This document shows positions 1 to 62,934 of a stretch of 62,934 bases of DNA, piece after piece (the stretch's first letter is position 1; each line of letters starts with the position of its first letter). The stretch is taken from positions 1 to 62,934 of IMG/VR virus record IMGVR_UViG_3300029309_000024. One strand, written 5' to 3'. The stretch comes from a virus. The notes under the pieces are model-generated. The model made no database searches. It was not told the origin of the DNA and saw only the letters and a program-made list of their open reading frames with translations. Made by a program: the position numbers and the translations under genes.

Positions 1-154
1 ATATTTCGTTTAGGTCTTTTTTAGTTATATAGTCTTCTACTTGTTCCATAAGTTCAATTGACTCATTTTTACTATTGGTCATATCCATTAATCTGGACAT
101 GATTACACTCATAGGATTATAATCATATAACCTATAAAAGTATTCTAATTCTCC
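1..154. repeat. Terminal near-identical repeat, left copy
   Basis: Matches positions 62781-62934 at 148 of 154 bases. Mismatches are at 13, 53, 56, 59, 61 and 77. The repeat lies inside one coding sequence, and the two versions differ only conservatively in protein (S/A and E/D). This fits a circular or terminally redundant genome whose ends were assembled from closely related strains. A true gene duplication is less likely because both copies are cut by the window edges. Confidence 0.9.
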
Positions 155-175
155 TTTTGTTAATTTTCTAGTCAT
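1..175 (-). CDS. Small unknown protein, 3' end cut by window edge
   Basis: The reading frame starts at 175 after the recurrent AAATAACTATG context and runs off the left edge after 58 codons without a stop. The right-end copy supplies the missing end, giving a complete protein of 58 residues ending ...KKDLNEI. It is charged and Met-rich (YNPMSVIMSRLMDM), with no recognised domain. It belongs to the leftward series of small early genes. Confidence 0.75.
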   Translation of the reverse strand, partial: MTRKLTKGELEYFYRLYDYNPMSVIMSRLMDMTNSKNESIELMEQVEDYITKKDLNEI

Positions 176-186
176 AGTTATTTATT

Positions 187-351
187 TTATTCTAAGTTTA
201 ACATTTCATCTAAAGTTCTTACTATTTGGTTTCTTAAATAGTTTCTTTGGTTATGGTTTAAACATTTGAATGTATCAACATCCAAGTTTGAAGTTGTTAT
301 TGATTCAACAACTTGTTGTAATTTATCTATTTGGTTAAAGTTTATATACAT
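187..351 (-). CDS. Small unknown protein, 54 aa
   Basis: Starts MYINFNQIDKLQQVVE and ends in LDEMLNLE. It looks like an all-helical, Asn/Gln-rich peptide with no recognised family. The ATG at 351 is preceded by AAAATAAATAACT, like its neighbours, and the 31-bp promoter-like element at 378-408 lies just upstream. The stop is 11 bases before the next start (175), so the two genes are probably cotranscribed. Confidence 0.7.
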   Translation of the reverse strand: MYINFNQIDKLQQVVESITTSNLDVDTFKCLNHNQRNYLRNQIVRTLDEMLNLE

Positions 352-377
352 AGTTATTTATTTTTAGTTTCATTATT

Positions 378-408
378 ATTATCCAAGTTTAATCGTTTTT
401 GTTACGTA
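378..408 (-). promoter_or_regulatory. 31-bp early promoter-like element, copy A
   Basis: Read on the minus strand it has ACGT, six bases, AACGA, nine bases, then GATAAT. It lies about 27 bases upstream of the start at 351 and overlaps the last codons of the 389-628 gene. This is the only copy that intrudes into coding sequence. Confidence 0.7.
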
Positions 409-628
409 TGATTTTGAAATGAAATTCATCAAAGTAGTCTTTGAAATCTTCCCCAGTATTATAATATTCCTCATACCATTTTTTGAGTTGGTTGTAAGTC
501 CCTTCAAATTCGACAACATCAGTATTTGTCATTTCATAATAGTCTGTAATTTTCAAACCAAAATTGTTAAATGTTATTAATATAGTGGAAATATCCATTA
601 TATCAAAAGTTATTTTAAATGTATCCAT
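389..628 (-). CDS. Small acidic unknown protein, 79 aa
   Basis: Begins MDTFKITFDIMDISTI and has an acidic, aromatic C-terminal half (WYEEYYNTGEDFKDYFDEF). A pattern of beta strand, TNTDVVEFEGTYNQL and helix suggests a small alpha/beta domain, but no family is recognised. It has a long upstream region (629-990) with two promoter-like elements and a hairpin, so it probably heads its own transcript. Its final codons overlap element A. Confidence 0.75.
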   Translation of the reverse strand: MDTFKITFDIMDISTILITFNNFGLKITDYYEMTNTDVVEFEGTYNQLKKWYEEYYNTGEDFKDYFDEFHFKIIRNKND

Positions 629-667
629 AAAAGTATGTTTTTTATTTGTTAGTTATTTTAATTGTAC

Positions 668-695
668 AGGTATAGACCAAGGTCTAAAAGTACCT
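668..695. other. Two-tier hairpin in the leader of the 389-628 gene
   Basis: AGGTA/TACCT (5 bp) flanks TAGACC/GGTCTA (6 bp) with a two-base AA loop and a four-base bulge at 687-690. On the minus strand it lies about 40 bases before the start at 628, as a leader hairpin. On the plus strand TTTTAT follows, so it could alternatively act as a weak plus-strand terminator. Confidence 0.5.
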
Positions 696-708
696 TTTAT
701 AAAAAAGA

Positions 709-752
709 TGACATTAGGTTATATAATATATATAAGTAATAATCTATTGTCA
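709..752. promoter_or_regulatory. Dyad flanking an AT core, copy 1 (operator/promoter candidate)
   Basis: Arms TGACATTAG and CTATTGTCA are complementary at 8 of 9 positions and flank TTATATAATATAT. A second version is found at 3203-3245 in the other large intergenic gap. The resemblance between the two gaps suggests a shared regulator or promoter. Direction is not determined. Confidence 0.5.
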
Positions 753-768
753 TACTTTTTACATTAAT

Positions 769-799
769 ATTATCCTTGTTCAATCGTATTTTCTACGTA
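769..799 (-). promoter_or_regulatory. 31-bp early promoter-like element, copy B
   Basis: On the minus strand: ACGT, N6, TACGA, N9, GATAAT. It is one of two tandem copies upstream of the 389-628 gene. The other, copy C, starts 68 bases further upstream. Confidence 0.75.
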
Positions 800-836
800 T
801 CTTTTTATTCCGAGCGAAGCGAGGGGGCCTAACTAT

Positions 837-867
837 ATTATCAGTAGTGATTCGTATTTCCTACGTT
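837..867 (-). promoter_or_regulatory. 31-bp early promoter-like element, copy C
   Basis: Same spacing as the other copies (ACGT, N6, TACGA, N9, GATAAT on the minus strand). Immediately upstream on the minus strand lie the tandem CTATACA repeats at 870-900. Confidence 0.75.
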
Positions 868-869
868 TT

Positions 870-900
870 GCTATACATGCTATACATATATACTATACAC
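870..900. repeat. Short tandem repeats of CTATACA
   Basis: GCTATACAT occurs twice back to back (870-878, 879-887), followed by ACTATACAC (892-900). The repeats sit beside promoter-like element C. The related string TGCTATACG precedes several other copies of the 31-bp element on the minus strand, so this may be an accessory protein site. Confidence 0.5.
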
Positions 901-990
901 GAAAGCCCATTCCCCCGTGACTACATCCCGCAATGCAGGACTGTTTCTGGGGTACTACGGGTTATCTTCCGCGAACTTAAAAACTAACTA
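901..990. other. GC-rich non-coding stretch
   Basis: About 85 bases visibly richer in G+C than the flanking AT-rich DNA. They lie between the C-element region and the 3' end of the 991-1545 gene. No convincing frame was found on either strand. It could be the leading part of an untranslated RNA or a protein-binding region. Confidence 0.4.
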
Positions 991-1545
991 TTATCCTTTA
1001 ATAGCTTCAACATATTTAGCTTTGGACCACCTGTATTTCTCAGGGACATTTATTCCACATGCCTCAAGGTATTCCCAGTTAAGCACGAAGCCATCAGTTT
1101 TTGTATTTGTTTCTTCAGTGAATATCTTTACATATTCATTTTTATAACCTACGTTTTTCGCAAGCATATCTGATATACTAGATTTGTAACCTATTATATC
1201 GTAGTTGGATTTATTAAATCCTATTAATACACCCTTCTTAATATCTTTAGCAAAGTTAGTTTTAGATTTAACTTCCTCTAAAGCAAGGGTCATATTGGTA
1301 TGCCAGTCCCAATCTGGGTCCCACGTAGATTCTTTATCTATTGTATTCCATATATTTTCAATACTTTTCCCGTCATAGTTTATGACTTGTAGTTCACCTC
1401 CGTAGGAGTCATCCCAACAGTTACATATCTTTTTGTTATCAAAGTATACATCCCATTCTTGAGAAGGTCCATCGTGTCCACGCATTGTTTTAATGTTTTT
1501 TGCAGTAGCGCGGTTGTAAAATTCATTTAATGTTATTTTATTCAT
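991..1545 (-). CDS. Unknown early protein, 184 aa
   Basis: The largest gene in this part of the early region. An aromatic stretch reads CNCWDDSYGGELQVINYDG at about residues 41-60, followed by WDPDWDWHTN. The C-terminal part looks like a basic helical segment (EKYRWSKAKYVEAIKG). No signal peptide or membrane segment is seen and no family is recognised. Promoter-like element D lies about 40 bases upstream of the start, which has the usual CAATAACTATG context. Confidence 0.75.
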   Translation of the reverse strand: MNKITLNEFYNRATAKNIKTMRGHDGPSQEWDVYFDNKKICNCWDDSYGGELQVINYDGKSIENIWNTIDKESTWDPDWDWHTNMTLALEEVKSKTNFAKDIKKGVLIGFNKSNYDIIGYKSSISDMLAKNVGYKNEYVKIFTEETNTKTDGFVLNWEYLEACGINVPEKYRWSKAKYVEAIKG

Positions 1546-1584
1546 AGTTATTGTTTTTAGTTATTATTATTATTATTCGTATAT

Positions 1585-1615
1585 ATTATCCGAGTACCCT
1601 CGTAGTTTTGACGTA
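1585..1615 (-). promoter_or_regulatory. 31-bp early promoter-like element, copy D
   Basis: ACGT, N6, TACGA, N9, GATAAT on the minus strand, preceded by TTTGCTAT. It lies 40 bases upstream of the start at 1545 and after the stop of the 1627-1773 gene. Confidence 0.75.
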
Positions 1616-1626
1616 TAGCAAAAATG

Positions 1627-1773
1627 TTATTTGTTCATTGCCGCTGTCAAAAGTAATTCAAAGTTGTGGTCAAGTATTTCATCAACCGCTTGTCTGAAGT
1701 CATCAGAGCTGATCGAGCCATCTCTGTACGCGTCTGCGTGGAATTGTATTTCATTTAATATTTCAGTTCTCAT
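1627..1773 (-). CDS. Small unknown protein, 48 aa
   Basis: MRTEILNEIQFHADAYRDGS followed by an acidic helical tail. SSDDFRQAVDEIL resembles one helix of a small helical bundle. The start at 1773 is only two bases after the stop of the upstream gene: the TAA of that gene is embedded in the AAATAACTATG start context. No known family. Confidence 0.7.
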   Translation of the reverse strand: MRTEILNEIQFHADAYRDGSISSDDFRQAVDEILDHNFELLLTAAMNK

Positions 1774-1775
1774 AG

Positions 1776-1901
1776 TTATTTAGTTTTAAGTTCACAATTA
1801 TAAATTTTATCTTCGAGTTCCATTATATATTCCACACCCCATTGTGTGTCTTGATATATAATTTCATATAATTCATCATATCTTTTTTTATTATATTCCA
1901 T
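1776..1901 (-). CDS. Small unknown protein, 41 aa
   Basis: MEYNKKRYDELYEIIYQDTQ... is a charged, Tyr-rich helical peptide. It starts at 1901 after AAAATAAATAACT, with promoter-like element E at 1927-1957. Translational coupling with the next gene (1773) is likely because the stop and start are two bases apart. Confidence 0.65.
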   Translation of the reverse strand: MEYNKKRYDELYEIIYQDTQWGVEYIMELEDKIYNCELKTK

Positions 1902-1926
1902 AGTTATTTATTTTAAGTTCATATAT

Positions 1927-1957
1927 ATTATCAATTTAAGTTCGTAGTTATGGCGTA
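1927..1957 (-). promoter_or_regulatory. 31-bp early promoter-like element, copy E
   Basis: ACGC (in place of ACGT), N6, TACGA, N9, GATAAT on the minus strand. It is preceded by TTTGCTAT as in copy D and lies 26 bases upstream of the start at 1901. Confidence 0.7.
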
Positions 1958-1966
1958 TAGCAAATT

Positions 1967-2143
1967 TTATTTAAAGTCAATTAGCGTTGGGCATTCGTCT
2001 TGAACCATACCCATTTCCCATACTACTTCCAGATGTTTTCTGTCTAAGTCGTACTTGCTTAGTATTTCATTTATACAATCGTCTTTTGATACACCCTGTG
2101 CCTGGCACTGGTCCATGTATTCTAAAAAGTATTCTATTATCAT
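1967..2143 (-). CDS. Small acidic unknown protein, 58 aa
   Basis: MIIEYFLEYMDQCQAQGVSK begins an acidic helical protein with three cysteines and the C-terminus DECPTLIDFK. No domain is recognised. The start context at 2143 is AAATAAATAACT. The stop lies seven bases before the next gene begins at 2150, on the upstream side, so the two form a tight unit. Confidence 0.7.
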   Translation of the reverse strand: MIIEYFLEYMDQCQAQGVSKDDCINEILSKYDLDRKHLEVVWEMGMVQDECPTLIDFK

Positions 2144-2149
2144 AGTTAT

Positions 2150-2353
2150 TTATTTATTTGTTACTTTATCGATCCACCATTGTGGTCTTGGTTTGTATGT
2201 TTGTTCATGTAGTTTTTGTAAATCTACGAGGTTGTTAGCTTCGTGCATGAGGTCTTTCTTGTAAAGTTCATGTAACGCCATGACAGACTTGCCAGGGTTT
2301 TCTTTCATTATTTTATAGAATCTGTTAAATTCTTTTTTAGATATTATTTTCAT
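2150..2353 (-). CDS. Small basic unknown protein, 67 aa
   Basis: MKIISKKEFNRFYKIMKENP... is a Lys-rich helical protein with two predicted helices and a PRPQWWIDKV C-terminus. No family is recognised. Promoter-like element F sits 23 bases upstream of the start at 2353. Confidence 0.7.
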   Translation of the reverse strand: MKIISKKEFNRFYKIMKENPGKSVMALHELYKKDLMHEANNLVDLQKLHEQTYKPRPQWWIDKVTNK

Positions 2354-2375
2354 AGTTATTAAGTTTTACATTTAT

Positions 2376-2406
2376 ATTATCATTAAGTCATCGTAGTAGT
2401 GACGTA
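2376..2406 (-). promoter_or_regulatory. 31-bp early promoter-like element, copy F
   Basis: ACGT, N6, TACGA, N9, GATAAT on the minus strand, preceded by TGCTAT. It fills the gap between the 2413-2607 and 2150-2353 genes. Confidence 0.75.
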
Positions 2407-2412
2407 TAGCAT

Positions 2413-2607
2413 TTACGCTTGTCTGAGTCCTTCCCACTTACAGTGCGAGTAATACTCCTTGTTACCGTGATACGTCCACAGCGCGTTTCGGCTGTAACTC
2501 GGTTTCGTACTGGATTTAATCTTATCCGTAGTTCCGAACGTGATACGTTTGTTAGTCCACGTGTTTTGTGTTTTTACTTTCTTTCGTAGTTTTTCTAGTT
2601 TAGTCAT
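2413..2607 (-). CDS. Small basic unknown protein, 64 aa
   Basis: MTKLEKLRKKVKTQNTWTNK is followed by a Ser/Thr/Lys-rich stretch and a C-terminus with Trp, His and Cys (SHCKWEGLRQA). The strong positive charge suggests nucleic acid binding, which is inference only. The start at 2607 is chosen over a longer frame that would run through the structured RNA element at 2629-2675. It is probably cotranscribed with the 2700-2924 gene. Confidence 0.65.
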   Translation of the reverse strand: MTKLEKLRKKVKTQNTWTNKRITFGTTDKIKSSTKPSYSRNALWTYHGNKEYYSHCKWEGLRQA

Positions 2608-2628
2608 AATAATTGTTTTTAAGATTAG

Positions 2629-2675
2629 AACGCGTGGCGGGAGTCGAACCCGCACCTTAGTACCGTAGCACGCGC
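2629..2675 (-). ncRNA. tRNA-like minihelix (acceptor stem plus T arm only)
   Basis: On the minus strand GCGCGTG (2669-2675) can pair with CACGCGT (2630-2636) over seven base pairs. The 3' strand is directly preceded by a standard T arm: GCGGG, loop TTCGACT, CCCGC (2637-2653). Only 15 bases separate the acceptor 5' strand from the T arm, so D and anticodon arms are missing. It lies between two small genes and may be a decayed tRNA or an RNase P/tRNA-enzyme target in the mRNA. Confidence 0.45.
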
Positions 2676-2699
2676 TGTTGTTCATGAACCGAACTTTAA

Positions 2700-2924
2700 T
2701 TAATCAACATAGTCAAAGTCAAATTCTTGTAAATAGTAGTCATTGTTTATTTTGACATAGTTAGGCAAGAATGATGTTGTTTGCCATTTGTTATTTAGTT
2801 TAAGTAAGCTTTGAGTTTTGTTACAAAGTTTAGTTAAGATTTCAAGGTTGATTATCTTTTTGTTATTAGATAAAGTTGAAATTATGTATTGATTTTTTGA
2901 TTTATTATATTTAATTTTTTGCAT
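2700..2924 (-). CDS. Small basic unknown protein, 74 aa; first gene of the leftward arm
   Basis: Asn/Lys/Ile-rich (MQKIKYNKSKNQYIISTLSN...), ending in an acidic, aromatic tail (YYLQEFDFDYVD). No family is recognised. It is the promoter-proximal gene of the minus arm, 27 bases downstream of promoter-like element G, so it should be among the first genes transcribed. Confidence 0.7.
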   Translation of the reverse strand: MQKIKYNKSKNQYIISTLSNNKKIINLEILTKLCNKTQSLLKLNNKWQTTSFLPNYVKINNDYYLQEFDFDYVD

Positions 2925-2950
2925 AATTATTAATTTTAAAGTTCATATAT

Positions 2951-2981
2951 ATTATCTAAATGAAGTCGTATTAAAGACGTA
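2951..2981 (-). promoter_or_regulatory. 31-bp early promoter-like element, copy G
   Basis: ACGT, N6, TACGA, N9, GATAAT on the minus strand, preceded by TGCTAT. It is the outermost copy, facing left from the divergent control region, and would drive the 2700-2924 gene. Confidence 0.75.
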
Positions 2982-3115
2982 TAGCATCCGGGATCCGGGA
3001 CCGGGATCACGCAACACGCAAACGCGAAACGAGCACACACCCCCAGGTAGTAGTCACACCGCACAGCTGTACACAGCAAAAGGCAAAAACTCCGGGCAAA
3101 AACACGCAAAACAGG

Positions 3116-3127
3116 GCCCCGTGGGGC
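3116..3127. other. GC hairpin
   Basis: GCCCC-GT-GGGGC is a perfect five-base-pair stem with a two-base loop, next to the terminator-like hairpin. The very small loop suggests a cruciform or protein-bound dyad rather than a classical terminator. Confidence 0.4.
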
Positions 3128-3128
3128 T

Positions 3129-3150
3129 AAAAAAAAGCATTCCGGTATGC
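3129..3150 (-). terminator. Rho-independent terminator-like hairpin, leftward
   Basis: On the minus strand GCAT-ACCGGA-ATGC is followed by eight T. It would stop leftward transcripts that start near the AT-rich dyad at 3203-3245, giving a short RNA. It could otherwise insulate the leftward arm. Confidence 0.5.
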
Positions 3151-3202
3151 AGCGGTGTCACGTAAAATATGTATATAACATTTCAGTTCTATATATCTAA
3201 TA

Positions 3203-3245
3203 CGACATTAGCTTATATAATATATTAAATAGAGTTCTACTGTCA
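3203..3245. promoter_or_regulatory. Dyad flanking an AT core, copy 2; probable rightward promoter region
   Basis: CGACATTAG and CTACTGTCA flank TTATATAATATAT, resembling the copy at 709-752. In plus orientation the sequence reads TACGA, ten bases, TATAAT, which echoes the early element with one extra base of spacing. It lies about 55 bases upstream of the first plus-strand gene (3282). Confidence 0.5.
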
Positions 3246-3281
3246 TATTAAAAAAAAATTTTACGGCGTAATTAATATATT

Positions 3282-3512
3282 ATGAAACAGAAACTTAGTA
3301 AGAAAGCCTTGCTCGCAAAACGTAAGAGGGATTTAGAGTATGCTCTAACACCTAGAAGACGTAAGATGAAAGCGGAGAACCAAAGAAAAAGAAGAGCCGC
3401 TATAAAAGCAGGAAAGAATATTAAAGGTAAAGATTACGATCACAATACCAGACGTTTCATATCTGTTAAAAGAAACAGATCAAAGACGAAGACTACTAAT
3501 AATACCAAGTAG
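3282..3512 (+). CDS. Small basic protein with KGKDYDH motif, 76 aa
   Basis: First gene of the rightward arm. It is highly Lys/Arg-rich, with a helical basic N-terminus (LTPRRRKMKAENQRKRRAAI) and the motif KGKDYDHNTRRF near residue 50. Similar short proteins with a KG(K/M)DYDH motif are common in phages and have been likened to HNH-type or DNA-associated proteins. Binding to DNA or RNA is likely from charge alone. The exact role is unknown. Confidence 0.7.
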   Translation: MKQKLSKKALLAKRKRDLEYALTPRRRKMKAENQRKRRAAIKAGKNIKGKDYDHNTRRFISVKRNRSKTKTTNNTK

Positions 3513-3544
3513 ACTTTAATATTAACCATGTAAACATAAATACC

Positions 3545-3856
3545 ATGACATATTTTTATTACAAAACCTCAACTACCAACGACTCCCAGATAGCAGAGGC
3601 TAACAAAAAGCAATGGGAGCACTTCGCTGATAAAAAGAACTGGCGAATAACTCAATTACCAAATGGATATTACCAAGCGGAATGTGCTGATCCTTGCGAT
3701 TGTGCAGAGGGAAAACCTCTTTGCGATTGCAAGTTTAACGGTATAACAAGAAGAGAAACAATCAAATCGTGTGAAGCTGCAATTGATGCATCTATCGAAC
3801 ACTACAAAAAAAGATTAGACTTCTTAAAAGGACCTAAGGTAGTAAAAACATTTTAG
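3545..3856 (+). CDS. Conserved-looking cysteine-cluster protein, 103 aa
   Basis: Contains a compact Cys/Asp cluster (CADPCDCAEGKPLCDC, about residues 48-63) that could bind a metal or form a knuckle. It is followed by a helix with ETIKSCEAAIDASIEHYKKR. No signal peptide is seen. It lies between the KGKDYDH protein and groEL with short gaps, so it is probably cotranscribed. Function unknown. Confidence 0.7.
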   Translation: MTYFYYKTSTTNDSQIAEANKKQWEHFADKKNWRITQLPNGYYQAECADPCDCAEGKPLCDCKFNGITRRETIKSCEAAIDASIEHYKKRLDFLKGPKVVKTF

Positions 3857-3881
3857 TAACCACTTATAAAAATTAAATTAA

Positions 3882-5444
3882 ATGGAATTCAATAACCCAA
3901 GTGAGATAGTAAAAAACCTTGCATTCGGATCGTCTGCAAGAAACAAAATAATGAAAGGTGTCCAAAAGTTAACGGATGCCGTAGAATCAACTCTAGGTGC
4001 ATCGGGTAAATGTGTTATATACGAAGACGCGTTAGGTAAACCTGTAATCACCAAAGATGGTGTAACTGTAGCAAATTCTGTTGTACTTCTAGATCCCGTA
4101 GAAAATATCGGGGCTACCCTTATAAAAGAAGCAGCTCAGAAAACAGTAAAAGAAGCTGGCGATGGAACCACTACCTCGACCGTCCTAGCTTCATCCATCT
4201 TAAACGAGTGTAATAAGCATAATAAGGTTGATCTAAGATATATCAAAAGCGGTATAGAAAAATCTAAGAATAAAGTATTAGAGTACTTAGACAAGATTAA
4301 AATAGAGGTAACAGATGAAATGTTAACAAGTGTTGCGGCTATATCTGCGAACAATGACGAAGAGCTCGGAGATATAATTGCTGATGCTTACAAAAAAGTC
4401 GGTAAAGATGGTGTTGTATTAATGGAGGAATCTGACGACGAGACCACGTACGTTGAAATCGTAGATGGAGTACAATTCGATTCAGGACTCAAATCACAGC
4501 ACCTCATAACCGACAAAGAAAAGAATAAGGTAGAGCTTGATAATCCTTACGTACTTATAGTTGCTTCAGAAGTGCCTAGCGTAAGAAAGATACAAGCAAT
4601 ACTTGAACACGTTATAAAAGAAAAGAGAAGTTTGTTAATTGTAGCACAGTTAGCTCAGCAACCTTTATCTGCTCTTATAATGAATAAAGTAAAAGGCAAC
4701 ATAAAAGTTAATGTTGTTGATGTGCCCGGGTTTGGCGCGACCAAGCAAGATACGATAGAAGATTTAGCGACAATAACCGGAGCAAAAATTATTTCGGAGG
4801 ATTTAGGAGACGATTTAGATCTTATCCAACCTGATTGCTTAGGTGAAGCAATAAAATCCGTTACAGATGATAATAACACTGTTATTACTATAAAAAAAAT
4901 GCCGCAAGCGGCATTAGATAGAATAGGTGCAGTTAAAAATAAAATCGCGGAAGAAAAGAACGGGTTTATTAAAAAGAAGCTAGAACAACGTCTTGCAATG
5001 CTTTCGGGCGCTGTAGGCGTTTTAAAAGTTGGGGCTAATAGTAAAGTTGAGCTCAAAGAAAAGAAAGATAGAGTTGAAGATGCGATATATGCAACAAAAG
5101 CTGCATTAAGAGACGGTATAGTTCCCGGAGCGGGAATAGCTTTACATAATGCTGCTGATAGTGTTGATACAAAAGTTGTAACAGAAAAAATATTATTAGA
5201 AGCTATAAAGATGCCTTATAAAACTATACTTGCTAATGCTCATATAAACTACGGGCCTAATATGCAAGAAGGGCACGGTGTGAATGTTATAACTGGAAAA
5301 ACTTGTGATTTAGTTAAAGAAGGTATAATTGATCCCGTGTTAGTTACTAAAACAGCATTAATAAATGCAATAAGCGTAGCTACTACAATATTATCAGCTG
5401 ATTGTGTAATTTCAAATGTAAGAATAAATGAAAGCAGTAAATAA
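3882..5444 (+). CDS. groL: GroEL-type group I chaperonin (60 kDa subunit)
   Basis: 520 residues with the group I chaperonin layout: equatorial, intermediate, apical and again equatorial segments. The ATP-binding signature GDGTTTSTVLA lies at about residues 91-101, and the conserved catalytic Asp region (VEDAIYATKAALRDGIVPGAG) at about 396-416. It is slightly shorter than bacterial GroEL and lacks the Gly-Gly-Met C-terminal tail. The GroES gene follows with a 17-base overlap. A phage chaperonin probably folds the capsid or other large virion proteins alongside or instead of host GroEL. Early codons are less AT-biased than in neighbouring genes. Confidence 0.95.
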   Translation: MEFNNPSEIVKNLAFGSSARNKIMKGVQKLTDAVESTLGASGKCVIYEDALGKPVITKDGVTVANSVVLLDPVENIGATLIKEAAQKTVKEAGDGTTTSTVLASSILNECNKHNKVDLRYIKSGIEKSKNKVLEYLDKIKIEVTDEMLTSVAAISANNDEELGDIIADAYKKVGKDGVVLMEESDDETTYVEIVDGVQFDSGLKSQHLITDKEKNKVELDNPYVLIVASEVPSVRKIQAILEHVIKEKRSLLIVAQLAQQPLSALIMNKVKGNIKVNVVDVPGFGATKQDTIEDLATITGAKIISEDLGDDLDLIQPDCLGEAIKSVTDDNNTVITIKKMPQAALDRIGAVKNKIAEEKNGFIKKKLEQRLAMLSGAVGVLKVGANSKVELKEKKDRVEDAIYATKAALRDGIVPGAGIALHNAADSVDTKVVTEKILLEAIKMPYKTILANAHINYGPNMQEGHGVNVITGKTCDLVKEGIIDPVLVTKTALINAISVATTILSADCVISNVRINESSK

Positions 5445-5682
5445 TTACATAATCATAAAAGGTATAAAAGAAGAAAAGAAAACTGATTCTGGGTTTATTA
5501 TGCAAGATGATAAATCAGAATTTAGATATTTGAAAGGGGAGGTTGTAAGTATTGGTGAAAAAACAGAAGCAATAGAATGTGGTAATATTATATATTATGA
5601 CAGACATGCTGGTCACGAAATAATATTTGACAACCAAACATACATCGTAATAAAACAAAACGATGTTGTTATAGTGGAATGA
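5428..5682 (+). CDS. groS: GroES-type co-chaperonin
   Basis: 84 residues matching the single GroES beta-barrel. An N-terminal strand (NNYIIIKGI) is followed by a mobile-loop candidate (KKTDSGFIMQDD) and a GEVVSIGEKT segment. The C-terminus is HEIIFDNQTYIVIKQNDVVIVE, like the terminal strands of GroES. It is shorter than typical GroES (about 95 residues). It overlaps the end of groEL by 17 bases and the next gene by 4 bases, so the three are translationally linked. Confidence 0.85.
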   Translation: MKAVNNYIIIKGIKEEKKTDSGFIMQDDKSEFRYLKGEVVSIGEKTEAIECGNIIYYDRHAGHEIIFDNQTYIVIKQNDVVIVE

Positions 5683-6119
5683 GAATAGAAGCAGCAGACC
5701 TACGCGAATTGCAACTTTTTAAATATTATAGGCTGGTTCGTAAATGGGCTTGTAAATCAAATGGTTTAACCGATGCGGACTTAGAATTATTGATATATTT
5801 TGATTGCATTGGAAGATTTACACGTAATGATTACATTAACGGTACTTACATCATGAGTTGGGATAAAGCGCGTTGGGAAAAACTACGAAAAAACGGCTGG
5901 ATAGATGTATGGAGACACCGTAATCGCACTACAATTAAATATTCTATATTCCAAACTTCATTCAAATCAAAAAGACTTATAACAAGAATATATAACATTC
6001 TGCTGGGTAAAGAAGATATACCTGTGTCAGGACAAAATGTATTTTATAAGAACAAAACATATACAGATAAAGTTTTCAATAAAGCTATAGATGATATGTT
6101 AAAAGACCCCGATAGATAA
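5679..6119 (+). CDS. Winged-helix (MarR-like) DNA-binding protein candidate
   Basis: 146 residues. The segment LTDADLELLIYFDCIGRFT, a polar helix (SWDKARWEKLRKNGWIDVWR) and a beta wing (RNRTTIKYSI) follow the order of a winged helix-turn-helix similar to MarR. It overlaps groES by four bases. It may regulate late genes or act in packaging. The assignment rests on pattern only. Confidence 0.6.
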   Translation: MRIEAADLRELQLFKYYRLVRKWACKSNGLTDADLELLIYFDCIGRFTRNDYINGTYIMSWDKARWEKLRKNGWIDVWRHRNRTTIKYSIFQTSFKSKRLITRIYNILLGKEDIPVSGQNVFYKNKTYTDKVFNKAIDDMLKDPDR

Positions 6120-6141
6120 TAACAAATAAAAATTAGAAATT

Positions 6142-6240
6142 ATGCCAGGAAAAATGAAAAAAGGAGGAGGATTAAAAGTTAAGACTTCTTACAAGAAAAA
6201 AACTAAAGCCAAAAAGAAAGGCAAAAGAATGACTTACTAA
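6142..6240 (+). CDS. Very small Lys-rich protein, 32 aa
   Basis: MPGKMKKGGGLKVKTSYKKK followed by more Lys and RMTY. It starts after an A-rich leader and its stop overlaps the next ATG (TAATG). The extreme positive charge suggests nucleic-acid association. It is the first of three consecutive small basic proteins. Confidence 0.6.
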   Translation: MPGKMKKGGGLKVKTSYKKKTKAKKKGKRMTY

Positions 6241-6524
6241 TGGCTAGAAAAAACGCCCCATCCAGAAGAAAATCACTTGGATATTATAACAAAGCTAACA
6301 AAACAGGTACCGGTGCCAAAGCAGGTGGAGGTATGTCTAAAAAAGGTGTAGCTAAATATAGACGTGATAATCCTGGAAGTAAATTAAAAACAGCGGTAAC
6401 TACGCCACCGTCTAAATTAAAAAAAGGAAGTAAAGCTTATAAAAGAAGAAAAGCTTTTTGTGCAAGATCAAGAAGCTGGACTTCTGAAAGAGGTAGGGCT
6501 GCAAGGCGTAGATGGAATTGTTAA
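6240..6524 (+). CDS. Small basic protein, 94 aa
   Basis: Arg/Lys/Gly-rich, with KAGGGMSKKGVAKYRRDNPG and a C-terminal KAFCARSRSW segment ending in RRRWNC. Short proteins of this kind recur in marine phages, often near virion genes. A DNA-condensing or virion-internal role is a guess. Translation is coupled to the preceding gene by a TAATG overlap. Confidence 0.65.
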   Translation: MARKNAPSRRKSLGYYNKANKTGTGAKAGGGMSKKGVAKYRRDNPGSKLKTAVTTPPSKLKKGSKAYKRRKAFCARSRSWTSERGRAARRRWNC

Positions 6525-6525
6525 T

Positions 6526-6642
6526 ATGAAAAAAAAATTATCACCAAAACAAATGAGAATTGCCGCAATGGCAAAACCATTTAACAAAATTACAGGAGCT
6601 GATTTTGTTAAGCTTAGAAACAAGAAAAAAAATAAAAAATAA
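6526..6642 (+). CDS. Small basic protein, 38 aa
   Basis: MKKKLSPKQMRIAAMAKPFN, then KITGADFVKLR and a Lys/Asn tail. The ATG at 6526, one base after the previous stop, is preferred to an upstream in-frame start inside the preceding gene. The pattern 'SPKQxxIAxxAxPxxKITGxDFxxLR' is familiar from phage genomes as a short protein of unknown function. Confidence 0.65.
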   Translation: MKKKLSPKQMRIAAMAKPFNKITGADFVKLRNKKKNKK

Positions 6643-6932
6643 TGAGCGAATTAGATATAGAAAAAATTAAAAAATCTAAATTTAACGTTAGCGTAGAAAC
6701 ACTTATAACAATTGGGGCTGTTGTAGTAACGGTCGTTGGTATGTGGTATTCTTTGCAGGCAGACATACAACTCGCTAAGGAGTTGCCCGAGCCGCCGGTT
6801 TCAAGAACAGAATATGACCTAAAAGATCAATTAATTCGTGAAACGATAATTAATACACAAGAAAAGGTTGAAGAAAACGGTAAAAAACTCGAGGACATTG
6901 ACAATAAGTTATATGAAATAATTAGAAATTAA
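6642..6932 (+). CDS. Single-pass membrane protein with coiled-coil tail, 96 aa
   Basis: One hydrophobic segment (LITIGAVVVTVVGMWYSL, about residues 21-38) is followed by a charged helical tail likely to form a coiled coil. The topology resembles phage inner-membrane lysis accessories such as i-spanin-like proteins, and a holin-type gene lies downstream. It overlaps the preceding stop (TAATG). Role inferred from topology only. Confidence 0.6.
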   Translation: MSELDIEKIKKSKFNVSVETLITIGAVVVTVVGMWYSLQADIQLAKELPEPPVSRTEYDLKDQLIRETIINTQEKVEENGKKLEDIDNKLYEIIRN

Positions 6933-6933
6933 C

Positions 6934-7251
6934 ATGAAAAAATTTATTACCACTCTACTTTTATTACTAACTTTTTCTATATATTCACAAGACGTTTCAG
7001 TCATACACTTTAATTATAAGTGGAATCAAAAAAATGATTATAACAAATTGCAATCTATAAGGAGAGCTAATGTTTCTAAAGCATTTGTTGAAGAACAAAC
7101 AGCTGAATTGCAAGCAAGCATAAAATCTGTCCCAGTTATAATTATATTTAGAAAAGGAAAACCTGTTGCTAGATTAGAAGCAGGGTTAAGTATGAAAATA
7201 GAAACAAGAATTGAAGAAATACAAGAGCTTGTTGATAGATACCAAGATTAA
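6934..7251 (+). CDS. Exported thioredoxin-fold-like protein without active-site cysteines
   Basis: Begins with a signal peptide (MKKFITTLLLLLTFSIYSQD) of the style common in Flavobacteriia. The mature part reads VSVIHFNYKWN..., a helix, then VPVIIIFRKGKPVARLEAG. That follows the thioredoxin pattern, including the cis-Pro-like VP before a strand, but no CxxC is present. It may work in the periplasm during lysis or in host exclusion. The fold assignment is inferred. Confidence 0.5.
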   Translation: MKKFITTLLLLLTFSIYSQDVSVIHFNYKWNQKNDYNKLQSIRRANVSKAFVEEQTAELQASIKSVPVIIIFRKGKPVARLEAGLSMKIETRIEEIQELVDRYQD

Positions 7252-7252
7252 T

Positions 7253-7417
7253 ATGAAATCAAAAGGATTAGGTGATTCAATAGAAAAAATCACAACAGTA
7301 ACGGGAATAAAAACTATGGTAGATATAGTTTCAAAAGGGCTTAATGTCCCTTGTGGCTGTGAAGGCAGAAGAGACGCTTTAAATATAATGTTCCCATATA
7401 AAAAGAAGAAAAAATGA
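7253..7417 (+). CDS. Small conserved-looking phage protein with CGC motif, 54 aa
   Basis: Ends in LNVPCGCEGRRDALNIMFPY and a Lys tail. The PCGC..R...LN..FPY motif recurs in short proteins of Bacteroidetes phages, often next to virion genes. Function unknown. The start at 7253 lies one base after the previous stop, and the stop overlaps the next start (ATGA). Confidence 0.65.
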   Translation: MKSKGLGDSIEKITTVTGIKTMVDIVSKGLNVPCGCEGRRDALNIMFPYKKKKK

Positions 7418-7698
7418 CAATATTATTTATAATTGCAATAATTGAAGCAATAGCTATAGTATATTTAGTTATGCTTCATTCAGGAAAAATTAAAGATGCA
7501 GATGGCGATTTTATCGCTGATTCAGTTGAAGCAAAAGTTGAAGAAGTTCAAGTTAATGCTGTAAATAAATTAAATAGATTAAAAGCTGAATTAAAGGACG
7601 TAGCAGCATCAATTAAAGAAGTTGGTAATCAATTAGAAGATTTACCAAAATCTTTAAAAGGCAAAAGAGCTGGAAGAAAAGCTAATGTCAAAAAATAG
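7414..7698 (+). CDS. Membrane-anchored coiled-coil protein with Asp-rich loop, 94 aa
   Basis: An N-terminal hydrophobic helix (about residues 2-20) is followed by DADGDFIADSVE, which resembles a calcium-type Asp loop. Next come a long coiled-coil-like helix and a basic C-terminus (GKRAGRKANVKK). It overlaps its neighbours on both sides. Its position just before the holin suggests a lysis or envelope role. Confidence 0.6.
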   Translation: MTILFIIAIIEAIAIVYLVMLHSGKIKDADGDFIADSVEAKVEEVQVNAVNKLNRLKAELKDVAASIKEVGNQLEDLPKSLKGKRAGRKANVKK

Positions 7699-8140
7699 AA
7701 AAAAATTAAAAGATACAGCGGTTGGTAAATTTTTAGCCGGTGCTGGATCAAATATAATAGGTAGCTTAGGCGACGTCCTGCCAGATAAGGGTGTAATGGG
7801 ATTAGTGAAAAATCTTATTAAAAAAGACCCAGAGTTACCAGCTGAAGATAAAGAAAAAGCTTTAGCGTTATTACATCAAGATACTGTAGAAATGCAGGAA
7901 GTATCTAAAAGATGGCAAGCGGATATGCAATCTGATTCGTGGCTATCGAAAAACACAAGGCCTTTGACACTGATTTTTTTAACAGTTGCAATGGTCTTAT
8001 TGATATTTATAGACTCAACAGGATTAGACTTTAGTGTTGATGGTGGTTGGGTAGATTTATTAAAATCTCTTCTTATTACTGTTTACGTAGCCTATTTCGG
8101 TTCGCGTGGAGCGGAAAAATTCAAAACAATAAGTAAATAA
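7685..8140 (+). CDS. Holin, 3TM-type superfamily
   Basis: 151 residues. The soluble N-terminal half contains WQADMQSDSWLSKNTRPLTL, a motif typical of the phage/GTA 3TM holin superfamily. It is followed by at least two membrane segments (LIFLTVAMVLLIFI and LLKSLLITVYVAYF) and a short basic tail. Holins of this kind form inner-membrane lesions that let the endolysin reach the cell wall. The M15 peptidase candidate is about 38 kb away. Confidence 0.8.
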   Translation: MSKNRKKLKDTAVGKFLAGAGSNIIGSLGDVLPDKGVMGLVKNLIKKDPELPAEDKEKALALLHQDTVEMQEVSKRWQADMQSDSWLSKNTRPLTLIFLTVAMVLLIFIDSTGLDFSVDGGWVDLLKSLLITVYVAYFGSRGAEKFKTISK

Positions 8141-8141
8141 C

Positions 8142-8843
8142 ATGGCAAAACTAAATACCTACTTAACAGATACTTCCATACAGGATGGTGATAAGTGGAT
8201 TGGAACAGATTCGCTAACAGGTAAAACAAGGAATTTTACCCCTCAAGGATTAGCAGATAATTTCAATGACACAGGTAAGATAGGTATAGGTGGTCAAATA
8301 CCTTATGTATTTAGTATACAAGGATCCCCAAATAGAAATGTTGGTACTATTACTTTCCCCACAGGTGGTGGTAATGGTACAGCTTTTTCAGCTATAAACG
8401 CTTTAGTATTAAGTAAAACAACTAACGGCGGAATTGCTGTATCAGAATATTTACAATATTTAGAAGACAATGTTATATTTATTTATCAATTAGACAATGT
8501 AAACAATTTTGGTAAATTCTCTTTAACATCATTAGCAGATAGATCTGGAGAAACTACATTTTTTGATGCTACATTAATATTTTCAGAAGGAAACGGAAGT
8601 TTAATAACTGGAAAAACATATGGAATTGTTCAGGGGCCTAGCGATGTAGATAAAAACTTTGTATTTACACAAGGATCAGCCGCTAGCACTTGGACAGTAA
8701 ATCATAATTTAGAAAAATTTCCATCAGTAATGGTGGTTGACTCTGGCAACAATGTTGTTATCGGAGATATAACATATACAAATACTAATTCATTAACAGT
8801 AAGTTTTTCTTCAGCATTCTCAGGAAAAGCATATATAAACTAA
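8142..8843 (+). CDS. Tail fibre-like or baseplate-like structural protein, 233 aa
   Basis: N-terminus MAKLNTYLTDTSIQDGDKWI followed by GTDSLTGKTRNFTPQGLADNF, an anchor common at the start of marine phage fibres. The C-terminal 70 residues (TWTVNHNLEKFPSVMVVDSG) form a beta module that also ends the next protein (8850-9905). No chaperone domain is seen. Probably virion-associated. Confidence 0.65.
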   Translation: MAKLNTYLTDTSIQDGDKWIGTDSLTGKTRNFTPQGLADNFNDTGKIGIGGQIPYVFSIQGSPNRNVGTITFPTGGGNGTAFSAINALVLSKTTNGGIAVSEYLQYLEDNVIFIYQLDNVNNFGKFSLTSLADRSGETTFFDATLIFSEGNGSLITGKTYGIVQGPSDVDKNFVFTQGSAASTWTVNHNLEKFPSVMVVDSGNNVVIGDITYTNTNSLTVSFSSAFSGKAYIN

Positions 8844-8849
8844 ACAAAA

Positions 8850-9905
8850 ATGGCTTTAAAATATTTAACACATATAGATTTAAATAAAAATCAATTACAG
8901 AATGCGGTAATTCACCCTTTGGGCACTGCACCTTCTGGAGCGGTTGAAGGTCAAATATATTACGATTCCACAGTTGGAGATAAAAAAGTATATATTTATA
9001 ATGGATCCGCTTGGGTTAATATATCAGGTGACATATCAGAAGTTATAGCTGGAAATGCTTTAACTGGCGGTGGTGCTGATGGTTCTGTAACATTAAACGT
9101 AGCGGTAGATGATACTACAATAGCAATTGCTTCTGATGCTTTAAAAGTAAAAGATGGCGGAATAGGATCAACACAACTTGCGGCTACATCAGTAACAGCT
9201 GGTTCTTATGGTTCTTCTTCAGCAATACCTACATTTACAGTAGATGCTGATGGTCGTTTAACAGCAGCAGGAACAGCTTCAATAACTACAACATTAGATA
9301 TTGCAGCGGATTCAGGAACAGATAATGGTGTTGTTTTAGGAACAGACACATTAACAATATCAGGAACAAGCAATGAAATTGAAACATCTGTATCAGGTGA
9401 TACTATAACAGTTGGTTTACCAAATAATGTTACGATAGGTAATAATTTAATTGTAACAGGTAATTTAACAGTTTCAGGTACACAAACAATTGTTAATACA
9501 GAAACTATAGAGCTTGCTGATAATATCATTAAGCTAAATAGCAATGCAACAGGAACACCATCAGAAAATGCAGGCATTGAAGTTGAAAGAGGTGATTCAA
9601 CAAACGTTGCACTTAGATGGAATGAATCAGATGACGATTGGGAAGTAACAACAGATGGTTCAAATTATCATAATATATCAACAGCTGCGGATTCATTCAA
9701 AGGATCAATCGGTGATGGTTCTGCTACATCTTATACTGTGACACATAACTTAGGAACAAGAGATGTATTAGTTGAGCTTTATGACGCATCAAGTTATGAA
9801 ACAGTTATAGCGGACGTAACAAGAACATCAACAAGTGTTGTAACAGTAGCATTCACAGTTGCTCCTGCGTCAAACGACATTAGAGTTCTTATCAGAAAAA
9901 TTTAA
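8850..9905 (+). CDS. Tail fibre protein, 351 aa
   Basis: Starts MALKYLTHIDLNKNQLQNAV and continues with EGQIYYDSTVGDKKVYIYNG, a phage fibre head module. The middle is Thr/Ser/Gly-rich beta repeat (SVTAGSYGSSSAIPTFTVDA), followed by NTETIELADNIIKLNSNATG. It ends in the HNL-type beta module (YTVTHNLGTRDVLVELYDAS). Probably a trimeric receptor-contacting fibre. Confidence 0.75.
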   Translation: MALKYLTHIDLNKNQLQNAVIHPLGTAPSGAVEGQIYYDSTVGDKKVYIYNGSAWVNISGDISEVIAGNALTGGGADGSVTLNVAVDDTTIAIASDALKVKDGGIGSTQLAATSVTAGSYGSSSAIPTFTVDADGRLTAAGTASITTTLDIAADSGTDNGVVLGTDTLTISGTSNEIETSVSGDTITVGLPNNVTIGNNLIVTGNLTVSGTQTIVNTETIELADNIIKLNSNATGTPSENAGIEVERGDSTNVALRWNESDDDWEVTTDGSNYHNISTAADSFKGSIGDGSATSYTVTHNLGTRDVLVELYDASSYETVIADVTRTSTSVVTVAFTVAPASNDIRVLIRKI

Positions 9906-9915
9906 AATATAATTC

Positions 9916-11490
9916 ATGGGTGTAAAATTTAAGTCACCGTTAGAGCTTTCAGGGCATAGATCTATATTACATACAGATGCTGTGCAAACTCTGGTTGTTA
10001 AAGTTATTACAAAAACTGCAGCGCATCCAGAACATGGGAATGGAAGTTCTAATGGATATACAATAGACGGTGTTGAAGGGGCTTATTTAGAGTTTACACC
10101 AGGTAATACATATAAATTTGATCAATCTGATAGTTCAAATAATGGTCATCCATTAAGATTTTATGAGGACTCTGGCAAAACTACAGCTTATACAACAGGG
10201 GTAACATCAAGCGGAACACCTGGTAATTCAGGGGCATATACTCAAATTATACCAACTATTTCTACACCTCCATTATTATTTTATCAATGTACTAATCATG
10301 GATTAATGGGTAGCCATGTTAGATTTGGTACAGTTACTTCAGCTAGCGCAAATACAACATATACAATAAATAGTGTTACAAGTGGAAGTAATGCAATAAT
10401 AAGATTAACAGGTAGTGATTCGTCAACAGATGATGTCACAATAGCAGCAGGAAGTAATATAAGTATATCAGAAACAGGAGATACTATAACTATTGCATCA
10501 ACTGCGGGTGGTAGTGTAACTGAAGCTTTTAAAACAATATCAGTAGCAGGGCAGTCTGACGTAGTTGCGGATAGTGCAACTGATACATTAACTTTAGTTG
10601 CTGGTAATAATGTTACTTTATCTACTAACGCAAGTAATGATTCTATAACAATTAATGCTTCAACAACCGTTTCTCCTTCTGGAATGAGTAAAGACACATT
10701 TACAGGTAATGGTAGCGCAACAGCTTTTACATTAGGAGGCACTGTAACTGATGAAAATAATACATGGGTATTTTTAAATGGTGTATATCAAGATAAAAGT
10801 ACTTACAGCATTTCAGGAACTACTCTTACTTTTTCTACAGCACCTCAAAATGGATTTGGTGTTGAAGTAATGAGATTAGGTACTGTTGCAATAAATTCAA
10901 ACTCTTTAGCAACAGATACTTTTACAGGGAATGGTTCAACAACAGCTTTTACTTTATCAGTATCACCAGTTAATTTAAATGCAGTAAATGCTTATATATC
11001 TGGTTTAAGACAAAATGATAGCACATTAAGTTTATCTGGAACTACTTTAACGTTTAGCACAGCGCCACCAACAGGAACATCAATTGAAGTAACAAGTATA
11101 GGTGCTATAAGTGCAACTTCAGTAGTAGCACCTTCAAGTGTAACAGCGGGAACAGGTATAAGTGTTGCAAATCCATCAGAGGGTAATTTTGTTATTACAA
11201 ATACACTTTCTACTGATTATAGTGTATCAGTAATAAATTCAGCAACAACAGCTGTTAAAAACACTTTATACGTATTTACAGGGAGTGCGGCTTTAACATT
11301 ACCAGCAGGTGTAGTTGGTAATTCAATTAAAATTAGCAATAGGTCAGGTACAACAACTTGTACAATAGTACCTAATGGAACAAACAAAATAATGGGTAGT
11401 AATACTACTATGACGCTTGATACAGCATCAGCAAGTTTTGAATTAATATATTCAGGAACAGCCCAAGGATGGGTAATAATAGGACAATAA
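9916..11490 (+). CDS. Tail fibre protein with tandem adaptor modules, 524 aa
   Basis: Thr/Ser-rich fibre. A cupredoxin-like segment near residues 40-135 includes FYEDSGKTTAY and a CTNHGLMGSH stretch. Two copies of a module beginning FTGNGS.TAFTL and ending LTFSTAP..G lie around residues 260-400. The same module forms the N-terminal domain of the ring protein at 28684-29769. The C-terminus reads LPAGVVGNSIKISNRSG. Confidence 0.7.
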   Translation: MGVKFKSPLELSGHRSILHTDAVQTLVVKVITKTAAHPEHGNGSSNGYTIDGVEGAYLEFTPGNTYKFDQSDSSNNGHPLRFYEDSGKTTAYTTGVTSSGTPGNSGAYTQIIPTISTPPLLFYQCTNHGLMGSHVRFGTVTSASANTTYTINSVTSGSNAIIRLTGSDSSTDDVTIAAGSNISISETGDTITIASTAGGSVTEAFKTISVAGQSDVVADSATDTLTLVAGNNVTLSTNASNDSITINASTTVSPSGMSKDTFTGNGSATAFTLGGTVTDENNTWVFLNGVYQDKSTYSISGTTLTFSTAPQNGFGVEVMRLGTVAINSNSLATDTFTGNGSTTAFTLSVSPVNLNAVNAYISGLRQNDSTLSLSGTTLTFSTAPPTGTSIEVTSIGAISATSVVAPSSVTAGTGISVANPSEGNFVITNTLSTDYSVSVINSATTAVKNTLYVFTGSAALTLPAGVVGNSIKISNRSGTTTCTIVPNGTNKIMGSNTTMTLDTASASFELIYSGTAQGWVIIGQ

Positions 11491-11491
11491 T

Positions 11492-12226
11492 ATGAGTAAC
11501 TTTACAGATTTTTTCGCAGCAGGAGGCGCAGGAGGTGGACTAGGCCAAACTATAACAGTAGGTGATATTTCTTATCCTAATGCCAGGCTTATATCGGAAA
11601 TGAGTTTATATCAAATATATAACAGTGCTGATGGTAGCTATAATAGTTGGAGTTTTGGAATGTTTGATGTAAATGAACCAGATTGGTACTATAATACCGG
11701 TAGTGGTGGTAATAGTGATTTTGTTACAGTGGCTAATATAACTTCTTCTTCTAACGGAGGAGCGCTATATGGAGCTTTTTGCTATTTTGACCATAGCAGC
11801 CATGACCATAGTGCTAGAGTGGTTAGTATGAGAATTACAATAGATGGGACAGCAACTACTAAAACAAGTAATTCTAGGGATAGTTTTAACTGGAATATGG
11901 TTTATTTAGGACCCATTGGTGCGGTTAATATTACCCACGTTGGGGATACAGGAGACGGAAGATATACAACTGATGGATTTTTACAAGCCCCTGTAGGAGA
12001 TAAGGGACAGCCTGAAGTGTTTTGGTATCATAATTCTACAGGAACTTATAATGCAAATGGAGATAATGGAGATACCAGACAAAAAGTGTTTGCAAAAACG
12101 CAATCTCCACAATTTGGACCATACCCATTACCGTATATATATTTTGCAAATACATGTAAAGTAGAAATGAAAGTAAATAGAGATAACTCCCAAGATAGAA
12201 TGTGGGCAGGAATAAGATTATTTTAA
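11492..12226 (+). CDS. Putative tail fibre or adhesin tip, 244 aa
   Basis: A Gly-rich N-terminus (FFAAGGAGGGLGQ) is followed by a beta-rich, aromatic protein with no identified domain. It lies in the run of fibre genes, one base downstream of the 524-residue fibre. A receptor-binding tip is plausible from position and composition. Confidence 0.55.
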   Translation: MSNFTDFFAAGGAGGGLGQTITVGDISYPNARLISEMSLYQIYNSADGSYNSWSFGMFDVNEPDWYYNTGSGGNSDFVTVANITSSSNGGALYGAFCYFDHSSHDHSARVVSMRITIDGTATTKTSNSRDSFNWNMVYLGPIGAVNITHVGDTGDGRYTTDGFLQAPVGDKGQPEVFWYHNSTGTYNANGDNGDTRQKVFAKTQSPQFGPYPLPYIYFANTCKVEMKVNRDNSQDRMWAGIRLF

Positions 12227-12228
12227 TT

Positions 12229-12402
12229 ATGAATTTTGAAAAAGCAGAACTTTTAGAAAACTTAACAGCTCCAGAAAGAAATACTAAAGAGCTAGTTCAA
12301 TCAGGAGATAAAATAAAAATAACACTTGATGGTGCTGTAATAATATGTAATCATTTTAAAGATTATGTATCAGAACCATACTACTCTCAACCCGAAGAAT
12401 AA
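12229..12402 (+). CDS. Small acidic protein in the fibre cluster, 57 aa
   Basis: MNFEKAELLENLTAPERNTK..., ending YYSQPEE. The ATG at 12229, two bases after the preceding stop, is preferred over an upstream frame that overlaps the previous gene. The stop overlaps the next start (TAATG). It could be a fibre-assembly helper, but no family is known. Confidence 0.6.
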   Translation: MNFEKAELLENLTAPERNTKELVQSGDKIKITLDGAVIICNHFKDYVSEPYYSQPEE

Positions 12403-15113
12403 TGGCATTAACTAAATTAGACAAAAACCTTTTAGGATTCAGTGACGATACTGATTTTGTAAAATTACCTTCAGGTACAACAGCTCAAAGACCAAGTTCT
12501 GCAGCTGCTGGACAATTAAGGTTTAATACAACCATAAGTGATGCTGAAATATATGATGGAAATCAGTGGGTAAGAATGGGGACAACACCTCCTACCTTTT
12601 CAGCAATTGATTATCCAGGGACCGCTACAGCCGCTAATCCGGCTGGAGGCGAAAGTATTATAATAACAGGTACTGAATTCAAAGCGGGAATTACGTTAAC
12701 TGTTGGTGGCACAACACCCTCGAGTATAACTAGAAATAGCACAACTCAAATAACATTTACAGCGCCTGCTAAATCAGCAGGAAGCTATGCCATAGTAATA
12801 ACTAATAGTGATGGAGGAACAGCTACAGCCTCAAGCGCTATTAATTATAATGGTATACCAGCTTTTACAAATGCCGCGGGCTCATTAGGTTCACTTGAAG
12901 AAGGTGGAACATTTAACTTTTCTGTAGCGGCAACGGAACCAGACGGAGGAGCTGTTACATATGCTACAACAGCAGGAAGTTTACCTGGGGGAGCATCATT
13001 AAACGCGTCGACAGGAGCAATTACAGGAACCGCTTCAGGCGTTAGTGCTTCAACTACGTCTACATTCACTATAACAGCTACTGATAATGAAAATCAATCA
13101 TCAACTAGACAATACAGCATAACTGTTACTAATTTTGACCCTTCAACAGTACATGCCACAGTTTTATACACAGGAAATGGTGGTTCTCAAAATGTAACAG
13201 GTTTATCTTTTAAACCAGATATAGTTTGGATTTATAATAGAGTCACTTCAGGTGAGTCTCCTAAAATTTATGACAGTTCAAGAGGAGTGCATAAATATTT
13301 TTATACAAATCAAGGGCAAACAGCACAAGAATATAGCACAGGTTTGCAGTCATTTAATAGTAATGGGTTTACTTTAGGGTCTGAAAGCAATAGTAATGCT
13401 AGCGGGGCTGCACATGCCGCGTGGTGTTGGAAAGTAAATGGGGGCACAACAAGCACAAATTCAGATGGTAGTCATAATAGCACAGTGCAAGTAAATCAAG
13501 CACAAGGTATATCTATTTTAGAATATACCACAGTGGGTAGTAATACAGCTACTGTCGGGCATGGGTTAGGAGTTGAACCAGATGTTGTTATATATAAAAA
13601 CTTAGATAGCACAGGAGGCGTAAATCTTTATACTAAAGTTGTTGATAATTCAATGGACTATTGGAGTTTGAGTGCTAATAATGGAGCATGGTATGATAGT
13701 TCAACGCAAGCATTTACTTCGAGTACTGTAACAATGGAATCAGGTGGTAGTGGTCAGGATTTTATAGCTTACGCATTTGCAGAAAAAGCAGGTTATTCAA
13801 AATTTGGTACATATTCAGGTACTGGTGTATTAGATGCACCTAACCCAGTTGTTACGGGATTTGAACCAGCGTGGGTGCTAATAAAAGTTACAAATGATAG
13901 TTCATCAGGTGCTTATTGGGGTATATTTGATAATAAAAGAGAAACTTTAAACCCTAGGCATAAAATGGCAAGGGCTGGAGCAGGTGGAGATGAATGGGAA
14001 GGAGACACTAACTCTGTAACTTTTCATTCAAATGGATTTAGTGTAAATGGCGATTATACAGCAACAAATGCTAGTGGTAAAAATTATTTTTATATGGCTT
14101 TTGCCGGCCCAACTTCAGCGGCAACGCCTGTACTTTCTAATAGTTTTGATATACAAGCTTATACTGGTGAAAGTAATTACAGTCCTAAAACTGTTACATA
14201 TACATTTGAGCCAGGATTAATAATTAACAAAGCTAGGAATGGGGGGCATAGTTGGGGATTAGTAGATAGTTTAACTTGGGAAAAAGGGCATTATAAAAAT
14301 ACAGACAACAATAATCAAGTTTTTGATGGAAGCGGGAGTGGCTGGGATGCTGTAAGATCAATAACATCTACAGGAGCAGTAATGCACGCACCTTGTACTT
14401 GGAATTGTACAAATACGTATATATCGTACGCATGGAAAACAGGGTATAGAAATGGAACTATAAATACAGATGGAAGTATAAAAGCAACAGTTGTGGCTAA
14501 TCCAGCAGCAGGAATTTCTGTAATAAACTATAAAGGGGCAGGTGCTGATGCTACTGTTGGGCATGGATTAAGTTCAGCCCCAGAGGTCGTCCTTGCAAAA
14601 GCAAATACAGGTGGATCAGGTAATAACTGGGTAATGTGGCATAAAGATATAGGAGGTAATAATTACGGATTATTTTTAGATAATAATTCAGCACGTTATA
14701 CATCTGGAGATTTTTGGAATAATACAGCTCCAACTTCATCAGTTGTTAGTTTAGGTGATGGAGCGGAATCAGGATCAACTAATAACTCAGGTAGAGGATA
14801 TTCTATGTATTGTTTTCACTCAGTTACTGGTTATAGTAAATTTGGAACGTATAATGGAACCGGAAGCGCAGGCAATGCCCAAACATTAGGTTTTGCACCA
14901 GGAATGATTATACTTAGAAGAATAGATTCACTTTCAGATTGGTATGTGTTTGACTCAGTAAGAGGACAAAGTAATATAGTAAGATTAAATCATTCTAATA
15001 CAGAATATAGTAACAGTAATTTTAATTTTGAATCAAATGGGTTCAGTTTTGATGCGGGCGACTTTAACGAATCAGGCGCAACGTGGGTTTACCTTGCGTG
15101 GGCAATAAATTAA
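12402..15113 (+). CDS. Large tail fibre with IPT/TIG and Ig-like modules, 903 aa
   Basis: A short fibre head (RLNF-type: AGQLRFNTTISDAEIYDGNQ) is followed by an IPT/TIG-like domain at about residues 60-150 (GGESIIITGTEFKAGITLTV). A putative Ig/cadherin-like domain lies at about 152-245 (PAFTNAAGSLGSLEEGG). The rest is several copies of a beta domain with the hallmark YTGNGGSQNVTGLSFKPDIV and WxWK/YxAWAI ends. It is a paralogue of the next gene. Likely a receptor- or polysaccharide-binding fibre. Confidence 0.75.
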   Translation: MALTKLDKNLLGFSDDTDFVKLPSGTTAQRPSSAAAGQLRFNTTISDAEIYDGNQWVRMGTTPPTFSAIDYPGTATAANPAGGESIIITGTEFKAGITLTVGGTTPSSITRNSTTQITFTAPAKSAGSYAIVITNSDGGTATASSAINYNGIPAFTNAAGSLGSLEEGGTFNFSVAATEPDGGAVTYATTAGSLPGGASLNASTGAITGTASGVSASTTSTFTITATDNENQSSTRQYSITVTNFDPSTVHATVLYTGNGGSQNVTGLSFKPDIVWIYNRVTSGESPKIYDSSRGVHKYFYTNQGQTAQEYSTGLQSFNSNGFTLGSESNSNASGAAHAAWCWKVNGGTTSTNSDGSHNSTVQVNQAQGISILEYTTVGSNTATVGHGLGVEPDVVIYKNLDSTGGVNLYTKVVDNSMDYWSLSANNGAWYDSSTQAFTSSTVTMESGGSGQDFIAYAFAEKAGYSKFGTYSGTGVLDAPNPVVTGFEPAWVLIKVTNDSSSGAYWGIFDNKRETLNPRHKMARAGAGGDEWEGDTNSVTFHSNGFSVNGDYTATNASGKNYFYMAFAGPTSAATPVLSNSFDIQAYTGESNYSPKTVTYTFEPGLIINKARNGGHSWGLVDSLTWEKGHYKNTDNNNQVFDGSGSGWDAVRSITSTGAVMHAPCTWNCTNTYISYAWKTGYRNGTINTDGSIKATVVANPAAGISVINYKGAGADATVGHGLSSAPEVVLAKANTGGSGNNWVMWHKDIGGNNYGLFLDNNSARYTSGDFWNNTAPTSSVVSLGDGAESGSTNNSGRGYSMYCFHSVTGYSKFGTYNGTGSAGNAQTLGFAPGMIILRRIDSLSDWYVFDSVRGQSNIVRLNHSNTEYSNSNFNFESNGFSFDAGDFNESGATWVYLAWAIN

Positions 15114-15126
15114 TAAATAAACAAAA

Positions 15127-18100
15127 ATGGCACAAACAAGATTAAAATCAGGTAACCTTCATATGATAGGAGGAGAAACTGGAACCTCAGGTGATGTGTT
15201 GAAATCCAAAGGTGATGGTACTTTTGAATGGGGTGCAGGAACAACTCCACCGTCATTTTCATCTGTAGATTATCCTGGGGATGACACAGCATTGGATCCA
15301 GCTGGAGGACAAAATCTAGTTATAAACGGTAGTGGTTTTCTTACCGGTATTAATGTTAAAGTTGGAGGAACAAACGCATCTTCTGTAACTGTAAATAGCA
15401 CAAGCCAAATAACTATTGTAGCTCCTGCAAAATCTGCTGGAACATATGCTTTAGAATTTACTAATACTGATGGTGGTAATGCTACTGCAAATAGTGCTGT
15501 TTCTTATAATGGTATACCTGCTTTTACTCATAACGCAGGAAGCTTAGGTGCTTTTAAACAAGGAGCGTCAGTAAGTGTATCTGTGGTCGCTACTGAGCCT
15601 GATGGGGGTGCAATAACTCACACTGTTACATCAGGGTCGTTACCATCTGGATTAAGCTTAAACGCAACAACAGGGGCTATAACTGGTACAGCTCCAGATG
15701 TAAGTGCTTCAACAACTAGTAGTTTTACAATTACAGCAACAGATAACGAAAACCAATCTACAAGTAGAGCTTATTCTATACAGGTTGATCCGGTTTTACC
15801 ATCTGATGATTTTAATGTACTTACGTATACAGGTAATGGTGGAACTCAAAGCATAACTGGCCTTTCATTTCAACCTGATTTTGTTTGGTTAAAAAAGAGA
15901 AATGGGGATGCAGAGCAACATTTAATTCACCCTAATGTTGGTACAGGAGAATATTATAGACCTTCGTATAATTCAGCAGGTAGATTAACTTCTTCAGATA
16001 AAATTACAGCGTTAAATAATAATGGATTTAGTTTAGGTAGTGATAGTCAAGTAAATAATAATAATGATACATTCGTAGCATATTGCTGGAAAGTAAACGG
16101 AGGAACAACAGTTTCAAATACAGACGGTACAACTACTAGTACTGTACAGGTAAATGCAGAAAAAGGAATTTCAATGATTACTTATAGTGGTGCTGGAGCA
16201 GCTCGTACAGTAGGTCATGGGCTTGGAAGGGTTCCAGATTTCTTTATGATGATGGATAGATACAATGGAGGAGGATGGCGTATATGGCATAAAGACTTTG
16301 ATAATGCTGATAGATATTTAGAAATGGGCACAGGAGGTCAAGTTAGCAACGGAACTATTTGGTCCGGTAATAGGCCTACTTCAACAGTATTTAGTTTAGG
16401 AAATATAGCTCCACCAAATGGTAGTGGTAGGGCGCATGTTTGTTGGGCGTTCGCTAGTATAGATAAACATTCTAAATTTAGTTCTTACATAGGAAATAAT
16501 AGTTCAGCAGGCCCTATTGTGAATTTAGGATTTAAACCTGCACTTTTAATAATTAGAAGAATTGATAGCGGGGATCATTTCTATATGTTTGATAATAAAA
16601 GAGAAACTGCAAACCCTAGAAACGTAGCATTATTTATGAACTCTAGTGCAGCGGAATCAACAGGTAATTTAGGTACTGGAGTAGATTTTTTATCTAATGG
16701 TTTTCAGGTTACATCAACTGATAGCGGAATAAATGCAAATAATGGTAAATATATATACATGGCATGGGCAGCAGACCCCGATGTAACAGCACCAACACTT
16801 GCTGATAGTTTTAATGCAAAAGCCTATGCAGGTAATTCAGGTACAAATACCATTACAGGTGTTGGATTTAAACCTGATTTGGTTTGGCTTAAAGAAAGGT
16901 CAGGAACAGACAGGCATGTTTTAGTTGATATTTTAAGAGGAGAAGACAGTCAGCTTTCTTCAAATAGTACTGCTGCTGAAACAACTTATGGAAGTAATTT
17001 TGATGGGTTTAACGCAGATGGTTTTACTTTAGGTAGCGCAACTGAAACAAATGGTAATGGTGAAACTTATATTTCTTGGAACTGGAAAGCAAATGATGAT
17101 GAACCTACAATAGAACAAGCTACAGAAACGGCAGCTGCAGTATCAGTATATAAATTTGAAGATAATGCAAATGATGTAACCGGTAATAATAATGGAACAG
17201 CCTCAAATGTGTCTTATGTAACAGGTTATTTTAATAAAGCTGCTGATTTTAACGGTAGTACAAGTGTCATAACAACTGGTTTAAATACTGGTAATAATAA
17301 TATGACTTTTAGTGCTTGGGTTAATTTAGATGCTGCTTCAAGCGGAATATATGGAATGGTTTGTTCAGGTATATCTAATTATTATACTTATTTATCTGTA
17401 GGGCAAAATGGTAAAGTTTGGATTTCAAATGATCAACAAATAAGCGGAGATGCTGATAATGGATATGCAACAGAAGGTACAACAGTTTTACAAAATGGTC
17501 AATGGTATCATATTGCAGGATCATTATCTTCAACAAAGGGAGCAAAAATATATGTTAATGGTGTTTTAGAAAAAACACAACCATCAAGAACAACCAATGC
17601 ACCAGCAATTAGCCCTCCAGCATATAGTGCAATAGGTGCTTGGAAAGCAAGTAACGGTAATCTTTCAGGGCAATTTAATGGCCAAATAGATCAGGTAAGA
17701 TTTTATAATAAAGTCTTAGATGATGCAAGTGTTTTTAAATTATATCAAGAAACTACCGCTCAAAATGGTACAGCAGATATAGGAACTAAAGGAGTGTTGT
17801 CTAATAAATCAATAGTTACTGCAAATACAAACGCTGGATTTAGTATTGTTAAATATATAGGAGATGGAATTTCTACATCAAAAATTCCTCATGGGTTAGG
17901 AGGAACACCTGAAATGATTATTCATAAAAGAGTGGATGGTGTATCAGGATGGGTTGTAAACCATCATAATTTAAGTACTGGATATGAAATATATTTACAA
18001 TCAGATAATCCCCAAACAAATAGTATGGGTAATGATGGTGGTATGACAAACGGTACACAAAATGCTACAACACTAGGATTCACAGCGGGAGCAAGTACCA

Positions 18101-18462
18101 CTAATAATGTAAATACAAATGGAGCAAAATATATTGCTTATTGTTTTAGAGGTATATCAGGGTTTAGTAAGTTTGGAACATATACTGGAGCAACAGCAGG
18201 AGTAACTATAACAACAGGTTTTCAACCAGACTTTGTTATGATTAAATCATCAAGTCATACTGAGCATTGGGCTATACTTGATGCTACAAGAGGTTCACAA
18301 AAAGCTTTATTTCCTAATAGAACTAATGCAGAAAGTAATACCGCATTACACACTATTACTTTTTCATCCACAGGTTTTTCATTCCCTCATCAAGATACTG
18401 CTGATGCAATGTTAAATGAAAATGGATATACATATATATACGCAGCATTCAAAATAAACTAA
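15127..18462 (+). CDS. Large tail fibre with IPT, Ig-like and LamG modules, 1111 aa
   Basis: N-terminal half parallels the preceding protein: a head, an IPT/TIG-like domain (DPAGGQNLVINGSGFLTGIN), an Ig-like domain and YTGNGGTQSITGLSFQPDFV repeats. At about residues 665-875 it carries a LamG/concanavalin-like domain (VSVYKFEDNANDVTGNN ... GQIDQVRFYNKVLDD) that is absent from its paralogue. It ends with another repeat (GFQPDFVMIKSS) and YIYAAFKIN. LamG-type domains often bind glycans, so cell-surface recognition is likely. Confidence 0.8.
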   Translation: MAQTRLKSGNLHMIGGETGTSGDVLKSKGDGTFEWGAGTTPPSFSSVDYPGDDTALDPAGGQNLVINGSGFLTGINVKVGGTNASSVTVNSTSQITIVAPAKSAGTYALEFTNTDGGNATANSAVSYNGIPAFTHNAGSLGAFKQGASVSVSVVATEPDGGAITHTVTSGSLPSGLSLNATTGAITGTAPDVSASTTSSFTITATDNENQSTSRAYSIQVDPVLPSDDFNVLTYTGNGGTQSITGLSFQPDFVWLKKRNGDAEQHLIHPNVGTGEYYRPSYNSAGRLTSSDKITALNNNGFSLGSDSQVNNNNDTFVAYCWKVNGGTTVSNTDGTTTSTVQVNAEKGISMITYSGAGAARTVGHGLGRVPDFFMMMDRYNGGGWRIWHKDFDNADRYLEMGTGGQVSNGTIWSGNRPTSTVFSLGNIAPPNGSGRAHVCWAFASIDKHSKFSSYIGNNSSAGPIVNLGFKPALLIIRRIDSGDHFYMFDNKRETANPRNVALFMNSSAAESTGNLGTGVDFLSNGFQVTSTDSGINANNGKYIYMAWAADPDVTAPTLADSFNAKAYAGNSGTNTITGVGFKPDLVWLKERSGTDRHVLVDILRGEDSQLSSNSTAAETTYGSNFDGFNADGFTLGSATETNGNGETYISWNWKANDDEPTIEQATETAAAVSVYKFEDNANDVTGNNNGTASNVSYVTGYFNKAADFNGSTSVITTGLNTGNNNMTFSAWVNLDAASSGIYGMVCSGISNYYTYLSVGQNGKVWISNDQQISGDADNGYATEGTTVLQNGQWYHIAGSLSSTKGAKIYVNGVLEKTQPSRTTNAPAISPPAYSAIGAWKASNGNLSGQFNGQIDQVRFYNKVLDDASVFKLYQETTAQNGTADIGTKGVLSNKSIVTANTNAGFSIVKYIGDGISTSKIPHGLGGTPEMIIHKRVDGVSGWVVNHHNLSTGYEIYLQSDNPQTNSMGNDGGMTNGTQNATTLGFTAGASTTNNVNTNGAKYIAYCFRGISGFSKFGTYTGATAGVTITTGFQPDFVMIKSSSHTEHWAILDATRGSQKALFPNRTNAESNTALHTITFSSTGFSFPHQDTADAMLNENGYTYIYAAFKIN

Positions 18463-18508
18463 AACGCGTAATATATAAAAAATACAATTAAATCAAATTC
18501 AATAACTT

Positions 18509-18754
18509 ATGAAATTAAAGAAAAAAGAGCTTAGTGATTTAAAAGCTTTAGTAGAAAAAATGTCTACAAAACAAAACGAAATTGGGTTAAATACTATTAA
18601 TGGTCATAAATTAGCTCATGCGTTTTCACAATTAGAAATAGAATTAAATACTATGAAAACTGGTTTAGAAGAAATATATGGTAAATGCAATATAAATGTT
18701 GAAACCGGTGAGATAGATAAAATTGAATCAAATGAAACTAATAAGAAAGATTAG
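18509..18754 (+). CDS. Coiled-coil protein, 81 aa
   Basis: An almost continuous charged helix (LKKKELSDLKALVEKMSTKQ...) followed by an acidic tail. It opens the block before the terminase, after a 46-base gap from the fibre genes. It may be a small structural or packaging accessory. No family is recognised. Confidence 0.65.
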   Translation: MKLKKKELSDLKALVEKMSTKQNEIGLNTINGHKLAHAFSQLEIELNTMKTGLEEIYGKCNINVETGEIDKIESNETNKKD

Positions 18755-18953
18755 TATAGGAAGAGATTATAAAGATAATGCAATGCACTATCAAATTGGT
18801 CAAGAAGTTTATGGTAACCATGTAATCACAAATATATTAGAAAAAGATACAAATTACGAAATATATATTAAAAAGAATAAAGAAGTATTACTTTGGAAAT
18901 CTTTTAATAAAAACATGGGAATAAGTGTAGAGTATAATTTAGATTATGAATAA
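18732..18953 (+). CDS. Small unknown protein, 73 aa
   Basis: MKLIRKISIGRDYKDNAMHY... The segment QIGQEVYGNHVITNILEKDTNYEIYI suggests a small beta barrel. The ATG at 18732 is chosen. A TTG nine bases upstream is also in frame. It overlaps the preceding gene by 23 bases and the next by 8, indicating a tightly packed operon. Confidence 0.6.
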   Translation: MKLIRKISIGRDYKDNAMHYQIGQEVYGNHVITNILEKDTNYEIYIKKNKEVLLWKSFNKNMGISVEYNLDYE

Positions 18954-19530
18954 CCCATACGCTTTAATAATACAACCAAAAGAAAACCGCTATAAAAACA
19001 CCAAAAAAGTATCCAATAAAAACTTAATCCTAAACACGTCAATTAGTGACCATAGGTATGTAAGTAAAGAGGCTATAGTAAAAGCTCTACCAGGAGCGTT
19101 TAAAACGCCTCTACGCGAGTCTGATGAAGTATTAGTACATCACAATATATTTAGAAGGTACTATGATGTAAGAGGAAATGAAAAAAATAGTGGTAATTAT
19201 TTCAAAGAAGATATGTATTTTTGTTACTTAGATCAAGTATACATGTATAAAAGAAATGATAATTGGATAGCAATGCCAGGATATTGTTTTGTAAATCCTA
19301 TACAATCAGAAGATAAATGGGAAAACAAAGAGGAACCATTAAAAGGTGTTGTAGTTTACACGGACGGTACAAAGTTTGTAAAAGAAGGTGAACTAATAGG
19401 TTTTACACCATACTCAGAGTTTGAGTTTATAGTTGATAATAAAAGGCTATATAGAATAAAATTAAATGATATTTCAATAAAGTATGAACACAAAGGAACA
19501 GAAAAACTCTATAATACTAGCTGGCTATAA
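18946..19530 (+). CDS. Possible GroES-like double-barrel protein, 194 aa
   Basis: Two halves each follow a GroES-like strand pattern. The first contains ESDEVLVHHNIFRRYYDVRG and MYFCYLDQVYMYK. The second starts IAMPGYCFVNPI, continues LKGVVVYTDG and VKEGELIGFTPYSEFEFIVD, and ends with a strand pair like the C-terminus of co-chaperonins (RLYRIKLNDISIKYE). Its place before terminase and capsid genes would suit a capsid-folding co-chaperonin comparable in role to T4 gp31. This is inferred from pattern, not from a detected family. Confidence 0.45.
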   Translation: MNNPYALIIQPKENRYKNTKKVSNKNLILNTSISDHRYVSKEAIVKALPGAFKTPLRESDEVLVHHNIFRRYYDVRGNEKNSGNYFKEDMYFCYLDQVYMYKRNDNWIAMPGYCFVNPIQSEDKWENKEEPLKGVVVYTDGTKFVKEGELIGFTPYSEFEFIVDNKRLYRIKLNDISIKYEHKGTEKLYNTSWL

Positions 19531-19759
19531 AGCTGTAAAAGAGTTAATCAAAGTCGCTGAAGAAGAAATAATAGTTGAAGACGCAGCAGATGAGCTTGCA
19601 GCAGATAGATTAAAAAATGCAGCGGCTACAAAAAAATTAGCTATCTTTGATGCTTTTGAAATATTAAATAGAATTGAATCTGAAAAAGCAATGCTTGATA
19701 ATAAACCTTTACAAGAAGAAAAAGCTTTTAGCGGATTTGCGGAAAAAAGGTCTAAATAA
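19484..19759 (+). CDS. Helical protein preceding the large terminase, 91 aa
   Basis: An all-helical, acidic protein (VAEEEIIVEDAADELAADRL) that overlaps the previous gene by 47 bases and whose stop overlaps the terL start. Its position matches that of small terminase subunits, but no helix-turn-helix is obvious, so this role is only a possibility. Confidence 0.6.
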   Translation: MNTKEQKNSIILAGYKAVKELIKVAEEEIIVEDAADELAADRLKNAAATKKLAIFDAFEILNRIESEKAMLDNKPLQEEKAFSGFAEKRSK

Positions 19760-21972
19760 TGTCATATAAACAAACATTATATAAAATAATTGAACCTATA
19801 AAGCGTACAAAAATATATAGAGTTAATAAAAAAAGAGGCTGGGAATATGGATATAACAAAGAGCATGATGTAGTTGTTATAAGTAAAACAGGTAAGATAG
19901 GTGATATATATGAAATACAAAATCTTAAAATAGCTTTACCTGTTGCAGAAAATGTGTATAGCAAACATAATAAATGGACGCCTGCTGATTATCCTAAAGA
20001 GTTAAATAATATAAAAACAATATTTGATTGGGAAACATATCCAAAAGAATTTAAAAACAGATGGCATGATTACATTGATACGGAGTTTACTAGAAGAGAA
20101 GAAGGTTATTGGTTCCGCAACAAAAATGTTGATACCTATATTACTGGCTCTCATTACAATTACTTGCAGTGGTCCAAGATTGATGTTGGGAAGCCAGACT
20201 TTCGAGAAGCAAACAGACTATTCTTCATATTCTGGGAGGCATGCAAGGCAGATCAAAGATGCTATGGAATTTGCTACCTTAAAAATAGGCGTTCCGGATT
20301 TTCATTCATGTCAAGTGCTGAAACGGTTAATCAAGCCACAATTTCGTCCGACTCTAGATTCGGAATCTTATCGAAGACTGGTGGAGATGCAAAGAAGATG
20401 TTTACCGACAAAGTGGTACCAATATCAACCCACTACCCATTTTTCTTCAAACCAATACAAGATGGAATGGACCGCCCCAAGACAGAGTTGGCCTACCGTG
20501 TCCCCGCATCCAAACTCACAAGAAAGTCCATCACCAGTACAACCAAGTCCTCCGAGGCGCTCGAAGGGCTCGATACAACAATAGACTGGAAGAATACGGG
20601 TGATAACTCTTATGATGGTGAAAAGTTAAGATTACTTGTTCACGATGAATCTGGTAAATGGGAAAGACCAGATAACATATTAAATAACTGGCGTGTAACT
20701 AAAACAACGCTGAGACTAGGAAGTAGGATTATAGGAAAATGTATGATGGGATCTACTTCAAATGCCTTAGATAAAGGTGGAGATAACTTTAAAAAATTAT
20801 ACAATGACTCAGACGTTACAAAAAGAAACCGCAATGGACAGACTAGCAGTGGATTATATAGTTTGTTCATACCTATGGAATGGAACTACGAAGGATTCAT
20901 TGATTCTTATGGATTACCTGTATTCGAAACACCCAGTGCTCCTGTCGAAGGACCCCACGGTGATAAAATCGATGTTGGTATAATAGAACATTGGGAAAAC
21001 GAAGCTGATGGTTTACGTGAAGATCAAGATGGATTAAATGAATTTTATAGACAATTTCCGAGAACAGAAGAACACGCATTCAGAGATGAAACAAAAAACA
21101 GTATATTTAATTTACAAAAAATATACGAACAAATAGATTACAATGACGGAACAATGACATCCGGTGCTGTAACAAAAGGAAACTTCCAATGGGAAAATGG
21201 TATTAAAGATACGCGAGTAATATTTACACCTGATCTTAAAGGAAGATTTAATATATCTTGGGTTCCTAGTATAAATTTACAAAATCACGTAATACTAAAA
21301 AATAATAGGAAACATCCCGGTAATGAACATATAGGAGCATTTGGATGTGACTCTTATGATATATCTGGAACAACAGACGGCAGAGGTTCTAAAGGAGCCT
21401 TACACGGGTTAACTAAATTTAGTATGGAAGATGCACCTGCTAATTCATTCTTTTTAGAATATATAGCTAGACCGCAAACAGCAGAAATGTTTTTTGAAGA
21501 TGTATTGATGGCATTAGTATTTTATGGAATGCCAATACTTGCGGAAAACAATAAACCAAGATTGTTGTATTATTTAAAAAGAAGAGGCTATAGAGGTTAC
21601 TCTATGAATAGACCAGATAAAACAATTAATAAATTATCAACGGCTGAAAAAGAAATAGGTGGTATACCTAACTCATCTGAAGATATGAAACAAATCCACG
21701 CTGCAGCTATAGAATCATATATAGATAAACATGTAGGATTACAAGAAGATGGTGATTATGGTAGTATGTATTTTAATGCAACGTTAAACGATTGGTCTAA
21801 ATTTAATATAAATAATAGAACAAAACATGATGCCGCAATAAGTTCTGGTCTTGCAATAATGGCATGTAACAGACATTTGTATCAGCCAAAACAATTAAAA
21901 CAAACAAAAGTTTTAGATTTTGGTTTTAAAAAATATAATAATAAAGGAAGTATTTCAAAAATAATAAAATAA
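19759..21972 (+). CDS. terL: Terminase large subunit (packaging ATPase-nuclease)
   Basis: 737 residues. An unusual Walker A-like segment KNRRSGFSFMSS lies at about residues 175-186, a Walker B LVHDESGKW at about 292-300, and an RNase H-like nuclease with CDSYDISGTTDG at about 530-541 and a late Asp in TKHDAAISS near 690. The arrangement and the YITGSHYNYLQWSKID segment resemble crAss-like phage terminases. The stretch 20161-20580 is much richer in G+C (about 46% overall, about 56% in 20461-20580) than the rest of the gene. Confidence 0.9.
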   Translation: MSYKQTLYKIIEPIKRTKIYRVNKKRGWEYGYNKEHDVVVISKTGKIGDIYEIQNLKIALPVAENVYSKHNKWTPADYPKELNNIKTIFDWETYPKEFKNRWHDYIDTEFTRREEGYWFRNKNVDTYITGSHYNYLQWSKIDVGKPDFREANRLFFIFWEACKADQRCYGICYLKNRRSGFSFMSSAETVNQATISSDSRFGILSKTGGDAKKMFTDKVVPISTHYPFFFKPIQDGMDRPKTELAYRVPASKLTRKSITSTTKSSEALEGLDTTIDWKNTGDNSYDGEKLRLLVHDESGKWERPDNILNNWRVTKTTLRLGSRIIGKCMMGSTSNALDKGGDNFKKLYNDSDVTKRNRNGQTSSGLYSLFIPMEWNYEGFIDSYGLPVFETPSAPVEGPHGDKIDVGIIEHWENEADGLREDQDGLNEFYRQFPRTEEHAFRDETKNSIFNLQKIYEQIDYNDGTMTSGAVTKGNFQWENGIKDTRVIFTPDLKGRFNISWVPSINLQNHVILKNNRKHPGNEHIGAFGCDSYDISGTTDGRGSKGALHGLTKFSMEDAPANSFFLEYIARPQTAEMFFEDVLMALVFYGMPILAENNKPRLLYYLKRRGYRGYSMNRPDKTINKLSTAEKEIGGIPNSSEDMKQIHAAAIESYIDKHVGLQEDGDYGSMYFNATLNDWSKFNINNRTKHDAAISSGLAIMACNRHLYQPKQLKQTKVLDFGFKKYNNKGSISKIIK

Positions 21973-24390
21973 ATGAATATATTACCAAGGGGCGTATTCC
22001 CAAGCCAAGCAGTATCAAGTGCTGAAAAAGCAAGTGAAAAATATGGTTTAGAGATTGCAAGAGCGGTTGAATCAGAATGGTTTAAAAGAGATTCTGGTAC
22101 AGCCAGGTACTACGCTAATAGAGACAACTTTCACCGTTTAAGATTGTATGCTAGAGGTGAACAATCAATACAAAAATATAAAGATGAATTATCTGTTAAT
22201 GGTGATTTATCATATTTAAATTTAGATTGGAAGCCAGTACCTATAATACCAAAGTTTGTTGATATTGTAGTTAATGGTATTGCTGAAAGAACATATGATA
22301 TAAAAGCATATTCACAAGACCCCTCTTCTGTGCAAAAAAGAACTGATTATGTTAATAATCTTATTGAAGATATGATTGCTAGAGATTATAAAGACTCAGT
22401 TAAAAATAATACTGGTATAAATTTATTTAAAACAAATAGAGATACTTTACCTGAAACACAAGAAGATTTACAATTGCATATGCAATTAGATTATAAAGAT
22501 TCAATTGAAATTGCAGAAGAAGAAGCTATAAACAATGTATTTGATCATAATAAATATGAATTAATAAAAAAGAGATTAGATTATGATATAGCTGTTGTGG
22601 GTATGGGCGCGGTTAAAAATGAATATACAACTTCAGAAGGCATAAATATTAAATATGTTGATCCAGCTGATTTAGTTTATTCTTATACTGAATCCCCTCA
22701 TTTTGATGATATATATTATGTAGGTGAAATAAGAAGAGTTTCAGTTGTTGATCTTAAAAAACAATATCCGCATTTAACAGATGATGATGTAAGAAGAGAT
22801 GTTGAAGGTCAAGGAACTAATGCTAAATTGTATAATAAATCATATGCGGGTGGGGATGCCGAAGATGATGCTTACGCACATGTATTATATTTTGAATACA
22901 AAACGTATAGAGATGAAGTCCATAAAATAAAACAAACTTCAACTGGAGCTGCTAAAGCAATTAAAAAAGATGATACTTTTAATCCTCCTAAAGACTCTAG
23001 ATCAAGATTTGAAAAAAGTGCTAGGACTATAGAAGTTATATATGAGGGTGCAAAAATAATAGGTACTAATAAATTATTAAAATGGCAATTAGCTGAAAAC
23101 ATGACAAGGCCAAAGTCAAATACAGTAAAAGCGCAGTTTAGTTATAATATAGTAGCACCTAGAATGTATAAAGGAAGAGTTGAATCACTTGTAAGTAGAA
23201 TGACAACATTTGCTGATATGATTCAATTAACACATTTAAAACTACAGCAAGTATTATCAAGAATGGTTCCAGATGGTGTTTATTTAGATGCTGATGGTAT
23301 TGCTGAAATAGATTTAGGTAATGGAACAAACTATAATGCGCAAGAAGCATTAAATATGTATTTCCAAACCGGTTCTGTTATTGGAAGATCAATGACACAA
23401 GATGGAGAGTTTAATAACGGTAGAGTTCCTGTGCAAGAATTACAATCATCTGCGTCTAATGCTAAAATATCAAGCTTAATAACATCTTATAATTATTATT
23501 TACAAAACATGAGAGATGTAACAGGTTTAAATGAGGCAAGAGATGGATCTACACCAGATAAGAATGCTTTAGTAGGTTTACAAAAAATTGCTGCTGCAAA
23601 TTCAAATACAGCAACAAGACATATATTACAAGGTGGATTATATCTTACATTAAAAACAGCAGAAGCAATATCTCTTAGAATATCAGATGTATTAGAATAT
23701 AGTCCAACTAAAGAATCTTTTATACAAGCAATAGGTAAAGCAAATGTATCTGCTTTAAAAGAAATGGATAAATTACAACTTCATGATTTTGGTATATTTT
23801 TAGAATTAGCACCTGATGAAGAAGAAAAACAATTACTTGAAAATAATATACAAGTATCTCTTCAAAAAGAACAAATTAATTTAGAAGATGCAATTGATAT
23901 AAGAGATATTAAAAATTTAAAACTTGCTAATCAATTATTAAAACTAAGAAGAAGAAAAAAATTCGAACAAGATAGAGCCTTGCAGCAAGAAAATATTCAA
24001 TTACAAAGTCAATCTAATGCACAAGCTGCACAGGTAGCCGCACAAGCAGATGCTCAAAAGCAACAAGCTATAACTGCAAGTAAATCACAATTAGCGCAAG
24101 TACAAGCACAGCTTGATACACAAAAATTAGAAAAAGAAGCTGAAATAAAAATGATGTTAATGCAAAAAGAATTTGAAATGAATATGCAGCTTAAAGACGC
24201 TGATTTAAATGTAATTAAAGATAAAGAGAAGTTTAAAGAAGATAGAAAAGATAAAAGAACTAAAATACAGGCTTCTCAACAATCTGAATTAATAGATCAA
24301 AGAAAAAATAATAAACCACCAAAAAACTTTGAATCCGCTGGATTTGATAGTTTAGGAGGATTTGGCTTAGAGCAGTTTGAGCCTAGATAA
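21973..24390 (+). CDS. Portal protein, 805 aa
   Basis: The N-terminal part contains LRLYARGEQSIQKYKDEL and YLNLDWKPVPIIPKFVDIVV at about residues 55-100. This is a signature I associate with crAss-like portals. The C-terminal ~150 residues form a Gln/Ala-rich coiled coil (QQENIQLQSQSNAQAAQVAA). It begins directly after terL. As a dodecameric ring it would form the DNA gateway at one capsid vertex. Confidence 0.85.
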   Translation: MNILPRGVFPSQAVSSAEKASEKYGLEIARAVESEWFKRDSGTARYYANRDNFHRLRLYARGEQSIQKYKDELSVNGDLSYLNLDWKPVPIIPKFVDIVVNGIAERTYDIKAYSQDPSSVQKRTDYVNNLIEDMIARDYKDSVKNNTGINLFKTNRDTLPETQEDLQLHMQLDYKDSIEIAEEEAINNVFDHNKYELIKKRLDYDIAVVGMGAVKNEYTTSEGINIKYVDPADLVYSYTESPHFDDIYYVGEIRRVSVVDLKKQYPHLTDDDVRRDVEGQGTNAKLYNKSYAGGDAEDDAYAHVLYFEYKTYRDEVHKIKQTSTGAAKAIKKDDTFNPPKDSRSRFEKSARTIEVIYEGAKIIGTNKLLKWQLAENMTRPKSNTVKAQFSYNIVAPRMYKGRVESLVSRMTTFADMIQLTHLKLQQVLSRMVPDGVYLDADGIAEIDLGNGTNYNAQEALNMYFQTGSVIGRSMTQDGEFNNGRVPVQELQSSASNAKISSLITSYNYYLQNMRDVTGLNEARDGSTPDKNALVGLQKIAAANSNTATRHILQGGLYLTLKTAEAISLRISDVLEYSPTKESFIQAIGKANVSALKEMDKLQLHDFGIFLELAPDEEEKQLLENNIQVSLQKEQINLEDAIDIRDIKNLKLANQLLKLRRRKKFEQDRALQQENIQLQSQSNAQAAQVAAQADAQKQQAITASKSQLAQVQAQLDTQKLEKEAEIKMMLMQKEFEMNMQLKDADLNVIKDKEKFKEDRKDKRTKIQASQQSELIDQRKNNKPPKNFESAGFDSLGGFGLEQFEPR

Positions 24391-24422
24391 ATAACTGCAA
24401 AACATTTTTATAATATTTTATC

Positions 24423-25658
24423 ATGGAAGAAAATAAAGACGTCATAGTTGACGAAACACCAACTGCTGCAGAAAAGGAAGAAAAAGTACTTGAAGCAGCG
24501 GGAAAAAACACGGGTAAATCCGAAGATGGGGTTTACAAAGTGGATTTAAGTAAACCACCTAAAACAGAAACAGATGCCGTTCAAGAGCAAAGCACAGATG
24601 AGATTCCTGTACGCGACGGATCCGAAACTAGCGAAGAGGTTCAAGAAAAAAACCAAGAGGAGCCTAAAGAGCCTGCCGGAAAAGGCGAAAAGGAAGAAGA
24701 AAAAGAAGAGGTAATATTAGAAGAAATTACTGAAGATTCTTCATCTGATGAAAAAAATACAACTGTACAAGAAGAGGCACAAGAGCTACAAGAAAAAGTA
24801 GAAGAAGCTGTGCAAACTTCGCAAGATACAGGAATACAATTACCAGAAAACATTCAAAAAGTAGTAGACTTTATTAATGAAACTGGTGGAACGTTAGAAG
24901 ATTATGTAAAAGTTAATCAAGATTATTCTAACATAGATGATTCAACTCTTTTATATCAATACTATAATCAAACAAAATCGCATCTTACAAAAGATGAAAT
25001 TGATTTTTTAATTGAAGATAATTTTAATTTTGATGAAGAAGTTGATGAGCCAAGAGATATTAAGCGTAAAAAACTCGCTTATAAAGAAGAAATTGCAAAA
25101 GCTAAAAGCTATTTGGAAGGATTAAAGGACAAATATTACGAAGAAGTCAAGTTGGGTTCTAAGTTAACTGACGATCAACAAAAAGCAATTGAGTTTTTCA
25201 ATACTTACAACTCTGAACAATCAGAACAGCAAAAGCTGCAAGAGAAGCAGACTGAGCATTTTAATAATGAATCTAAAAAAATATTTACCGAAGAATTTAA
25301 AGGTTTTGAATTCAAAGTAGGTGATAAAAAGTACAGATACAATGTTAAAGATGTTAAGGAAGTTCAAGATAGACAAGCAAACATATTAAACGTATTAGAT
25401 AAATATATTAGTAAAGATAATATGTTACAAGATGCTAAAGGTTATCATAAAGCTCTTTTCGTTGCAGATAATGCAGACGCAATTGCAAATCATTTTTACG
25501 AGCAAGGTAAAGCTGATGCTATAAAACAGTTAGATGCTGAATCCAAAAATATAAATATGGATCCACGTAAAACTGGCACAGTTGAAGCCGGAGGAATAAA
25601 AATAAGAGCAATTTCTGGTGATGATAGTTCAAAGTTAAAAATTAAACTTAGACAATAA
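24423..25658 (+). CDS. Acidic head protein, scaffold candidate, 411 aa
   Basis: The N-terminal third is extremely Glu-rich (EKEEEKEEVILEEITEDSSS), and the remainder is predominantly helical with charged repeats. Its position between portal and major capsid protein, together with its acidity and coiled-coil character, fit a capsid scaffolding protein. No protease gene was recognised nearby. Confidence 0.65.
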   Translation: MEENKDVIVDETPTAAEKEEKVLEAAGKNTGKSEDGVYKVDLSKPPKTETDAVQEQSTDEIPVRDGSETSEEVQEKNQEEPKEPAGKGEKEEEKEEVILEEITEDSSSDEKNTTVQEEAQELQEKVEEAVQTSQDTGIQLPENIQKVVDFINETGGTLEDYVKVNQDYSNIDDSTLLYQYYNQTKSHLTKDEIDFLIEDNFNFDEEVDEPRDIKRKKLAYKEEIAKAKSYLEGLKDKYYEEVKLGSKLTDDQQKAIEFFNTYNSEQSEQQKLQEKQTEHFNNESKKIFTEEFKGFEFKVGDKKYRYNVKDVKEVQDRQANILNVLDKYISKDNMLQDAKGYHKALFVADNADAIANHFYEQGKADAIKQLDAESKNINMDPRKTGTVEAGGIKIRAISGDDSSKLKIKLRQ

Positions 25659-25678
25659 CTTTAAAAAAATAAATAAAA

Positions 25679-27094
25679 ATGGCAGTAATAACTCCAAGTC
25701 CGGGGAATAACTTGAACGCAGTTCCAGCTCCGGTCAAACAAACATTAGCGACAAATTACTTATCTTTTACAGGTGGTAATAACGATTGGTCGCAGCAATA
25801 CTTACCAGATTTATACGAAGCAGAAGTTGAAAGATATGGAGACAGATCTATCGCTAGCTTCTTAAGAATGGTAGGTGCAGAAATGCCTATGACTTCTGAT
25901 CAAATTATTTGGTCTGAGCAAGGTAGATTACACCTGAAATATACAGGTAAACTTACTATCGCAACAGGTGCAGTTGCAGAAATTGATGGTAACGCTAATA
26001 ATACTCACGCGATAAGAGTAGGTCAAACAGTAAAAATAAAAGGTAGAACATCTGGTAAGATTGACAACGCTTACGTATCAGCAGTTGCTGCAGATAATAA
26101 ATCCTTAACACTTAAAAGATATGGTGCGGCAGCATTTGACACATCAGGTAATACTTTTACAAACAATGAAATATGTGATATATTTGTTATCGGTTCTGAG
26201 TTTGCAAAAGCTACTACAGGTATGGTTGGTGCAGTAACCCCATCTTTCAAGTCGTTTACAAACAAGCCAATCATCTTAAAAGATAAGTATGAGATTTCAG
26301 GATCTGATGCTTCACAAGTAGGTTGGGTTGAAATTACAGGTGAAGATGGACAATCAGGTTACTTATGGTACTTAAAGGCAGCAGGTGATACAAGAACTAG
26401 ATTCGAAGATTACTTAGAAATGTCAATGGTAGAAGGTGAATTAGCAGTTGCAAACTCAGGCGCAGCTAGTATAACTGGAATAGGTGGTACTGAAGGTTTA
26501 TTTGCAGCTATAGAAGATAGAGGTCACGTAACTGCAGGTGTTGATGGTAACTCAGCAGCTGAAGATTTAGATGACTTTGATGAAATTCTTAAGAAACTAG
26601 ATACTCAAGGAGCAATTGAAGAAAATATGTTATTTGTAAACAGAACGCTTGCATTAAACATTGACGACATGCTAGCAGCTCAAAACTCTCATGGTTCGGG
26701 TGGTACATCATTTGGTGTATTCTCAAACAGCGAGGACATGGCGCTTAACTTAGGTTTCTCTGGTTTTAGAAGAGGTTCTTATGACTTCTATAAGACTGAC
26801 TGGAAATACTTAAACGATATTACAACAGGTGGTTCATTCACTAACATTAGAGGTGTATTAGTACCTGCTGGAACATCAACAGTCTACGATCAAACATTAG
26901 GTAAGAACATCAAAAGACCATTCCTTCACGTCAGATATAGAGCTTCAGAAGCTGATGACAGAAGAATGAAATCTTGGACTACAGGTTCTGTAGGTGGTGC
27001 GACTACATCTGATTTAGACGCAATGGAGGTACACTATTTATCTGAAAGATGTTTAGTAGTACAAGGTGCTAATAACTTTATGTTATTAAACTAA
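25679..27094 (+). CDS. Major capsid protein, 471 aa
   Basis: Length and position (after the scaffold-like gene, before a strong terminator) match a HK97-fold major capsid protein of crAss-like type. The N-terminus has QQYLPDLYEAEVERYGDRSI. A beta insertion follows at about residues 90-170, then long helical and loop segments (EDYLEMSMVEGELAVANSG). Codon choice is somewhat richer in C-ending codons than its neighbours, as expected for a highly expressed gene. Confidence 0.85.
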   Translation: MAVITPSPGNNLNAVPAPVKQTLATNYLSFTGGNNDWSQQYLPDLYEAEVERYGDRSIASFLRMVGAEMPMTSDQIIWSEQGRLHLKYTGKLTIATGAVAEIDGNANNTHAIRVGQTVKIKGRTSGKIDNAYVSAVAADNKSLTLKRYGAAAFDTSGNTFTNNEICDIFVIGSEFAKATTGMVGAVTPSFKSFTNKPIILKDKYEISGSDASQVGWVEITGEDGQSGYLWYLKAAGDTRTRFEDYLEMSMVEGELAVANSGAASITGIGGTEGLFAAIEDRGHVTAGVDGNSAAEDLDDFDEILKKLDTQGAIEENMLFVNRTLALNIDDMLAAQNSHGSGGTSFGVFSNSEDMALNLGFSGFRRGSYDFYKTDWKYLNDITTGGSFTNIRGVLVPAGTSTVYDQTLGKNIKRPFLHVRYRASEADDRRMKSWTTGSVGGATTSDLDAMEVHYLSERCLVVQGANNFMLLN

Positions 27095-27116
27095 TCCTTA
27101 TTTAATATGAGAATTA

Positions 27117-27151
27117 CCCCGGTTTAGGCCGGGGATTCTTGTATTTTTATT
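27117..27151 (+). terminator. Rho-independent terminator after the capsid gene
   Basis: CCCCGG-TTTAGG-CCGGGG (27117-27134) is a perfect six-base-pair GC stem followed by ATTCTTGTATTTTTATT. It would limit read-through from the capsid gene and help set high relative capsid expression. Confidence 0.8.
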
Positions 27152-27169
27152 ATTTAATCTTATTATATT

Positions 27170-27916
27170 ATGGCAACAAAAACAAAAACAGCCCCTAAAT
27201 GGGAGATAAGAGATAGACAATATTATCTCATAAACGGTAAATCACCGCTTACATATACAATTAAAAGTAAAAATATATTTTGGTTCGACAAAGAAAAAGG
27301 ATTTGAAAGAGAATTAAAATATACAATAAACCAAAAAACTTGTTTCGTTGATGAATTTAAAGGCGACGCAAGACTTGGTCATATAGTTTTTGAAGACGGT
27401 GTATTAATTGTACCGAAAGAAAAACAAAATCTGCAAAAATTAATGACACTATATCACCCAGATAATGGGAAAATATTTGCTGAATTTGATGCAGAACAAG
27501 AAGCAGAAGATGATTTAGATATATTAGAATTAGAAATTGAGGCTTTAACAGTTGCAAAATCAATGGATATTGATCAAGCAGAGGCTGTTATAAGGTCTGA
27601 AGCTGGATCTGAGGTATCTAAGATGACTTCTAAGGAGATTAAAAGAGATTTATTATTATTCGCTAGGAATAATCCTAAACTGTTCTTAGAATTAGCTAAT
27701 GACGATGATATAAATATTAGGAATATGGCTATTAAAGCATCAGAACTTGGAATATTAAGATTATCTGATGATCAAAGAACATTTAAATGGGTAAAAACAG
27801 ATAAAAAAATTATGACTGTTCCATTTGACGAGCATCCTTACTCCGCTTTTACAGCTTTCTTAAAAACAGATGAAGGCTTAGAAGTTTACAAATCAATTGA
27901 AAAAAGACTAAAATAA
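27170..27916 (+). CDS. Head-associated protein, 248 aa
   Basis: The N-terminal 80 residues are beta-rich (QYYLINGKSPLTYTIKSKNI). The middle is an acidic helix (AEFDAEQEAEDDLDILELEI), and the C-terminal half looks helical with NNPKLFLELANDDD. It lies between two hairpin terminators, directly after the capsid gene. It is probably a head-completion or decoration protein, with no family identified. Confidence 0.6.
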   Translation: MATKTKTAPKWEIRDRQYYLINGKSPLTYTIKSKNIFWFDKEKGFERELKYTINQKTCFVDEFKGDARLGHIVFEDGVLIVPKEKQNLQKLMTLYHPDNGKIFAEFDAEQEAEDDLDILELEIEALTVAKSMDIDQAEAVIRSEAGSEVSKMTSKEIKRDLLLFARNNPKLFLELANDDDINIRNMAIKASELGILRLSDDQRTFKWVKTDKKIMTVPFDEHPYSAFTAFLKTDEGLEVYKSIEKRLK

Positions 27917-27933
27917 AGTCTCATTATAGTGAT

Positions 27934-27956
27934 AGCCACTGTAATGGTGGCTTTCA
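27934..27956 (+). terminator. Terminator-like hairpin
   Basis: AGCCAC (27934-27939) pairs with GTGGCT (27947-27952) around a seven-base loop, followed by TTC and AT-rich sequence. It is weaker than the terminator at 27117 because the T-run is short. Confidence 0.55.
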
Positions 27957-27975
27957 TTATAATAAATAAAAAAAT

Positions 27976-28680
27976 ATGGCAGTTAGCATAGATACAGTAT
28001 ATCAAAGAGTATTAGCTATTCTTAATAAAGAAAATCGTGGTTATGTAACACCGCAAGAATTTAACCTGTTTGCAAACCAAGCACAGCTTGAAATATTTGA
28101 GCAGTATTTCTTTGATCTAAACCAATATGGTAGATTACCAAAGAACGACACTGAATACGCTGATTTACCAAAAATAACAAATGAAAAACTAAGTAAATTC
28201 AAAAAGTCTGCAAGTATGACATATATGAATGATCATTTTCATTTGCCTACAGATTTTCATAAACTAGGTACGGTAATTTATAATAATACCACGCCTGTTG
28301 AGGAAATTGATCAAAAAAATTTATTAGAGTACGAATTATCTAAACTTACAGCGCCTACAACTACTAATCCGGTTTACATACAAAGTAGGGCTAATGCTCA
28401 AAGTCATTGGGCAATACGAGTATATCCAACAACTATAACATCAAACATATCTATAACATATGTTAGAAAACCTAATTCAGTTACGTGGAGTTCACAAATT
28501 GTTGCAGGTAACGCTTTATATAATGCAAGCACATCTACTGATTTTGAGTTACATGCTTCAGAAGAAACAAACCTTGTATTAAAAGTATTATTATATGCAG
28601 GTGTAAGTATTAAAGACCCTAATATAGCACAGTTAGCAGATGCAAAAGAAACTAAAAAAATAACACAAGAAAAATCATAA
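27976..28680 (+). CDS. Connector/ring protein of the neck, 234 aa
   Basis: Begins MAVSIDTVYQRVLAILNKEN, followed by RGYVTPQEFNLFANQAQLEI and FEQYFFDLNQYG. This N-terminal helical block is characteristic of ring or tail-tubular proteins downstream of the capsid in crAss-like phages. It is followed by the larger ring protein three bases away. Probably part of the head-tail connector stack. Confidence 0.65.
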   Translation: MAVSIDTVYQRVLAILNKENRGYVTPQEFNLFANQAQLEIFEQYFFDLNQYGRLPKNDTEYADLPKITNEKLSKFKKSASMTYMNDHFHLPTDFHKLGTVIYNNTTPVEEIDQKNLLEYELSKLTAPTTTNPVYIQSRANAQSHWAIRVYPTTITSNISITYVRKPNSVTWSSQIVAGNALYNASTSTDFELHASEETNLVLKVLLYAGVSIKDPNIAQLADAKETKKITQEKS

Positions 28681-28683
28681 TAA

Positions 28684-29769
28684 ATGGGACTAATAACACA
28701 GACAGCTAAAGAATACTACACAGTAGCTAATAATTTTACTGGTAACGGTTCTATAACAGAATTTACTGTTACGTTTGACCCATTGCCATCTACAGAAAAT
28801 GAATTTATAGTATTTCAATCAGGTAATGAAATTGATGATGACCAATATACTTATAGTGCTAGCACGGGTAAAATTACATTTACAACAGCACCAGCTAATG
28901 GAACAGCAATACAGGTTAAGTTAAAAAATATAAAGCATGGTAGCTACAGATATATATCGTTAGATGATATTATAAATAACTTTATGGTTTCATATGTGGG
29001 TGATGGGAAAATAATTGATAAAGCAAGAAAGCTAGATGTTTTATTTCATGTTAAAAGAGGAATACAAGAATTTAGTTATGATATATCAAGAATAGAAAAA
29101 ATACAAGAAGTTGAAGTTGGCGCATCACTTACAATACCTATGCCCCAAGATTACGTTAATTATACACAATTATCATGGATTGATGGTGATGGATTAGAAA
29201 GAGTGATATACCCATCTAAAATAACTTCAAGACCATCTGAAGCAATATTGCAAGATGATACAGCAGAGTATATATATGATAATAACGAATCATTACTTAC
29301 TTCAACATCTATAACTTCAGAAAGATTTAAAAATGTACCAACAACAGAATTAAATGATGATTACTTTTATTCAGATAATGACAGAAATGCAATGCTTGGT
29401 GAAGGTAAAAGATTTGGTATAGATCCAGAAACTACACAAATAAATGGTGTATTTATAATAGATGAAGCTAATGGCCAATTTGGTTTTAGTAGTAATTTAT
29501 CAGGTAAGATCATAACATTAAGATATATATCTGATGGACTTGGTACTGACAATGAAATGCAAATACACAAACTTGCGGAAGAAGCAATATATAAATACAC
29601 AGCTCATGCAATATTATCCGCAAAAGCAAATATTCCAGAATTTATAGTAAACAGATTTAGAAGAGAAAGAAGAGCAGCAATGCGTAATGCTAAGTTAAGA
29701 TTATCTAACCTTAAATTAAAAGAGCTTACTCAGGTAATGAGAGGCAAGTCTAAGCAGATTAAACACTAA
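28684..29769 (+). CDS. Ring/tail-tubular protein with N-terminal adaptor domain, 361 aa
   Basis: Residues ~15-80 form a beta module (FTGNGSITEFTVTFDPLPST ... ITFTTAPANGTAIQVKL) of the same type as in the 9916-11490 fibre. The remainder contains DIINNFMVSYVGDGKIIDKA and LDVLFHVKRGIQEFSYDISR, which resemble tail-tubular/ring proteins of crAss-like phages. The basic C-terminal tail (RRERRAAMRNAKLRL) may contact DNA or the neighbouring ring. Confidence 0.65.
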   Translation: MGLITQTAKEYYTVANNFTGNGSITEFTVTFDPLPSTENEFIVFQSGNEIDDDQYTYSASTGKITFTTAPANGTAIQVKLKNIKHGSYRYISLDDIINNFMVSYVGDGKIIDKARKLDVLFHVKRGIQEFSYDISRIEKIQEVEVGASLTIPMPQDYVNYTQLSWIDGDGLERVIYPSKITSRPSEAILQDDTAEYIYDNNESLLTSTSITSERFKNVPTTELNDDYFYSDNDRNAMLGEGKRFGIDPETTQINGVFIIDEANGQFGFSSNLSGKIITLRYISDGLGTDNEMQIHKLAEEAIYKYTAHAILSAKANIPEFIVNRFRRERRAAMRNAKLRLSNLKLKELTQVMRGKSKQIKH

Positions 29770-29773
29770 TTAA

Positions 29774-32700
29774 ATGCCAGAAATAAAAAAGGTTTTCCTT
29801 CGTGGAAAGATGAACAAGGACCTCGATGAGAGACTAATCCCTGATGGCGAGTATAGAGACGCTTCTAATATTCAGATAGCCAGTACTGAAGGAGACGACG
29901 CGGGGACAGCTCAGAATATAGTTGGTAATAAAATAGTAGCTGATACTATTCAAGGAGGAGAATGTGTAGGTATTATTGAAAATACAGAAACTGATAAAAT
30001 ATATGTTTTTATAAAAGGTTCATCTGTGCATGGTATAATAGAATATGATCCCACAACTGAAACACACAAACCTTTAATATTAGATGAAAGAGGTTTAAAT
30101 GATAAAGTATTAAATTTTACAGATATTACTAAAATCACAGGAATAACTATATTAGATAATTTTTTAATATTTACAGATAACAAATCTGAACCTAAAATTA
30201 TTGATATATCACCTGATTCTTTACTTTTTAATTCTTTAAATAGCACAAGCTTATATAATTATACTAGTAAAATAAACGGCACTAATTTTACTGAAGAAGA
30301 TATTGTGCTAATAACTAAAAAACCTGATCAAGCTCCAGGTGTTAGAATACTAGTTAAATCTGGTAATAAAACAAATTCTCCAATATTTGAAGATAAATTT
30401 GTAAGATTTGCATATAGGTTTGTTTTTAAAAATGGTCAAAGATCTCCAATATCACCTTTTACACAGCCGGTATTTTTGCCTAGCGCTGTTAATTCATACG
30501 ATATAGACGAAGGGTTTAATAATCAAATGGAAAATAATATTGAAGAAGCACAGTTATTTGAGTTTGATACATCACACAATTCATTAGATAGCATTGAAAT
30601 TATTTATAAAGAATCAAATAATACTAATATATATCTTTATGATTCAATAGATAAAGCTACAGCAGAAGCAGCTAATACAGCTATAGGAAATAATCCAACA
30701 GATACTAACCGTTATCTTATAAACAAAACAGTTAAAAAAAGTGTTATACCTGAAGATCAATTATTAAGGGCGTATGATAATGTGCCTTTTAAAGCTAAAG
30801 CTGTAGATGTTGTTGGTAATAGAATAGTATTTGGTAATTACCAAGACGGTTTAAATATACAAAATTATAGCCCTACATTTTCAAATATTGAAACATTTCC
30901 AAGAAGTACTATAGACGATCTTGCTTCTCCAAGCGCAATAACTGTAAATGGTGAAACAAAATCTGGGGTTATAGGTGGAAGTGGTACTGGAATAAATGAT
31001 ACTAGAACAATAAAAACAGGTAGGGATTATGAAGTAGGAGTTGTTTTTGAGGATAAATATGGTAGACAAACACCTGTTATAACAGCAGATGGTGGTGCGG
31101 GTTCAGGTACATTAAAAGTTCCGTTTGATACAAGACCTAACAATGCTACAGGTACTAATTTAAAAATTATAATGGGTGGTAATTTTCCAAACGACCCAAG
31201 ATTAACAAAATTTAAATACTATATTAAACCTAGCTCTAATAATTTTAATAATTTAATAGTTGAAACTGTTAAAAATGACAAAGAAGATTCTGGCACATGC
31301 TGGTTAGTTGTTCCCTCTTATGAAATAAATAAAGTAAAAGATGAAACCGCTAAGTCTCAATATATGATGCTTAAAAAAGCATTAAACTCAAATACTAAAT
31401 TATCTTATGGTAATAATCCTGATGATTTTAAATTTAAAATATTAGATATATCAAATAATAAACCTGAAAATATAGATGCAGTAGAATCTTTTGACGGTAA
31501 GTTTTTTATTAAAATAAAAAAGACTACACAGATAATTGATAATCTTTTTACAAATCAAGGATTAGCGGGAGCAAACGGTGAAATATTAGAAATTGATTTT
31601 AAACAAGGTAATTCTTCTAGTATAAATAACGCTTTATTTTTAGGGCAGGTTACTGCACCTGATTCTCAAGATAGAATAGAAGTAACTAAGTTTTATTTTA
31701 AAAATGGTAACATATTTGAAGTTGTTTCAAGCGCACCTATAGGTAGTACCTTAACAGAGCATTTTCAATCAAGCGTTGTGGGTAGTTCAGCTGGAGGCGC
31801 ATATGCAGATTTAGCAGGACACGTTGTTGGTTATGACGATAGTTTACCTTTTGCTGATGGAGATAATTCTGTAACTAAGGTTGAAGTTAAATATAATAGT
31901 AGTAAATTTCCTACATCTTTTCAAATAACATATGCAAGTCAAAACTCAAATATTGATATTGCATCTGCAGGTAATTCACCAGCTGTATTTGAAACAATAC
32001 CAGAAGATGAAGTATTAGATATATATTACGAAACAAGTGAATGTTTTGGTAAAGATGAATGGGGACAACCTCAACATTTAGATTGGTTTAATGCTTATGT
32101 AATGGGTAATGGTGTTGAATCTAGTACTATTAACGATGATCTCTTTGTTGACACTATACTGCCGGGGGTTAAAGTTTCAACAACAATAGAGGGTGATTAT
32201 AAAGAGCGTAATAAAAAAAGTTCTTTAATATACTCAGGTATATATAATTCATTAGGTGGTATAAATAAATTGAATGAATTTAATACTGGTTTAAAAATAA
32301 CCAAAGAGTTAAATCCTGAATATGGTAGTATACAAAAACTACATACAAGAAATACAAATATATTAGCTTTTTGTGAAGATAAAGTATTAAAAGTTTTAGC
32401 TAATAAAGACGCTTTATTTAATGCTGATGGTAATGTTAATTTAACAGCAACTGAAAACGTATTGGGTCAAGCTGTAGCTTTTGCAGGAAATTATGGTATA
32501 TCAAAAAATCCTGAATCTTTTGCAGTTCATGGATATAGAATATATTTTACAGATAAAGCAAGAGGAGCAGTAATAAGAATAACAGGGGATGGAATTACAG
32601 TTATATCAGAAGCCGGTATGTCAAGCTATTTTAGAGATAATCTTTTAGCTGAAACAGGGCAAATTATAGGTAGTTATGATTTGCATTCTGATCAATATAT

Positions 32701-35700
32701 ATTAACTTTACCTATAACGAATACGTCTATTAGCTACAGCGAAGATACAAAAGGTTGGACTTCAAGATTAGATTTTATGCCAGAAGCAGGTGTATCTATT
32801 AATGGGAATTATTATACATGTTATTTAGGTAAATTATATTTACATCACGCAGATGGAGAAAACACAGGTGTGTTTTATGGTCAAAACTTTCCAGCGGGTA
32901 TTAAATTAATATTTAATCAAGAAGCATCTGCTATAAAAAACTTTAAAAATATATCTTATGAAGGAACAACAGGCTGGACAACTGTTGATGCCGGCATACA
33001 AACAGATCAGCAACAAGGTAAAATATTAGAATTTAAAGAAAAAGAGGGTAAATATTTTGGATTAATATCAGGTATAGATGATAAATTAGAAGATATTAAC
33101 GAAAACGAAAGAAATTCTAGATTAAAAGATTTTTCTATACAAGGGTTAGGTAATATAGTTAACGTACAGGGTTCTACGGAATTTACTTGTGCTACGGCTA
33201 ATTTTATAATTAACAATAGTAATACGACAGATGTAAATGGAAATGCTATAACTTCTATATCTAAAAGTTCAGCAACAGGAACAATAGTTTCAGTTACACC
33301 AAATACTATTCAATCTGGCTCGCAAACATATACAGCTGATATACAAGTTCCAAATGGATTTTCAAATTCTGGTGCAATTATATCTTGTACTGATACTGCT
33401 ACGGGAACAGTTATAAATCAAGTTTTTGATTGTAATACAGCTAATTTTCAAGTAGCAAATGGAACGGTAGGTAATATAGTAACCGGTACAGTTGATAATG
33501 GTACAATAGCTAGTATATCGCCGTCAACATATCAATCAGGGTCAACAGATTATATAGCAACAATAAATATACCAGGAAGTGGTTATACTAATTCTGGAAC
33601 AATACCTTGTACTGATACATTTACAGCATCAGGAGCTAGTTGTGCTTTTAGTTTAGCAGTAACTACTTACAATTCTTCTGCTGGCACCACTCAATTATCA
33701 GGTACTTTTACAGGTACTGATATTGGAACTAACCCAACTATAAATTTATCAGTAGCTTCAGGAACTATATCGCCTACATCCACAACCAAATCAGCATTAA
33801 CTGCATCAGGGGGTTTAGCTGTAACTGCATCAGAAGGTGTAGAAATAACCGCAACTATATCAAGTGGTTTATGTAATGGTGAAACTGCTAAAGTAAATAT
33901 GCCGCAAGCATCTACAGTAGTTATAACGGGTCTTGGTACAGCTATGGTTGGTGATAACGTTTTGCTATCAACTAATACTACTGGTGTAGTAACATCTTAT
34001 CAATGGCATAAAAGTAGTTCATCAGGATTTACACCAAGTAGTAGTACAGCTATTTCGGGAGCTAATTCATCATCGTTAACTGTTTCAGAAAGTTCAGCAG
34101 CAACACAATATTATAAAGTGGTAATAAGTGGCCCTGCAACATCACCTCAGCATGCTATTACATGGACAGCTTGGACTTCACACTCTAATTTAAAATATTT
34201 AAGTGGTACATCTGCTAATTTAGGTGCTTGTACATCTACAACTTTAAGAAATTTATTTGGTAATGGTACTTTTACAGGAGCAACACAATTTGCTGTAAAT
34301 AATCAAGGTAGCGTAAGTTATTTTCAACAAGGTACTTATTCTGATGGAACAAATTATAGATTTATAAATTCAGGAGGTGTTCCAAGTGCACATTCTCCTT
34401 GTACAGGAGGTAATCAAGGTATAAGAGCTACAAAATGTAGAGACGCTAGTAGTAGCAAAGATATTTTAGTTACAGTACCTACAGGTAGCAATGCGCTTGC
34501 GGTAGGGAATATAATAAGCTTTACCGAAACATATGATAATAATACGCATTGGGTGGTAACTGAAATTGGTTTAAACTTAAATACAAATCAATATGATGCT
34601 TTAAGAACTTTATCAGCAACACATACTAGCTGTTTAGCGGCAGATCCACCTACAGTAAGTTTATCAGCCCCTAGCGAGGTTTTTGTAGGAGAAACAATTT
34701 CACTAACTGCATCACCGTCTTTTACTCCACAAGGAGCAACATTTACTTATATATTTAGAAAAAGTACAGATGGTAGCACACCAACAGCAGTATTATCTGA
34801 AACAACTAATGCAACAGTTACAGATACTGCTCAAACAAGTATTTTAGGCTCAGCGGTTACAAATAAATATACAGTTGAAATAAAAAATACTAATCCGCTA
34901 ATAGAGTCTACTCCGGTAACAGAAGTTGATGTAAAAATATACAATACCGTATTTTTCGGAGCTATATTAAGTGGGACGAGCGCAAACGCATCAGCTTGTA
35001 CACAAAATCCAGGCAGCGAAACTAGATTTGCTAATACAACTACAACAACTTCTATAAGTAAATTATATAAAACATCACAAGGAGGAGCATTTAGTTTAAG
35101 TGAAAGGGGAACATATGCGAGGGACGGATTATATGCTTTTTTTGATGAAAATGGAAACAGAGTAGGAGCTTGGAATAATTGTCCTGCACCAAGCGAATCT
35201 GTAACAATATTTTTTGGTGGAAGTTCAACTAATAAATTAAATAGAAATCCATACGAGTCGTTAGGTCTAACAACTAACACAAGTAATTTTACAGCTGGTT
35301 CAACATTATCTTATGCTTGGACTCAAACTCAGGGACCAGGATCTGGAAGCACTGTGTTAACCACAGAAGATAATTTTACAGCTGAATTATCAATTGCAAC
35401 AGCAGATGCTTTAGCTTCAGGAAGCACTATATCTAAAACTTTTAGGTGTACTGTTACAGGAAGTATTGGGAGTGAAACTGCAAATGATGAAATTACAATT
35501 TCTTGGCAAGGAAAATCTCAACAATTAGAAATTTTTCATTGTACTAGTAATGATACTGAATATGTAAAAGTAATAAACAGTGATGGCTATAATAATAATG
35601 ATGTTATAAATATAGTAGACAGCACAGGTGCTATTACTAATGGTTGTTATAAAATCTTAACAGCTGGGCATACCTCTCATGCTGGGTATGATGACGTTAA

Positions 35701-36922
35701 AATTTTTAGCTTGAATCAAAGATACCCTTTTAATGCAACATCTACTTGTTGTGAGTGTTCTTCGTGTAGTGCTAGTATAACAACTAATTCAACTGGAACA
35801 GCAGGACAAGGCCAGCAGATGGCGGCTAGTAATAGTGGATTTACAGTAAATACTTCAGGTAATAAATATAATTGGTTTGTAACAACAGTAGAGGACGATA
35901 GATTAAATCCTAATGCTAATTCATGGGGAGAAATAACAAGTTTAGAAGATCAACAATCTTTTCTAATAAGTAATAGCCAAGCACAAACTTTATATTATAT
36001 GGTTAAGGTTCAAGGGTTCAATGCTACAACAACAGATGTAGTTGAGCATGGATTTGCAACTATAGAATGGGGACCAGCCTCTACAACACCTGTTGCTAGA
36101 AGTTATTTATTACAAACTTACGAAGAGTTTAATTGTCCAAACGTAGCTGATGTAAGTAATGTTTATGGTAATTATACTAGCCCGTCAGCTTTAGCTACAG
36201 GCACAACCGTTACTCTTAGTAATAATAGCTCAACATGTTATAGAGTTGTAGGATATTTATCAAGTGGTTATGTTTCAACATATCCTTCAATAGATAACGA
36301 TTATCCTGATGGATGTCAATCATGTTACAACGATATAAATCAAGATTGTAGTTTTCTTTTAACAGCTGGTACTACATATTTTAGTAATAACTCTGCTAAG
36401 TTTTTTGGTACATTTGGTAGCAGCGCTTCAAATACTGATACTGTTACATTATCCGTATCATCAGGAACAGTTTCAACATCATCAACATCGACTGTTACAA
36501 CAACTACTGTAGGAGCACTAAAAGCAAGCAACGGGTTAACTGTTTATTTAAATCAAGGAGTTACGTTAACAGCAACTATAAGCACTGGAACTTGTACTAA
36601 TACATCTGATTCTGTAACAGCACCTAGTTTACTTTGTTATCCTTTATTAGTTTATTATCATACTCAAAACCCGGCTAGTAATGCTTCTGCAAAAACAGCT
36701 TTATGTGGTAGCGGTAGTACAAGACAAATTAGGGCTAATGCTCCTACTTTAAATACAGCTACACAAATATACAGCGGTAATACTTGTGCAACTTTAGAAT
36801 CAGGAACTAAATATTATTCATCAGATAATATAAGCTATTTTATATGGAATGGAAGTTCCTTATCAAATGCAATACCTCTTAATTGTTCCGGCGGAGGCGG
36901 CGGAGGCGGCGATATACAGTAA
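29774..36922 (+). CDS. Muzzle/tail stabilisation protein fused to Cys-containing fibre repeats, 2382 aa
   Basis: The N-terminal ~1120 residues begin MPEIKKVFLRGKMNKDLDER followed by LIPDGEYRDASNIQIASTEG, the pattern of the tail stabilisation (muzzle) protein of crAss-like phages. From about residue 1135 the protein becomes Ser/Thr-rich with paired cysteines. A domain at about 1290-1378 recurs at about 2192-2285. A second module (SGTSAN..ACT, a beta stretch, then GTY...Y.F) occurs near 1473, 1728 and 2289. It ends in a Gly-rich tail and DIQ. The fusion implies that the tail tip itself carries receptor-binding arms. Confidence 0.7.
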   Translation: MPEIKKVFLRGKMNKDLDERLIPDGEYRDASNIQIASTEGDDAGTAQNIVGNKIVADTIQGGECVGIIENTETDKIYVFIKGSSVHGIIEYDPTTETHKPLILDERGLNDKVLNFTDITKITGITILDNFLIFTDNKSEPKIIDISPDSLLFNSLNSTSLYNYTSKINGTNFTEEDIVLITKKPDQAPGVRILVKSGNKTNSPIFEDKFVRFAYRFVFKNGQRSPISPFTQPVFLPSAVNSYDIDEGFNNQMENNIEEAQLFEFDTSHNSLDSIEIIYKESNNTNIYLYDSIDKATAEAANTAIGNNPTDTNRYLINKTVKKSVIPEDQLLRAYDNVPFKAKAVDVVGNRIVFGNYQDGLNIQNYSPTFSNIETFPRSTIDDLASPSAITVNGETKSGVIGGSGTGINDTRTIKTGRDYEVGVVFEDKYGRQTPVITADGGAGSGTLKVPFDTRPNNATGTNLKIIMGGNFPNDPRLTKFKYYIKPSSNNFNNLIVETVKNDKEDSGTCWLVVPSYEINKVKDETAKSQYMMLKKALNSNTKLSYGNNPDDFKFKILDISNNKPENIDAVESFDGKFFIKIKKTTQIIDNLFTNQGLAGANGEILEIDFKQGNSSSINNALFLGQVTAPDSQDRIEVTKFYFKNGNIFEVVSSAPIGSTLTEHFQSSVVGSSAGGAYADLAGHVVGYDDSLPFADGDNSVTKVEVKYNSSKFPTSFQITYASQNSNIDIASAGNSPAVFETIPEDEVLDIYYETSECFGKDEWGQPQHLDWFNAYVMGNGVESSTINDDLFVDTILPGVKVSTTIEGDYKERNKKSSLIYSGIYNSLGGINKLNEFNTGLKITKELNPEYGSIQKLHTRNTNILAFCEDKVLKVLANKDALFNADGNVNLTATENVLGQAVAFAGNYGISKNPESFAVHGYRIYFTDKARGAVIRITGDGITVISEAGMSSYFRDNLLAETGQIIGSYDLHSDQYILTLPITNTSISYSEDTKGWTSRLDFMPEAGVSINGNYYTCYLGKLYLHHADGENTGVFYGQNFPAGIKLIFNQEASAIKNFKNISYEGTTGWTTVDAGIQTDQQQGKILEFKEKEGKYFGLISGIDDKLEDINENERNSRLKDFSIQGLGNIVNVQGSTEFTCATANFIINNSNTTDVNGNAITSISKSSATGTIVSVTPNTIQSGSQTYTADIQVPNGFSNSGAIISCTDTATGTVINQVFDCNTANFQVANGTVGNIVTGTVDNGTIASISPSTYQSGSTDYIATINIPGSGYTNSGTIPCTDTFTASGASCAFSLAVTTYNSSAGTTQLSGTFTGTDIGTNPTINLSVASGTISPTSTTKSALTASGGLAVTASEGVEITATISSGLCNGETAKVNMPQASTVVITGLGTAMVGDNVLLSTNTTGVVTSYQWHKSSSSGFTPSSSTAISGANSSSLTVSESSAATQYYKVVISGPATSPQHAITWTAWTSHSNLKYLSGTSANLGACTSTTLRNLFGNGTFTGATQFAVNNQGSVSYFQQGTYSDGTNYRFINSGGVPSAHSPCTGGNQGIRATKCRDASSSKDILVTVPTGSNALAVGNIISFTETYDNNTHWVVTEIGLNLNTNQYDALRTLSATHTSCLAADPPTVSLSAPSEVFVGETISLTASPSFTPQGATFTYIFRKSTDGSTPTAVLSETTNATVTDTAQTSILGSAVTNKYTVEIKNTNPLIESTPVTEVDVKIYNTVFFGAILSGTSANASACTQNPGSETRFANTTTTTSISKLYKTSQGGAFSLSERGTYARDGLYAFFDENGNRVGAWNNCPAPSESVTIFFGGSSTNKLNRNPYESLGLTTNTSNFTAGSTLSYAWTQTQGPGSGSTVLTTEDNFTAELSIATADALASGSTISKTFRCTVTGSIGSETANDEITISWQGKSQQLEIFHCTSNDTEYVKVINSDGYNNNDVINIVDSTGAITNGCYKILTAGHTSHAGYDDVKIFSLNQRYPFNATSTCCECSSCSASITTNSTGTAGQGQQMAASNSGFTVNTSGNKYNWFVTTVEDDRLNPNANSWGEITSLEDQQSFLISNSQAQTLYYMVKVQGFNATTTDVVEHGFATIEWGPASTTPVARSYLLQTYEEFNCPNVADVSNVYGNYTSPSALATGTTVTLSNNSSTCYRVVGYLSSGYVSTYPSIDNDYPDGCQSCYNDINQDCSFLLTAGTTYFSNNSAKFFGTFGSSASNTDTVTLSVSSGTVSTSSTSTVTTTTVGALKASNGLTVYLNQGVTLTATISTGTCTNTSDSVTAPSLLCYPLLVYYHTQNPASNASAKTALCGSGSTRQIRANAPTLNTATQIYSGNTCATLESGTKYYSSDNISYFIWNGSSLSNAIPLNCSGGGGGGGDIQ

Positions 36923-36958
36923 GCTTAACTATATTACAAAAAATGTAATAATAACAAT

Positions 36959-37279
36959 ATGAGCAATATAACTTTAGAACATACTTTTACAAAAAATACA
37001 TCATTACAGATAGGAGATCAAATATATTATTTAACAGATAATGATACTGTTGAAAGAATTGGCCCTGTGGTAAGTATTCTTGATAATCATATAGTATGTA
37101 CAGCTGAAGGTAATTTATCTGGTTTAAAAAACACAAGTTATATATTTTTTGGAAAAGATAATAGTAAAAATACATCTGGTATAATAGGGTATTTTGCAGA
37201 AGTAAATTTAAAAAACGAATCAAAAGAACACGCGGAGTTATTCGCGGTAAACTCAGAAATATTTATAAGTAGCAATTAA
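36959..37279 (+). CDS. Small virion-module protein, 106 aa
   Basis: A beta-rich protein (LQIGDQIYYLTDNDTVERIG, then HIVCTAEGNLSG). The GDxIYY...G pattern recurs in short phage proteins next to internal virion genes. It lies between the muzzle fusion and the internal proteins and ends one base before the next start. Possibly a minor structural protein. Confidence 0.6.
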   Translation: MSNITLEHTFTKNTSLQIGDQIYYLTDNDTVERIGPVVSILDNHIVCTAEGNLSGLKNTSYIFFGKDNSKNTSGIIGYFAEVNLKNESKEHAELFAVNSEIFISSN

Positions 37280-37280
37280 A

Positions 37281-37961
37281 ATGGAATATACAACAATAAT
37301 AATAGAAGCGGCAGATACACTACAGTATGGTTTTTTAGCTGGGCTAGGAGCAAAGCTATTACCTTCTTTAATAGGTGGTATTGGTAGTATGTTTGGTGGT
37401 AGAAAAAGAAGAAATGAATTTAACCGAGCTAAAGGTGATTTTGATGCGGCTAAAGCTTCGTTTAAAAACTTTGAATTTGAAAATTTATATTCAAATTTAG
37501 AAAATCCTTTTGAAGATTTAAGAGTGTCTACAGAAGCAGCAGAATTTCAATCCCAACAATTACAACAACAATCTGCACAAACACTAGCGGCTTTAAGAGG
37601 AGCTGGAGGTGGATCAGGCGCGGCGGCTATTGCAACAAGTTTAGCACAGTCTCAAGCTAGAAATCAACAAAGAATAGCTGCAGATTTAGCAAAACAAGAA
37701 GTTGCAAACGAAAGACTAGCAGCGCAAGGGTTATTTTCTTTACAACAAGCAGAAGCTAAAGCTGGTATGGATATTCAAAAACAAGAATTTGGTAGAGAAA
37801 GCACTATATTTGGTATGGAACAACAAAACTATGCGGCAGCGTTAGAAGCAAGGGCACAACAGCAACAAGCTAGATCATCTGGATTAGGCGCGCTTGGCAC
37901 TATTGCTGGAATAGGAATATTTGGTGGGAAAGACGCGTTAACAAAAGCATTCACAGGTTAA
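37281..37961 (+). CDS. Internal virion protein (T7 gp14-like by topology), 226 aa
   Basis: An N-terminal hydrophobic Gly-rich segment (LLPSLIGGIGSMFGG), then a long Gln/Ala-rich helix region (QSQQLQQQSAQTLAALRGAG), and a second hydrophobic Gly-rich segment near the end (GALGTIAGIGIFGG). This layout matches ejected inner-core proteins that cross the host envelope. Followed by two further internal proteins. Confidence 0.65.
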   Translation: MEYTTIIIEAADTLQYGFLAGLGAKLLPSLIGGIGSMFGGRKRRNEFNRAKGDFDAAKASFKNFEFENLYSNLENPFEDLRVSTEAAEFQSQQLQQQSAQTLAALRGAGGGSGAAAIATSLAQSQARNQQRIAADLAKQEVANERLAAQGLFSLQQAEAKAGMDIQKQEFGRESTIFGMEQQNYAAALEARAQQQQARSSGLGALGTIAGIGIFGGKDALTKAFTG

Positions 37962-37971
37962 ATAAAAAATT

Positions 37972-39216
37972 ATGGCAGCAGATAGAGCATTAATAGCGGG
38001 CGCGGCAAAAGTCGCAGGTGCAAAAGCAAAATTAGATAACGCAACATTAAACGCATTTACGGATTTAGGAAAGATTGTGGGCGAAAACGCACAAAGCATT
38101 TTAAAAGATATGCAGGAAAAAGAAAATGCTAGAAATGAAGCAATTGCTGAAGGATTATCTACAATAAATTCACAAAGTATAAAACCGCCTAACGAACATG
38201 TAGGAACTATATACGATACGTCTTCAACTCAAGAAATTTATAACAAGCCAGTAGGCACGCTTACCGGTGTGTTAAATATACAAGGTACCAATTTTAATTA
38301 TGATGCACAAACAACACAAAATAAAGATGTAATGGACCAACAGAACGCCGCCCAAACAATGTCAAACGTGGTTACATCAGAAATGGAAAAACGAAATGGA
38401 TATTTAGCGCAAGTGCAAACCGCGGGATTTAATTATAGTCCATTTCATGATATTAAAAGTGATGAAGGTATAGCTACACAAGCTTATCTTGATGGTACAG
38501 CAAAATGGGAGCCTAAAGAGCCGGGAGGAGACCCGAATTCATATGGGTATAGGGTAGGAGATAAATTTTACACAACAGCTCAAATGCAAAAAATAGTAGG
38601 TAATGCTACAGCCCCAGATAATTCAAAAGAAGTTTTTGATTTTTTAGATAATTCATCAAAACGTAGTTTTAGCACAGCCACTAATAATCAAGAAGCTGAT
38701 GTTATTGGCGCAAGAATTAAAAGCGAAATATTAGCAGACGAGAATACATTGAATAATTTTTTAGTTCATAGAGGAGGGGGGACGTCTTTACAAACCTTAA
38801 AAAGCCAAAAAGGTTTTGACGCAGGAAATGAAATTGATAGATTTATAAATGAGCAAAGAGCAATGCACTATGATGCTCCTAGCACAGAACCTACAATAAC
38901 ACCTAATAAAGCATTTGATATAGCGCAAGATAAAAAAGAAGAAGATGAATTTAATACGTTTGTAGACGGATTATCAATGCCTAGCTATAATATATTTAGC
39001 TTAACCAACGGTGTTCCTAGATTACAAAGAGCACTAGATAGCAATACTTTCCAAAAAGATCTAGCAGCAGGAGGTGTCCAGGTAAGTAAAAAAGTATCAC
39101 AATACGTTGGGGTTCCAGATGAATATACAGTTACTTATAAAAATAAAACATCTAAGCCGCTTAACTTAACACAAGATATAGATTATTTACAAGATATAAT
39201 AAAATCTTTATATTAA
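37972..39216 (+). CDS. Internal virion protein, 414 aa
   Basis: A helical N-terminus (LIAGAAKVAGAKAKLDNATL) is followed by a Gln/Asn-rich middle (TQNKDVMDQQNAAQTMSNVV) and a more globular C-terminus. No enzymatic motif is seen. It lies six bases upstream of the giant internal protein. It probably belongs to the set of cargo proteins ejected with the DNA. Confidence 0.6.
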   Translation: MAADRALIAGAAKVAGAKAKLDNATLNAFTDLGKIVGENAQSILKDMQEKENARNEAIAEGLSTINSQSIKPPNEHVGTIYDTSSTQEIYNKPVGTLTGVLNIQGTNFNYDAQTTQNKDVMDQQNAAQTMSNVVTSEMEKRNGYLAQVQTAGFNYSPFHDIKSDEGIATQAYLDGTAKWEPKEPGGDPNSYGYRVGDKFYTTAQMQKIVGNATAPDNSKEVFDFLDNSSKRSFSTATNNQEADVIGARIKSEILADENTLNNFLVHRGGGTSLQTLKSQKGFDAGNEIDRFINEQRAMHYDAPSTEPTITPNKAFDIAQDKKEEDEFNTFVDGLSMPSYNIFSLTNGVPRLQRALDSNTFQKDLAAGGVQVSKKVSQYVGVPDEYTVTYKNKTSKPLNLTQDIDYLQDIIKSLY

Positions 39217-39222
39217 TAAAAT

Positions 39223-42200
39223 ATGAGAGAATTAAATTTAGCTGTTGATTCTTTAGACCCTATAGAAGATTCGGAAGAAAATAAAAAAAGGCCTAAAGAT
39301 AATAAAACAGCATCTGAAATTACTTCTTCGGGACAATCATTATTTCACCCAGATATAGAATCAGCTACTGTGCCTCTTGATGAGGTTATAGTAAAAGAAA
39401 AGTTAACACCTTTTGCAAAAGAAAATATAGAATGGAATAATTTTTATAATACAGAAGAAAGAATAAATGATTTAATTCAACAAAATGGTGAAGGTTTTAT
39501 ACCTGAAGCTACACCTAGTTTTGTTAATATATCTATAAGAGATAAGATTTTAAAATATGAAGATGAAATAAAAAATGTTAATATTGATCAAGGAATCGGA
39601 ATTAGTGATGAAGCGTATCAAGATATTTTTAATTCTGTTTTAAATAATCATACTGCATTAAAAAAAGTTAGAGATGGTATATTAGGAACAGCTCAAAAAG
39701 ATTTTAACAATGCCGTTAATTTAAGATTTAATGAAGAAATAAAATCTTGGAATCAATCAGAGCAAGGGCAAAGATTAACTGATTTACAAAAAACATATGG
39801 TCCTGGTCTTGAAAATTTAACTAGGGGAGATGAAAATAGACAAGAAATTATAAATGAATATAATAGTTTGATTAAAGGGTTTAATGATACTATTGTGCCT
39901 AAGCATGAACAAATTCAAAAAGATGTTAATGAAGAAATGAATTTAGATAGCTATTATAATAATCATGTTGCTTTAAATAAAGAATTTGCTAACATTAAAA
40001 ATTTAATAGGGGAAGCTTTAACTGGGTACAATAGAAATCTTAACAGAGAAGCATTGGATATAGATGGAGGTTTAGGTGATTTTTTTGAAAAAGGTAAATT
40101 AACAATTAAATCGGGTAAAACTAAAAATGCTTTTATATTTGCTAATGAAGATTACAAAAAAGCTTTAAATGAATTACAAAATTTAGAAAATAAAGAAAAT
40201 AACGATTTAGTTGAAATAAATTCAATATCTAATGTGTCTTCAAATGATTTTAAATTTGAAACAATAACTGTGCCACAGGGCTCTCCTATAATAAAAGCTA
40301 CCGTGCCAGTAGAACAGGCAAGAAAATATTTTAATAAAGTTGCAAAAGAAAAACAAAAAGAATCATTATCTTTAGTTGCGGACGCAAGTGAGCTAGATAG
40401 AGTAATATCTTTTTATGATAAAGTTGAAATAAATAGTTTGCAAGATTTTTTTCAAAACTCATTAAAAGCTGGCGCAGAACAACTACCGCAAATGTGGTCT
40501 ATGGTAACCTCTTTGGGCACATCTGTATATTTACAAGAATCTGGTAATAATTATTATGAGCAACTTGAAGATTTTGTTGTAGAAAATGAAAAAGAAGTTT
40601 TACAACAATTAAGAGAAACTGGTAAACAAGATACAAAAAATAATAGATTATTAGCGGCATCTGAACTAGGAGCGGGTAATGCTGCACTTTCTCAAGCGGT
40701 TGGAATAGTTAATACAGGTGTTGAGGCTTTAGAATATGGGGCTTTAATTGCTGGTTTAGGTGGTAAATTTAGCGCAATGTTTCTTAAAGAGCTTTACGAA
40801 GGCTCTATGAAAAAATTAATTGATGCTGGGTTAACAATTTCAGCAACATCATTAGTTAGTGGTTCACAAGAAATTATTCAGTCAGGTGTTTCTACTAAAG
40901 CAAGACAAATAGCTTCAGATTCAAATAGATCGTTTTTTGAGTACACAAAGCCAAAAGAATTTAAACAAGAGTTTTTAATAGGTGCTTCGGCAATATTACC
41001 TATATCTATAGGAACTATATCCGTAAAAGAAGTATATAGCCAAATACAAAAAGAAATATCTAAAAAGCCTAACTTAAAAACCAGAGATTTTATTGTTAAT
41101 TTACAATCCAGTCTTGAACAAAGTTTCGCTAATCAAGAAATTACAGAAGAAGAATATTTAGATGGTAGAGAAAAAATTGCACAACTTCAAGAGTTAGATA
41201 GAAAAATTCCAAACACTATAAAAGGTGAGGATAAAATAAAAGCAGCAGAATTATTAAATGAAAAAAGTAAGCTTGTAAAAGAAAAAGAACAAATAGAGCA
41301 AGGATTAAGCCAAGAAATAGATTTGGAGTTACAAGACATTGATAACAAAATATCTGAAATAGGAGAAAAACAAGTTACAGATAAAAAAGCTATTAGTGAA
41401 AAAAATATTAAAATTGCTGAAACTAATAAAGAGTTAATGGCAATTATAAAAGATCCTAATTCTAGTGAAACTGCTATAAAAAAAGCTAAAAATGATATAG
41501 CTAAAAACAATGAAGGGTTAATTAATAATATAGTAAACAGAAAATTTGATCCTACTAAAGACACAGGATTAACAAGAGAAGATTTACTTTCAGGTGTTAA
41601 TGAAATATTTTCAGAAGCTGTAAAAACTTTTAATCCAGAAAAAGGAGAGTTTGGGGCATATGCGAATCAATTAATTAATTTAAGATTACCCCGTATATTT
41701 GATGAGTTTGTTGAAACTAAAGTAAATGAAAAAACAGGTAAAAAAGAAATTATTGGTAGAAAAGATATATCAGATATTCAAGTTGAAGGTGAAACAACTC
41801 AACCTTCCTTTGCTTTAAAACCAGAAACAAAAACAAGTTTAAAAAATAAATTATTTACAGCAAAATTAGGTTTTGATAAAAAGCTTATACCGGGTAATAC
41901 AAATAAAACTTTTGCAGATCTTTTTATTGATGCGGTTGGTAAAACATTACAAACTAAATTACCAGATATAACAAATGAAAAACAATTTAAAAAAGATTTT
42001 ACAAAAAAGAATCAAGCTGAAGTAATTCCTATTTTACAGGAATTAACTAAAAAAGATAAAGATACAGGGGTTGATAATTTTAAAATATTTCTTGATCAAA
42101 ATTTTGATGCTATAATAAAACAATTACCTCAGAGTGTTATAAATAAAAAATATCCTATGTTAAGAGAAGCCGTTCTTGACGAAGATGGTAGGCAAAAAAG

Positions 42201-45200
42201 AGAAGGAACAAAAGAAGGTAAAGGTATTTTCAAAAGAGTTGAGCAAGAAAAATCTGATTTTATAGATTACTTTACAGCAGCCGAAGACAAGGTAACGGGT
42301 AAAAAAATTGGCTCAAGCACAAGAAGTGATAGAAAACAATCATTATTAAGAACAATAGCCGATGAACTTTCAGCGGATGCTGCATTAGATGTTATAAAGG
42401 ATAAAAACATTACAGATAAATTTAAAGAAATACAAGAGTTACAAGGCGCAAAAGTACCAGAAGATTTTTTAGATAGGCTTGTTAATTTAATTGATAGAGG
42501 AATAGACTATCTTGATAGAATGCAAAATAACAGTTCTTTAAGAGTAGGTTTTGTTTTACCTGAATTAGCAATGGCTTTTCTTAAAAATGTTTTAAAGTTT
42601 TTAAAAGTAGGTATAAAAGCTGGGCAAGAGTTTGCTAGTTCTTTAGATTCAGCTGTTGAAGAAGCTGCAAAAGAACCAGATTCTCAATTAAGAAATAATG
42701 AAGAAATTGACGCAGTTAAAAAAGTTGCTGCTAAAAATTTTAAAAGCGAAAAAGATTTAACTGACGCTAAAATAAATAAAACTACTAAAGAAGTAGGTGG
42801 TGCAATTTTTCAAGACAGATTAATACGTGGCTTAGAAAATACTATTTTTCCATATATAGGTGCTAAGCTAAGTGGTATTAAAAATCCAGAACTAAGAAGA
42901 ATTAAAGCTACTAATTTACTTAGTAATTTAACAAGAGGTATTTCTTGGTCAGCTGATTATCTTAAAAAGAGTAAAACTCCTAAAGGTAAAAAATTAACTA
43001 AATTAGCTTTTAATAAAAACATTTTAACTGAATTAAAAAAAGTGTTGCCTAAAGACTATTTTGGAAAAGATGCAATAAATATTAAGGGTAATAAATTTTA
43101 TTATGGTTCTGAAAAAATTCAAAATATTCAATTCACAGAAGCAGGTAATATTATAAGAAGAGGTAAAAAAGCTTTTGATGATGCTGTTGAAAGAAGTTAT
43201 CAAGCTAAACAACAAGGATTAGAATTTTTAATTAATTTAAGGGCAGATGTTGAAGCTGGTATTATTGACGAAAACACAGCTGAAGATTTAATAGATATTG
43301 CTAAAAATAATCAAAAGGGTATTATTAGAAGAATGGCTTTACCTAATATATTATTTGATTATAAAGAAGGAACTAAATATATAGCGGAACATGATTCTCC
43401 TATGAATGATTTAATTGAAAATTTCATAAAACCTTATATTAAAGGAAAAGTTAATTTAGATAAATTAAAAAATGAAATTGATAATCAAAGAGTAAACTAT
43501 GTTTCTGTAGCATTTAATGATGCAATTCCTACTGAGTTTAAAGATAAAAAATCAGATAAAAGATATAATAACCCTTTAAGAGAGTTTAAAGGACAATATA
43601 CTGAATTTAATCCAATTAATTTAAAAGAAAAAGAATTAAGAGAAAGAATAACTATTTTAACTGAAAATTTAATAAAAGGTGATTTAAAAAATCTTACAGA
43701 GGGCCAGGCTATATCATTAGGCAAGAAAGCTAATAGATTTAAAATTATTTTACCTTATGGCGCTGAAGATTTATTGGGTCTCATTTATCCTTTATTAAGA
43801 AAAGGAAAATTAGGCGATGAAGATTTAAAGTTTTTTAAAGAAAATTTATTTGATCCTTTAAAAGATGCTTTTAATAGATATGATTCAGCTAAATTAGATG
43901 GAATGGTTCAATTAAGAGCTATTAAAGAAGAATTAAAAGAAATAGGGTTAAATTTGCAAGAAGTTGCTTTTGATAATATTTCACAAGATAACGCAATTAG
44001 AATTCATTTATGGTCAACAAGAGGGTATAAAATACCAGATGGCCCTAATGATGTTTTATCAGAATCGCAAATAGAAAAAGCAAATCAATGGGTTAGGCAA
44101 AATTTAGAAGCATTAAATATAAAAGAAATAATTGAGGGCGCTTATGAGGGGCGTATGTATCCTGAACCGGGAAATAATTGGAGAGGAGAAACATTAACAA
44201 CAGATTTACTTAAAAGTTATAATGTTACAATTAGAAGAGAATATTTTGCAGACTTTTTTAAAATAGTTGAAGCAATGTTTGGTGAAAGAAAAAATAATCA
44301 AATAACAGGTGAGATTGCTAATAATTTAACAGCTAAATTAGGGACAAACTGGGCGGACGCATTTAATAACATGTTAACTAGGATAGAAACAGGTAGACAT
44401 AGAAATATGCCCACGGATAAATATTCTAATGCTTTTACTAATTGGATTAACTCTGCTGTTTCTACTATTATGTTTGTGAATACTAGATCTGTATTATTAC
44501 AAACAATATCTAATTTAAATTTTATAAACGGAACTGATAACAATGTTTTTTCTGTTGCTGCTGCTTATGGTAATGTAAAACAATTTGTAGCTGATTTCCA
44601 TAAAATATTTTATTCAGACTTTTTAAAATCAAGAAGATCTGGTTTAAAAATTGATGTTAATTTAGATGAATTAAGTCAAGCGGCTGAAGGTAATAATGCT
44701 AATAGAGCAGAAGCTATGTTAGCAGCTTTACTTAAAAAAGGTTTTTATCCTACTCAAATGGCAGATAGTTTTGCTATTGCTTTTGGAGGAGCGCCGTTTT
44801 TAAGGAACAGAACAAAAACTTATCAAAAAGAAGGTTTTAGTTTAGAAGAAGCAGAACAAAAAGCTTTTGGTGATATGAGAGAATTAGCTGAAGAATCTCA
44901 ACAATCCTCAAGACAAGACAAAATTTCTATGCAGCAAGCTAGCGGTATAGGTAAACTTATATTAGCTTTTCAAAATTACCCTATGCAAGCAACAAGAATA
45001 CAAAAAAGAGCTGTTCAAGATTTATTAGCTAATAGAGGTAATCCTGTAAAAAACGTAAGAAGAATATTATATTACGGAGCTTTACAAAATGTTTTATTCC
45101 ACTTTTTACAATCTGCAGCATTTTATGTATTTATAAATAAAGACGAATTAAAAGACGAAGAAGAAGAAAAAAGATTATATGGAATATTAAACAGAATGGC

Positions 45201-45699
45201 TGACACTATATTAGCGGGAAGTGGATTTAATGGTGTTATTGCCGCTTCTATAAAAAATGTAGTATTAGAATTAGCAGATGAATTTTCTGAAGATGGTCAA
45301 AAAAATACTAGAGAAGCTTTAATAAGATCAACAGCATTTTCTCCACCTATAAATAGTAAATTAAGAAAAGTTAATTCCGCATTTCAAAGATTTGAAAGAA
45401 AACAAGAAAGAGAAAAAATGGGTGATTTAAGTTTTGAAAATCCTTTTCTTAAATCATCAACGGAACTTATAGAAGCTGCTACTAATTTACCAGCTAATAG
45501 GGTGTTAAGAAAAGTTGAAAATGTTAAGTTAGCTTTAGACAAAGAAACTGATTTTTGGAGATCATTATTTTTAACAATGGGATATAATAAATATGATCTA
45601 TTTATGTATGATTTTCAAAAAGATGGAGAAGACACAACATTTAGAAAAAGAAAACCATTAAAAGAAAGAAAAGAAAGAAAACCATTAAAAACAAATTAA
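39223..45699 (+). CDS. Giant internal virion protein with sigma-region-2-like stretch, 2158 aa
   Basis: A helical, Lys/Glu-rich protein positioned as the largest ejected (cargo) protein. Residues ~760-830 read GLINNIVNRKFDP, GLTREDLLSGVNEIFSEAVK, TFNPEKGEFGAYANQLINLR. This closely follows sigma-70 region 2 (NLRLV..., GL...DLIQEGNIGLMRAV..FDP..G..F..YA). The C-terminal ~450 residues include SAVSTIMFVNTRSVLLQTIS and FQNYPMQATRIQKRAVQDLL, familiar from large phage internal proteins. It may act on host transcription soon after entry; this is inferred. Confidence 0.65.
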   Translation: MRELNLAVDSLDPIEDSEENKKRPKDNKTASEITSSGQSLFHPDIESATVPLDEVIVKEKLTPFAKENIEWNNFYNTEERINDLIQQNGEGFIPEATPSFVNISIRDKILKYEDEIKNVNIDQGIGISDEAYQDIFNSVLNNHTALKKVRDGILGTAQKDFNNAVNLRFNEEIKSWNQSEQGQRLTDLQKTYGPGLENLTRGDENRQEIINEYNSLIKGFNDTIVPKHEQIQKDVNEEMNLDSYYNNHVALNKEFANIKNLIGEALTGYNRNLNREALDIDGGLGDFFEKGKLTIKSGKTKNAFIFANEDYKKALNELQNLENKENNDLVEINSISNVSSNDFKFETITVPQGSPIIKATVPVEQARKYFNKVAKEKQKESLSLVADASELDRVISFYDKVEINSLQDFFQNSLKAGAEQLPQMWSMVTSLGTSVYLQESGNNYYEQLEDFVVENEKEVLQQLRETGKQDTKNNRLLAASELGAGNAALSQAVGIVNTGVEALEYGALIAGLGGKFSAMFLKELYEGSMKKLIDAGLTISATSLVSGSQEIIQSGVSTKARQIASDSNRSFFEYTKPKEFKQEFLIGASAILPISIGTISVKEVYSQIQKEISKKPNLKTRDFIVNLQSSLEQSFANQEITEEEYLDGREKIAQLQELDRKIPNTIKGEDKIKAAELLNEKSKLVKEKEQIEQGLSQEIDLELQDIDNKISEIGEKQVTDKKAISEKNIKIAETNKELMAIIKDPNSSETAIKKAKNDIAKNNEGLINNIVNRKFDPTKDTGLTREDLLSGVNEIFSEAVKTFNPEKGEFGAYANQLINLRLPRIFDEFVETKVNEKTGKKEIIGRKDISDIQVEGETTQPSFALKPETKTSLKNKLFTAKLGFDKKLIPGNTNKTFADLFIDAVGKTLQTKLPDITNEKQFKKDFTKKNQAEVIPILQELTKKDKDTGVDNFKIFLDQNFDAIIKQLPQSVINKKYPMLREAVLDEDGRQKREGTKEGKGIFKRVEQEKSDFIDYFTAAEDKVTGKKIGSSTRSDRKQSLLRTIADELSADAALDVIKDKNITDKFKEIQELQGAKVPEDFLDRLVNLIDRGIDYLDRMQNNSSLRVGFVLPELAMAFLKNVLKFLKVGIKAGQEFASSLDSAVEEAAKEPDSQLRNNEEIDAVKKVAAKNFKSEKDLTDAKINKTTKEVGGAIFQDRLIRGLENTIFPYIGAKLSGIKNPELRRIKATNLLSNLTRGISWSADYLKKSKTPKGKKLTKLAFNKNILTELKKVLPKDYFGKDAINIKGNKFYYGSEKIQNIQFTEAGNIIRRGKKAFDDAVERSYQAKQQGLEFLINLRADVEAGIIDENTAEDLIDIAKNNQKGIIRRMALPNILFDYKEGTKYIAEHDSPMNDLIENFIKPYIKGKVNLDKLKNEIDNQRVNYVSVAFNDAIPTEFKDKKSDKRYNNPLREFKGQYTEFNPINLKEKELRERITILTENLIKGDLKNLTEGQAISLGKKANRFKIILPYGAEDLLGLIYPLLRKGKLGDEDLKFFKENLFDPLKDAFNRYDSAKLDGMVQLRAIKEELKEIGLNLQEVAFDNISQDNAIRIHLWSTRGYKIPDGPNDVLSESQIEKANQWVRQNLEALNIKEIIEGAYEGRMYPEPGNNWRGETLTTDLLKSYNVTIRREYFADFFKIVEAMFGERKNNQITGEIANNLTAKLGTNWADAFNNMLTRIETGRHRNMPTDKYSNAFTNWINSAVSTIMFVNTRSVLLQTISNLNFINGTDNNVFSVAAAYGNVKQFVADFHKIFYSDFLKSRRSGLKIDVNLDELSQAAEGNNANRAEAMLAALLKKGFYPTQMADSFAIAFGGAPFLRNRTKTYQKEGFSLEEAEQKAFGDMRELAEESQQSSRQDKISMQQASGIGKLILAFQNYPMQATRIQKRAVQDLLANRGNPVKNVRRILYYGALQNVLFHFLQSAAFYVFINKDELKDEEEEKRLYGILNRMADTILAGSGFNGVIAASIKNVVLELADEFSEDGQKNTREALIRSTAFSPPINSKLRKVNSAFQRFERKQEREKMGDLSFENPFLKSSTELIEAATNLPANRVLRKVENVKLALDKETDFWRSLFLTMGYNKYDLFMYDFQKDGEDTTFRKRKPLKERKERKPLKTN

Positions 45700-45701
45700 T
45701 T

Positions 45702-45839
45702 ATGCCAAAAGATGCGTGTTATCACAAAGTAAAAGCTCGTTATAGAGTATTCCCATCTGCATATGCAAGTGGAGCAATAGCAAAATGCCGTAAAGTCGGT
45801 GCTGCTAATTATGGAAACAAATCAAAAAAGAAAAAATAA
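45702..45839 (+). CDS. Small basic protein of a recurrent marine-phage type, 45 aa
   Basis: MPKDACYHKVKARYRVFPSA, then YASGAIAKCRKVGAANYGN and a Lys tail. The pattern CYxKVKxRYxVxPSAYASGxxxKCRKVGAxNWG is frequent in phages of marine bacteria. Function unknown. Nucleic-acid or capsid-interior binding is a reasonable guess. The stop overlaps the next ATG. Confidence 0.7.
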   Translation: MPKDACYHKVKARYRVFPSAYASGAIAKCRKVGAANYGNKSKKKK

Positions 45840-46015
45840 TGAAAATTAAAGGAATAGATGTTACTTGTTTATCTAAACAACAACAAAAAACAATGAAGGC
45901 TCATTCAAAACATCATACAGGAAAACATATTAAAAATATGGTAAATAAAATGTGTGGTAAAGATAAAATGAGTTTTACTAAATCTCATAAATCTGCAATG
46001 AAAATTGGGAAATAA
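45839..46015 (+). CDS. Small basic His/Cys protein, 58 aa
   Basis: Contains DVTCLSKQQQKTMKAHSKHH and a second cysteine (VNKMCGKDKMS). The Cys/His spacing could bind a metal. It is linked by TAATG overlaps on both sides to two other small basic proteins. Confidence 0.65.
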   Translation: MKIKGIDVTCLSKQQQKTMKAHSKHHTGKHIKNMVNKMCGKDKMSFTKSHKSAMKIGK

Positions 46016-46290
46016 TGGCTGTTAGAAAAACTAAAGAAGGGGCACAACTTAAACGATGGTTTAAAGAAAAATGGATAGATGTGCGAACTGGCAAGCCTTG
46101 CGGTAGACGTAAAGGTGAAAAGAGGGGCACACCTTACTGTAGACCTAGTAAAAGAATATCTAGTAAAACAGTAAAGACTGCTTCTGAAATGAGTTCATCT
46201 GAAAAAGCTAAAAAGATTAGAGAAAAGAAAAGACTAGGGCAGCCAGCAGGTAAACCTAGAAGAGTTTCAAACACTAAAAGAAGAAAGTAG
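46015..46290 (+). CDS. Small basic protein with RTGKPCGR motif, 91 aa
   Basis: WFKEKWIDVRTGKPCGRRKG followed by EKRGTPYCRPSKRISSKT. This recurring sequence in marine phage proteins has been assigned a DUF (my recollection is DUF5872). The C-terminal half is Lys/Arg/Ser-rich and probably disordered. Third of three consecutive small basic proteins. Confidence 0.7.
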   Translation: MAVRKTKEGAQLKRWFKEKWIDVRTGKPCGRRKGEKRGTPYCRPSKRISSKTVKTASEMSSSEKAKKIREKKRLGQPAGKPRRVSNTKRRK

Positions 46291-46291
46291 T

Positions 46292-46753
46292 ATGGAAAAT
46301 ATAAGTAAGCATGTTTCTTATAAAGAAGGCACTCGATCTGTTACAGCTATAAGAAAGGGAATAGAAAATACGCCTACTGATTATCAACTTTCAAACATGG
46401 AAGCAATAGCTCATAATATATTTGAGCCATTACGTGAATGGGTTGGCGGTCCGATAAAAATAAATTCATTTTTTAGATCACCTGAATTGAATAAAGCTAT
46501 TGGGGGGAGTGGTAAATCACAGCATTGTCAAGGCAGAGCAATTGATATAGATGATACATACGGGCATAAAACAAATGCTGAAATGTATGAATACATAAAA
46601 AATAATTTAAATTTTGATCAAATGATATGGGAGTTTGGAACTGATGATAACCCAGATTGGGTGCATATAAGTTATGTAGGTGAAGATGAAAATAGAAATA
46701 GGTGTTTGAAAGCAGAAAGAAAAGATGGAAAAACAGTGTATAGCATTATATAA
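46292..46753 (+). CDS. M15-family peptidase, probable endolysin
   Basis: 153 residues matching M15A-type D-Ala-D-Ala metallopeptidases. SFFRSPELNKAIGGSGKSQH carries the first zinc His, CQGRAIDIDD the Asp ligand, and PDWVHISYV the second His. No signal peptide is present, so export through holin lesions is expected. It would cleave peptidoglycan cross-links or stem peptides at lysis. The downstream lipoprotein gene overlaps its 3' end by 29 bases. Confidence 0.85.
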   Translation: MENISKHVSYKEGTRSVTAIRKGIENTPTDYQLSNMEAIAHNIFEPLREWVGGPIKINSFFRSPELNKAIGGSGKSQHCQGRAIDIDDTYGHKTNAEMYEYIKNNLNFDQMIWEFGTDDNPDWVHISYVGEDENRNRCLKAERKDGKTVYSII

Positions 46754-46970
46754 AGCGCTTTTATTAGCTTTACTTGTTTTAACATTTACATCTTGTTACA
46801 CTATAAAATCTACAGTTGTAAATACGTTAGATAATACTTGGCCCTGGAATACTATAAAATACAAAGGGAACCAACAATTAGATTCCCTTCATATCTATAA
46901 ACAAAACAAAACTAACCATCACAGCTTAAGCAATCTGGATTCATTGCCTCAGCCGCAATATCGCCTCTGA
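46725..46970 (+). CDS. Small lipoprotein, o-spanin-like candidate, 81 aa
   Basis: An N-terminal hydrophobic segment with a lipobox-like end (LLALLVLTFTSC) is followed by a short polar, Asn/Gln-rich tail. Placement next to the endolysin and a lipid-anchored design suit an outer-membrane spanin. Its 3' end overlaps the convergent nrdA gene by 59 bases, an unusual tail-to-tail overlap. An earlier functional end cannot be excluded. Confidence 0.6.
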   Translation: MEKQCIALYKALLLALLVLTFTSCYTIKSTVVNTLDNTWPWNTIKYKGNQQLDSLHIYKQNKTNHHSLSNLDSLPQPQYRL

Positions 46971-48654
46971 GAACACTTTCAGTTCTCATATAATATAAAG
47001 TTTTAATTCCTTTCTTCCAAGCATCCATATGAACTCTATTAATCCATCTAGGTTCAGCTTGTGAAGGAAACGCAAGATTTAAACTAACAGACTGATCTAT
47101 ATATGTTTGTCTTATTCCCGCTTGATTAACTAATTCTAGTTGATTTATTTCCTTAAACGTTTTAAAAACATTCTTAACAGGTTCTCCTTCATTTTCATTT
47201 AGTCTACCTGCTCCGTCAAAATACCAACCATCTAATTCTTTTATACCCTGTACAGAACCTTTATCTTTTAAAACTTTATCCCAAGTTTTTTGGTTATCTA
47301 TACTTAGCTTTCTAAATAACTTTTTTAATTCGTTATTCTTTCTTATAAATGTACCTTTAGCAGATTGTTCTGTAAATACATTAGCAGCCCAAGGTTCAAC
47401 GCCAGGTGATACATTACCCGATAATTTACTATTTGATACTGTTGGTGCGACTGCTCTTAAATGTGTGTTTCTCATTCCTGTACCTACACACCATAATGGT
47501 TCACCATAAACTTCAGCTAAATCTCTACTAGCTCTTTCAGTTTCTAATTTTAATTGTGAAAATATTTCTCTTGTTTTAAATTGTGCAAGCAATCCTTCAA
47601 AAGCAATTCCTTTTTGCTGTAAGTGTGTATGCCAACCTAATACTCCTAATCCTAGCGCTCTACCTTTTTCAGCAGATCTAACAGCATTATCAAAACCTTT
47701 CATATTTTTAGCACGTTGTATAAATTCAGATAACACTCCATCTAAAAACCACGTAGCATCATATATAAGATCACTATTTTTCCATTCATCATATTTAGCT
47801 AAGTTAACAGAAGATAAACAACATACAAAAGAATGTGACTCATCTGTATGCAATGTAATCTCAGAACATATATTAGTCATATGTACTTTTAAACTATTAT
47901 ACTTATATGCTTTTGGATTAGCTTTATTTGTGTTACCCTTAAACATTATATAAGGTTCACCTGTTGCTTTTCTTTTCTGTAACAACTTAGCCCATTTCTT
48001 TCTAGCCTCTGGTTGCCCTTCTTCAAGTCTTCTCATAAACTTATCACCAACAATAGCACATTGATGTAAATTTAAAGATTGTCTATTAACATCACCTTTA
48101 GGTTCTCTTATTTCTAACCAATCTAAAAAATCAGAGTGATCAATGTTTATATTAACTGATGCAGCGCCTCTTCTTACTGAACCTTGATTTGTAGCAAGTA
48201 TAGTAGAATCATATATTTTACAGAACGGTACAACACCATCTGAAGTTCCGTTACCCGCTATAGTAGCTCCAGCTGGTCTAATCATATTAACACCGATACC
48301 AACACCACCACCGTGTTTCGCAAGTAACATCATTTCAAGATTCTTATTACCTATATCCATAATACTATCAGCAACATCGATACCAAAACAACTTATAGGT
48401 AAACCTCTATCTGTTCCTGTGTTAGATAATACAGGTGAAGCTAAACACAACCATCCTTTCCATATATAATCAAAAAACTTATCTGCAAGTTCAGGTTTAT
48501 ATAATCTTCTAGCAACAGCTTTAGAAACTCTCATATAAGCTTCTTTTGGTGTTTCACCTTGTAATAGATAACCACCTGAAATAGTCTTCTTATATACGTC
48601 CGTATCGCCCCACGTGGGGTAATCTACACCTTTCTTCCAATCGTTATTCCACAT
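46912..48654 (-). CDS. nrdA: Ribonucleoside-diphosphate reductase, large (alpha) subunit
   Basis: 580 residues of class I NrdA. The substrate-site cysteine lies in ASPVLSNTGTDRGLPISCFG, and the catalytic triad in NICSEI (Asn, Cys, Glu). A Cys-Cys pair occurs in FVCCLSSVNL, the radical-transfer tyrosines in TLYYMRTES, and the C-terminal redox pair in CLSCDG. There is no N-terminal ATP cone, so no activity allostery of that kind is expected, and the protein is shorter than typical NrdA. It forms a module with nrdB. Confidence 0.95.
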   Translation of the reverse strand: MWNNDWKKGVDYPTWGDTDVYKKTISGGYLLQGETPKEAYMRVSKAVARRLYKPELADKFFDYIWKGWLCLASPVLSNTGTDRGLPISCFGIDVADSIMDIGNKNLEMMLLAKHGGGVGIGVNMIRPAGATIAGNGTSDGVVPFCKIYDSTILATNQGSVRRGAASVNINIDHSDFLDWLEIREPKGDVNRQSLNLHQCAIVGDKFMRRLEEGQPEARKKWAKLLQKRKATGEPYIMFKGNTNKANPKAYKYNSLKVHMTNICSEITLHTDESHSFVCCLSSVNLAKYDEWKNSDLIYDATWFLDGVLSEFIQRAKNMKGFDNAVRSAEKGRALGLGVLGWHTHLQQKGIAFEGLLAQFKTREIFSQLKLETERASRDLAEVYGEPLWCVGTGMRNTHLRAVAPTVSNSKLSGNVSPGVEPWAANVFTEQSAKGTFIRKNNELKKLFRKLSIDNQKTWDKVLKDKGSVQGIKELDGWYFDGAGRLNENEGEPVKNVFKTFKEINQLELVNQAGIRQTYIDQSVSLNLAFPSQAEPRWINRVHMDAWKKGIKTLYYMRTESVLRGDIAAEAMNPDCLSCDG

Positions 48655-48844
48655 CTTTTTCTTTTTCTTTCATTTGTTCCTCTAATTTCTTAATAGCCTC
48701 TTCATAATCTGGCATATTCTTAATAGTTTGTAAAGTGCCAACCGATAAATCTCTAAGATTAGTTAGCTCTTGTAGAACACCCTGCATTAAAGCACCTAGC
48801 TGTTCTATTTTTTTTCTCATTATAATTAATTCTGATTCTTTCAT
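48644..48844 (-). CDS. Coiled-coil protein between nrdB and nrdA, 66 aa
   Basis: A charged helix (LGALMQGVLQELTNLRDLSV, then KKLEEQMKEKEKDVE). It starts six bases after nrdB ends and overlaps nrdA by 11 bases, so translation is coupled. Similar short proteins sit between the reductase genes in other phages. A role in subunit assembly is only a guess. Confidence 0.7.
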   Translation of the reverse strand: MKESELIIMRKKIEQLGALMQGVLQELTNLRDLSVGTLQTIKNMPDYEEAIKKLEEQMKEKEKDVE

Positions 48845-48850
48845 AATTAT

Positions 48851-49819
48851 TTACCAAATATCTTCAAAATCTTCTCCTTCATTTGCCTTAGAATAGTCAG
48901 TAGGCCTGATAGCAAAAAAATCGGTGTGAGTAACACCCCCAGTAAGATGATAAAACCAATCCAAAGTATTAGCGCTGGTTGCATCAAATCCGAAATGATT
49001 TGCTTCGTCGTTATACCCGAGTTCGACGATTTTTTCATTTGCTCTTTTCTTTATAAAGTTTTTTAAATCTTCTTTCTTTAAATTCTCAATATCGCCTTGT
49101 TCAAACATTTTATCGATATATTTTAATTCAAGGTCAACCATAATATCAGCAGCTTCTAATACATGATCTTTACATTCTTTTTTAAGTCCTGGAGTTTCTT
49201 CACACATATGTCTAAATAATTGACAACCCATTTTTGAGTGTAGTGATTCATCTCTTACAGACCATTTCATCTGTTGGCCAATACCTTTAAGTAAGTTTCT
49301 AAGCTGAAAGCTATATAAAACAGCAAAAGCAGAATATAACGAAACACCTTCAGCGAAAGCGCTAAAGACTGCCAAACTTTTGGCAATACCAACTTTATCT
49401 TTTCCTTCATAACTAACTAAATTTTCAAACCTATCAGCTGTAGCTGGCTCATGTAAGAAAGCTTCGAAGTCTTCAAGACCTAAAGTTTCATTTAAATAAG
49501 AGTAAGCTACTGCGTGAATAGTTTCTTGTGAACCGAACATCATCGCCATTTGTTGTATTTCATGTTTAGGAAACCAACCTACAACTTTTTGTGTCCAATA
49601 ATCTGATACTGCACATTCTGTTTGTGCAAATCCTAATAATATATTACCTACTAAATGTTTTTCAGCAGGTGTAAGCTTTTCATTCCAGTCTTTTACATCA
49701 GCCGTCATCGGTATTTCTGTGTGTAACCAAAATGCTTGTGCTTGTGGTAACCAACCTTCTGTATAATACTCAGGGTATTCAAAAGGTTTATATGCTATTC
49801 TTTCATCAAATAATCCCAT
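48851..49819 (-). CDS. nrdB: Ribonucleoside-diphosphate reductase, small (beta) subunit
   Basis: 322 residues of the ferritin-like radical subunit. Metal ligands are visible in FAQTECAVSDYW, GSQETIHAVAYSYL (E-x-x-H with a Tyr four residues later, the expected radical position), FAEGVSLYSAF and RDESLHSKM (E-x-x-H). The C-terminal tail (EGEDFEDIW) resembles the peptide that docks onto NrdA. Together they supply deoxynucleotides for phage replication. Confidence 0.95.
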   Translation of the reverse strand: MGLFDERIAYKPFEYPEYYTEGWLPQAQAFWLHTEIPMTADVKDWNEKLTPAEKHLVGNILLGFAQTECAVSDYWTQKVVGWFPKHEIQQMAMMFGSQETIHAVAYSYLNETLGLEDFEAFLHEPATADRFENLVSYEGKDKVGIAKSLAVFSAFAEGVSLYSAFAVLYSFQLRNLLKGIGQQMKWSVRDESLHSKMGCQLFRHMCEETPGLKKECKDHVLEAADIMVDLELKYIDKMFEQGDIENLKKEDLKNFIKKRANEKIVELGYNDEANHFGFDATSANTLDWFYHLTGGVTHTDFFAIRPTDYSKANEGEDFEDIW

Positions 49820-49821
49820 AA

Positions 49822-49962
49822 TTAATTTTCTTTTATATATTCAAATGCAATATCTACAAATGGTAAATACAATACGTGTAGCACCACATCTTCTTGTTCG
49901 TATGATCTAACTCCTATAAGTATTCCTGGATATAAACCTATAGATATTCTCCATGTTTTCAT
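49822..49962 (-). CDS. Small unknown protein upstream of nrdB, 46 aa
   Basis: MKTWRISIGLYPGILIGVRS, then HVLYLPFVDIAFEYIKEN. The pattern 'xxYRISIGLYPGILxGxRxY...HVLYLPFIDxxxxI' is shared by short proteins near reductase genes in several phages. It ends two bases before nrdB starts and its start overlaps the preceding stop, so it is in the same transcript. Function unknown. Confidence 0.7.
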   Translation of the reverse strand: MKTWRISIGLYPGILIGVRSYEQEDVVLHVLYLPFVDIAFEYIKEN

Positions 49963-50105
49963 TATCTTTTTTTTCCTTGTCCTCTATATTTCTTTTTATA
50001 ATACTTGGACGATTTAAGTCCAGATGTTTTTGTTTTAGCGTGCACACCCGGTCTTCTTACTTTTTTCTTTTCTAATACCGTGTACGTTATTCCTCTTCTA
50101 GCCAT
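49962..50105 (-). CDS. Small basic protein, 47 aa
   Basis: MARRGITYTVLEKKKVRRPG, then VHAKTKTSGLKSSKYYKKKY and RGQGKKR. This KKRPGVHAKTKxSxLKxSKxYKKxYxGQG pattern is widespread in marine T7- and T4-like phages. Highly basic, so nucleic-acid binding is likely. It overlaps both neighbours. Confidence 0.75.
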   Translation of the reverse strand: MARRGITYTVLEKKKVRRPGVHAKTKTSGLKSSKYYKKKYRGQGKKR

Positions 50106-50265
50106 ATACTTTTACATTATATTTTTCATGTATTTCAATAAGTTCATTCCATCTAAGAAATCCTCTATTAACAGCCCACTTCATATGCTTTTCTATTTGT
50201 CTTTCTTTATATTTTAATCTAGCTACTTTCTTTTGTTTTTCAATATCTCTATTACTCTGTCGCAT
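50098..50265 (-). CDS. Small basic protein overlapping endonuclease I, 55 aa
   Basis: MRQSNRDIEKQKKVARLKYK, then HMKWAVNRGFLRWNELIEIH. A start at 50265 overlaps the end of the endonuclease gene by 43 bases. An internal Met at 50184 would avoid the overlap. It ends eight bases into the next gene. No family is recognised. Confidence 0.55.
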   Translation of the reverse strand: MRQSNRDIEKQKKVARLKYKERQIEKHMKWAVNRGFLRWNELIEIHEKYNVKVYG

Positions 50266-50678
50266 TCCTTCTGGTTTTGTGGTTTAAAAAGAGTATAACT
50301 AGGAAACTGTTCAGTAACTAATTTTTTAAATAACTTCCATCTAATAGGAAATGATTCATTAGGTCTACCTTTAGTTTCTATAATAAAATTTTCACCAATA
50401 AAATCTGGTGTATACTTTATAGGTAATATTCTTTTTTCACCTCTGTTCATAAAATCACCTTTTGAATTTGCTTGTCTTTCATAAACTTCATTTTCAAAAT
50501 GAAATCCATTAAGTAAAACAAAAGTTTCGCCCTCGTACTTAGCTTTAATTTTTGCTTTCTTTAAAGCCATGTACATATACTTCTCCAATCCTGAAGCAAA
50601 GTTATGACCATCATAACTAATCTTCTTTGATTGTACCGGACCTTTCTTTCTTCTTACAGGTCTTCTTCTTTTATACAT
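50223..50678 (-). CDS. Endonuclease I (T7 gp3-like, Holliday-junction resolvase)
   Basis: 151 residues. PD-(D/E)XK-type motifs are visible: FASGLEKYMYMALK (Glu), YTPDFI (Asp) and FIIETKGR (Glu-x-Lys). The very basic N-terminus (MYKRRRPVRRKKGPVQSKK) probably contacts DNA. T7 endonuclease I cuts branched DNA and degrades host DNA, so this enzyme likely resolves recombination intermediates before packaging. Confidence 0.85.
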   Translation of the reverse strand: MYKRRRPVRRKKGPVQSKKISYDGHNFASGLEKYMYMALKKAKIKAKYEGETFVLLNGFHFENEVYERQANSKGDFMNRGEKRILPIKYTPDFIGENFIIETKGRPNESFPIRWKLFKKLVTEQFPSYTLFKPQNQKECDRVIEILKNKRK

Positions 50679-50914
50679 TATTCTTTTGCTTTAAGATCTC
50701 TTAAATAACATTCTTCAATCTCATCTCTTAATACTCTTCTTGTCTTCTCTATATAGTTGACAGCATCCATTAATTCTTCTTGTATGTGTTGAAGCCATGT
50801 ATCTAAAGGTTGGTCATCTTTATGTAAAGTAATACCATACTTTTTATAACCTACATCAGATCTGTTAATAAACTTTTCTACTACTGATTTAATTACCTCG
50901 TCTCTTATTTTCAT
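50678..50914 (-). CDS. MazG-like/helical nucleotide-hydrolase-type small protein, 78 aa
   Basis: A central segment RSDVGYKKYGITLHKDDQPL is followed by WLQHIQEELMDAVNYIEK, which resembles short MazG-like or dATP/dGTP-associated helical proteins. EExxD in QEELMDA could coordinate metal. It abuts the MazG-fusion gene upstream and endonuclease I downstream, with shared start/stop bases. Confidence 0.6.
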   Translation of the reverse strand: MKIRDEVIKSVVEKFINRSDVGYKKYGITLHKDDQPLDTWLQHIQEELMDAVNYIEKTRRVLRDEIEECYLRDLKAKE

Positions 50915-51672
50915 TATTCGTCTTTTACAAATGTTCCGTTTACCATTCTCCCAGTTCTACTAGAAATCTCATCATAAGCAGACTGTATGCAAGTTTCAAT
51001 TGAAACGCCGTTAAGTTCGGCGAGATTAGTAAGAACAACAACGCTATCACCAATAGCATCGATAATACCATCTTTATCGTTCTTAAGAAGGGATTGTGAT
51101 AATTCTCCTGTTTCTTCATATAATTTTATTAATTGTGTTTTAGAATCTCCTTTTGTTATTAGATCCCTTTCGTTTGCCCACTCTCTTATTAATTCAAATA
51201 AGGATATTTTTTCGTATGTAGAGTCGGCTAAAAATGCCTCGTAATAAGCTTTATTGTATATGTAGCTTCTGTCTTTATCATACATTGAAACATATGAATT
51301 AGCTTTAATCCATTCAATTGTTTCTTCTGATACTTCAAAACTACCTAAAGCTGTTTCCCATTTAAATCCTAAATTCTTTTTTAACTCTTTAGCTAATTGT
51401 TTTTTAGGGTATGGAAATGTTGAGGTTTGCTCTGTTGCGTTTATCTTCATTTTATTTACTAAATTTTTATATAATGTTCTATCTACTTTGTACCCATAAA
51501 ATTTTTGAAGCTCTATTTCTCGTGTTGATATATAATTAATATCAGACGAAGAATCTAGAACTTCATATTCTTTAGGCTTATAACCCTGCACAAGCGTAAC
51601 CCTGTTATTTAAATCACGTGTTACACCTATTTTTTTACCAGGAATATGATAAATATAATATACTTCTTCCAT
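50914..51672 (-). CDS. Fusion of GIY-YIG-like N-terminus with MazG pyrophosphohydrolase domain
   Basis: 252 residues. The N-terminus (YYIYHIPGKKIGVTRDLNNR and later ISTREIELQKFYGYKVD) follows the fold pattern of GIY-YIG-type domains. The C-terminal part (residues ~165-250) has the MazG signature KLYEETGELSQSL and DAIGDSVVVLTNLAEL. MazG proteins hydrolyse NTPs or (p)ppGpp-related nucleotides. This domain pairing is not one I know. The catalytic Arg/Glu of GIY-YIG enzymes are not all obvious, so the N-terminus may only bind. Confidence 0.65.
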   Translation of the reverse strand: MEEVYYIYHIPGKKIGVTRDLNNRVTLVQGYKPKEYEVLDSSSDINYISTREIELQKFYGYKVDRTLYKNLVNKMKINATEQTSTFPYPKKQLAKELKKNLGFKWETALGSFEVSEETIEWIKANSYVSMYDKDRSYIYNKAYYEAFLADSTYEKISLFELIREWANERDLITKGDSKTQLIKLYEETGELSQSLLKNDKDGIIDAIGDSVVVLTNLAELNGVSIETCIQSAYDEISSRTGRMVNGTFVKDE

Positions 51673-51679
51673 GTTATTT

Positions 51680-52513
51680 TTATTTTCCCACAGATAATTC
51701 TGCTTTAATAGCAGGACTGTGATTGTATCCTTCTAATGTTATAGTATCTTTATTAGGAATAAATACAAAATCATTTGCACCTTCTCTTAATTTAATACCA
51801 CCCCAACTCATTTTAAGTTTAGGTAAATCGTATTGCTTTGCTGCAATATACTCTTCAGCTTGTTCTAAATGATTATTATATAAATGACAATCACCTAAGC
51901 TAGCTATAAGAGTTCCTGGTTTATAACCTGCACCGTCTGCTATCATTTCTAATAGCAAACCGTACATAGTTATATCATATGGTAATCCAAGAAATACATC
52001 AGCACTTCTTTGTTGCCACATTAAGTCCAGTTTATCATCGTTACAAAATAACTGGAAGTTATAATGACAAGGAGGGAGTACCATATCGTGAAGATCGTGA
52101 ACGTTCCAAGCTGATACCATGAGTCGTCTACTGGTGGGATTTTCCCTAAGCTCCTGTAAAACCATTTGTAATTGATCGATGCCATTAGCATGGCGCCACT
52201 GGTGGCCGTAAACGGGACCAAGTGTTCTATCAGTCCGATTAGATCTTTGATAATCAGGAATCCAATACTTGACACCGTTGTCAATAAGATAGTCCAAGTC
52301 GCTTCTGCCTTCGACAATCCAAAATAATTCTGTTTTTGCATGATTAAATATAATTTTCTTTTTTGTTAGTATAGGAAAGCCAAGTTTCATATCATGATAT
52401 AACATTCTACCAAATACTGCTCTTGTACCTGTACCTGTTCTATCTGCTTTTTCTTTACCTCCGTGCAATATGCCGGACATTAATCCTGTGTATTCAGTTT
52501 CTATATTTCTCAT
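51680..52513 (-). CDS. thyA: Thymidylate synthase
   Basis: 277 residues from the start at 52513 (MRNIETEYTGLM). A 23-residue upstream extension is possible but overlaps the previous gene. Folate-type ThyA motifs are present: DRTGTGTRAVFG, LDYLIDNGVKYWI, DLGPVYGHQWRH-like TLGPVYGHQWRH, the catalytic Cys in MVLPPCHYNFQ, and QRSADVFLGLPYDI with LGDCHLYNNH. It converts dUMP to dTMP and complements the reductase. Confidence 0.95.
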   Translation of the reverse strand: MRNIETEYTGLMSGILHGGKEKADRTGTGTRAVFGRMLYHDMKLGFPILTKKKIIFNHAKTELFWIVEGRSDLDYLIDNGVKYWIPDYQRSNRTDRTLGPVYGHQWRHANGIDQLQMVLQELRENPTSRRLMVSAWNVHDLHDMVLPPCHYNFQLFCNDDKLDLMWQQRSADVFLGLPYDITMYGLLLEMIADGAGYKPGTLIASLGDCHLYNNHLEQAEEYIAAKQYDLPKLKMSWGGIKLREGANDFVFIPNKDTITLEGYNHSPAIKAELSVGK

Positions 52514-52796
52514 AATAATATTCACATGTTTTATACATTTGTTCGTGACACTCTCCTGCTTTATAGCAATCAGGTGAAACATTTACTTTCTCTCCTTTTT
52601 TATATGGGCCTATAGCAATTGTAATATGCCAGCATTTAGGACTTGAACCTGGAGTTTCAGGTTTGTACGATATTCTTATATTATTTTTAACGCACCAAGT
52701 CCAAGCTTCTAGTTGTTGTATAGTCGGAAAGTATGTGCCCATTACACCTTTCTTTCTTTTTCTTCCAACATCTAAAGGCCTTACTGATCCTGCCAT
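52494..52796 (-). CDS. Unknown protein between primase-helicase and thyA, 100 aa
   Basis: Contains WHITIAIGPYKKGEKVNVSP and a C-terminal cysteine cluster (DCYKAGECHEQMYKTCEYYY). A basic N-terminus (GRKRKKGVMG) precedes a Trp/Cys helix. It starts one base after the primase-helicase ends and overlaps thyA by 20 bases. No family is recognised. A metal-binding role is possible. Confidence 0.65.
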   Translation of the reverse strand: MAGSVRPLDVGRKRKKGVMGTYFPTIQQLEAWTWCVKNNIRISYKPETPGSSPKCWHITIAIGPYKKGEKVNVSPDCYKAGECHEQMYKTCEYYYEKYRN

Positions 52797-52797
52797 A

Positions 52798-54519
52798 TTA
52801 TTCCCAAGGCATTATTGTATTTTCCGGTATAGCTTCAGTATAAGGAACGTAACAACCAGATTTTGGTTCCCACGTAAAGAATGATTCACCGCCATTCTCT
52901 CCTAAGTTTTGAAACTTTACTTTTAATACTTTTACCTTTGTTGTTTTATTTTCATAATCTCTATGAACTAATAAACCGTGGTAACTAGCGTCATACCATT
53001 CACCACCACCTTTAATGTTATACATCGTAGGTTCCTCTATTTTACCATTAGCGTCTTTATACATTTTAGTTGGGTGAGCAACTATTATAACTAATACATC
53101 ATATTTTTTAGCAAACATTTCAATCTTAGTTAAGTATTCTAATGTGTATACATTGACATCTCCATTGTTAGAATCTAAATCTCTAACTTTATTAAATGGA
53201 TCAATTACAAGGCATTTGATACCTTTACGTTTTACAAGCTCAGCACCTTTTTTTAATACTGAATCTAATGTATAACGTTCCATATCGATAAAATAAAAGT
53301 TATCGTTTATATATTCTGCTGTTTGGCTCCATTTATCATTACCAATATCCTTTCTAGATGGCATACCTTGCCAAGCTTTTCTCATTAACTTATGAGCGTG
53401 TAAATATGTAGGAGCATTTTCTGGTGATGCGAAAGCTGTTTTCCAACTATATTGTTGGTTATAACCTATAACCATTTGATCAACAAAGTCAGACTTTCCA
53501 GAAGATGGAATACCTGTAACAGTTATAAACTGTCCGGTGTATGTAGAAAATATTTCATCAAAATTACGTAAACCTATTTGGAACCCCGGTTTAAAACCGT
53601 TTTCAACAAAGTCAGTAACTTCGTTTTCAATATCTTTAAAAGTTGTGACATTTTCAAGAGGTACTGGCCTCGCGTCGTTGATAGTTTTTGATAATCTTTC
53701 AGATCCATATTTTAATAAATATTCGTTTGCGTCTTTACAATCTTCAAATGAAACTGTATAACAAACTTCGGCGCCTAGCCTTCTTATTAGTTCTTGTTTT
53801 AATGCTTGTCCTGGCTCATCATTATCAACAGCTATAATTATCTTTTCAATGCCTGTAAAGTAATCTATACAGTTATCTAAGTAATCTAAATTATTTGTAC
53901 CTAATGTTGCGCCGTTTGGAACTGATATAGCGTTAGATATACCTGCTTCGTGTAAAGCTAATACATCTATTTCACCTTCAGTTATAACACAAAAAGAATG
54001 GCCGACAATAGCGTCAATATTATAAAAGATTTTTTCAGCACCTTTATAAAGCTTGAAGTTCTTGCGACCATCTCTGTATTTTATATTAATGAGTTCACCA
54101 CCCATCATATAATTAAACTTAATTGTGTTCTCTTCTTTAGAGGTTTGTGGCATAAACTCAGGACCCTCGGAAACATTTAAGTCTTCAAGAGTCTGCTGAG
54201 ATATACCTCTACTGTTAAACCACTCTACAATCTTTGAACCTACTGGTTTGTGGGTCTTAGTAGAAAAGTCTGGACGTACATAAACTTTGTCAGCCATTCC
54301 TTTTCTTTTAAAGGTATGTAGTTGAAATGTTTTATTGCAGTTATGACAAGTACCTAATCCTCTCTCCCAATCTAACGAAGCACACTTCTTTTTCTTATTC
54401 TCAGGTTTGCGTGTATGTGAACACGTAGGACATACGCTTTCAGCAGCGCCAACCTTTAAATCATATTGGTTAAACTGGTCGATCTCGAAACCATTAATTT
54501 CGGAATTGTTTACTTGCAT
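52798..54519 (-). CDS. Primase-helicase (T7 gp4-like)
   Basis: 573 residues. An N-terminal zinc-binding domain (CPTCSHTRKPE ... LGTCHNC, about residues 30-61) and a Toprim domain (CVITEGEIDVLALHEAG, about 177-192) are followed by a DnaB-type helicase. That domain has Walker A GIPSSGKSD at about 334-342 and Walker B CLVIDPFNKV, then VIIVAHPTKM. It unwinds DNA and lays down primers at the fork. The polymerase partner was not found in the window. Confidence 0.95.
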   Translation of the reverse strand: MQVNNSEINGFEIDQFNQYDLKVGAAESVCPTCSHTRKPENKKKKCASLDWERGLGTCHNCNKTFQLHTFKRKGMADKVYVRPDFSTKTHKPVGSKIVEWFNSRGISQQTLEDLNVSEGPEFMPQTSKEENTIKFNYMMGGELINIKYRDGRKNFKLYKGAEKIFYNIDAIVGHSFCVITEGEIDVLALHEAGISNAISVPNGATLGTNNLDYLDNCIDYFTGIEKIIIAVDNDEPGQALKQELIRRLGAEVCYTVSFEDCKDANEYLLKYGSERLSKTINDARPVPLENVTTFKDIENEVTDFVENGFKPGFQIGLRNFDEIFSTYTGQFITVTGIPSSGKSDFVDQMVIGYNQQYSWKTAFASPENAPTYLHAHKLMRKAWQGMPSRKDIGNDKWSQTAEYINDNFYFIDMERYTLDSVLKKGAELVKRKGIKCLVIDPFNKVRDLDSNNGDVNVYTLEYLTKIEMFAKKYDVLVIIVAHPTKMYKDANGKIEEPTMYNIKGGGEWYDASYHGLLVHRDYENKTTKVKVLKVKFQNLGENGGESFFTWEPKSGCYVPYTEAIPENTIMPWE

Positions 54520-54548
54520 TTAATTAAATTTATTTCTAGTTGTGGTTA

Positions 54549-54857
54549 TTAAAATGGTAAATCATCTTGTGCAACTTGCGGTTGAGCTGGAGCTGCTTGT
54601 TGTTGATCTCTTTTTACCGGTTGAGGAAACTCCCCGTCCGTCCATACTACAGAAGCATTACCTAAAAAAGTTCTAGGTTCCTTAGCTTCTCTCTCTTCTT
54701 TACTTTGAGCGATAGCTACGGGTCCGTGATTACCATAAGCGTCTACGTCATTGTTAACAGTAATAGTAATTGGTAAATACTTACCTTTCTTTCCTGTAAT
54801 AACTTTAGACTTATCTATAGCAGTCAGGTTTATACTTGTTTTAATTATTCCTGCCAT
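54549..54857 (-). CDS. Single-stranded DNA-binding protein candidate
   Basis: 102 residues. A compact beta-rich N-terminal part (SINLTAIDKSKVITGKKGKY, LPITITVNND) is followed by a Gln/Pro/Ala linker and the acidic tip DDLPF. That tip is the classic C-terminal partner-docking motif of SSB proteins. It lies directly upstream of the primase-helicase, supporting a fork role. The domain is not a textbook OB-fold by eye. Confidence 0.75.
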   Translation of the reverse strand: MAGIIKTSINLTAIDKSKVITGKKGKYLPITITVNNDVDAYGNHGPVAIAQSKEEREAKEPRTFLGNASVVWTDGEFPQPVKRDQQQAAPAQPQVAQDDLPF

Positions 54858-54859
54858 TA

Positions 54860-55027
54860 TTAATATGTTTGTAATTGTGAAAACATTCTTTGTAACTGTG
54901 CTTTATTAGCACCTGTTGTTCTTCTTAAGTTATCAACTGCTTTTACATGTGATTGATTACCGTAGAAGTTTCTTTCGCTTGTAGTCATACCTGTTACGCT
55001 ACAAGTTCTTTTTTTTGTTCTAGCCAT
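54860..55027 (-). CDS. Small basic protein, 55 aa
   Basis: MARTKKRTCSVTGMTTSERN, then FYGNQSHVKAVDNLRRTTG and LQRMFSQLQTY. A basic helical protein with the N-terminal Cys in a RTCSVTG context. It lies between the nuclease and the SSB-like gene. Unknown function, but the company it keeps suggests DNA metabolism. Confidence 0.65.
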   Translation of the reverse strand: MARTKKRTCSVTGMTTSERNFYGNQSHVKAVDNLRRTTGANKAQLQRMFSQLQTY

Positions 55028-55036
55028 AATATTAAA

Positions 55037-55780
55037 TTAAAGTGTTTTAGTTAAAAAAAATTGTGATGGATCAAAGCCATCTGTTTTAAAGAATAGTTCA
55101 TATGCTTCGGTAGCTCTAACAACTTTATCTCTACCTGATTCATAGAATTCATCCGAACAATCAAATATTCCTATCTGATGTGTTGTTTTATCCATTACGA
55201 TAAATAACATGTCATAACCGAACATCTCTTTATATATCCAAGCTTGACTGTCATAGTTGTATTTATATGCTGAATATTTAAATTTACTTATATCAGCACT
55301 TGTTTTGAGGTCTACTATAAGTTGCTCGTCCTCATTTATTATATCGGCTTTGCCTTTCCACATATTACCAAACAACCTTACTATCCCGGGTTGTTCGTAT
55401 TTGACACGTGCGCCTTTTCTTGAACCTTGTATATAATCCTTACATACATTATTCTTTAGCAACTTATCTCGCATTAAATTAATCTTATCAGCCTCGTGCT
55501 GTAATAAGCATAATTCACCATCGGAAATTTCCTTATACTTTTTTGTATTCCTTGTGCTAGATTCGATGATTTTATATTTATCAATCTTATCTGGTTCAAG
55601 TATACTTGTATGGAAATAACCACCAACTAAAAAGGCAGACGTCATTTGAGACGGTGCCTTAAAGCTTAATGGATCTTTTAATAATGCGGAAATATCTGAG
55701 TTACTTAAATACTGTTTACCAAATTTACCGTAGTAATGGTTATCGTCTTTAAGCTTCTCTAATACCTCTTCTTTTATCAT
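55037..55780 (-). CDS. PD-(D/E)XK exonuclease (recombination-associated)
   Basis: 247 residues. The core motif is WKGKADIINEDEQLIVDLKT (about residues 138-157), giving the Asp and Asp-x-Lys of the PD-(D/E)XK fold. LVGGYFHTSILEPDK upstream and SQAWIYKEMF downstream match RecB/Cas4-like and RecE-type phage exonucleases. It pairs with the adjacent ERF gene, an arrangement typical of exonuclease-annealase recombination modules. Confidence 0.85.
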   Translation of the reverse strand: MIKEEVLEKLKDDNHYYGKFGKQYLSNSDISALLKDPLSFKAPSQMTSAFLVGGYFHTSILEPDKIDKYKIIESSTRNTKKYKEISDGELCLLQHEADKINLMRDKLLKNNVCKDYIQGSRKGARVKYEQPGIVRLFGNMWKGKADIINEDEQLIVDLKTSADISKFKYSAYKYNYDSQAWIYKEMFGYDMLFIVMDKTTHQIGIFDCSDEFYESGRDKVVRATEAYELFFKTDGFDPSQFFLTKTL

Positions 55781-56314
55781 TTATAGTGTTGTTAATTGTT
55801 TTTCTTGCTCAGGTGTCATTGCATACTTCTTTTTAATTGAAGCAACTTTACCTCCTGATTTAACATATTCTTGTGCTTGCTTAAGCTGTGCTGCAGTCAT
55901 AGTTTGGCTACCATGTGTATTAGTAGCGTCTGAGTCTGCTGTATCATCTATAAGTAATAAATTACCTAAAGCATACTTTTTACCATAAGATGAAGCTGAA
56001 CCAAATTGTTGAGGTGTTTGCATACCTTTTTGATTCAAATCAATTCCAACCACAGCTGTAGCTGAAACAAATGAATTCAGGTCTTCACAGTCATGAATTC
56101 GTGCTTTTGATTGAATAATAGGAACATTGGCCCCCATACCCATTTGTAATTCCTCATGTATTACGAAATAAACTTTATATTTATCGCAAAATGGTTTAAG
56201 TGCTTCAAGAATATCTTCGGCTGATCTGAAGTTATATTTGCCGAATGAATTATAACGCGATTTTTTCGCTTTGAATTGTTGTTGAATTAAACTTAATTTT
56301 TCGTGTATTGTCAT
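55781..56314 (-). CDS. erf: ERF-type single-strand annealing protein
   Basis: 177 residues. The hallmark QQFGSASSYGKKYALGNLLL-IDDTADSDA lies at about residues 102-128, and an N-terminal helix and sheet (YNFRSAEDILEALKPF) fits the ERF family. ERF proteins promote strand annealing and genome circularisation. With the neighbouring exonuclease it would drive homologous recombination and may circularise terminally redundant DNA. Confidence 0.9.
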   Translation of the reverse strand: MTIHEKLSLIQQQFKAKKSRYNSFGKYNFRSAEDILEALKPFCDKYKVYFVIHEELQMGMGANVPIIQSKARIHDCEDLNSFVSATAVVGIDLNQKGMQTPQQFGSASSYGKKYALGNLLLIDDTADSDATNTHGSQTMTAAQLKQAQEYVKSGGKVASIKKKYAMTPEQEKQLTTL

Positions 56315-56349
56315 TGTGTATATATATTATTACGTGTTATTTTAACTAT

Positions 56350-56673
56350 TTAATTACCAAGTCTATAGAATAACCAAACTTGTTGTGATCTTGGTTTTGT
56401 TATTACTAAAGTGGTATTCCCGATGTAGAATAAAAGATTATACTCATCTTCTACATCATCTCTAATTACTCTTAGCTCCCCGTCAACTAATTCTAGTTTG
56501 CCAGACGCTAATATGCCTTTTGTATTTCTCCTAGTGAATGTTTCGTTAGGTTGAATTATTAAAAGTTCTTGATCTAAGTTATACCAATTGCCGTATAATT
56601 CTTGCGGTATTGGTTCAGACTTTTGCGTATAGCAAAAGCTTGTCATTAATAAAAATAAAATTAATATTCTCAT
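56350..56673 (-). CDS. Exported small beta-barrel (lipocalin-like) protein, 107 aa
   Basis: A signal peptide (MRILILFLLMTSFCYTQKSE) precedes LYGNWYNLDQELLIIQPNET, the GxW motif that opens lipocalin-like barrels. The rest is beta-rich with no catalytic motif. An exported protein within a DNA-replication/sigma cluster is unusual, and it may modify the envelope, for example by excluding other phages. It overlaps the sigma gene by four bases. Confidence 0.55.
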   Translation of the reverse strand: MRILILFLLMTSFCYTQKSEPIPQELYGNWYNLDQELLIIQPNETFTRRNTKGILASGKLELVDGELRVIRDDVEDEYNLLFYIGNTTLVITKPRSQQVWLFYRLGN

Positions 56674-57425
56674 AAAAAATCTAATACTTGTGATTTATCT
56701 ACTGTTTGTATTAAAGTATCAATTGCGTCTCTTTTAATTTGCGAAACGCGAACGTAGTTGGCAGTGCCTTCTATGTTAAGTTTCTGTGCAATTTCTTTTG
56801 CACTCATTTTATCACAGTCAAGTCCGTAGCTCATACGTAGTACATCATATTCTCTATCTGATAGATTTGTTTTCATAAGCCCTAATAGATACGCGTTTAT
56901 TATATCTATATTATACTTTTCCGATTTATCTGGAATTTGCATAAGAGCATTGTCCTCTTCATTTTCATACTCAACATCTATACTAGAAAATATACTGTTA
57001 AAAAACATTTGTACTATCTTCTTGTCGCCACCATCTGATTTTCTAATTTCATTAAGCTTGTATTCAGGTATTCTCATATTACCTCGATTAATATCAATCT
57101 CTCTTCTTATTGCACCTCGAATACGTTTCGACAAAAATGATTTAAGTGTTTTTTCTGGGTGCTCAGATTCGTTTATAACATTCCAATCAATACGATCGAC
57201 TGCTAAGATTAAACCTTCCGCGCCAGACTGTAATAAATCATTAATACTTAGAACGCCGGAAGCTTGGTCTGAAGTAGAAAAAGAACGTGCTACGGACTCA
57301 ACTAGTGGTAAATTTTCAATTATTATTGTATCTCTCTCTGAGTATTTACCCTCAGAGGCTAAATTTAAACTGTCTTCTAAATCAAGTTTATACCTGATAT
57401 AGTTTTGGACGTTATATCTTTTCAT
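56670..57425 (-). CDS. Phage-encoded RNA polymerase sigma factor
   Basis: 251 residues with sigma-70 family regions. Region 2 is at about 36-110 (LPLVESVARSF, SINDLLQSGAEGLILAVDRI, FLSKRIRGAIRREID). A region-3-like segment reads RGNMRIPEYKLNEI. Region 4 lies at about 188-240 (NLSDREYDVLRMSYGLDCDK, then SAKEIAQKL and a recognition helix with RVSQIKRDAI). It should redirect host RNA polymerase to phage promoters. The target is unknown. The 31-bp elements or the late gene promoters are candidates. Confidence 0.9.
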   Translation of the reverse strand: MKRYNVQNYIRYKLDLEDSLNLASEGKYSERDTIIIENLPLVESVARSFSTSDQASGVLSINDLLQSGAEGLILAVDRIDWNVINESEHPEKTLKSFLSKRIRGAIRREIDINRGNMRIPEYKLNEIRKSDGGDKKIVQMFFNSIFSSIDVEYENEEDNALMQIPDKSEKYNIDIINAYLLGLMKTNLSDREYDVLRMSYGLDCDKMSAKEIAQKLNIEGTANYVRVSQIKRDAIDTLIQTVDKSQVLDFL

Positions 57426-58035
57426 TTAAAAGTTTTTTTTCTCTAACTAATCCATTACTTATATTCCTATAAATAGTTCTTGTAGAGACGTTTAAAATAG
57501 TTGCTATCTTTTTTATTGTAATTTTTTCTTTGTTATCGTTAATTGTTAACATAGCTTCGTATATATCTTCAGGTGTAGCTTTTTTCTGTTTACCAATTAA
57601 CTTACCTATTATTTGTTGTTTTTGTTTTGTACTTAATCCTGAATTATCTCTAAAAATAACTTTTCTTGGTTTATTCTTAGGTCTATCACTATCGAAATCG
57701 ATTAAGTTTATTTCCTCAATCATTTTATCAATAATATTTTTAGGACAATTGAAAGTTATATAACCCATTTTTTTGTTTGCTATAAACCTTGCAAGCGTAT
57801 CAAATTGTAAGTGTGTCATTTCTTGATTTAAATACCACAATACAATTAAGTGCCATTTCAAAGATTTATATGTAGTTATCTTAGCTTTACTGCGAAATAA
57901 AGCATAACATTCATGAGTTCCGTGTTCATAATACCATCCCCAATCGTACTGTTTTGTAGGTATATCATCAACAGGGTCACGTCTATATAGTATTCTATTG
58001 TCAATTAAATATTTCAAATTTCTTTCAAATATCAT
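57412..58035 (-). CDS. DNA-binding protein with C-terminal helix-turn-helix, 207 aa
   Basis: The C-terminus contains KITIKKIATILNVSTRTIYR, a resolvase-type helix-turn-helix. The N-terminal ~120 residues (YDWGWYYEHGTHECYALFRS, then LIVLWYLNQEMTHLQFDTLA) do not match a family I know. It overlaps the sigma gene by 14 bases. It could be a replication initiator or transcription regulator. Confidence 0.65.
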   Translation of the reverse strand: MIFERNLKYLIDNRILYRRDPVDDIPTKQYDWGWYYEHGTHECYALFRSKAKITTYKSLKWHLIVLWYLNQEMTHLQFDTLARFIANKKMGYITFNCPKNIIDKMIEEINLIDFDSDRPKNKPRKVIFRDNSGLSTKQKQQIIGKLIGKQKKATPEDIYEAMLTINDNKEKITIKKIATILNVSTRTIYRNISNGLVREKKLLNEKI

Positions 58036-58277
58036 TTTTGCATAAAAGTAATTAGCTTTAAATATCTTTTGTATCTGTCTATATTAGATGATAATAAAAC
58101 TAATCTGTTTACTTTGTTATCTAATTTTACTCCTTTAAGTTTGTGTAATTCCATAGATTCATTTGTTATCTCGGAATGTAAATCATATAATCTTTGACCA
58201 ACAAAATTTAAATGTTTTTGTTTTCTTGAATAAAGATTATATTTTTTTCTTGTGTTATTTATTAATTCAAAAACCAT
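58032..58277 (-). CDS. Helical basic protein, 81 aa
   Basis: MVFELINNTRKKYNLYSRKQ... is a Lys/Leu/Asn-rich helical protein. The ATG at 58277 is preferred, with a longer frame from 58328 overlapping the preceding membrane peptide. It overlaps the next gene by four bases. No family is recognised. Confidence 0.6.
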   Translation of the reverse strand: MVFELINNTRKKYNLYSRKQKHLNFVGQRLYDLHSEITNESMELHKLKGVKLDNKVNRLVLLSSNIDRYKRYLKLITFMQK

Positions 58278-58378
58278 AAATCTTTTATTATAATACAGAG
58301 AGTAATAAACGATACAGCTATAATCCAAAGAGGTACCCCAATATAAATTAAAACTTTATTTAACTCTTTTTTTTGCAT
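58262..58378 (-). CDS. Single-pass membrane peptide, 38 aa
   Basis: MQKKELNKVLIYIGVPLWII continues with AVSFITLCIIIKDLWFLN. It is mostly one hydrophobic segment with a short charged N-terminus. It lies between two small genes and may be a host-membrane effector. Called from a clean start with no strong ribosome-site evidence. Confidence 0.5.
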   Translation of the reverse strand: MQKKELNKVLIYIGVPLWIIAVSFITLCIIIKDLWFLN

Positions 58379-58469
58379 ATCGTTTATTACTTTTCTGTGC
58401 TTGTTTTATTTTATCTCTAATTCCAAATACATTAGATGAAACTAGGTGCTTGTAAATACGGTAACTCAT
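58356..58469 (-). CDS. Small basic peptide overlapping its neighbour, 37 aa
   Basis: MSYRIYKHLVSSNVFGIRDK followed by a Lys/Arg/Gln-rich tail. It begins inside the 3' end of the 58432-58926 gene (38-base overlap) and ends inside the start of the membrane peptide gene. Overlapping packing like this occurs elsewhere on the minus arm. Confidence 0.45.
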   Translation of the reverse strand: MSYRIYKHLVSSNVFGIRDKIKQAQKSNKRYAKKRVK

Positions 58470-58926
58470 TGCTTAATACTATTCTTTTTTTATCGTTAAT
58501 ATAATAATTCCAGTATGCTTTTGATGAATGGCCTTTAACTTTATATTCATCAGGCATACATTGTGGTGGTTGTGTGAAAGGTGTATTGTCAATATATAAA
58601 GGTGGCGTGTATAGCACGTCTCTACACTTTTCAATTGTTAGATGTGTTTTACCATATCTATTAGTATACTCATCACCCAACGCCATCATGTACTGATATG
58701 TCCAATTGTAATTATCTAGACCTGAACGCACCCATATAGTTGATGGGTGGTTTACATGCGCCTTCTTGTATGGAACATAACTAGTATCATAATCTCTTTC
58801 CTCTCCAATTACATGATGTGCGGTACAAAGCATTTGCGCAGCTTCTAAAGGCATTTTAACTACATGCCTATTGTAATGATACTGCGCAGCTTTAACTGGA
58901 TCTGGGTGTAAGTAAAATATATTCAT
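58432..58926 (-). CDS. Conserved-looking phage protein of unknown function, 164 aa
   Basis: MNIFYLHPDPVKAAQYHYNR, then HVVKMPLEAAQMLCTAHHVI and HVNHPSTIWVRSGLDNYNW. His-rich with a fixed-looking N-terminus. Proteins starting MNIF.LDxDPxxAAxxHxDKHVVKM are common in phages, usually without an assigned activity. Some have been annotated as nuclease- or glycosylase-related, which I cannot confirm here. Confidence 0.7.
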   Translation of the reverse strand: MNIFYLHPDPVKAAQYHYNRHVVKMPLEAAQMLCTAHHVIGEERDYDTSYVPYKKAHVNHPSTIWVRSGLDNYNWTYQYMMALGDEYTNRYGKTHLTIEKCRDVLYTPPLYIDNTPFTQPPQCMPDEYKVKGHSSKAYWNYYINDKKRIVLSNELPYLQAPSFI

Positions 58927-59075
58927 TAGTGGTTAATTATTTTAAACTCTTTATTAGTTGATAACATCCATGTTTTTTCTGAATGTTTATCAACATGATT
59001 CATAACTTCTTGTTGGCTTGATACATTATGTATATGTATGTGACCAGTTGTAAAATTTAATATTGTTAATTTCAT
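58926..59075 (-). CDS. Small unknown protein, 49 aa
   Basis: MKLTILNFTTGHIHIHNVSS, then QQEVMNHVDKHSEKTWMLST and KEFKIINH. This resembles a short beta-hairpin followed by a helix. The stop overlaps the start of the next gene. Promoter-like element H lies seven bases upstream of the start. Confidence 0.6.
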   Translation of the reverse strand: MKLTILNFTTGHIHIHNVSSQQEVMNHVDKHSEKTWMLSTNKEFKIINH

Positions 59076-59081
59076 ATTGTA

Positions 59082-59112
59082 ATTATCTATATTAATTCGT
59101 GTTTGCTACGTG
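59082..59112 (-). promoter_or_regulatory. 31-bp early promoter-like element, copy H
   Basis: ACGT, N6, CACGA, N9, GATAAT on the minus strand. The element is closer to its start codon (59075) than in other copies, leaving almost no leader if transcription starts just past GATAAT. Confidence 0.65.
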
Positions 59113-59202
59113 TTATTCAAAAAATATTTTAATATATAATAAAATAAGTGTTATTAACATAGCGTAAGCAAAATAATCCATAAATTCCCAATCTTCAAAC
59201 AT
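59113..59202 (-). CDS. Single-pass membrane peptide, 29 aa
   Basis: MFEDWEFMDYFAYAMLITLI continues with LLYIKIFFE. A short acidic N-terminus is followed by one membrane helix. It is too small for family assignment. Its start lies six bases before the end of the upstream gene at 59208. Confidence 0.5.
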   Translation of the reverse strand: MFEDWEFMDYFAYAMLITLILLYIKIFFE

Positions 59203-59207
59203 AATAA

Positions 59208-59438
59208 TTAATCTGCTACTGTTAATCTACAATCACATTCATTCATTTGAGAATATAGTGCATTGCATTCATCTTCAAGCATTTGGATATGTTCCTCCAT
59301 TGCTTTGATTCTTTCTTGTTGAAATGTTACGAGTGATTCCATACTGTAATTATTAGTGCTATTAGTATTATCATCATAATTATATGTATTAATAATAAGA
59401 TCGCCATTAGTTGTAATTTTAAATTTCGGGGTAATCAA
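59208..59438 (-). CDS. Coiled-coil protein, 76 aa
   Basis: An N-terminal beta part (KFKITTNGDLIINTYNYDDN) is followed by a heptad-rich helix (LVTFQQERIKAMEEHIQMLE) and a C-terminal Cys pair (NECDCRLTVAD). It overlaps the upstream gene by 20 bases. Unknown role. Confidence 0.6.
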   Translation of the reverse strand: MITPKFKITTNGDLIINTYNYDDNTNSTNNYSMESLVTFQQERIKAMEEHIQMLEDECNALYSQMNECDCRLTVAD

Positions 59439-59604
59439 TTGTTTGTATTTTTAGTTTACCTTTATTATTCTTTTCGCTATAGTATATAGCTGTAATAAGA
59501 TTTCCATACTGTTTAAGTAATTCAATCTGTTTATCTGTAAAGTCAAAGTCAACATTAAAGTTGCCAGTACCTTCTCTTCCGTTTGTATTTAAAAACATCA
59601 TCAT
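59419..59604 (-). CDS. Small unknown protein, 61 aa
   Basis: MMMFLNTNGREGTGNFNVDF, then KQIELLKQYGNLITAIYYSE. The start at 59604, one base after the previous stop, is preferred to a longer frame that overlaps it. Mixed alpha/beta. No family. Confidence 0.6.
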   Translation of the reverse strand: MMMFLNTNGREGTGNFNVDFDFTDKQIELLKQYGNLITAIYYSEKNNKGKLKIQTIDYPEI

Positions 59605-59605
59605 A

Positions 59606-59731
59606 TTATTCTGGTTTAAAGTATTTATGCCATTTATCAATTATAGGCTCATCAGTACTATAATCAATATAAAAAATGTAATCGTCTATTTCAACGTACA
59701 TTACATGTTCACATTTAACATCTATTTTCAT
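59606..59731 (-). CDS. Small acidic protein, 41 aa
   Basis: MKIDVKCEHVMYVEIDDYIF followed by YIDYSTDEPIIDKWHKYFKP. Acidic and Tyr/Ile-rich. It is the first gene downstream of the tRNA on the same strand, 14 bases after it. Confidence 0.6.
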   Translation of the reverse strand: MKIDVKCEHVMYVEIDDYIFYIDYSTDEPIIDKWHKYFKPE

Positions 59732-59745
59732 AATTTATAATTTAG

Positions 59746-59819
59746 TTGCGACGGTCAGATTCGAACTGACGACCTCTAGGTTATGAGCCTAGCGAGATTC
59801 CTAACTTCTCCACGTCGCT
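59746..59819 (-). tRNA. tRNA-Met (CAU), initiator-type
   Basis: A complete 74-base cloverleaf. The acceptor stem pairs positions 2-7 with 66-71, with an A-A mismatch at 1-72. The D stem is GAGA/TCTC, the anticodon stem CTAGG/CCTAG with loop CTCATAA, and the T stem GTCAG/CTGAC with loop TTCGAAT. The mismatch at 1-72 and the A11-U24 pair are hallmarks of bacterial initiator tRNA. Two of the three usual G-C pairs of the anticodon stem are present (the third is A-U). The CCA end is not encoded. An elongator Met or lysidine-Ile tRNA is less likely. Confidence 0.85.
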
Positions 59820-59939
59820 ATAGGTTTAAGGAACAGAACCCCATCAGTATCTGAATTACGTTGGTCAGTACAATTGACTGTTATCCTTGGGAGCCAACAA
59901 CCTAAGGACTGCCTATTGGTCTTACGCCCTAATATTATA
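59820..59939 (-). other. Non-coding stretch between hairpin RNA and tRNA
   Basis: About 120 bases without a convincing gene. Several short inverted repeats can be found (for example CAGT...ACTG and GTTGG...CCAAC), but no single structure stands out. It is probably part of the same leftward transcript as the tRNA. Confidence 0.4.
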
Positions 59940-60017
59940 GAGCAGGATGAGGGTGATTCTGGCATTACCTTTTTATTGCACCGTTTTGTAATCAAACCGC
60001 CAGACAAAATCCTGCTC
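59940..60017 (-). ncRNA. Nested-hairpin RNA candidate
   Basis: Three nested helices: GAGCAGGAT/ATCCTGCTC (9 bp, 59940-59948 with 60009-60017), TCTGGC/GCCAGA (6 bp, 59958-59963 with 59999-60004) and ATTAC/GTAAT (5 bp, 59964-59968 with 59988-59992). All pairs are perfect. It is not a cloverleaf and has no T arm. It lies between the KTSC gene and the initiator-type tRNA. The minus strand is assigned because the surrounding genes run that way. Confidence 0.5.
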
Positions 60018-60034
60018 ATAACTAAAATAAATAA

Positions 60035-60253
60035 CTAACCTAATTGAAAGTTATTCTTTATATGCTTGTTAAAGAATTTACCGATCGAATAACTGTTTCT
60101 CATTTTTTGAAACAATCTTACAGGTACATTCTGATATAAATAGTTATCATCGTTTTGAAACTTAACTACTAAGCTTCTTTGTTTTCTAAAGTATCTCATA
60201 GACTGTATTGCTGTTGAGTCTACAGATAAGGTTTCATAATTTACTTTTCTCAT
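60035..60253 (-). CDS. KTSC-domain protein, 72 aa
   Basis: MRKVNYETLSVDSTAIQSMR, then KQRSLVVKFQNDDNYLYQNV and PVRLFQKMRNSYSIGKFFNK. This follows the KTSC domain (S..I....Y.....L.V.F..G..Y.Y..VP...F..L..A.S.G.YF...I). The domain occurs as stand-alone phage proteins and at the C-terminus of some lysyl-tRNA synthetases. RNA binding is possible. Its neighbours are a tRNA and an RNA candidate. Confidence 0.8.
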   Translation of the reverse strand: MRKVNYETLSVDSTAIQSMRYFRKQRSLVVKFQNDDNYLYQNVPVRLFQKMRNSYSIGKFFNKHIKNNFQLG

Positions 60254-60276
60254 ATTTATTTATTTTAATTTATTAT

Positions 60277-60307
60277 ATTATCGTTCTAGCGTCGTATTTG
60301 TTACGTA
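60277..60307 (-). promoter_or_regulatory. 31-bp early promoter-like element, copy I
   Basis: ACGT, N6, TACGA, N9, GATAAT on the minus strand, 24 bases upstream of the KTSC start. It would also serve the hairpin RNA, the initiator tRNA and the genes behind them. Confidence 0.75.
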
Positions 60308-60561
60308 CCACTTGTCGCGTCTTTTCTAAAATCATCATTCAATCTCATGTATTCACCGATTTCTTGACGCTTTTGTAAAATCCAATCTTCTTGGTTTTTA
60401 AACTTTCTAATTATTTCCATAGCTTCAATTAATGAGTCTACAGTTTTAGATTCACTTCCGAATATAGTTATATGTCTTACAACAAATAAACCAGCTTCTT
60501 TAGGGTGACGTTTAACATACCAGTTATCGCCATTCATTTCTGTGCCTTCTATTTTTTCCAT
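60301..60561 (-). CDS. Small unknown protein, 86 aa
   Basis: MEKIEGTEMNGDNWYVKRHP..., with VVRHITIFGSESKTVDSLIE and a helical C-terminus. Its last codons overlap promoter-like element I by a few bases. The start overlaps the preceding gene by 13 bases. Short phage proteins with the 'WYVxRH..G..F.V' type are often hypothetical. Confidence 0.6.
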   Translation of the reverse strand: MEKIEGTEMNGDNWYVKRHPKEAGLFVVRHITIFGSESKTVDSLIEAMEIIRKFKNQEDWILQKRQEIGEYMRLNDDFRKDATSGT

Positions 60562-60932
60562 AGCTTTTGTAATTTTTCGTTCGTTATTTTATATATAGAT
60601 TCAATATTTTGATCGGTGTGTATAGCAAGCTCAAGTGCCCATTCACACGCTTGAAACCAATCTTTAGGTTTCTCCTCATAGTATTCATGCTCCTCAAATA
60701 TATCAAAGTTTAAATTATCTACAACTTCTTTTGCAGTATCTAAAAATATACTTTGGTCAGTTATCCATTGTTCAATTAATTGTGAAACAAAATCTTCCTC
60801 CACAATAAATTCATCAACGACTTCCCCCGCTACACCTTCCTCATATTCAAGAACAAGTGTATCAGTAACTGATTCAATCATTAAATCAGAATACTCAGCT
60901 TGCCAATATCTGTATTTAGCATTATCCATCAT
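60549..60932 (-). CDS. Acidic unknown protein, 127 aa
   Basis: Starting at 60932 (MMDNAKYRYWQAEYSDLMIE). Glu/Asp-rich with long helices (VDEFIVEEDFVSQLIEQWIT) and WFQACEWALELAIHTDQNIE. It overlaps neighbours on both sides. The high negative charge could mimic DNA, as anti-restriction proteins do, but there is no direct evidence for this. Confidence 0.65.
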   Translation of the reverse strand: MMDNAKYRYWQAEYSDLMIESVTDTLVLEYEEGVAGEVVDEFIVEEDFVSQLIEQWITDQSIFLDTAKEVVDNLNFDIFEEHEYYEEKPKDWFQACEWALELAIHTDQNIESIYKITNEKLQKLWKK

Positions 60933-61203
60933 AATTATCAAATCTATTATAATCTATTAAGTCTTTTAATATTTGCACATTAGATTTTTCTTTACTAGAT
61001 ACGACTTCGGTATCTTCAGTTTCGATCGAATGCAAATAAGCTTGTTCATACTTATCTGGATTATCAACGAACAAAGATATAATATCTAATGTATCTTCCT
61101 CATCAAGAGTACTAAAACCAAATTCAGATTTTAGTTCGTTTGCCATATGGTCTAATATACCTTCAAGCAATTTATTATCGTATTGTTGTGAATATTTAGT
61201 CAT
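60922..61203 (-). CDS. Acidic unknown protein, 93 aa
   Basis: MTKYSQQYDNKLLEGILDHM, then DEEDTLDIISLFVDNPDKYE and a Ser/Glu-rich middle. Acidic and helical. The start at 61203 has the standard AAATAACTATG context. No family. Confidence 0.6.
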   Translation of the reverse strand: MTKYSQQYDNKLLEGILDHMANELKSEFGFSTLDEEDTLDIISLFVDNPDKYEQAYLHSIETEDTEVVSSKEKSNVQILKDLIDYNRFDNYDG

Positions 61204-61214
61204 AGTTATTTATT

Positions 61215-61403
61215 TTAAAATGTTCTTAATTCTTTTAATTGGTCAAGTATTAAATGGTATACTTTATTAACATAATCGTCATATAATTCATCAGTTAGTT
61301 GAATGTTTTGCGATTCAATATGGAAATCTATAATATCTAATATAGATACATCTACAGATTCTAATACTGTATTAACAGATTCTTGTAATTGTTCTTTTGT
61401 CAT
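61215..61403 (-). CDS. Small acidic helical protein, 62 aa
   Basis: MTKEQLQESVNTVLESVDVS, then DIIDFHIESQNIQLTDELYD. A helical acidic protein that resembles its neighbours (for example 61629-61829) in composition but not in clear sequence. Twelve bases separate it from the next gene. Confidence 0.6.
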   Translation of the reverse strand: MTKEQLQESVNTVLESVDVSILDIIDFHIESQNIQLTDELYDDYVNKVYHLILDQLKELRTF

Positions 61404-61421
61404 AATTATTTATTTTAGTTA

Positions 61422-61571
61422 TTAATTTAATTTAGTCCAACAATTTAGTTTTCTATATTGTTTTACTTCTGATTTTAATGTTTGAATAAAGAAGATTAAA
61501 TCTTTTTTGTCATAATCTTTTAAATCTACTTTATTAGGTATTTTGATTTCATTGTTATATACTAATTGCAT
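61422..61571 (-). CDS. Small basic protein, 49 aa
   Basis: MQLVYNNEIKIPNKVDLKDY, then KKDLIFFIQTLKSEVKQYRK. Basic and helical. The start context is AAATAACTTATG, one base different from the others. Promoter-like element J lies 27 bases upstream. Confidence 0.6.
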   Translation of the reverse strand: MQLVYNNEIKIPNKVDLKDYDKKDLIFFIQTLKSEVKQYRKLNCWTKLN

Positions 61572-61597
61572 AAGTTATTTATTTAAGTTACGCAATT

Positions 61598-61628
61598 ATT
61601 ATCAATCAATCGTCGTATTTCCGACGTA
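61598..61628 (-). promoter_or_regulatory. 31-bp early promoter-like element, copy J
   Basis: ACGT, N6, TACGA, N9, GATAAT on the minus strand, in the gap before the 61422-61571 gene. It abuts the 3' end of the 61629-61829 gene. Confidence 0.75.
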
Positions 61629-61829
61629 CTAATCTTTATAATATCCTAATTGGTATTTACATAAAATCTCATCACCGATTCTTTGAATGTGTTTTTCAAT
61701 AGCAGAGTCGATTAAGGTATGTATAGCATTTTGTACCGGACCTGAATAGTCTCTGTATTCATCAACGGTATATTCAGTTAAGTATGTACCAATTGTTTCA
61801 ATTTCCATTAATAGCATTTCTTTATCCAT
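61629..61829 (-). CDS. Small acidic helical protein, 66 aa
   Basis: MDKEMLLMEIETIGTYLTEY, then GPVQNAIHTLIDSAIEKHIQ and LCKYQLGYYKD. A helical protein of unknown role. It overlaps the upstream gene by eight bases. Confidence 0.6.
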   Translation of the reverse strand: MDKEMLLMEIETIGTYLTEYTVDEYRDYSGPVQNAIHTLIDSAIEKHIQRIGDEILCKYQLGYYKD

Positions 61830-62016
61830 TGTATTTCATATTTAATATTTCTGTATCTTTACCAACCATCCATTCAACGTTAGATGGTTTAAATTCATTA
61901 TCGTATAGAAAATCCTCATAATCTTCTGAGTTCCATAGTTCGTCCCATATAGGTACAGTCTTCATATCTATTTGGTATACGTTACTGTCTTCAAAGTTTA
62001 AAATTGTTAGTATCAT
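61822..62016 (-). CDS. Small acidic protein, 64 aa
   Basis: MILTILNFEDSNVYQIDMKT, then WNSEDYEDFLYDNEFKPSNV. Short beta hairpin and acidic loops. The opening MxLTILNF is shared with the 58926-59075 protein (MKLTILNF), which hints at a small family within the genome. Four-base overlap with the upstream gene. Confidence 0.6.
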   Translation of the reverse strand: MILTILNFEDSNVYQIDMKTVPIWDELWNSEDYEDFLYDNEFKPSNVEWMVGKDTEILNMKYNG

Positions 62017-62594
62017 AGTATTTTATTATTTAATTTAGTCATTGTTCTATTATTTAATTGATGATGACCATAAGTTATAAAATGTTCCTCATCAAAATCA
62101 TATTTATCACCATTAAAATTAGGGTGATATATCAAATCTTGTTTACCAATAGGGTACATTGTATTTGGTCCCCACTCTTTAATGTTGTAAGCAATACATT
62201 CTTGTTCGAGTTCCATACATAGTATAGTTAACTTATCTTGAAGTATAGCTCTGGCTTCATGATTCATATAAGGTTCGTCCCACATTGGTTCTTTTGTTTC
62301 AGTTTCAATAACTCTATAATCAATACCACCATAGAATGTAAAAGATATATAAAATGATTTTTCTTTCATACCTTCATACATACCATTATATTCAAACATA
62401 GATTTAATTATGTCTCCACTTCCACCATCAAACCTTTTTACAATTGTTTGTCTAACAGTGTTGAGGTCATGAGTGTTGTAATATCCGTGACCTTTTCTGG
62501 TCGTGGATTTATTCCATTTACCCATGTTTCTTTTTGAACCGATATTTAATTCAACGGTCCAATGTTTGTGTGTTTCTTTTTTTTGTTTTGTCAT
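62013..62594 (-). CDS. Unknown early protein, 193 aa
   Basis: The largest gene of the right-end early cluster. HWTVELNIGSKRNMGKWNKS is a beta-rich start, followed by FDGGSGDIIKSMFEYNGMYE and a helical, aromatic C-terminal half. It resembles stand-alone phage early proteins with no known function. Start at 62594 has the AAAATGAATAACTATG context, and promoter-like element K lies 18 bases upstream. Confidence 0.7.
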   Translation of the reverse strand: MTKQKKETHKHWTVELNIGSKRNMGKWNKSTTRKGHGYYNTHDLNTVRQTIVKRFDGGSGDIIKSMFEYNGMYEGMKEKSFYISFTFYGGIDYRVIETETKEPMWDEPYMNHEARAILQDKLTILCMELEQECIAYNIKEWGPNTMYPIGKQDLIYHPNFNGDKYDFDEEHFITYGHHQLNNRTMTKLNNKIL

Positions 62595-62611
62595 AGTTAT
62601 TCATTTTAGTT

Positions 62612-62642
62612 ATTATCAATCTATTGTCGTATTTAATACGTT
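62612..62642 (-). promoter_or_regulatory. 31-bp early promoter-like element, copy K
   Basis: ACGT, N6, TACGA, N9, GATAAT on the minus strand. The ACGT end overlaps the last codons of the 62633-62779 gene by ten bases. It drives the 62013-62594 gene. Confidence 0.75.
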
Positions 62643-62779
62643 TCCCACATAAATTCATTTAGTTCAAGTACCGTTAAATCATGAGGGTGTTTGTTTCCGG
62701 ATAGTAATAAATCATCCATTACTAACCATTGATTTACTCCATGACGTGAACACACGTCGATAAATTCCATTTTTGTCAT
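62633..62779 (-). CDS. Small unknown protein, 48 aa
   Basis: MTKMEFIDVCSRHGVNQWLV, then MDDLLLSGNKHPHDLTVLEL and NEFMWETY. It starts within the stop of the gene that spans the window junction (TAATG). Mixed helical, acidic, no family. Confidence 0.65.
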   Translation of the reverse strand: MTKMEFIDVCSRHGVNQWLVMDDLLLSGNKHPHDLTVLELNEFMWETY

Positions 62780-62934
62780 TATATTTCGTTTAAGTCTTTT
62801 TTAGTTATATAGTCTTCTACTTGTTCCATAAGGTCTATAGCCTCATTTTTACTATTAGTCATATCCATTAATCTGGACATGATTACACTCATAGGATTAT
62901 AATCATATAACCTATAAAAGTATTCTAATTCTCC
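62779..62934 (-). CDS. Small unknown protein, 5' end cut by window edge (same gene as at 1-175)
   Basis: 51 codons and a stop at 62779-62781. The missing start is provided by the left-end copy. Protein differs from the left copy only at EAID versus ESIE. It shows that the minus-strand early operon continues across the junction. Confidence 0.8.
   Translation of the reverse strand, partial: GELEYFYRLYDYNPMSVIMSRLMDMTNSKNEAIDLMEQVEDYITKKDLNEI
62781..62934. repeat. Terminal near-identical repeat, right copy
   Basis: Corresponds to positions 1-154 with six mismatches. The reading frame is preserved in both, so the redundancy reflects the same locus. Merging the ends gives a unit of about 62,780 bases. 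Confidence 0.9.

Follow-up and report, generated by a model that had tools for sequence, protein, structure and literature searches.

A 30-bp pattern, ACG-N8-ACGA-N9-GATAAT, was found in 11 exact copies, all on the minus strand, within positions 378–2980 and 59082–62641 of the window, i.e., the whole 62.9-kb stretch of DNA analyzed here (62,934 nucleotides). The window is an IMG/VR phage record; the virus itself is uncultured, and its relatives include viruses of flavobacteria. Seven left-cluster copies had been predicted at 378, 769, 837, 1585, 1927, 2376 and 2951, coordinates that were all confirmed, and four copies at 59082, 60277, 61598 and 62612 completed the predicted total of eleven. 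With GATAAT numbered as the −10 element, ACGT lies at −36 and ACGA at −25. The candidate promoters and the two genes proposed to act on them are as follows:

378–407, minus strand: promoter copy with ACGT (−36), ACGA (−25) and GATAAT (−12 to −7); predicted TSS 371; ATG of ORF 187–351 26 nt past GATAAT
769–798, minus strand: promoter copy, second of a tandem pair; predicted TSS 762; 140 nt from GATAAT to the ATG of ORF 389–628
837–866, minus strand: promoter copy, first of the tandem pair; predicted TSS 830; 208 nt from GATAAT to the start
1585–1614, minus strand: promoter copy; predicted TSS 1578; 39 nt from GATAAT to the ATG of ORF 991–1545
1927–1956, minus strand: promoter copy, ACGC variant; predicted TSS 1920; 25 nt from GATAAT to the ATG of ORF 1776–1901
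2376–2405, minus strand: promoter copy; predicted TSS 2369; 22 nt from GATAAT to the ATG of ORF 2150–2353
2951–2980, minus strand: promoter copy leading the minus-strand unit; TSS predicted at 2944; 26 nt from GATAAT to the ATG of ORF 2700–2924
55380–55409, minus strand: weak twelfth copy, ACGTGTCAAATACGA-N9-GATAGT, within exonuclease ORF 55037–55780
56670–57425, minus strand: 251-aa phage factor of the sigma70 family, with regions 2 and 4; proposed promoter reader
57412–58035, minus strand: protein of 207 aa that carries a C-terminal HTH and overlaps the start of sigma; proposed co-factor
59082–59111, minus strand: promoter copy; TSS predicted at 59075, on the A of the start codon (ATG) of ORF 58926–59075 (leaderless)
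60277–60306, minus strand: promoter copy; predicted TSS 60270; 23 nt from GATAAT to the ATG of ORF 60035–60253
61598–61627, minus strand: promoter copy; predicted TSS 61591; 26 nt from GATAAT to the ATG of ORF 61422–61571
62612–62641, minus strand: promoter copy; predicted TSS 62605; 17 nt from GATAAT to the ATG of ORF 62013–62594

Several details of the original prediction were refined. The repeat, described as exactly 31 bp, reaches that length once one flanking base is added to its 30-bp core, and the ACGT form is strict in 10 of the 11 copies, that at 1927 starting with ACGC. For the described location of nearly all copies 20–40 bases upstream of early genes, the measured distances from GATAAT to the start codon are 17–39 nt for eight copies, 6 nt for the copy at 59082, and 140 and 208 nt for the tandem pair at 769 and 837. 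The predicted transcript start of the 837 copy carries TAGTTAGGC, which is kept in four relatives, and a leader RNA between 837 and 769 was predicted to be no more stable than its shuffles. The copy at 59082 is the closest promoter upstream of the HTH and sigma genes. Since the two ends of the record overlap (154 bp, 96% identity), the left and right clusters would form one contiguous early region of a circular or circularly permuted genome.

The motif was absent, in exact form, from the plus strand of the window and from 100 Markov-1 simulated windows. With a PWM, the 11 sites scored 33.1–41.7 bits (19.8–36.7 in leave-one-out), compared with 12.7 bits for the next-best position in the window (the GATAGT site at 55380), at most 2.5 on the plus strand and at most 17.4 in the 100 simulations. 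In an unsupervised dyad count, the top ranks also went to ACGA-N9-GATAAT and ACGT-N20-GATAAT. The site at 55380, the sole weak extra hit of the whole-window search, reads GATAAT in two relatives (G003 and G031); its function is uncertain because the protein sequence is conserved there as well.

The assignment of the 251-aa protein to the sigma70 family was supported by matches to PHROG 351 (E 1.8e-18) and to Pfam models of region 4 (1.7e-5) and region 2 (3.7e-4), and the top PDB fold matches listed were sigma subunits in transcription complexes. In cultured phages, it found general sigma matches only, and these were weak. The neighboring HTH protein matched the viral model A0A516MIB4 (E 4e-10); its best hit in the PDB fold search was no better than E 0.49, and no match was found in cultured phage records. 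Its gene adjoins that of the sigma factor in all relatives where both were recovered. In many relatives, the start codon of the HTH gene is overlapped by a conserved dyad distinct from the promoter boxes, and this may be the HTH protein's own site.

Thirty related sigma loci were found in viral contigs. About 180 promoter sites were collected from 28 records, with identical spacing and on the sigma-coding strand, and no antisense ACG-N10-GATAAT was detected in the stretches retrieved. Scanning of whole records placed nearly all matches on one strand, with 0–4 per record for a reversed-pattern control. ACG-N10-GATAAT was matched in 25 of 32 records, and G022, G025 and G028 added variants. Outside this group, single matches occurred in unrelated viral contigs, about ten of them with one near-identical context (aagcctgtACGTATCAAATACGA...), and were read as coding coincidence. 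The promoter family accompanied the sigma factor across about 28 records. It was not detected in G020 and G021, two records of one near-identical lineage that encode both proteins (sigma and HTH), nor in fragments, G027 among them. Neither sigma factor nor promoter family was found in six sister phages of flavobacteria that share a related terminase and/or portal protein with this group (Elemovirus, Callevirus phi38:1, Baltivirus phi13:2, Gundelvirus, Maribacter phage Panino and MW202828).

Within this constant architecture, the boxes themselves vary. The upstream box, which begins 24 bp before the −10 element in every genome with sites, reads TACGT, TTACAA, ACAGAC or TATACGA depending on the clade. 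The −10 element is GATAAT in all 11 copies and in most relatives, TATAAT in G022 and TATATT in G025. Such variation at unchanged spacing is as expected for a phage-specific reader. The proposed repetition of ACG one helical turn (11 bp) apart is real in the window's clade but not general: most relatives carry TTACAA...ACGA instead, the second box is kept weakly in G022, and G028 has the upstream box only.

Of 183 sites, 23 have exactly 6 nt between GATAAT and ATG and no site has 5 or 7 nt, whereas 5 of 436 control GATAATs showed a 6-nt gap. This spike suggests leaderless mRNAs, and the ATG phase at the 23 sites fits a TSS 7 nt after GATAAT, which would make this hexamer, originally described as −10-like, a true −10 element (−12 to −7). 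In phage sigma promoters of 7-11 and phiEco32, transcription starts 6–9 bp past the −10-like element (PMC8948821).

The motif was correctly described as not being the usual Bacteroidetes promoter. Of the six sigma motifs described in flavobacteria, it resembles neither the sigmaA type (TAnnTTTG) nor the sigma54, TAnnTTGY and ECF CGT-box types (PMC9723704), and it lacks the sigmaA arrangement, in which TTG precedes by about 20 bp a TAnnTTTG located at about −12 to −5. No host-type TTG-N17-23-TAnnTTTG precedes any of the window's early genes; across the family set, three noncoding matches lay on the early strand versus 11 antisense. A scan for E. coli-type sigma70 promoters gave no excess (23 versus 19.5 in shuffles), and no repeated motif was evident by eye upstream of the plus-strand genes, listed as candidates for late promoters.

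Taken together, we consider it probable (about 0.74) that the repeats are sigma-type promoters of prereplicative (early or middle) phage genes, read by the host core RNA polymerase with the phage sigma factor encoded at 56670–57425. The suggestion that a phage-specific factor reads them gains support from the encoded sigma70-family protein, its co-occurrence with the promoters and their joint absence from the six related phages. The genes concerned are early-placed, and "early" is used here in this positional sense. Transcription would begin 7 nt downstream of GATAAT. Sigma region 4 would use the upstream box, located at about −38 to −33, as its −35-like element; this box reads TACGT in the window and TTACAA in most relatives. 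The box between it and the −10, AAATACGA, at −29 to −22, would be a third element, to which the HTH protein encoded next to sigma may bind as a helper. As the HTH and sigma genes lie downstream of these promoters, the circuit would reinforce itself. If sigma is required at these promoters, something else must start the circuit, and no promoter of that kind was identified.

A more specific version, in which the sigma factor and the adjoining HTH protein form a two-protein specificity factor for a three-element promoter, is tentative. It would take over early transcription without a host-type promoter, either by entering with the virion or by a start from the conserved dyad at the head of the early unit and before the HTH–sigma genes. 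Against the main reading, besides the missing promoter family in G020, G021 and the fragments, the sigma region 4.2 helix hardly changes among clades that differ in the upstream box, so the assignment of that box to sigma region 4 is provisional. Region 2.4 is nearly identical in G025 and G026, the −10 elements of which differ. Inspection by eye of sigma and HTH residues against box type on the alignments revealed nothing decisive.

It is rather unlikely that the HTH protein is a PhoB- or MotA-like class II activator that binds direct-repeat boxes in place of a −35 element, with a host or phage sigma reading the −10 alone. Pho-box promoters have two boxes 11 bp apart upstream of the −10, and the window's boxes, 11 bp apart and 9 bp upstream of GATAAT, resemble them; the HTH gene is also co-conserved with sigma. 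However, the family at large does not share the direct repeat, as described above, and the dyad at the HTH start codon may be that protein's site instead.

Direct reading by sigmaA or an alternative sigma of the host when infection begins, with the phage sigma reserved for another (late) class, appears unlikely. The sites do head early-looking operons, where many phages use host promoters and where no other host-type promoter was seen, and middle or late genes are the targets of the phage sigma factors in phiEco32 and 7-11 (PMC8948821). Nevertheless, the motif is unlike all six flavobacterial sigma motifs (PMC9723704), it varies among phage clades at constant spacing, and it is also missing from sigma-less related phages of flavobacteria; no other repeated promoter class was found for the sigma factor, the late upstream regions being read by eye.

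Two further alternatives are very improbable. An RNA polymerase packaged in the virion or encoded by the phage (N4 or crAss-like) might be considered to use the sites as early promoters, given that the related phages are podoviruses and that two proteins of >2100 aa are encoded among the structural genes, but the large proteins lack a DxDGD or T7-like RNAP motif set, the two largest have no Pfam RNAP match, the largest matches muzzle/structural families, no PHROG RNAP match appeared among the proteins searched, and an encoded sigma factor implies use of the host core. Operators of a phage repressor merely lying near promoters would also be short, multi-copy and close to gene starts, but not in a single orientation without a symmetric site, at fixed spacing to a −10 hexamer and with TSS-phased leaderless ATGs.

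The sigma–promoter set favored here, with its third box and conserved partner, extends over about 28 uncultured phages, the closest cultured relatives of which infect flavobacteria, and seems to be positioned at early genes. Its variants at fixed spacing offer a set for learning how sigma and promoter change together, the leaderless sites give exact TSS predictions, and promoters independent of the unusual Bacteroidota transcription machinery could come from it. With the primary sigma promoters of Bacteroidetes (TTG at −33, TAnnTTTG at −7), it shares a likely host background and A-rich leaders without a Shine-Dalgarno sequence, while its −10 (GATAAT, TATAAT or TATATT at −12 to −7) is nearer to the general sigma70 −10. 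With PhoB/pho-box and T4 MotA class II activation, the window's clade shares an 11-bp repeat ending about 9–10 bp upstream of the −10, but the repeat is not conserved in the family and no PhoB or MotA homologue was found. The closest parallels are the sigma regulons of phiEco32 (gp36) and 7-11 (gp47), the experimentally studied phage sigma factors found in the literature, in which a phage sigma with the host core also reads a repeated phage-specific promoter unlike the host's, with a TSS placed like the one predicted here and with sequences that differ between related phages (PMC8948821, PMC4331800). Those regulons comprise middle and late genes, with 6–8 sites of bipartite or single-element structure (PMC8948821, PMC4331800), whereas the window has 11 sites, early-positioned genes, a conserved third box (−25) and an HTH protein encoded next to sigma.

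Searching both strands of the window for the proposed promoter motif ACG-N8-ACGA-N9-GATAAT yielded 11 matches on the minus strand and none on the plus strand. The seven copies of the left cluster were recovered at the positions and on the strand originally given; the ACGT form attributed to them did not extend to 1927 (ACGC), ACGT being present in 10 of the 11 window copies. In the alignment of the copies, ACG, the A at offset 8, ACGA and GATAAT never varied, and neighbouring columns showed base preferences. Their PWM scores were 33–42 bits, as against 12.7 bits for the next best match in the window (55380) and a plus-strand maximum of 2.5 bits. The PWM maximum in 100 simulated windows was 17.4 bits, with no exact motif match. 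Furthermore, the same box/-10 pairs topped the list of an unsupervised dyad count of the window.

Motif copies, sigma gene and HTH gene in the window
378, 769, 837, 1585, 1927, 2376, 2951, 59082, 60277, 61598 and 62612 (low ends), minus strand: motif copies from the pattern search
55380: weak extra match with GATAGT, within an exonuclease ORF
56670-57425, minus strand: sigma70-family protein gene (PHROG, Pfam, predicted fold)
57412-58035, minus strand: gene of a helix-turn-helix (HTH) domain protein, overlapping the start of the sigma gene

The first and last 154 bp of this virus record (1-154 and 62781-62934) match at 96% identity, and the record is therefore circular or permuted, with strain variation, so that the two motif clusters are parts of a single minus-strand unit, which extends from 2980 via 1/62934 to about 46912. 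Its genes are termed early from their position and type. Structural genes (terminase, portal, muzzle-like protein) occupy the plus strand from about 3282, where no motif copy was present. The stretch 2985-3125, which separates the first early promoter from the first late gene, is noncoding-looking and unusually G+C-rich for this AT-rich genome.

The terminase and portal relatives were phages of Flavobacterium, Cellulophaga, Tenacibaculum and Maribacter, and also MW202828. A viral-contig search with the sigma returned 30 relatives (44-90% identity). In whole records of these sigma relatives, ACG-N10-GATAAT was nearly one-stranded, usually with 3-14 matches per record, and the reversed pattern gave few. 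About 180 sites were gathered from 28 records; a small number of them, among these the GTTGACGGGGAGC match of G003 and G031, appear to be chance hits within coding sequence. Per-genome alignment gave the majority consensus TTACAAacTAAA(C/T)ACGA-N8-GGATAATATA, and aTACGTaacAAATACGA-N9-GATAAT in the window's clade.

Variants of the promoter in sigma-bearing viral records (per-genome alignment)
G016: CAGA with TACGA
G022: ACAGAC with TATAAT
G025: gCACAA with CACGA and TATATT
G028: TATACGA alone, upstream of TGATAAT

Box 1 varies by genome; its start lay 24 bp from that of the -10 in every variant, majority and clade forms included. Hence the ACG repeated 11 bp apart, as originally described, is the shape that a broader two-box architecture takes in the window's clade. 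The close sigmas of G025 (L089) and G026 (L080) are nearly identical in region 2.4, with -10 elements TATATT and GATAAT at equal spacing. The pair offers a natural experiment on how promoters evolve. Among MAG-binned contigs with the sigma, the family was clear in a Sphingobacteriales contig (L109), and several more contigs had one site each. The family was not found in six sister phages lacking the sigma, nor in one near-identical lineage (G020/G021; L028, L029) carrying sigma and HTH. One such sister phage, MW202828 (L075/L076), has its own repeated palindrome, GTGTCGTTAACGACACA, in about 10 copies in the early region.

As anticipated, the motif is unlike the usual Bacteroidetes promoter, fitting none of the Flavobacterium psychrophilum classes (TAnnTTTG variants, sigma54, TAnnTTGY, ECF CGT; PMC9723704). 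TTG-N17-23-TAnnTTTG was not found upstream of early genes in the window, and had only 3 noncoding matches on the early strand of the family set.

Across 183 sites, the distance between GATAAT and the first ATG opening an ORF of 35 codons or more peaked at 22-27 nt. A separate sharp maximum stood at 6 nt exactly (23 sites, some homologous between near relatives and hence not independent events; none at 5 or 7 nt). Control GATAATs outside the motif had the 6-nt distance in 5 of 436 cases. If transcription began 7 nt beyond GATAAT, +1 would coincide with the A of each such ATG, predicting leaderless messages, as at copy 59082 (ATG at 59075). In the phage sigma promoters of 7-11 and phiEco32, transcription begins 6-9 bp from the element (PMC8948821).

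The most economical reading of the motif copies is a class of promoters served by host core polymerase together with the phage sigma. A likely partner of the sigma is the HTH protein, for which no close PDB match was found, since its gene adjoins the sigma gene in every relative where both were recovered. The -25 box (box 2) lies outside the usual sigma contacts, which points to recognition by a second protein or to an atypical contact made by the sigma. Because both genes lie downstream of copy 59082, sigma and HTH would be made from a promoter of the class that they are proposed to serve, probably forming a self-reinforcing circuit that would require a primer.

A second conserved cis element is an imperfect inverted repeat of about 46 bp, TGTGACRATAGCC-N~20-GGCTAATGTCRCA.

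Copies of the inverted repeat in the window
714-755: inverted repeat
3207-3246: inverted repeat, at the head of the early unit

Of 15 head regions retrieved from relatives, 10 had it (L111, L113-L121). It also preceded the HTH gene (L012-L014, L016-L018, L020, L023, L024, L027, L030-L032, L035), and in many relatives it overlapped that gene's start codon. The element is a candidate for a role in priming or feedback.

Other elements were observed nearby. A tandem promoter pair, 68-79 bp apart, lies near the early-unit head (window 837/769, G001, G004-G006, G008, G015, G016, G018); in five genomes the first transcript would begin near a conserved TAGTTAGGC. The octamer TGCTATAC/GTATAGCA directly precedes many of the promoters in several genomes (window 869, 878, 1613, 1955, 2404, 2979), its reversed-sequence controls being rarer. 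At 2629-2675 (minus strand), a tRNA-like hairpin joins an acceptor-like stem to a perfect T-arm, GCGGGTTCGACTCCCGC, and leaves no space for a D arm or an anticodon arm; relatives have this T-arm sequence too (L009 403-419, L064 5091-5107).

Phage sigma regulons are already a known kind. A published description of this sigma/promoter system was not found in the literature searched, which is weak evidence of absence since only open-access papers were covered. Compared with the known regulons, this one combines a three-element promoter, a paired HTH protein and early placement, and occurs across uncultured relatives of flavobacterial phages.
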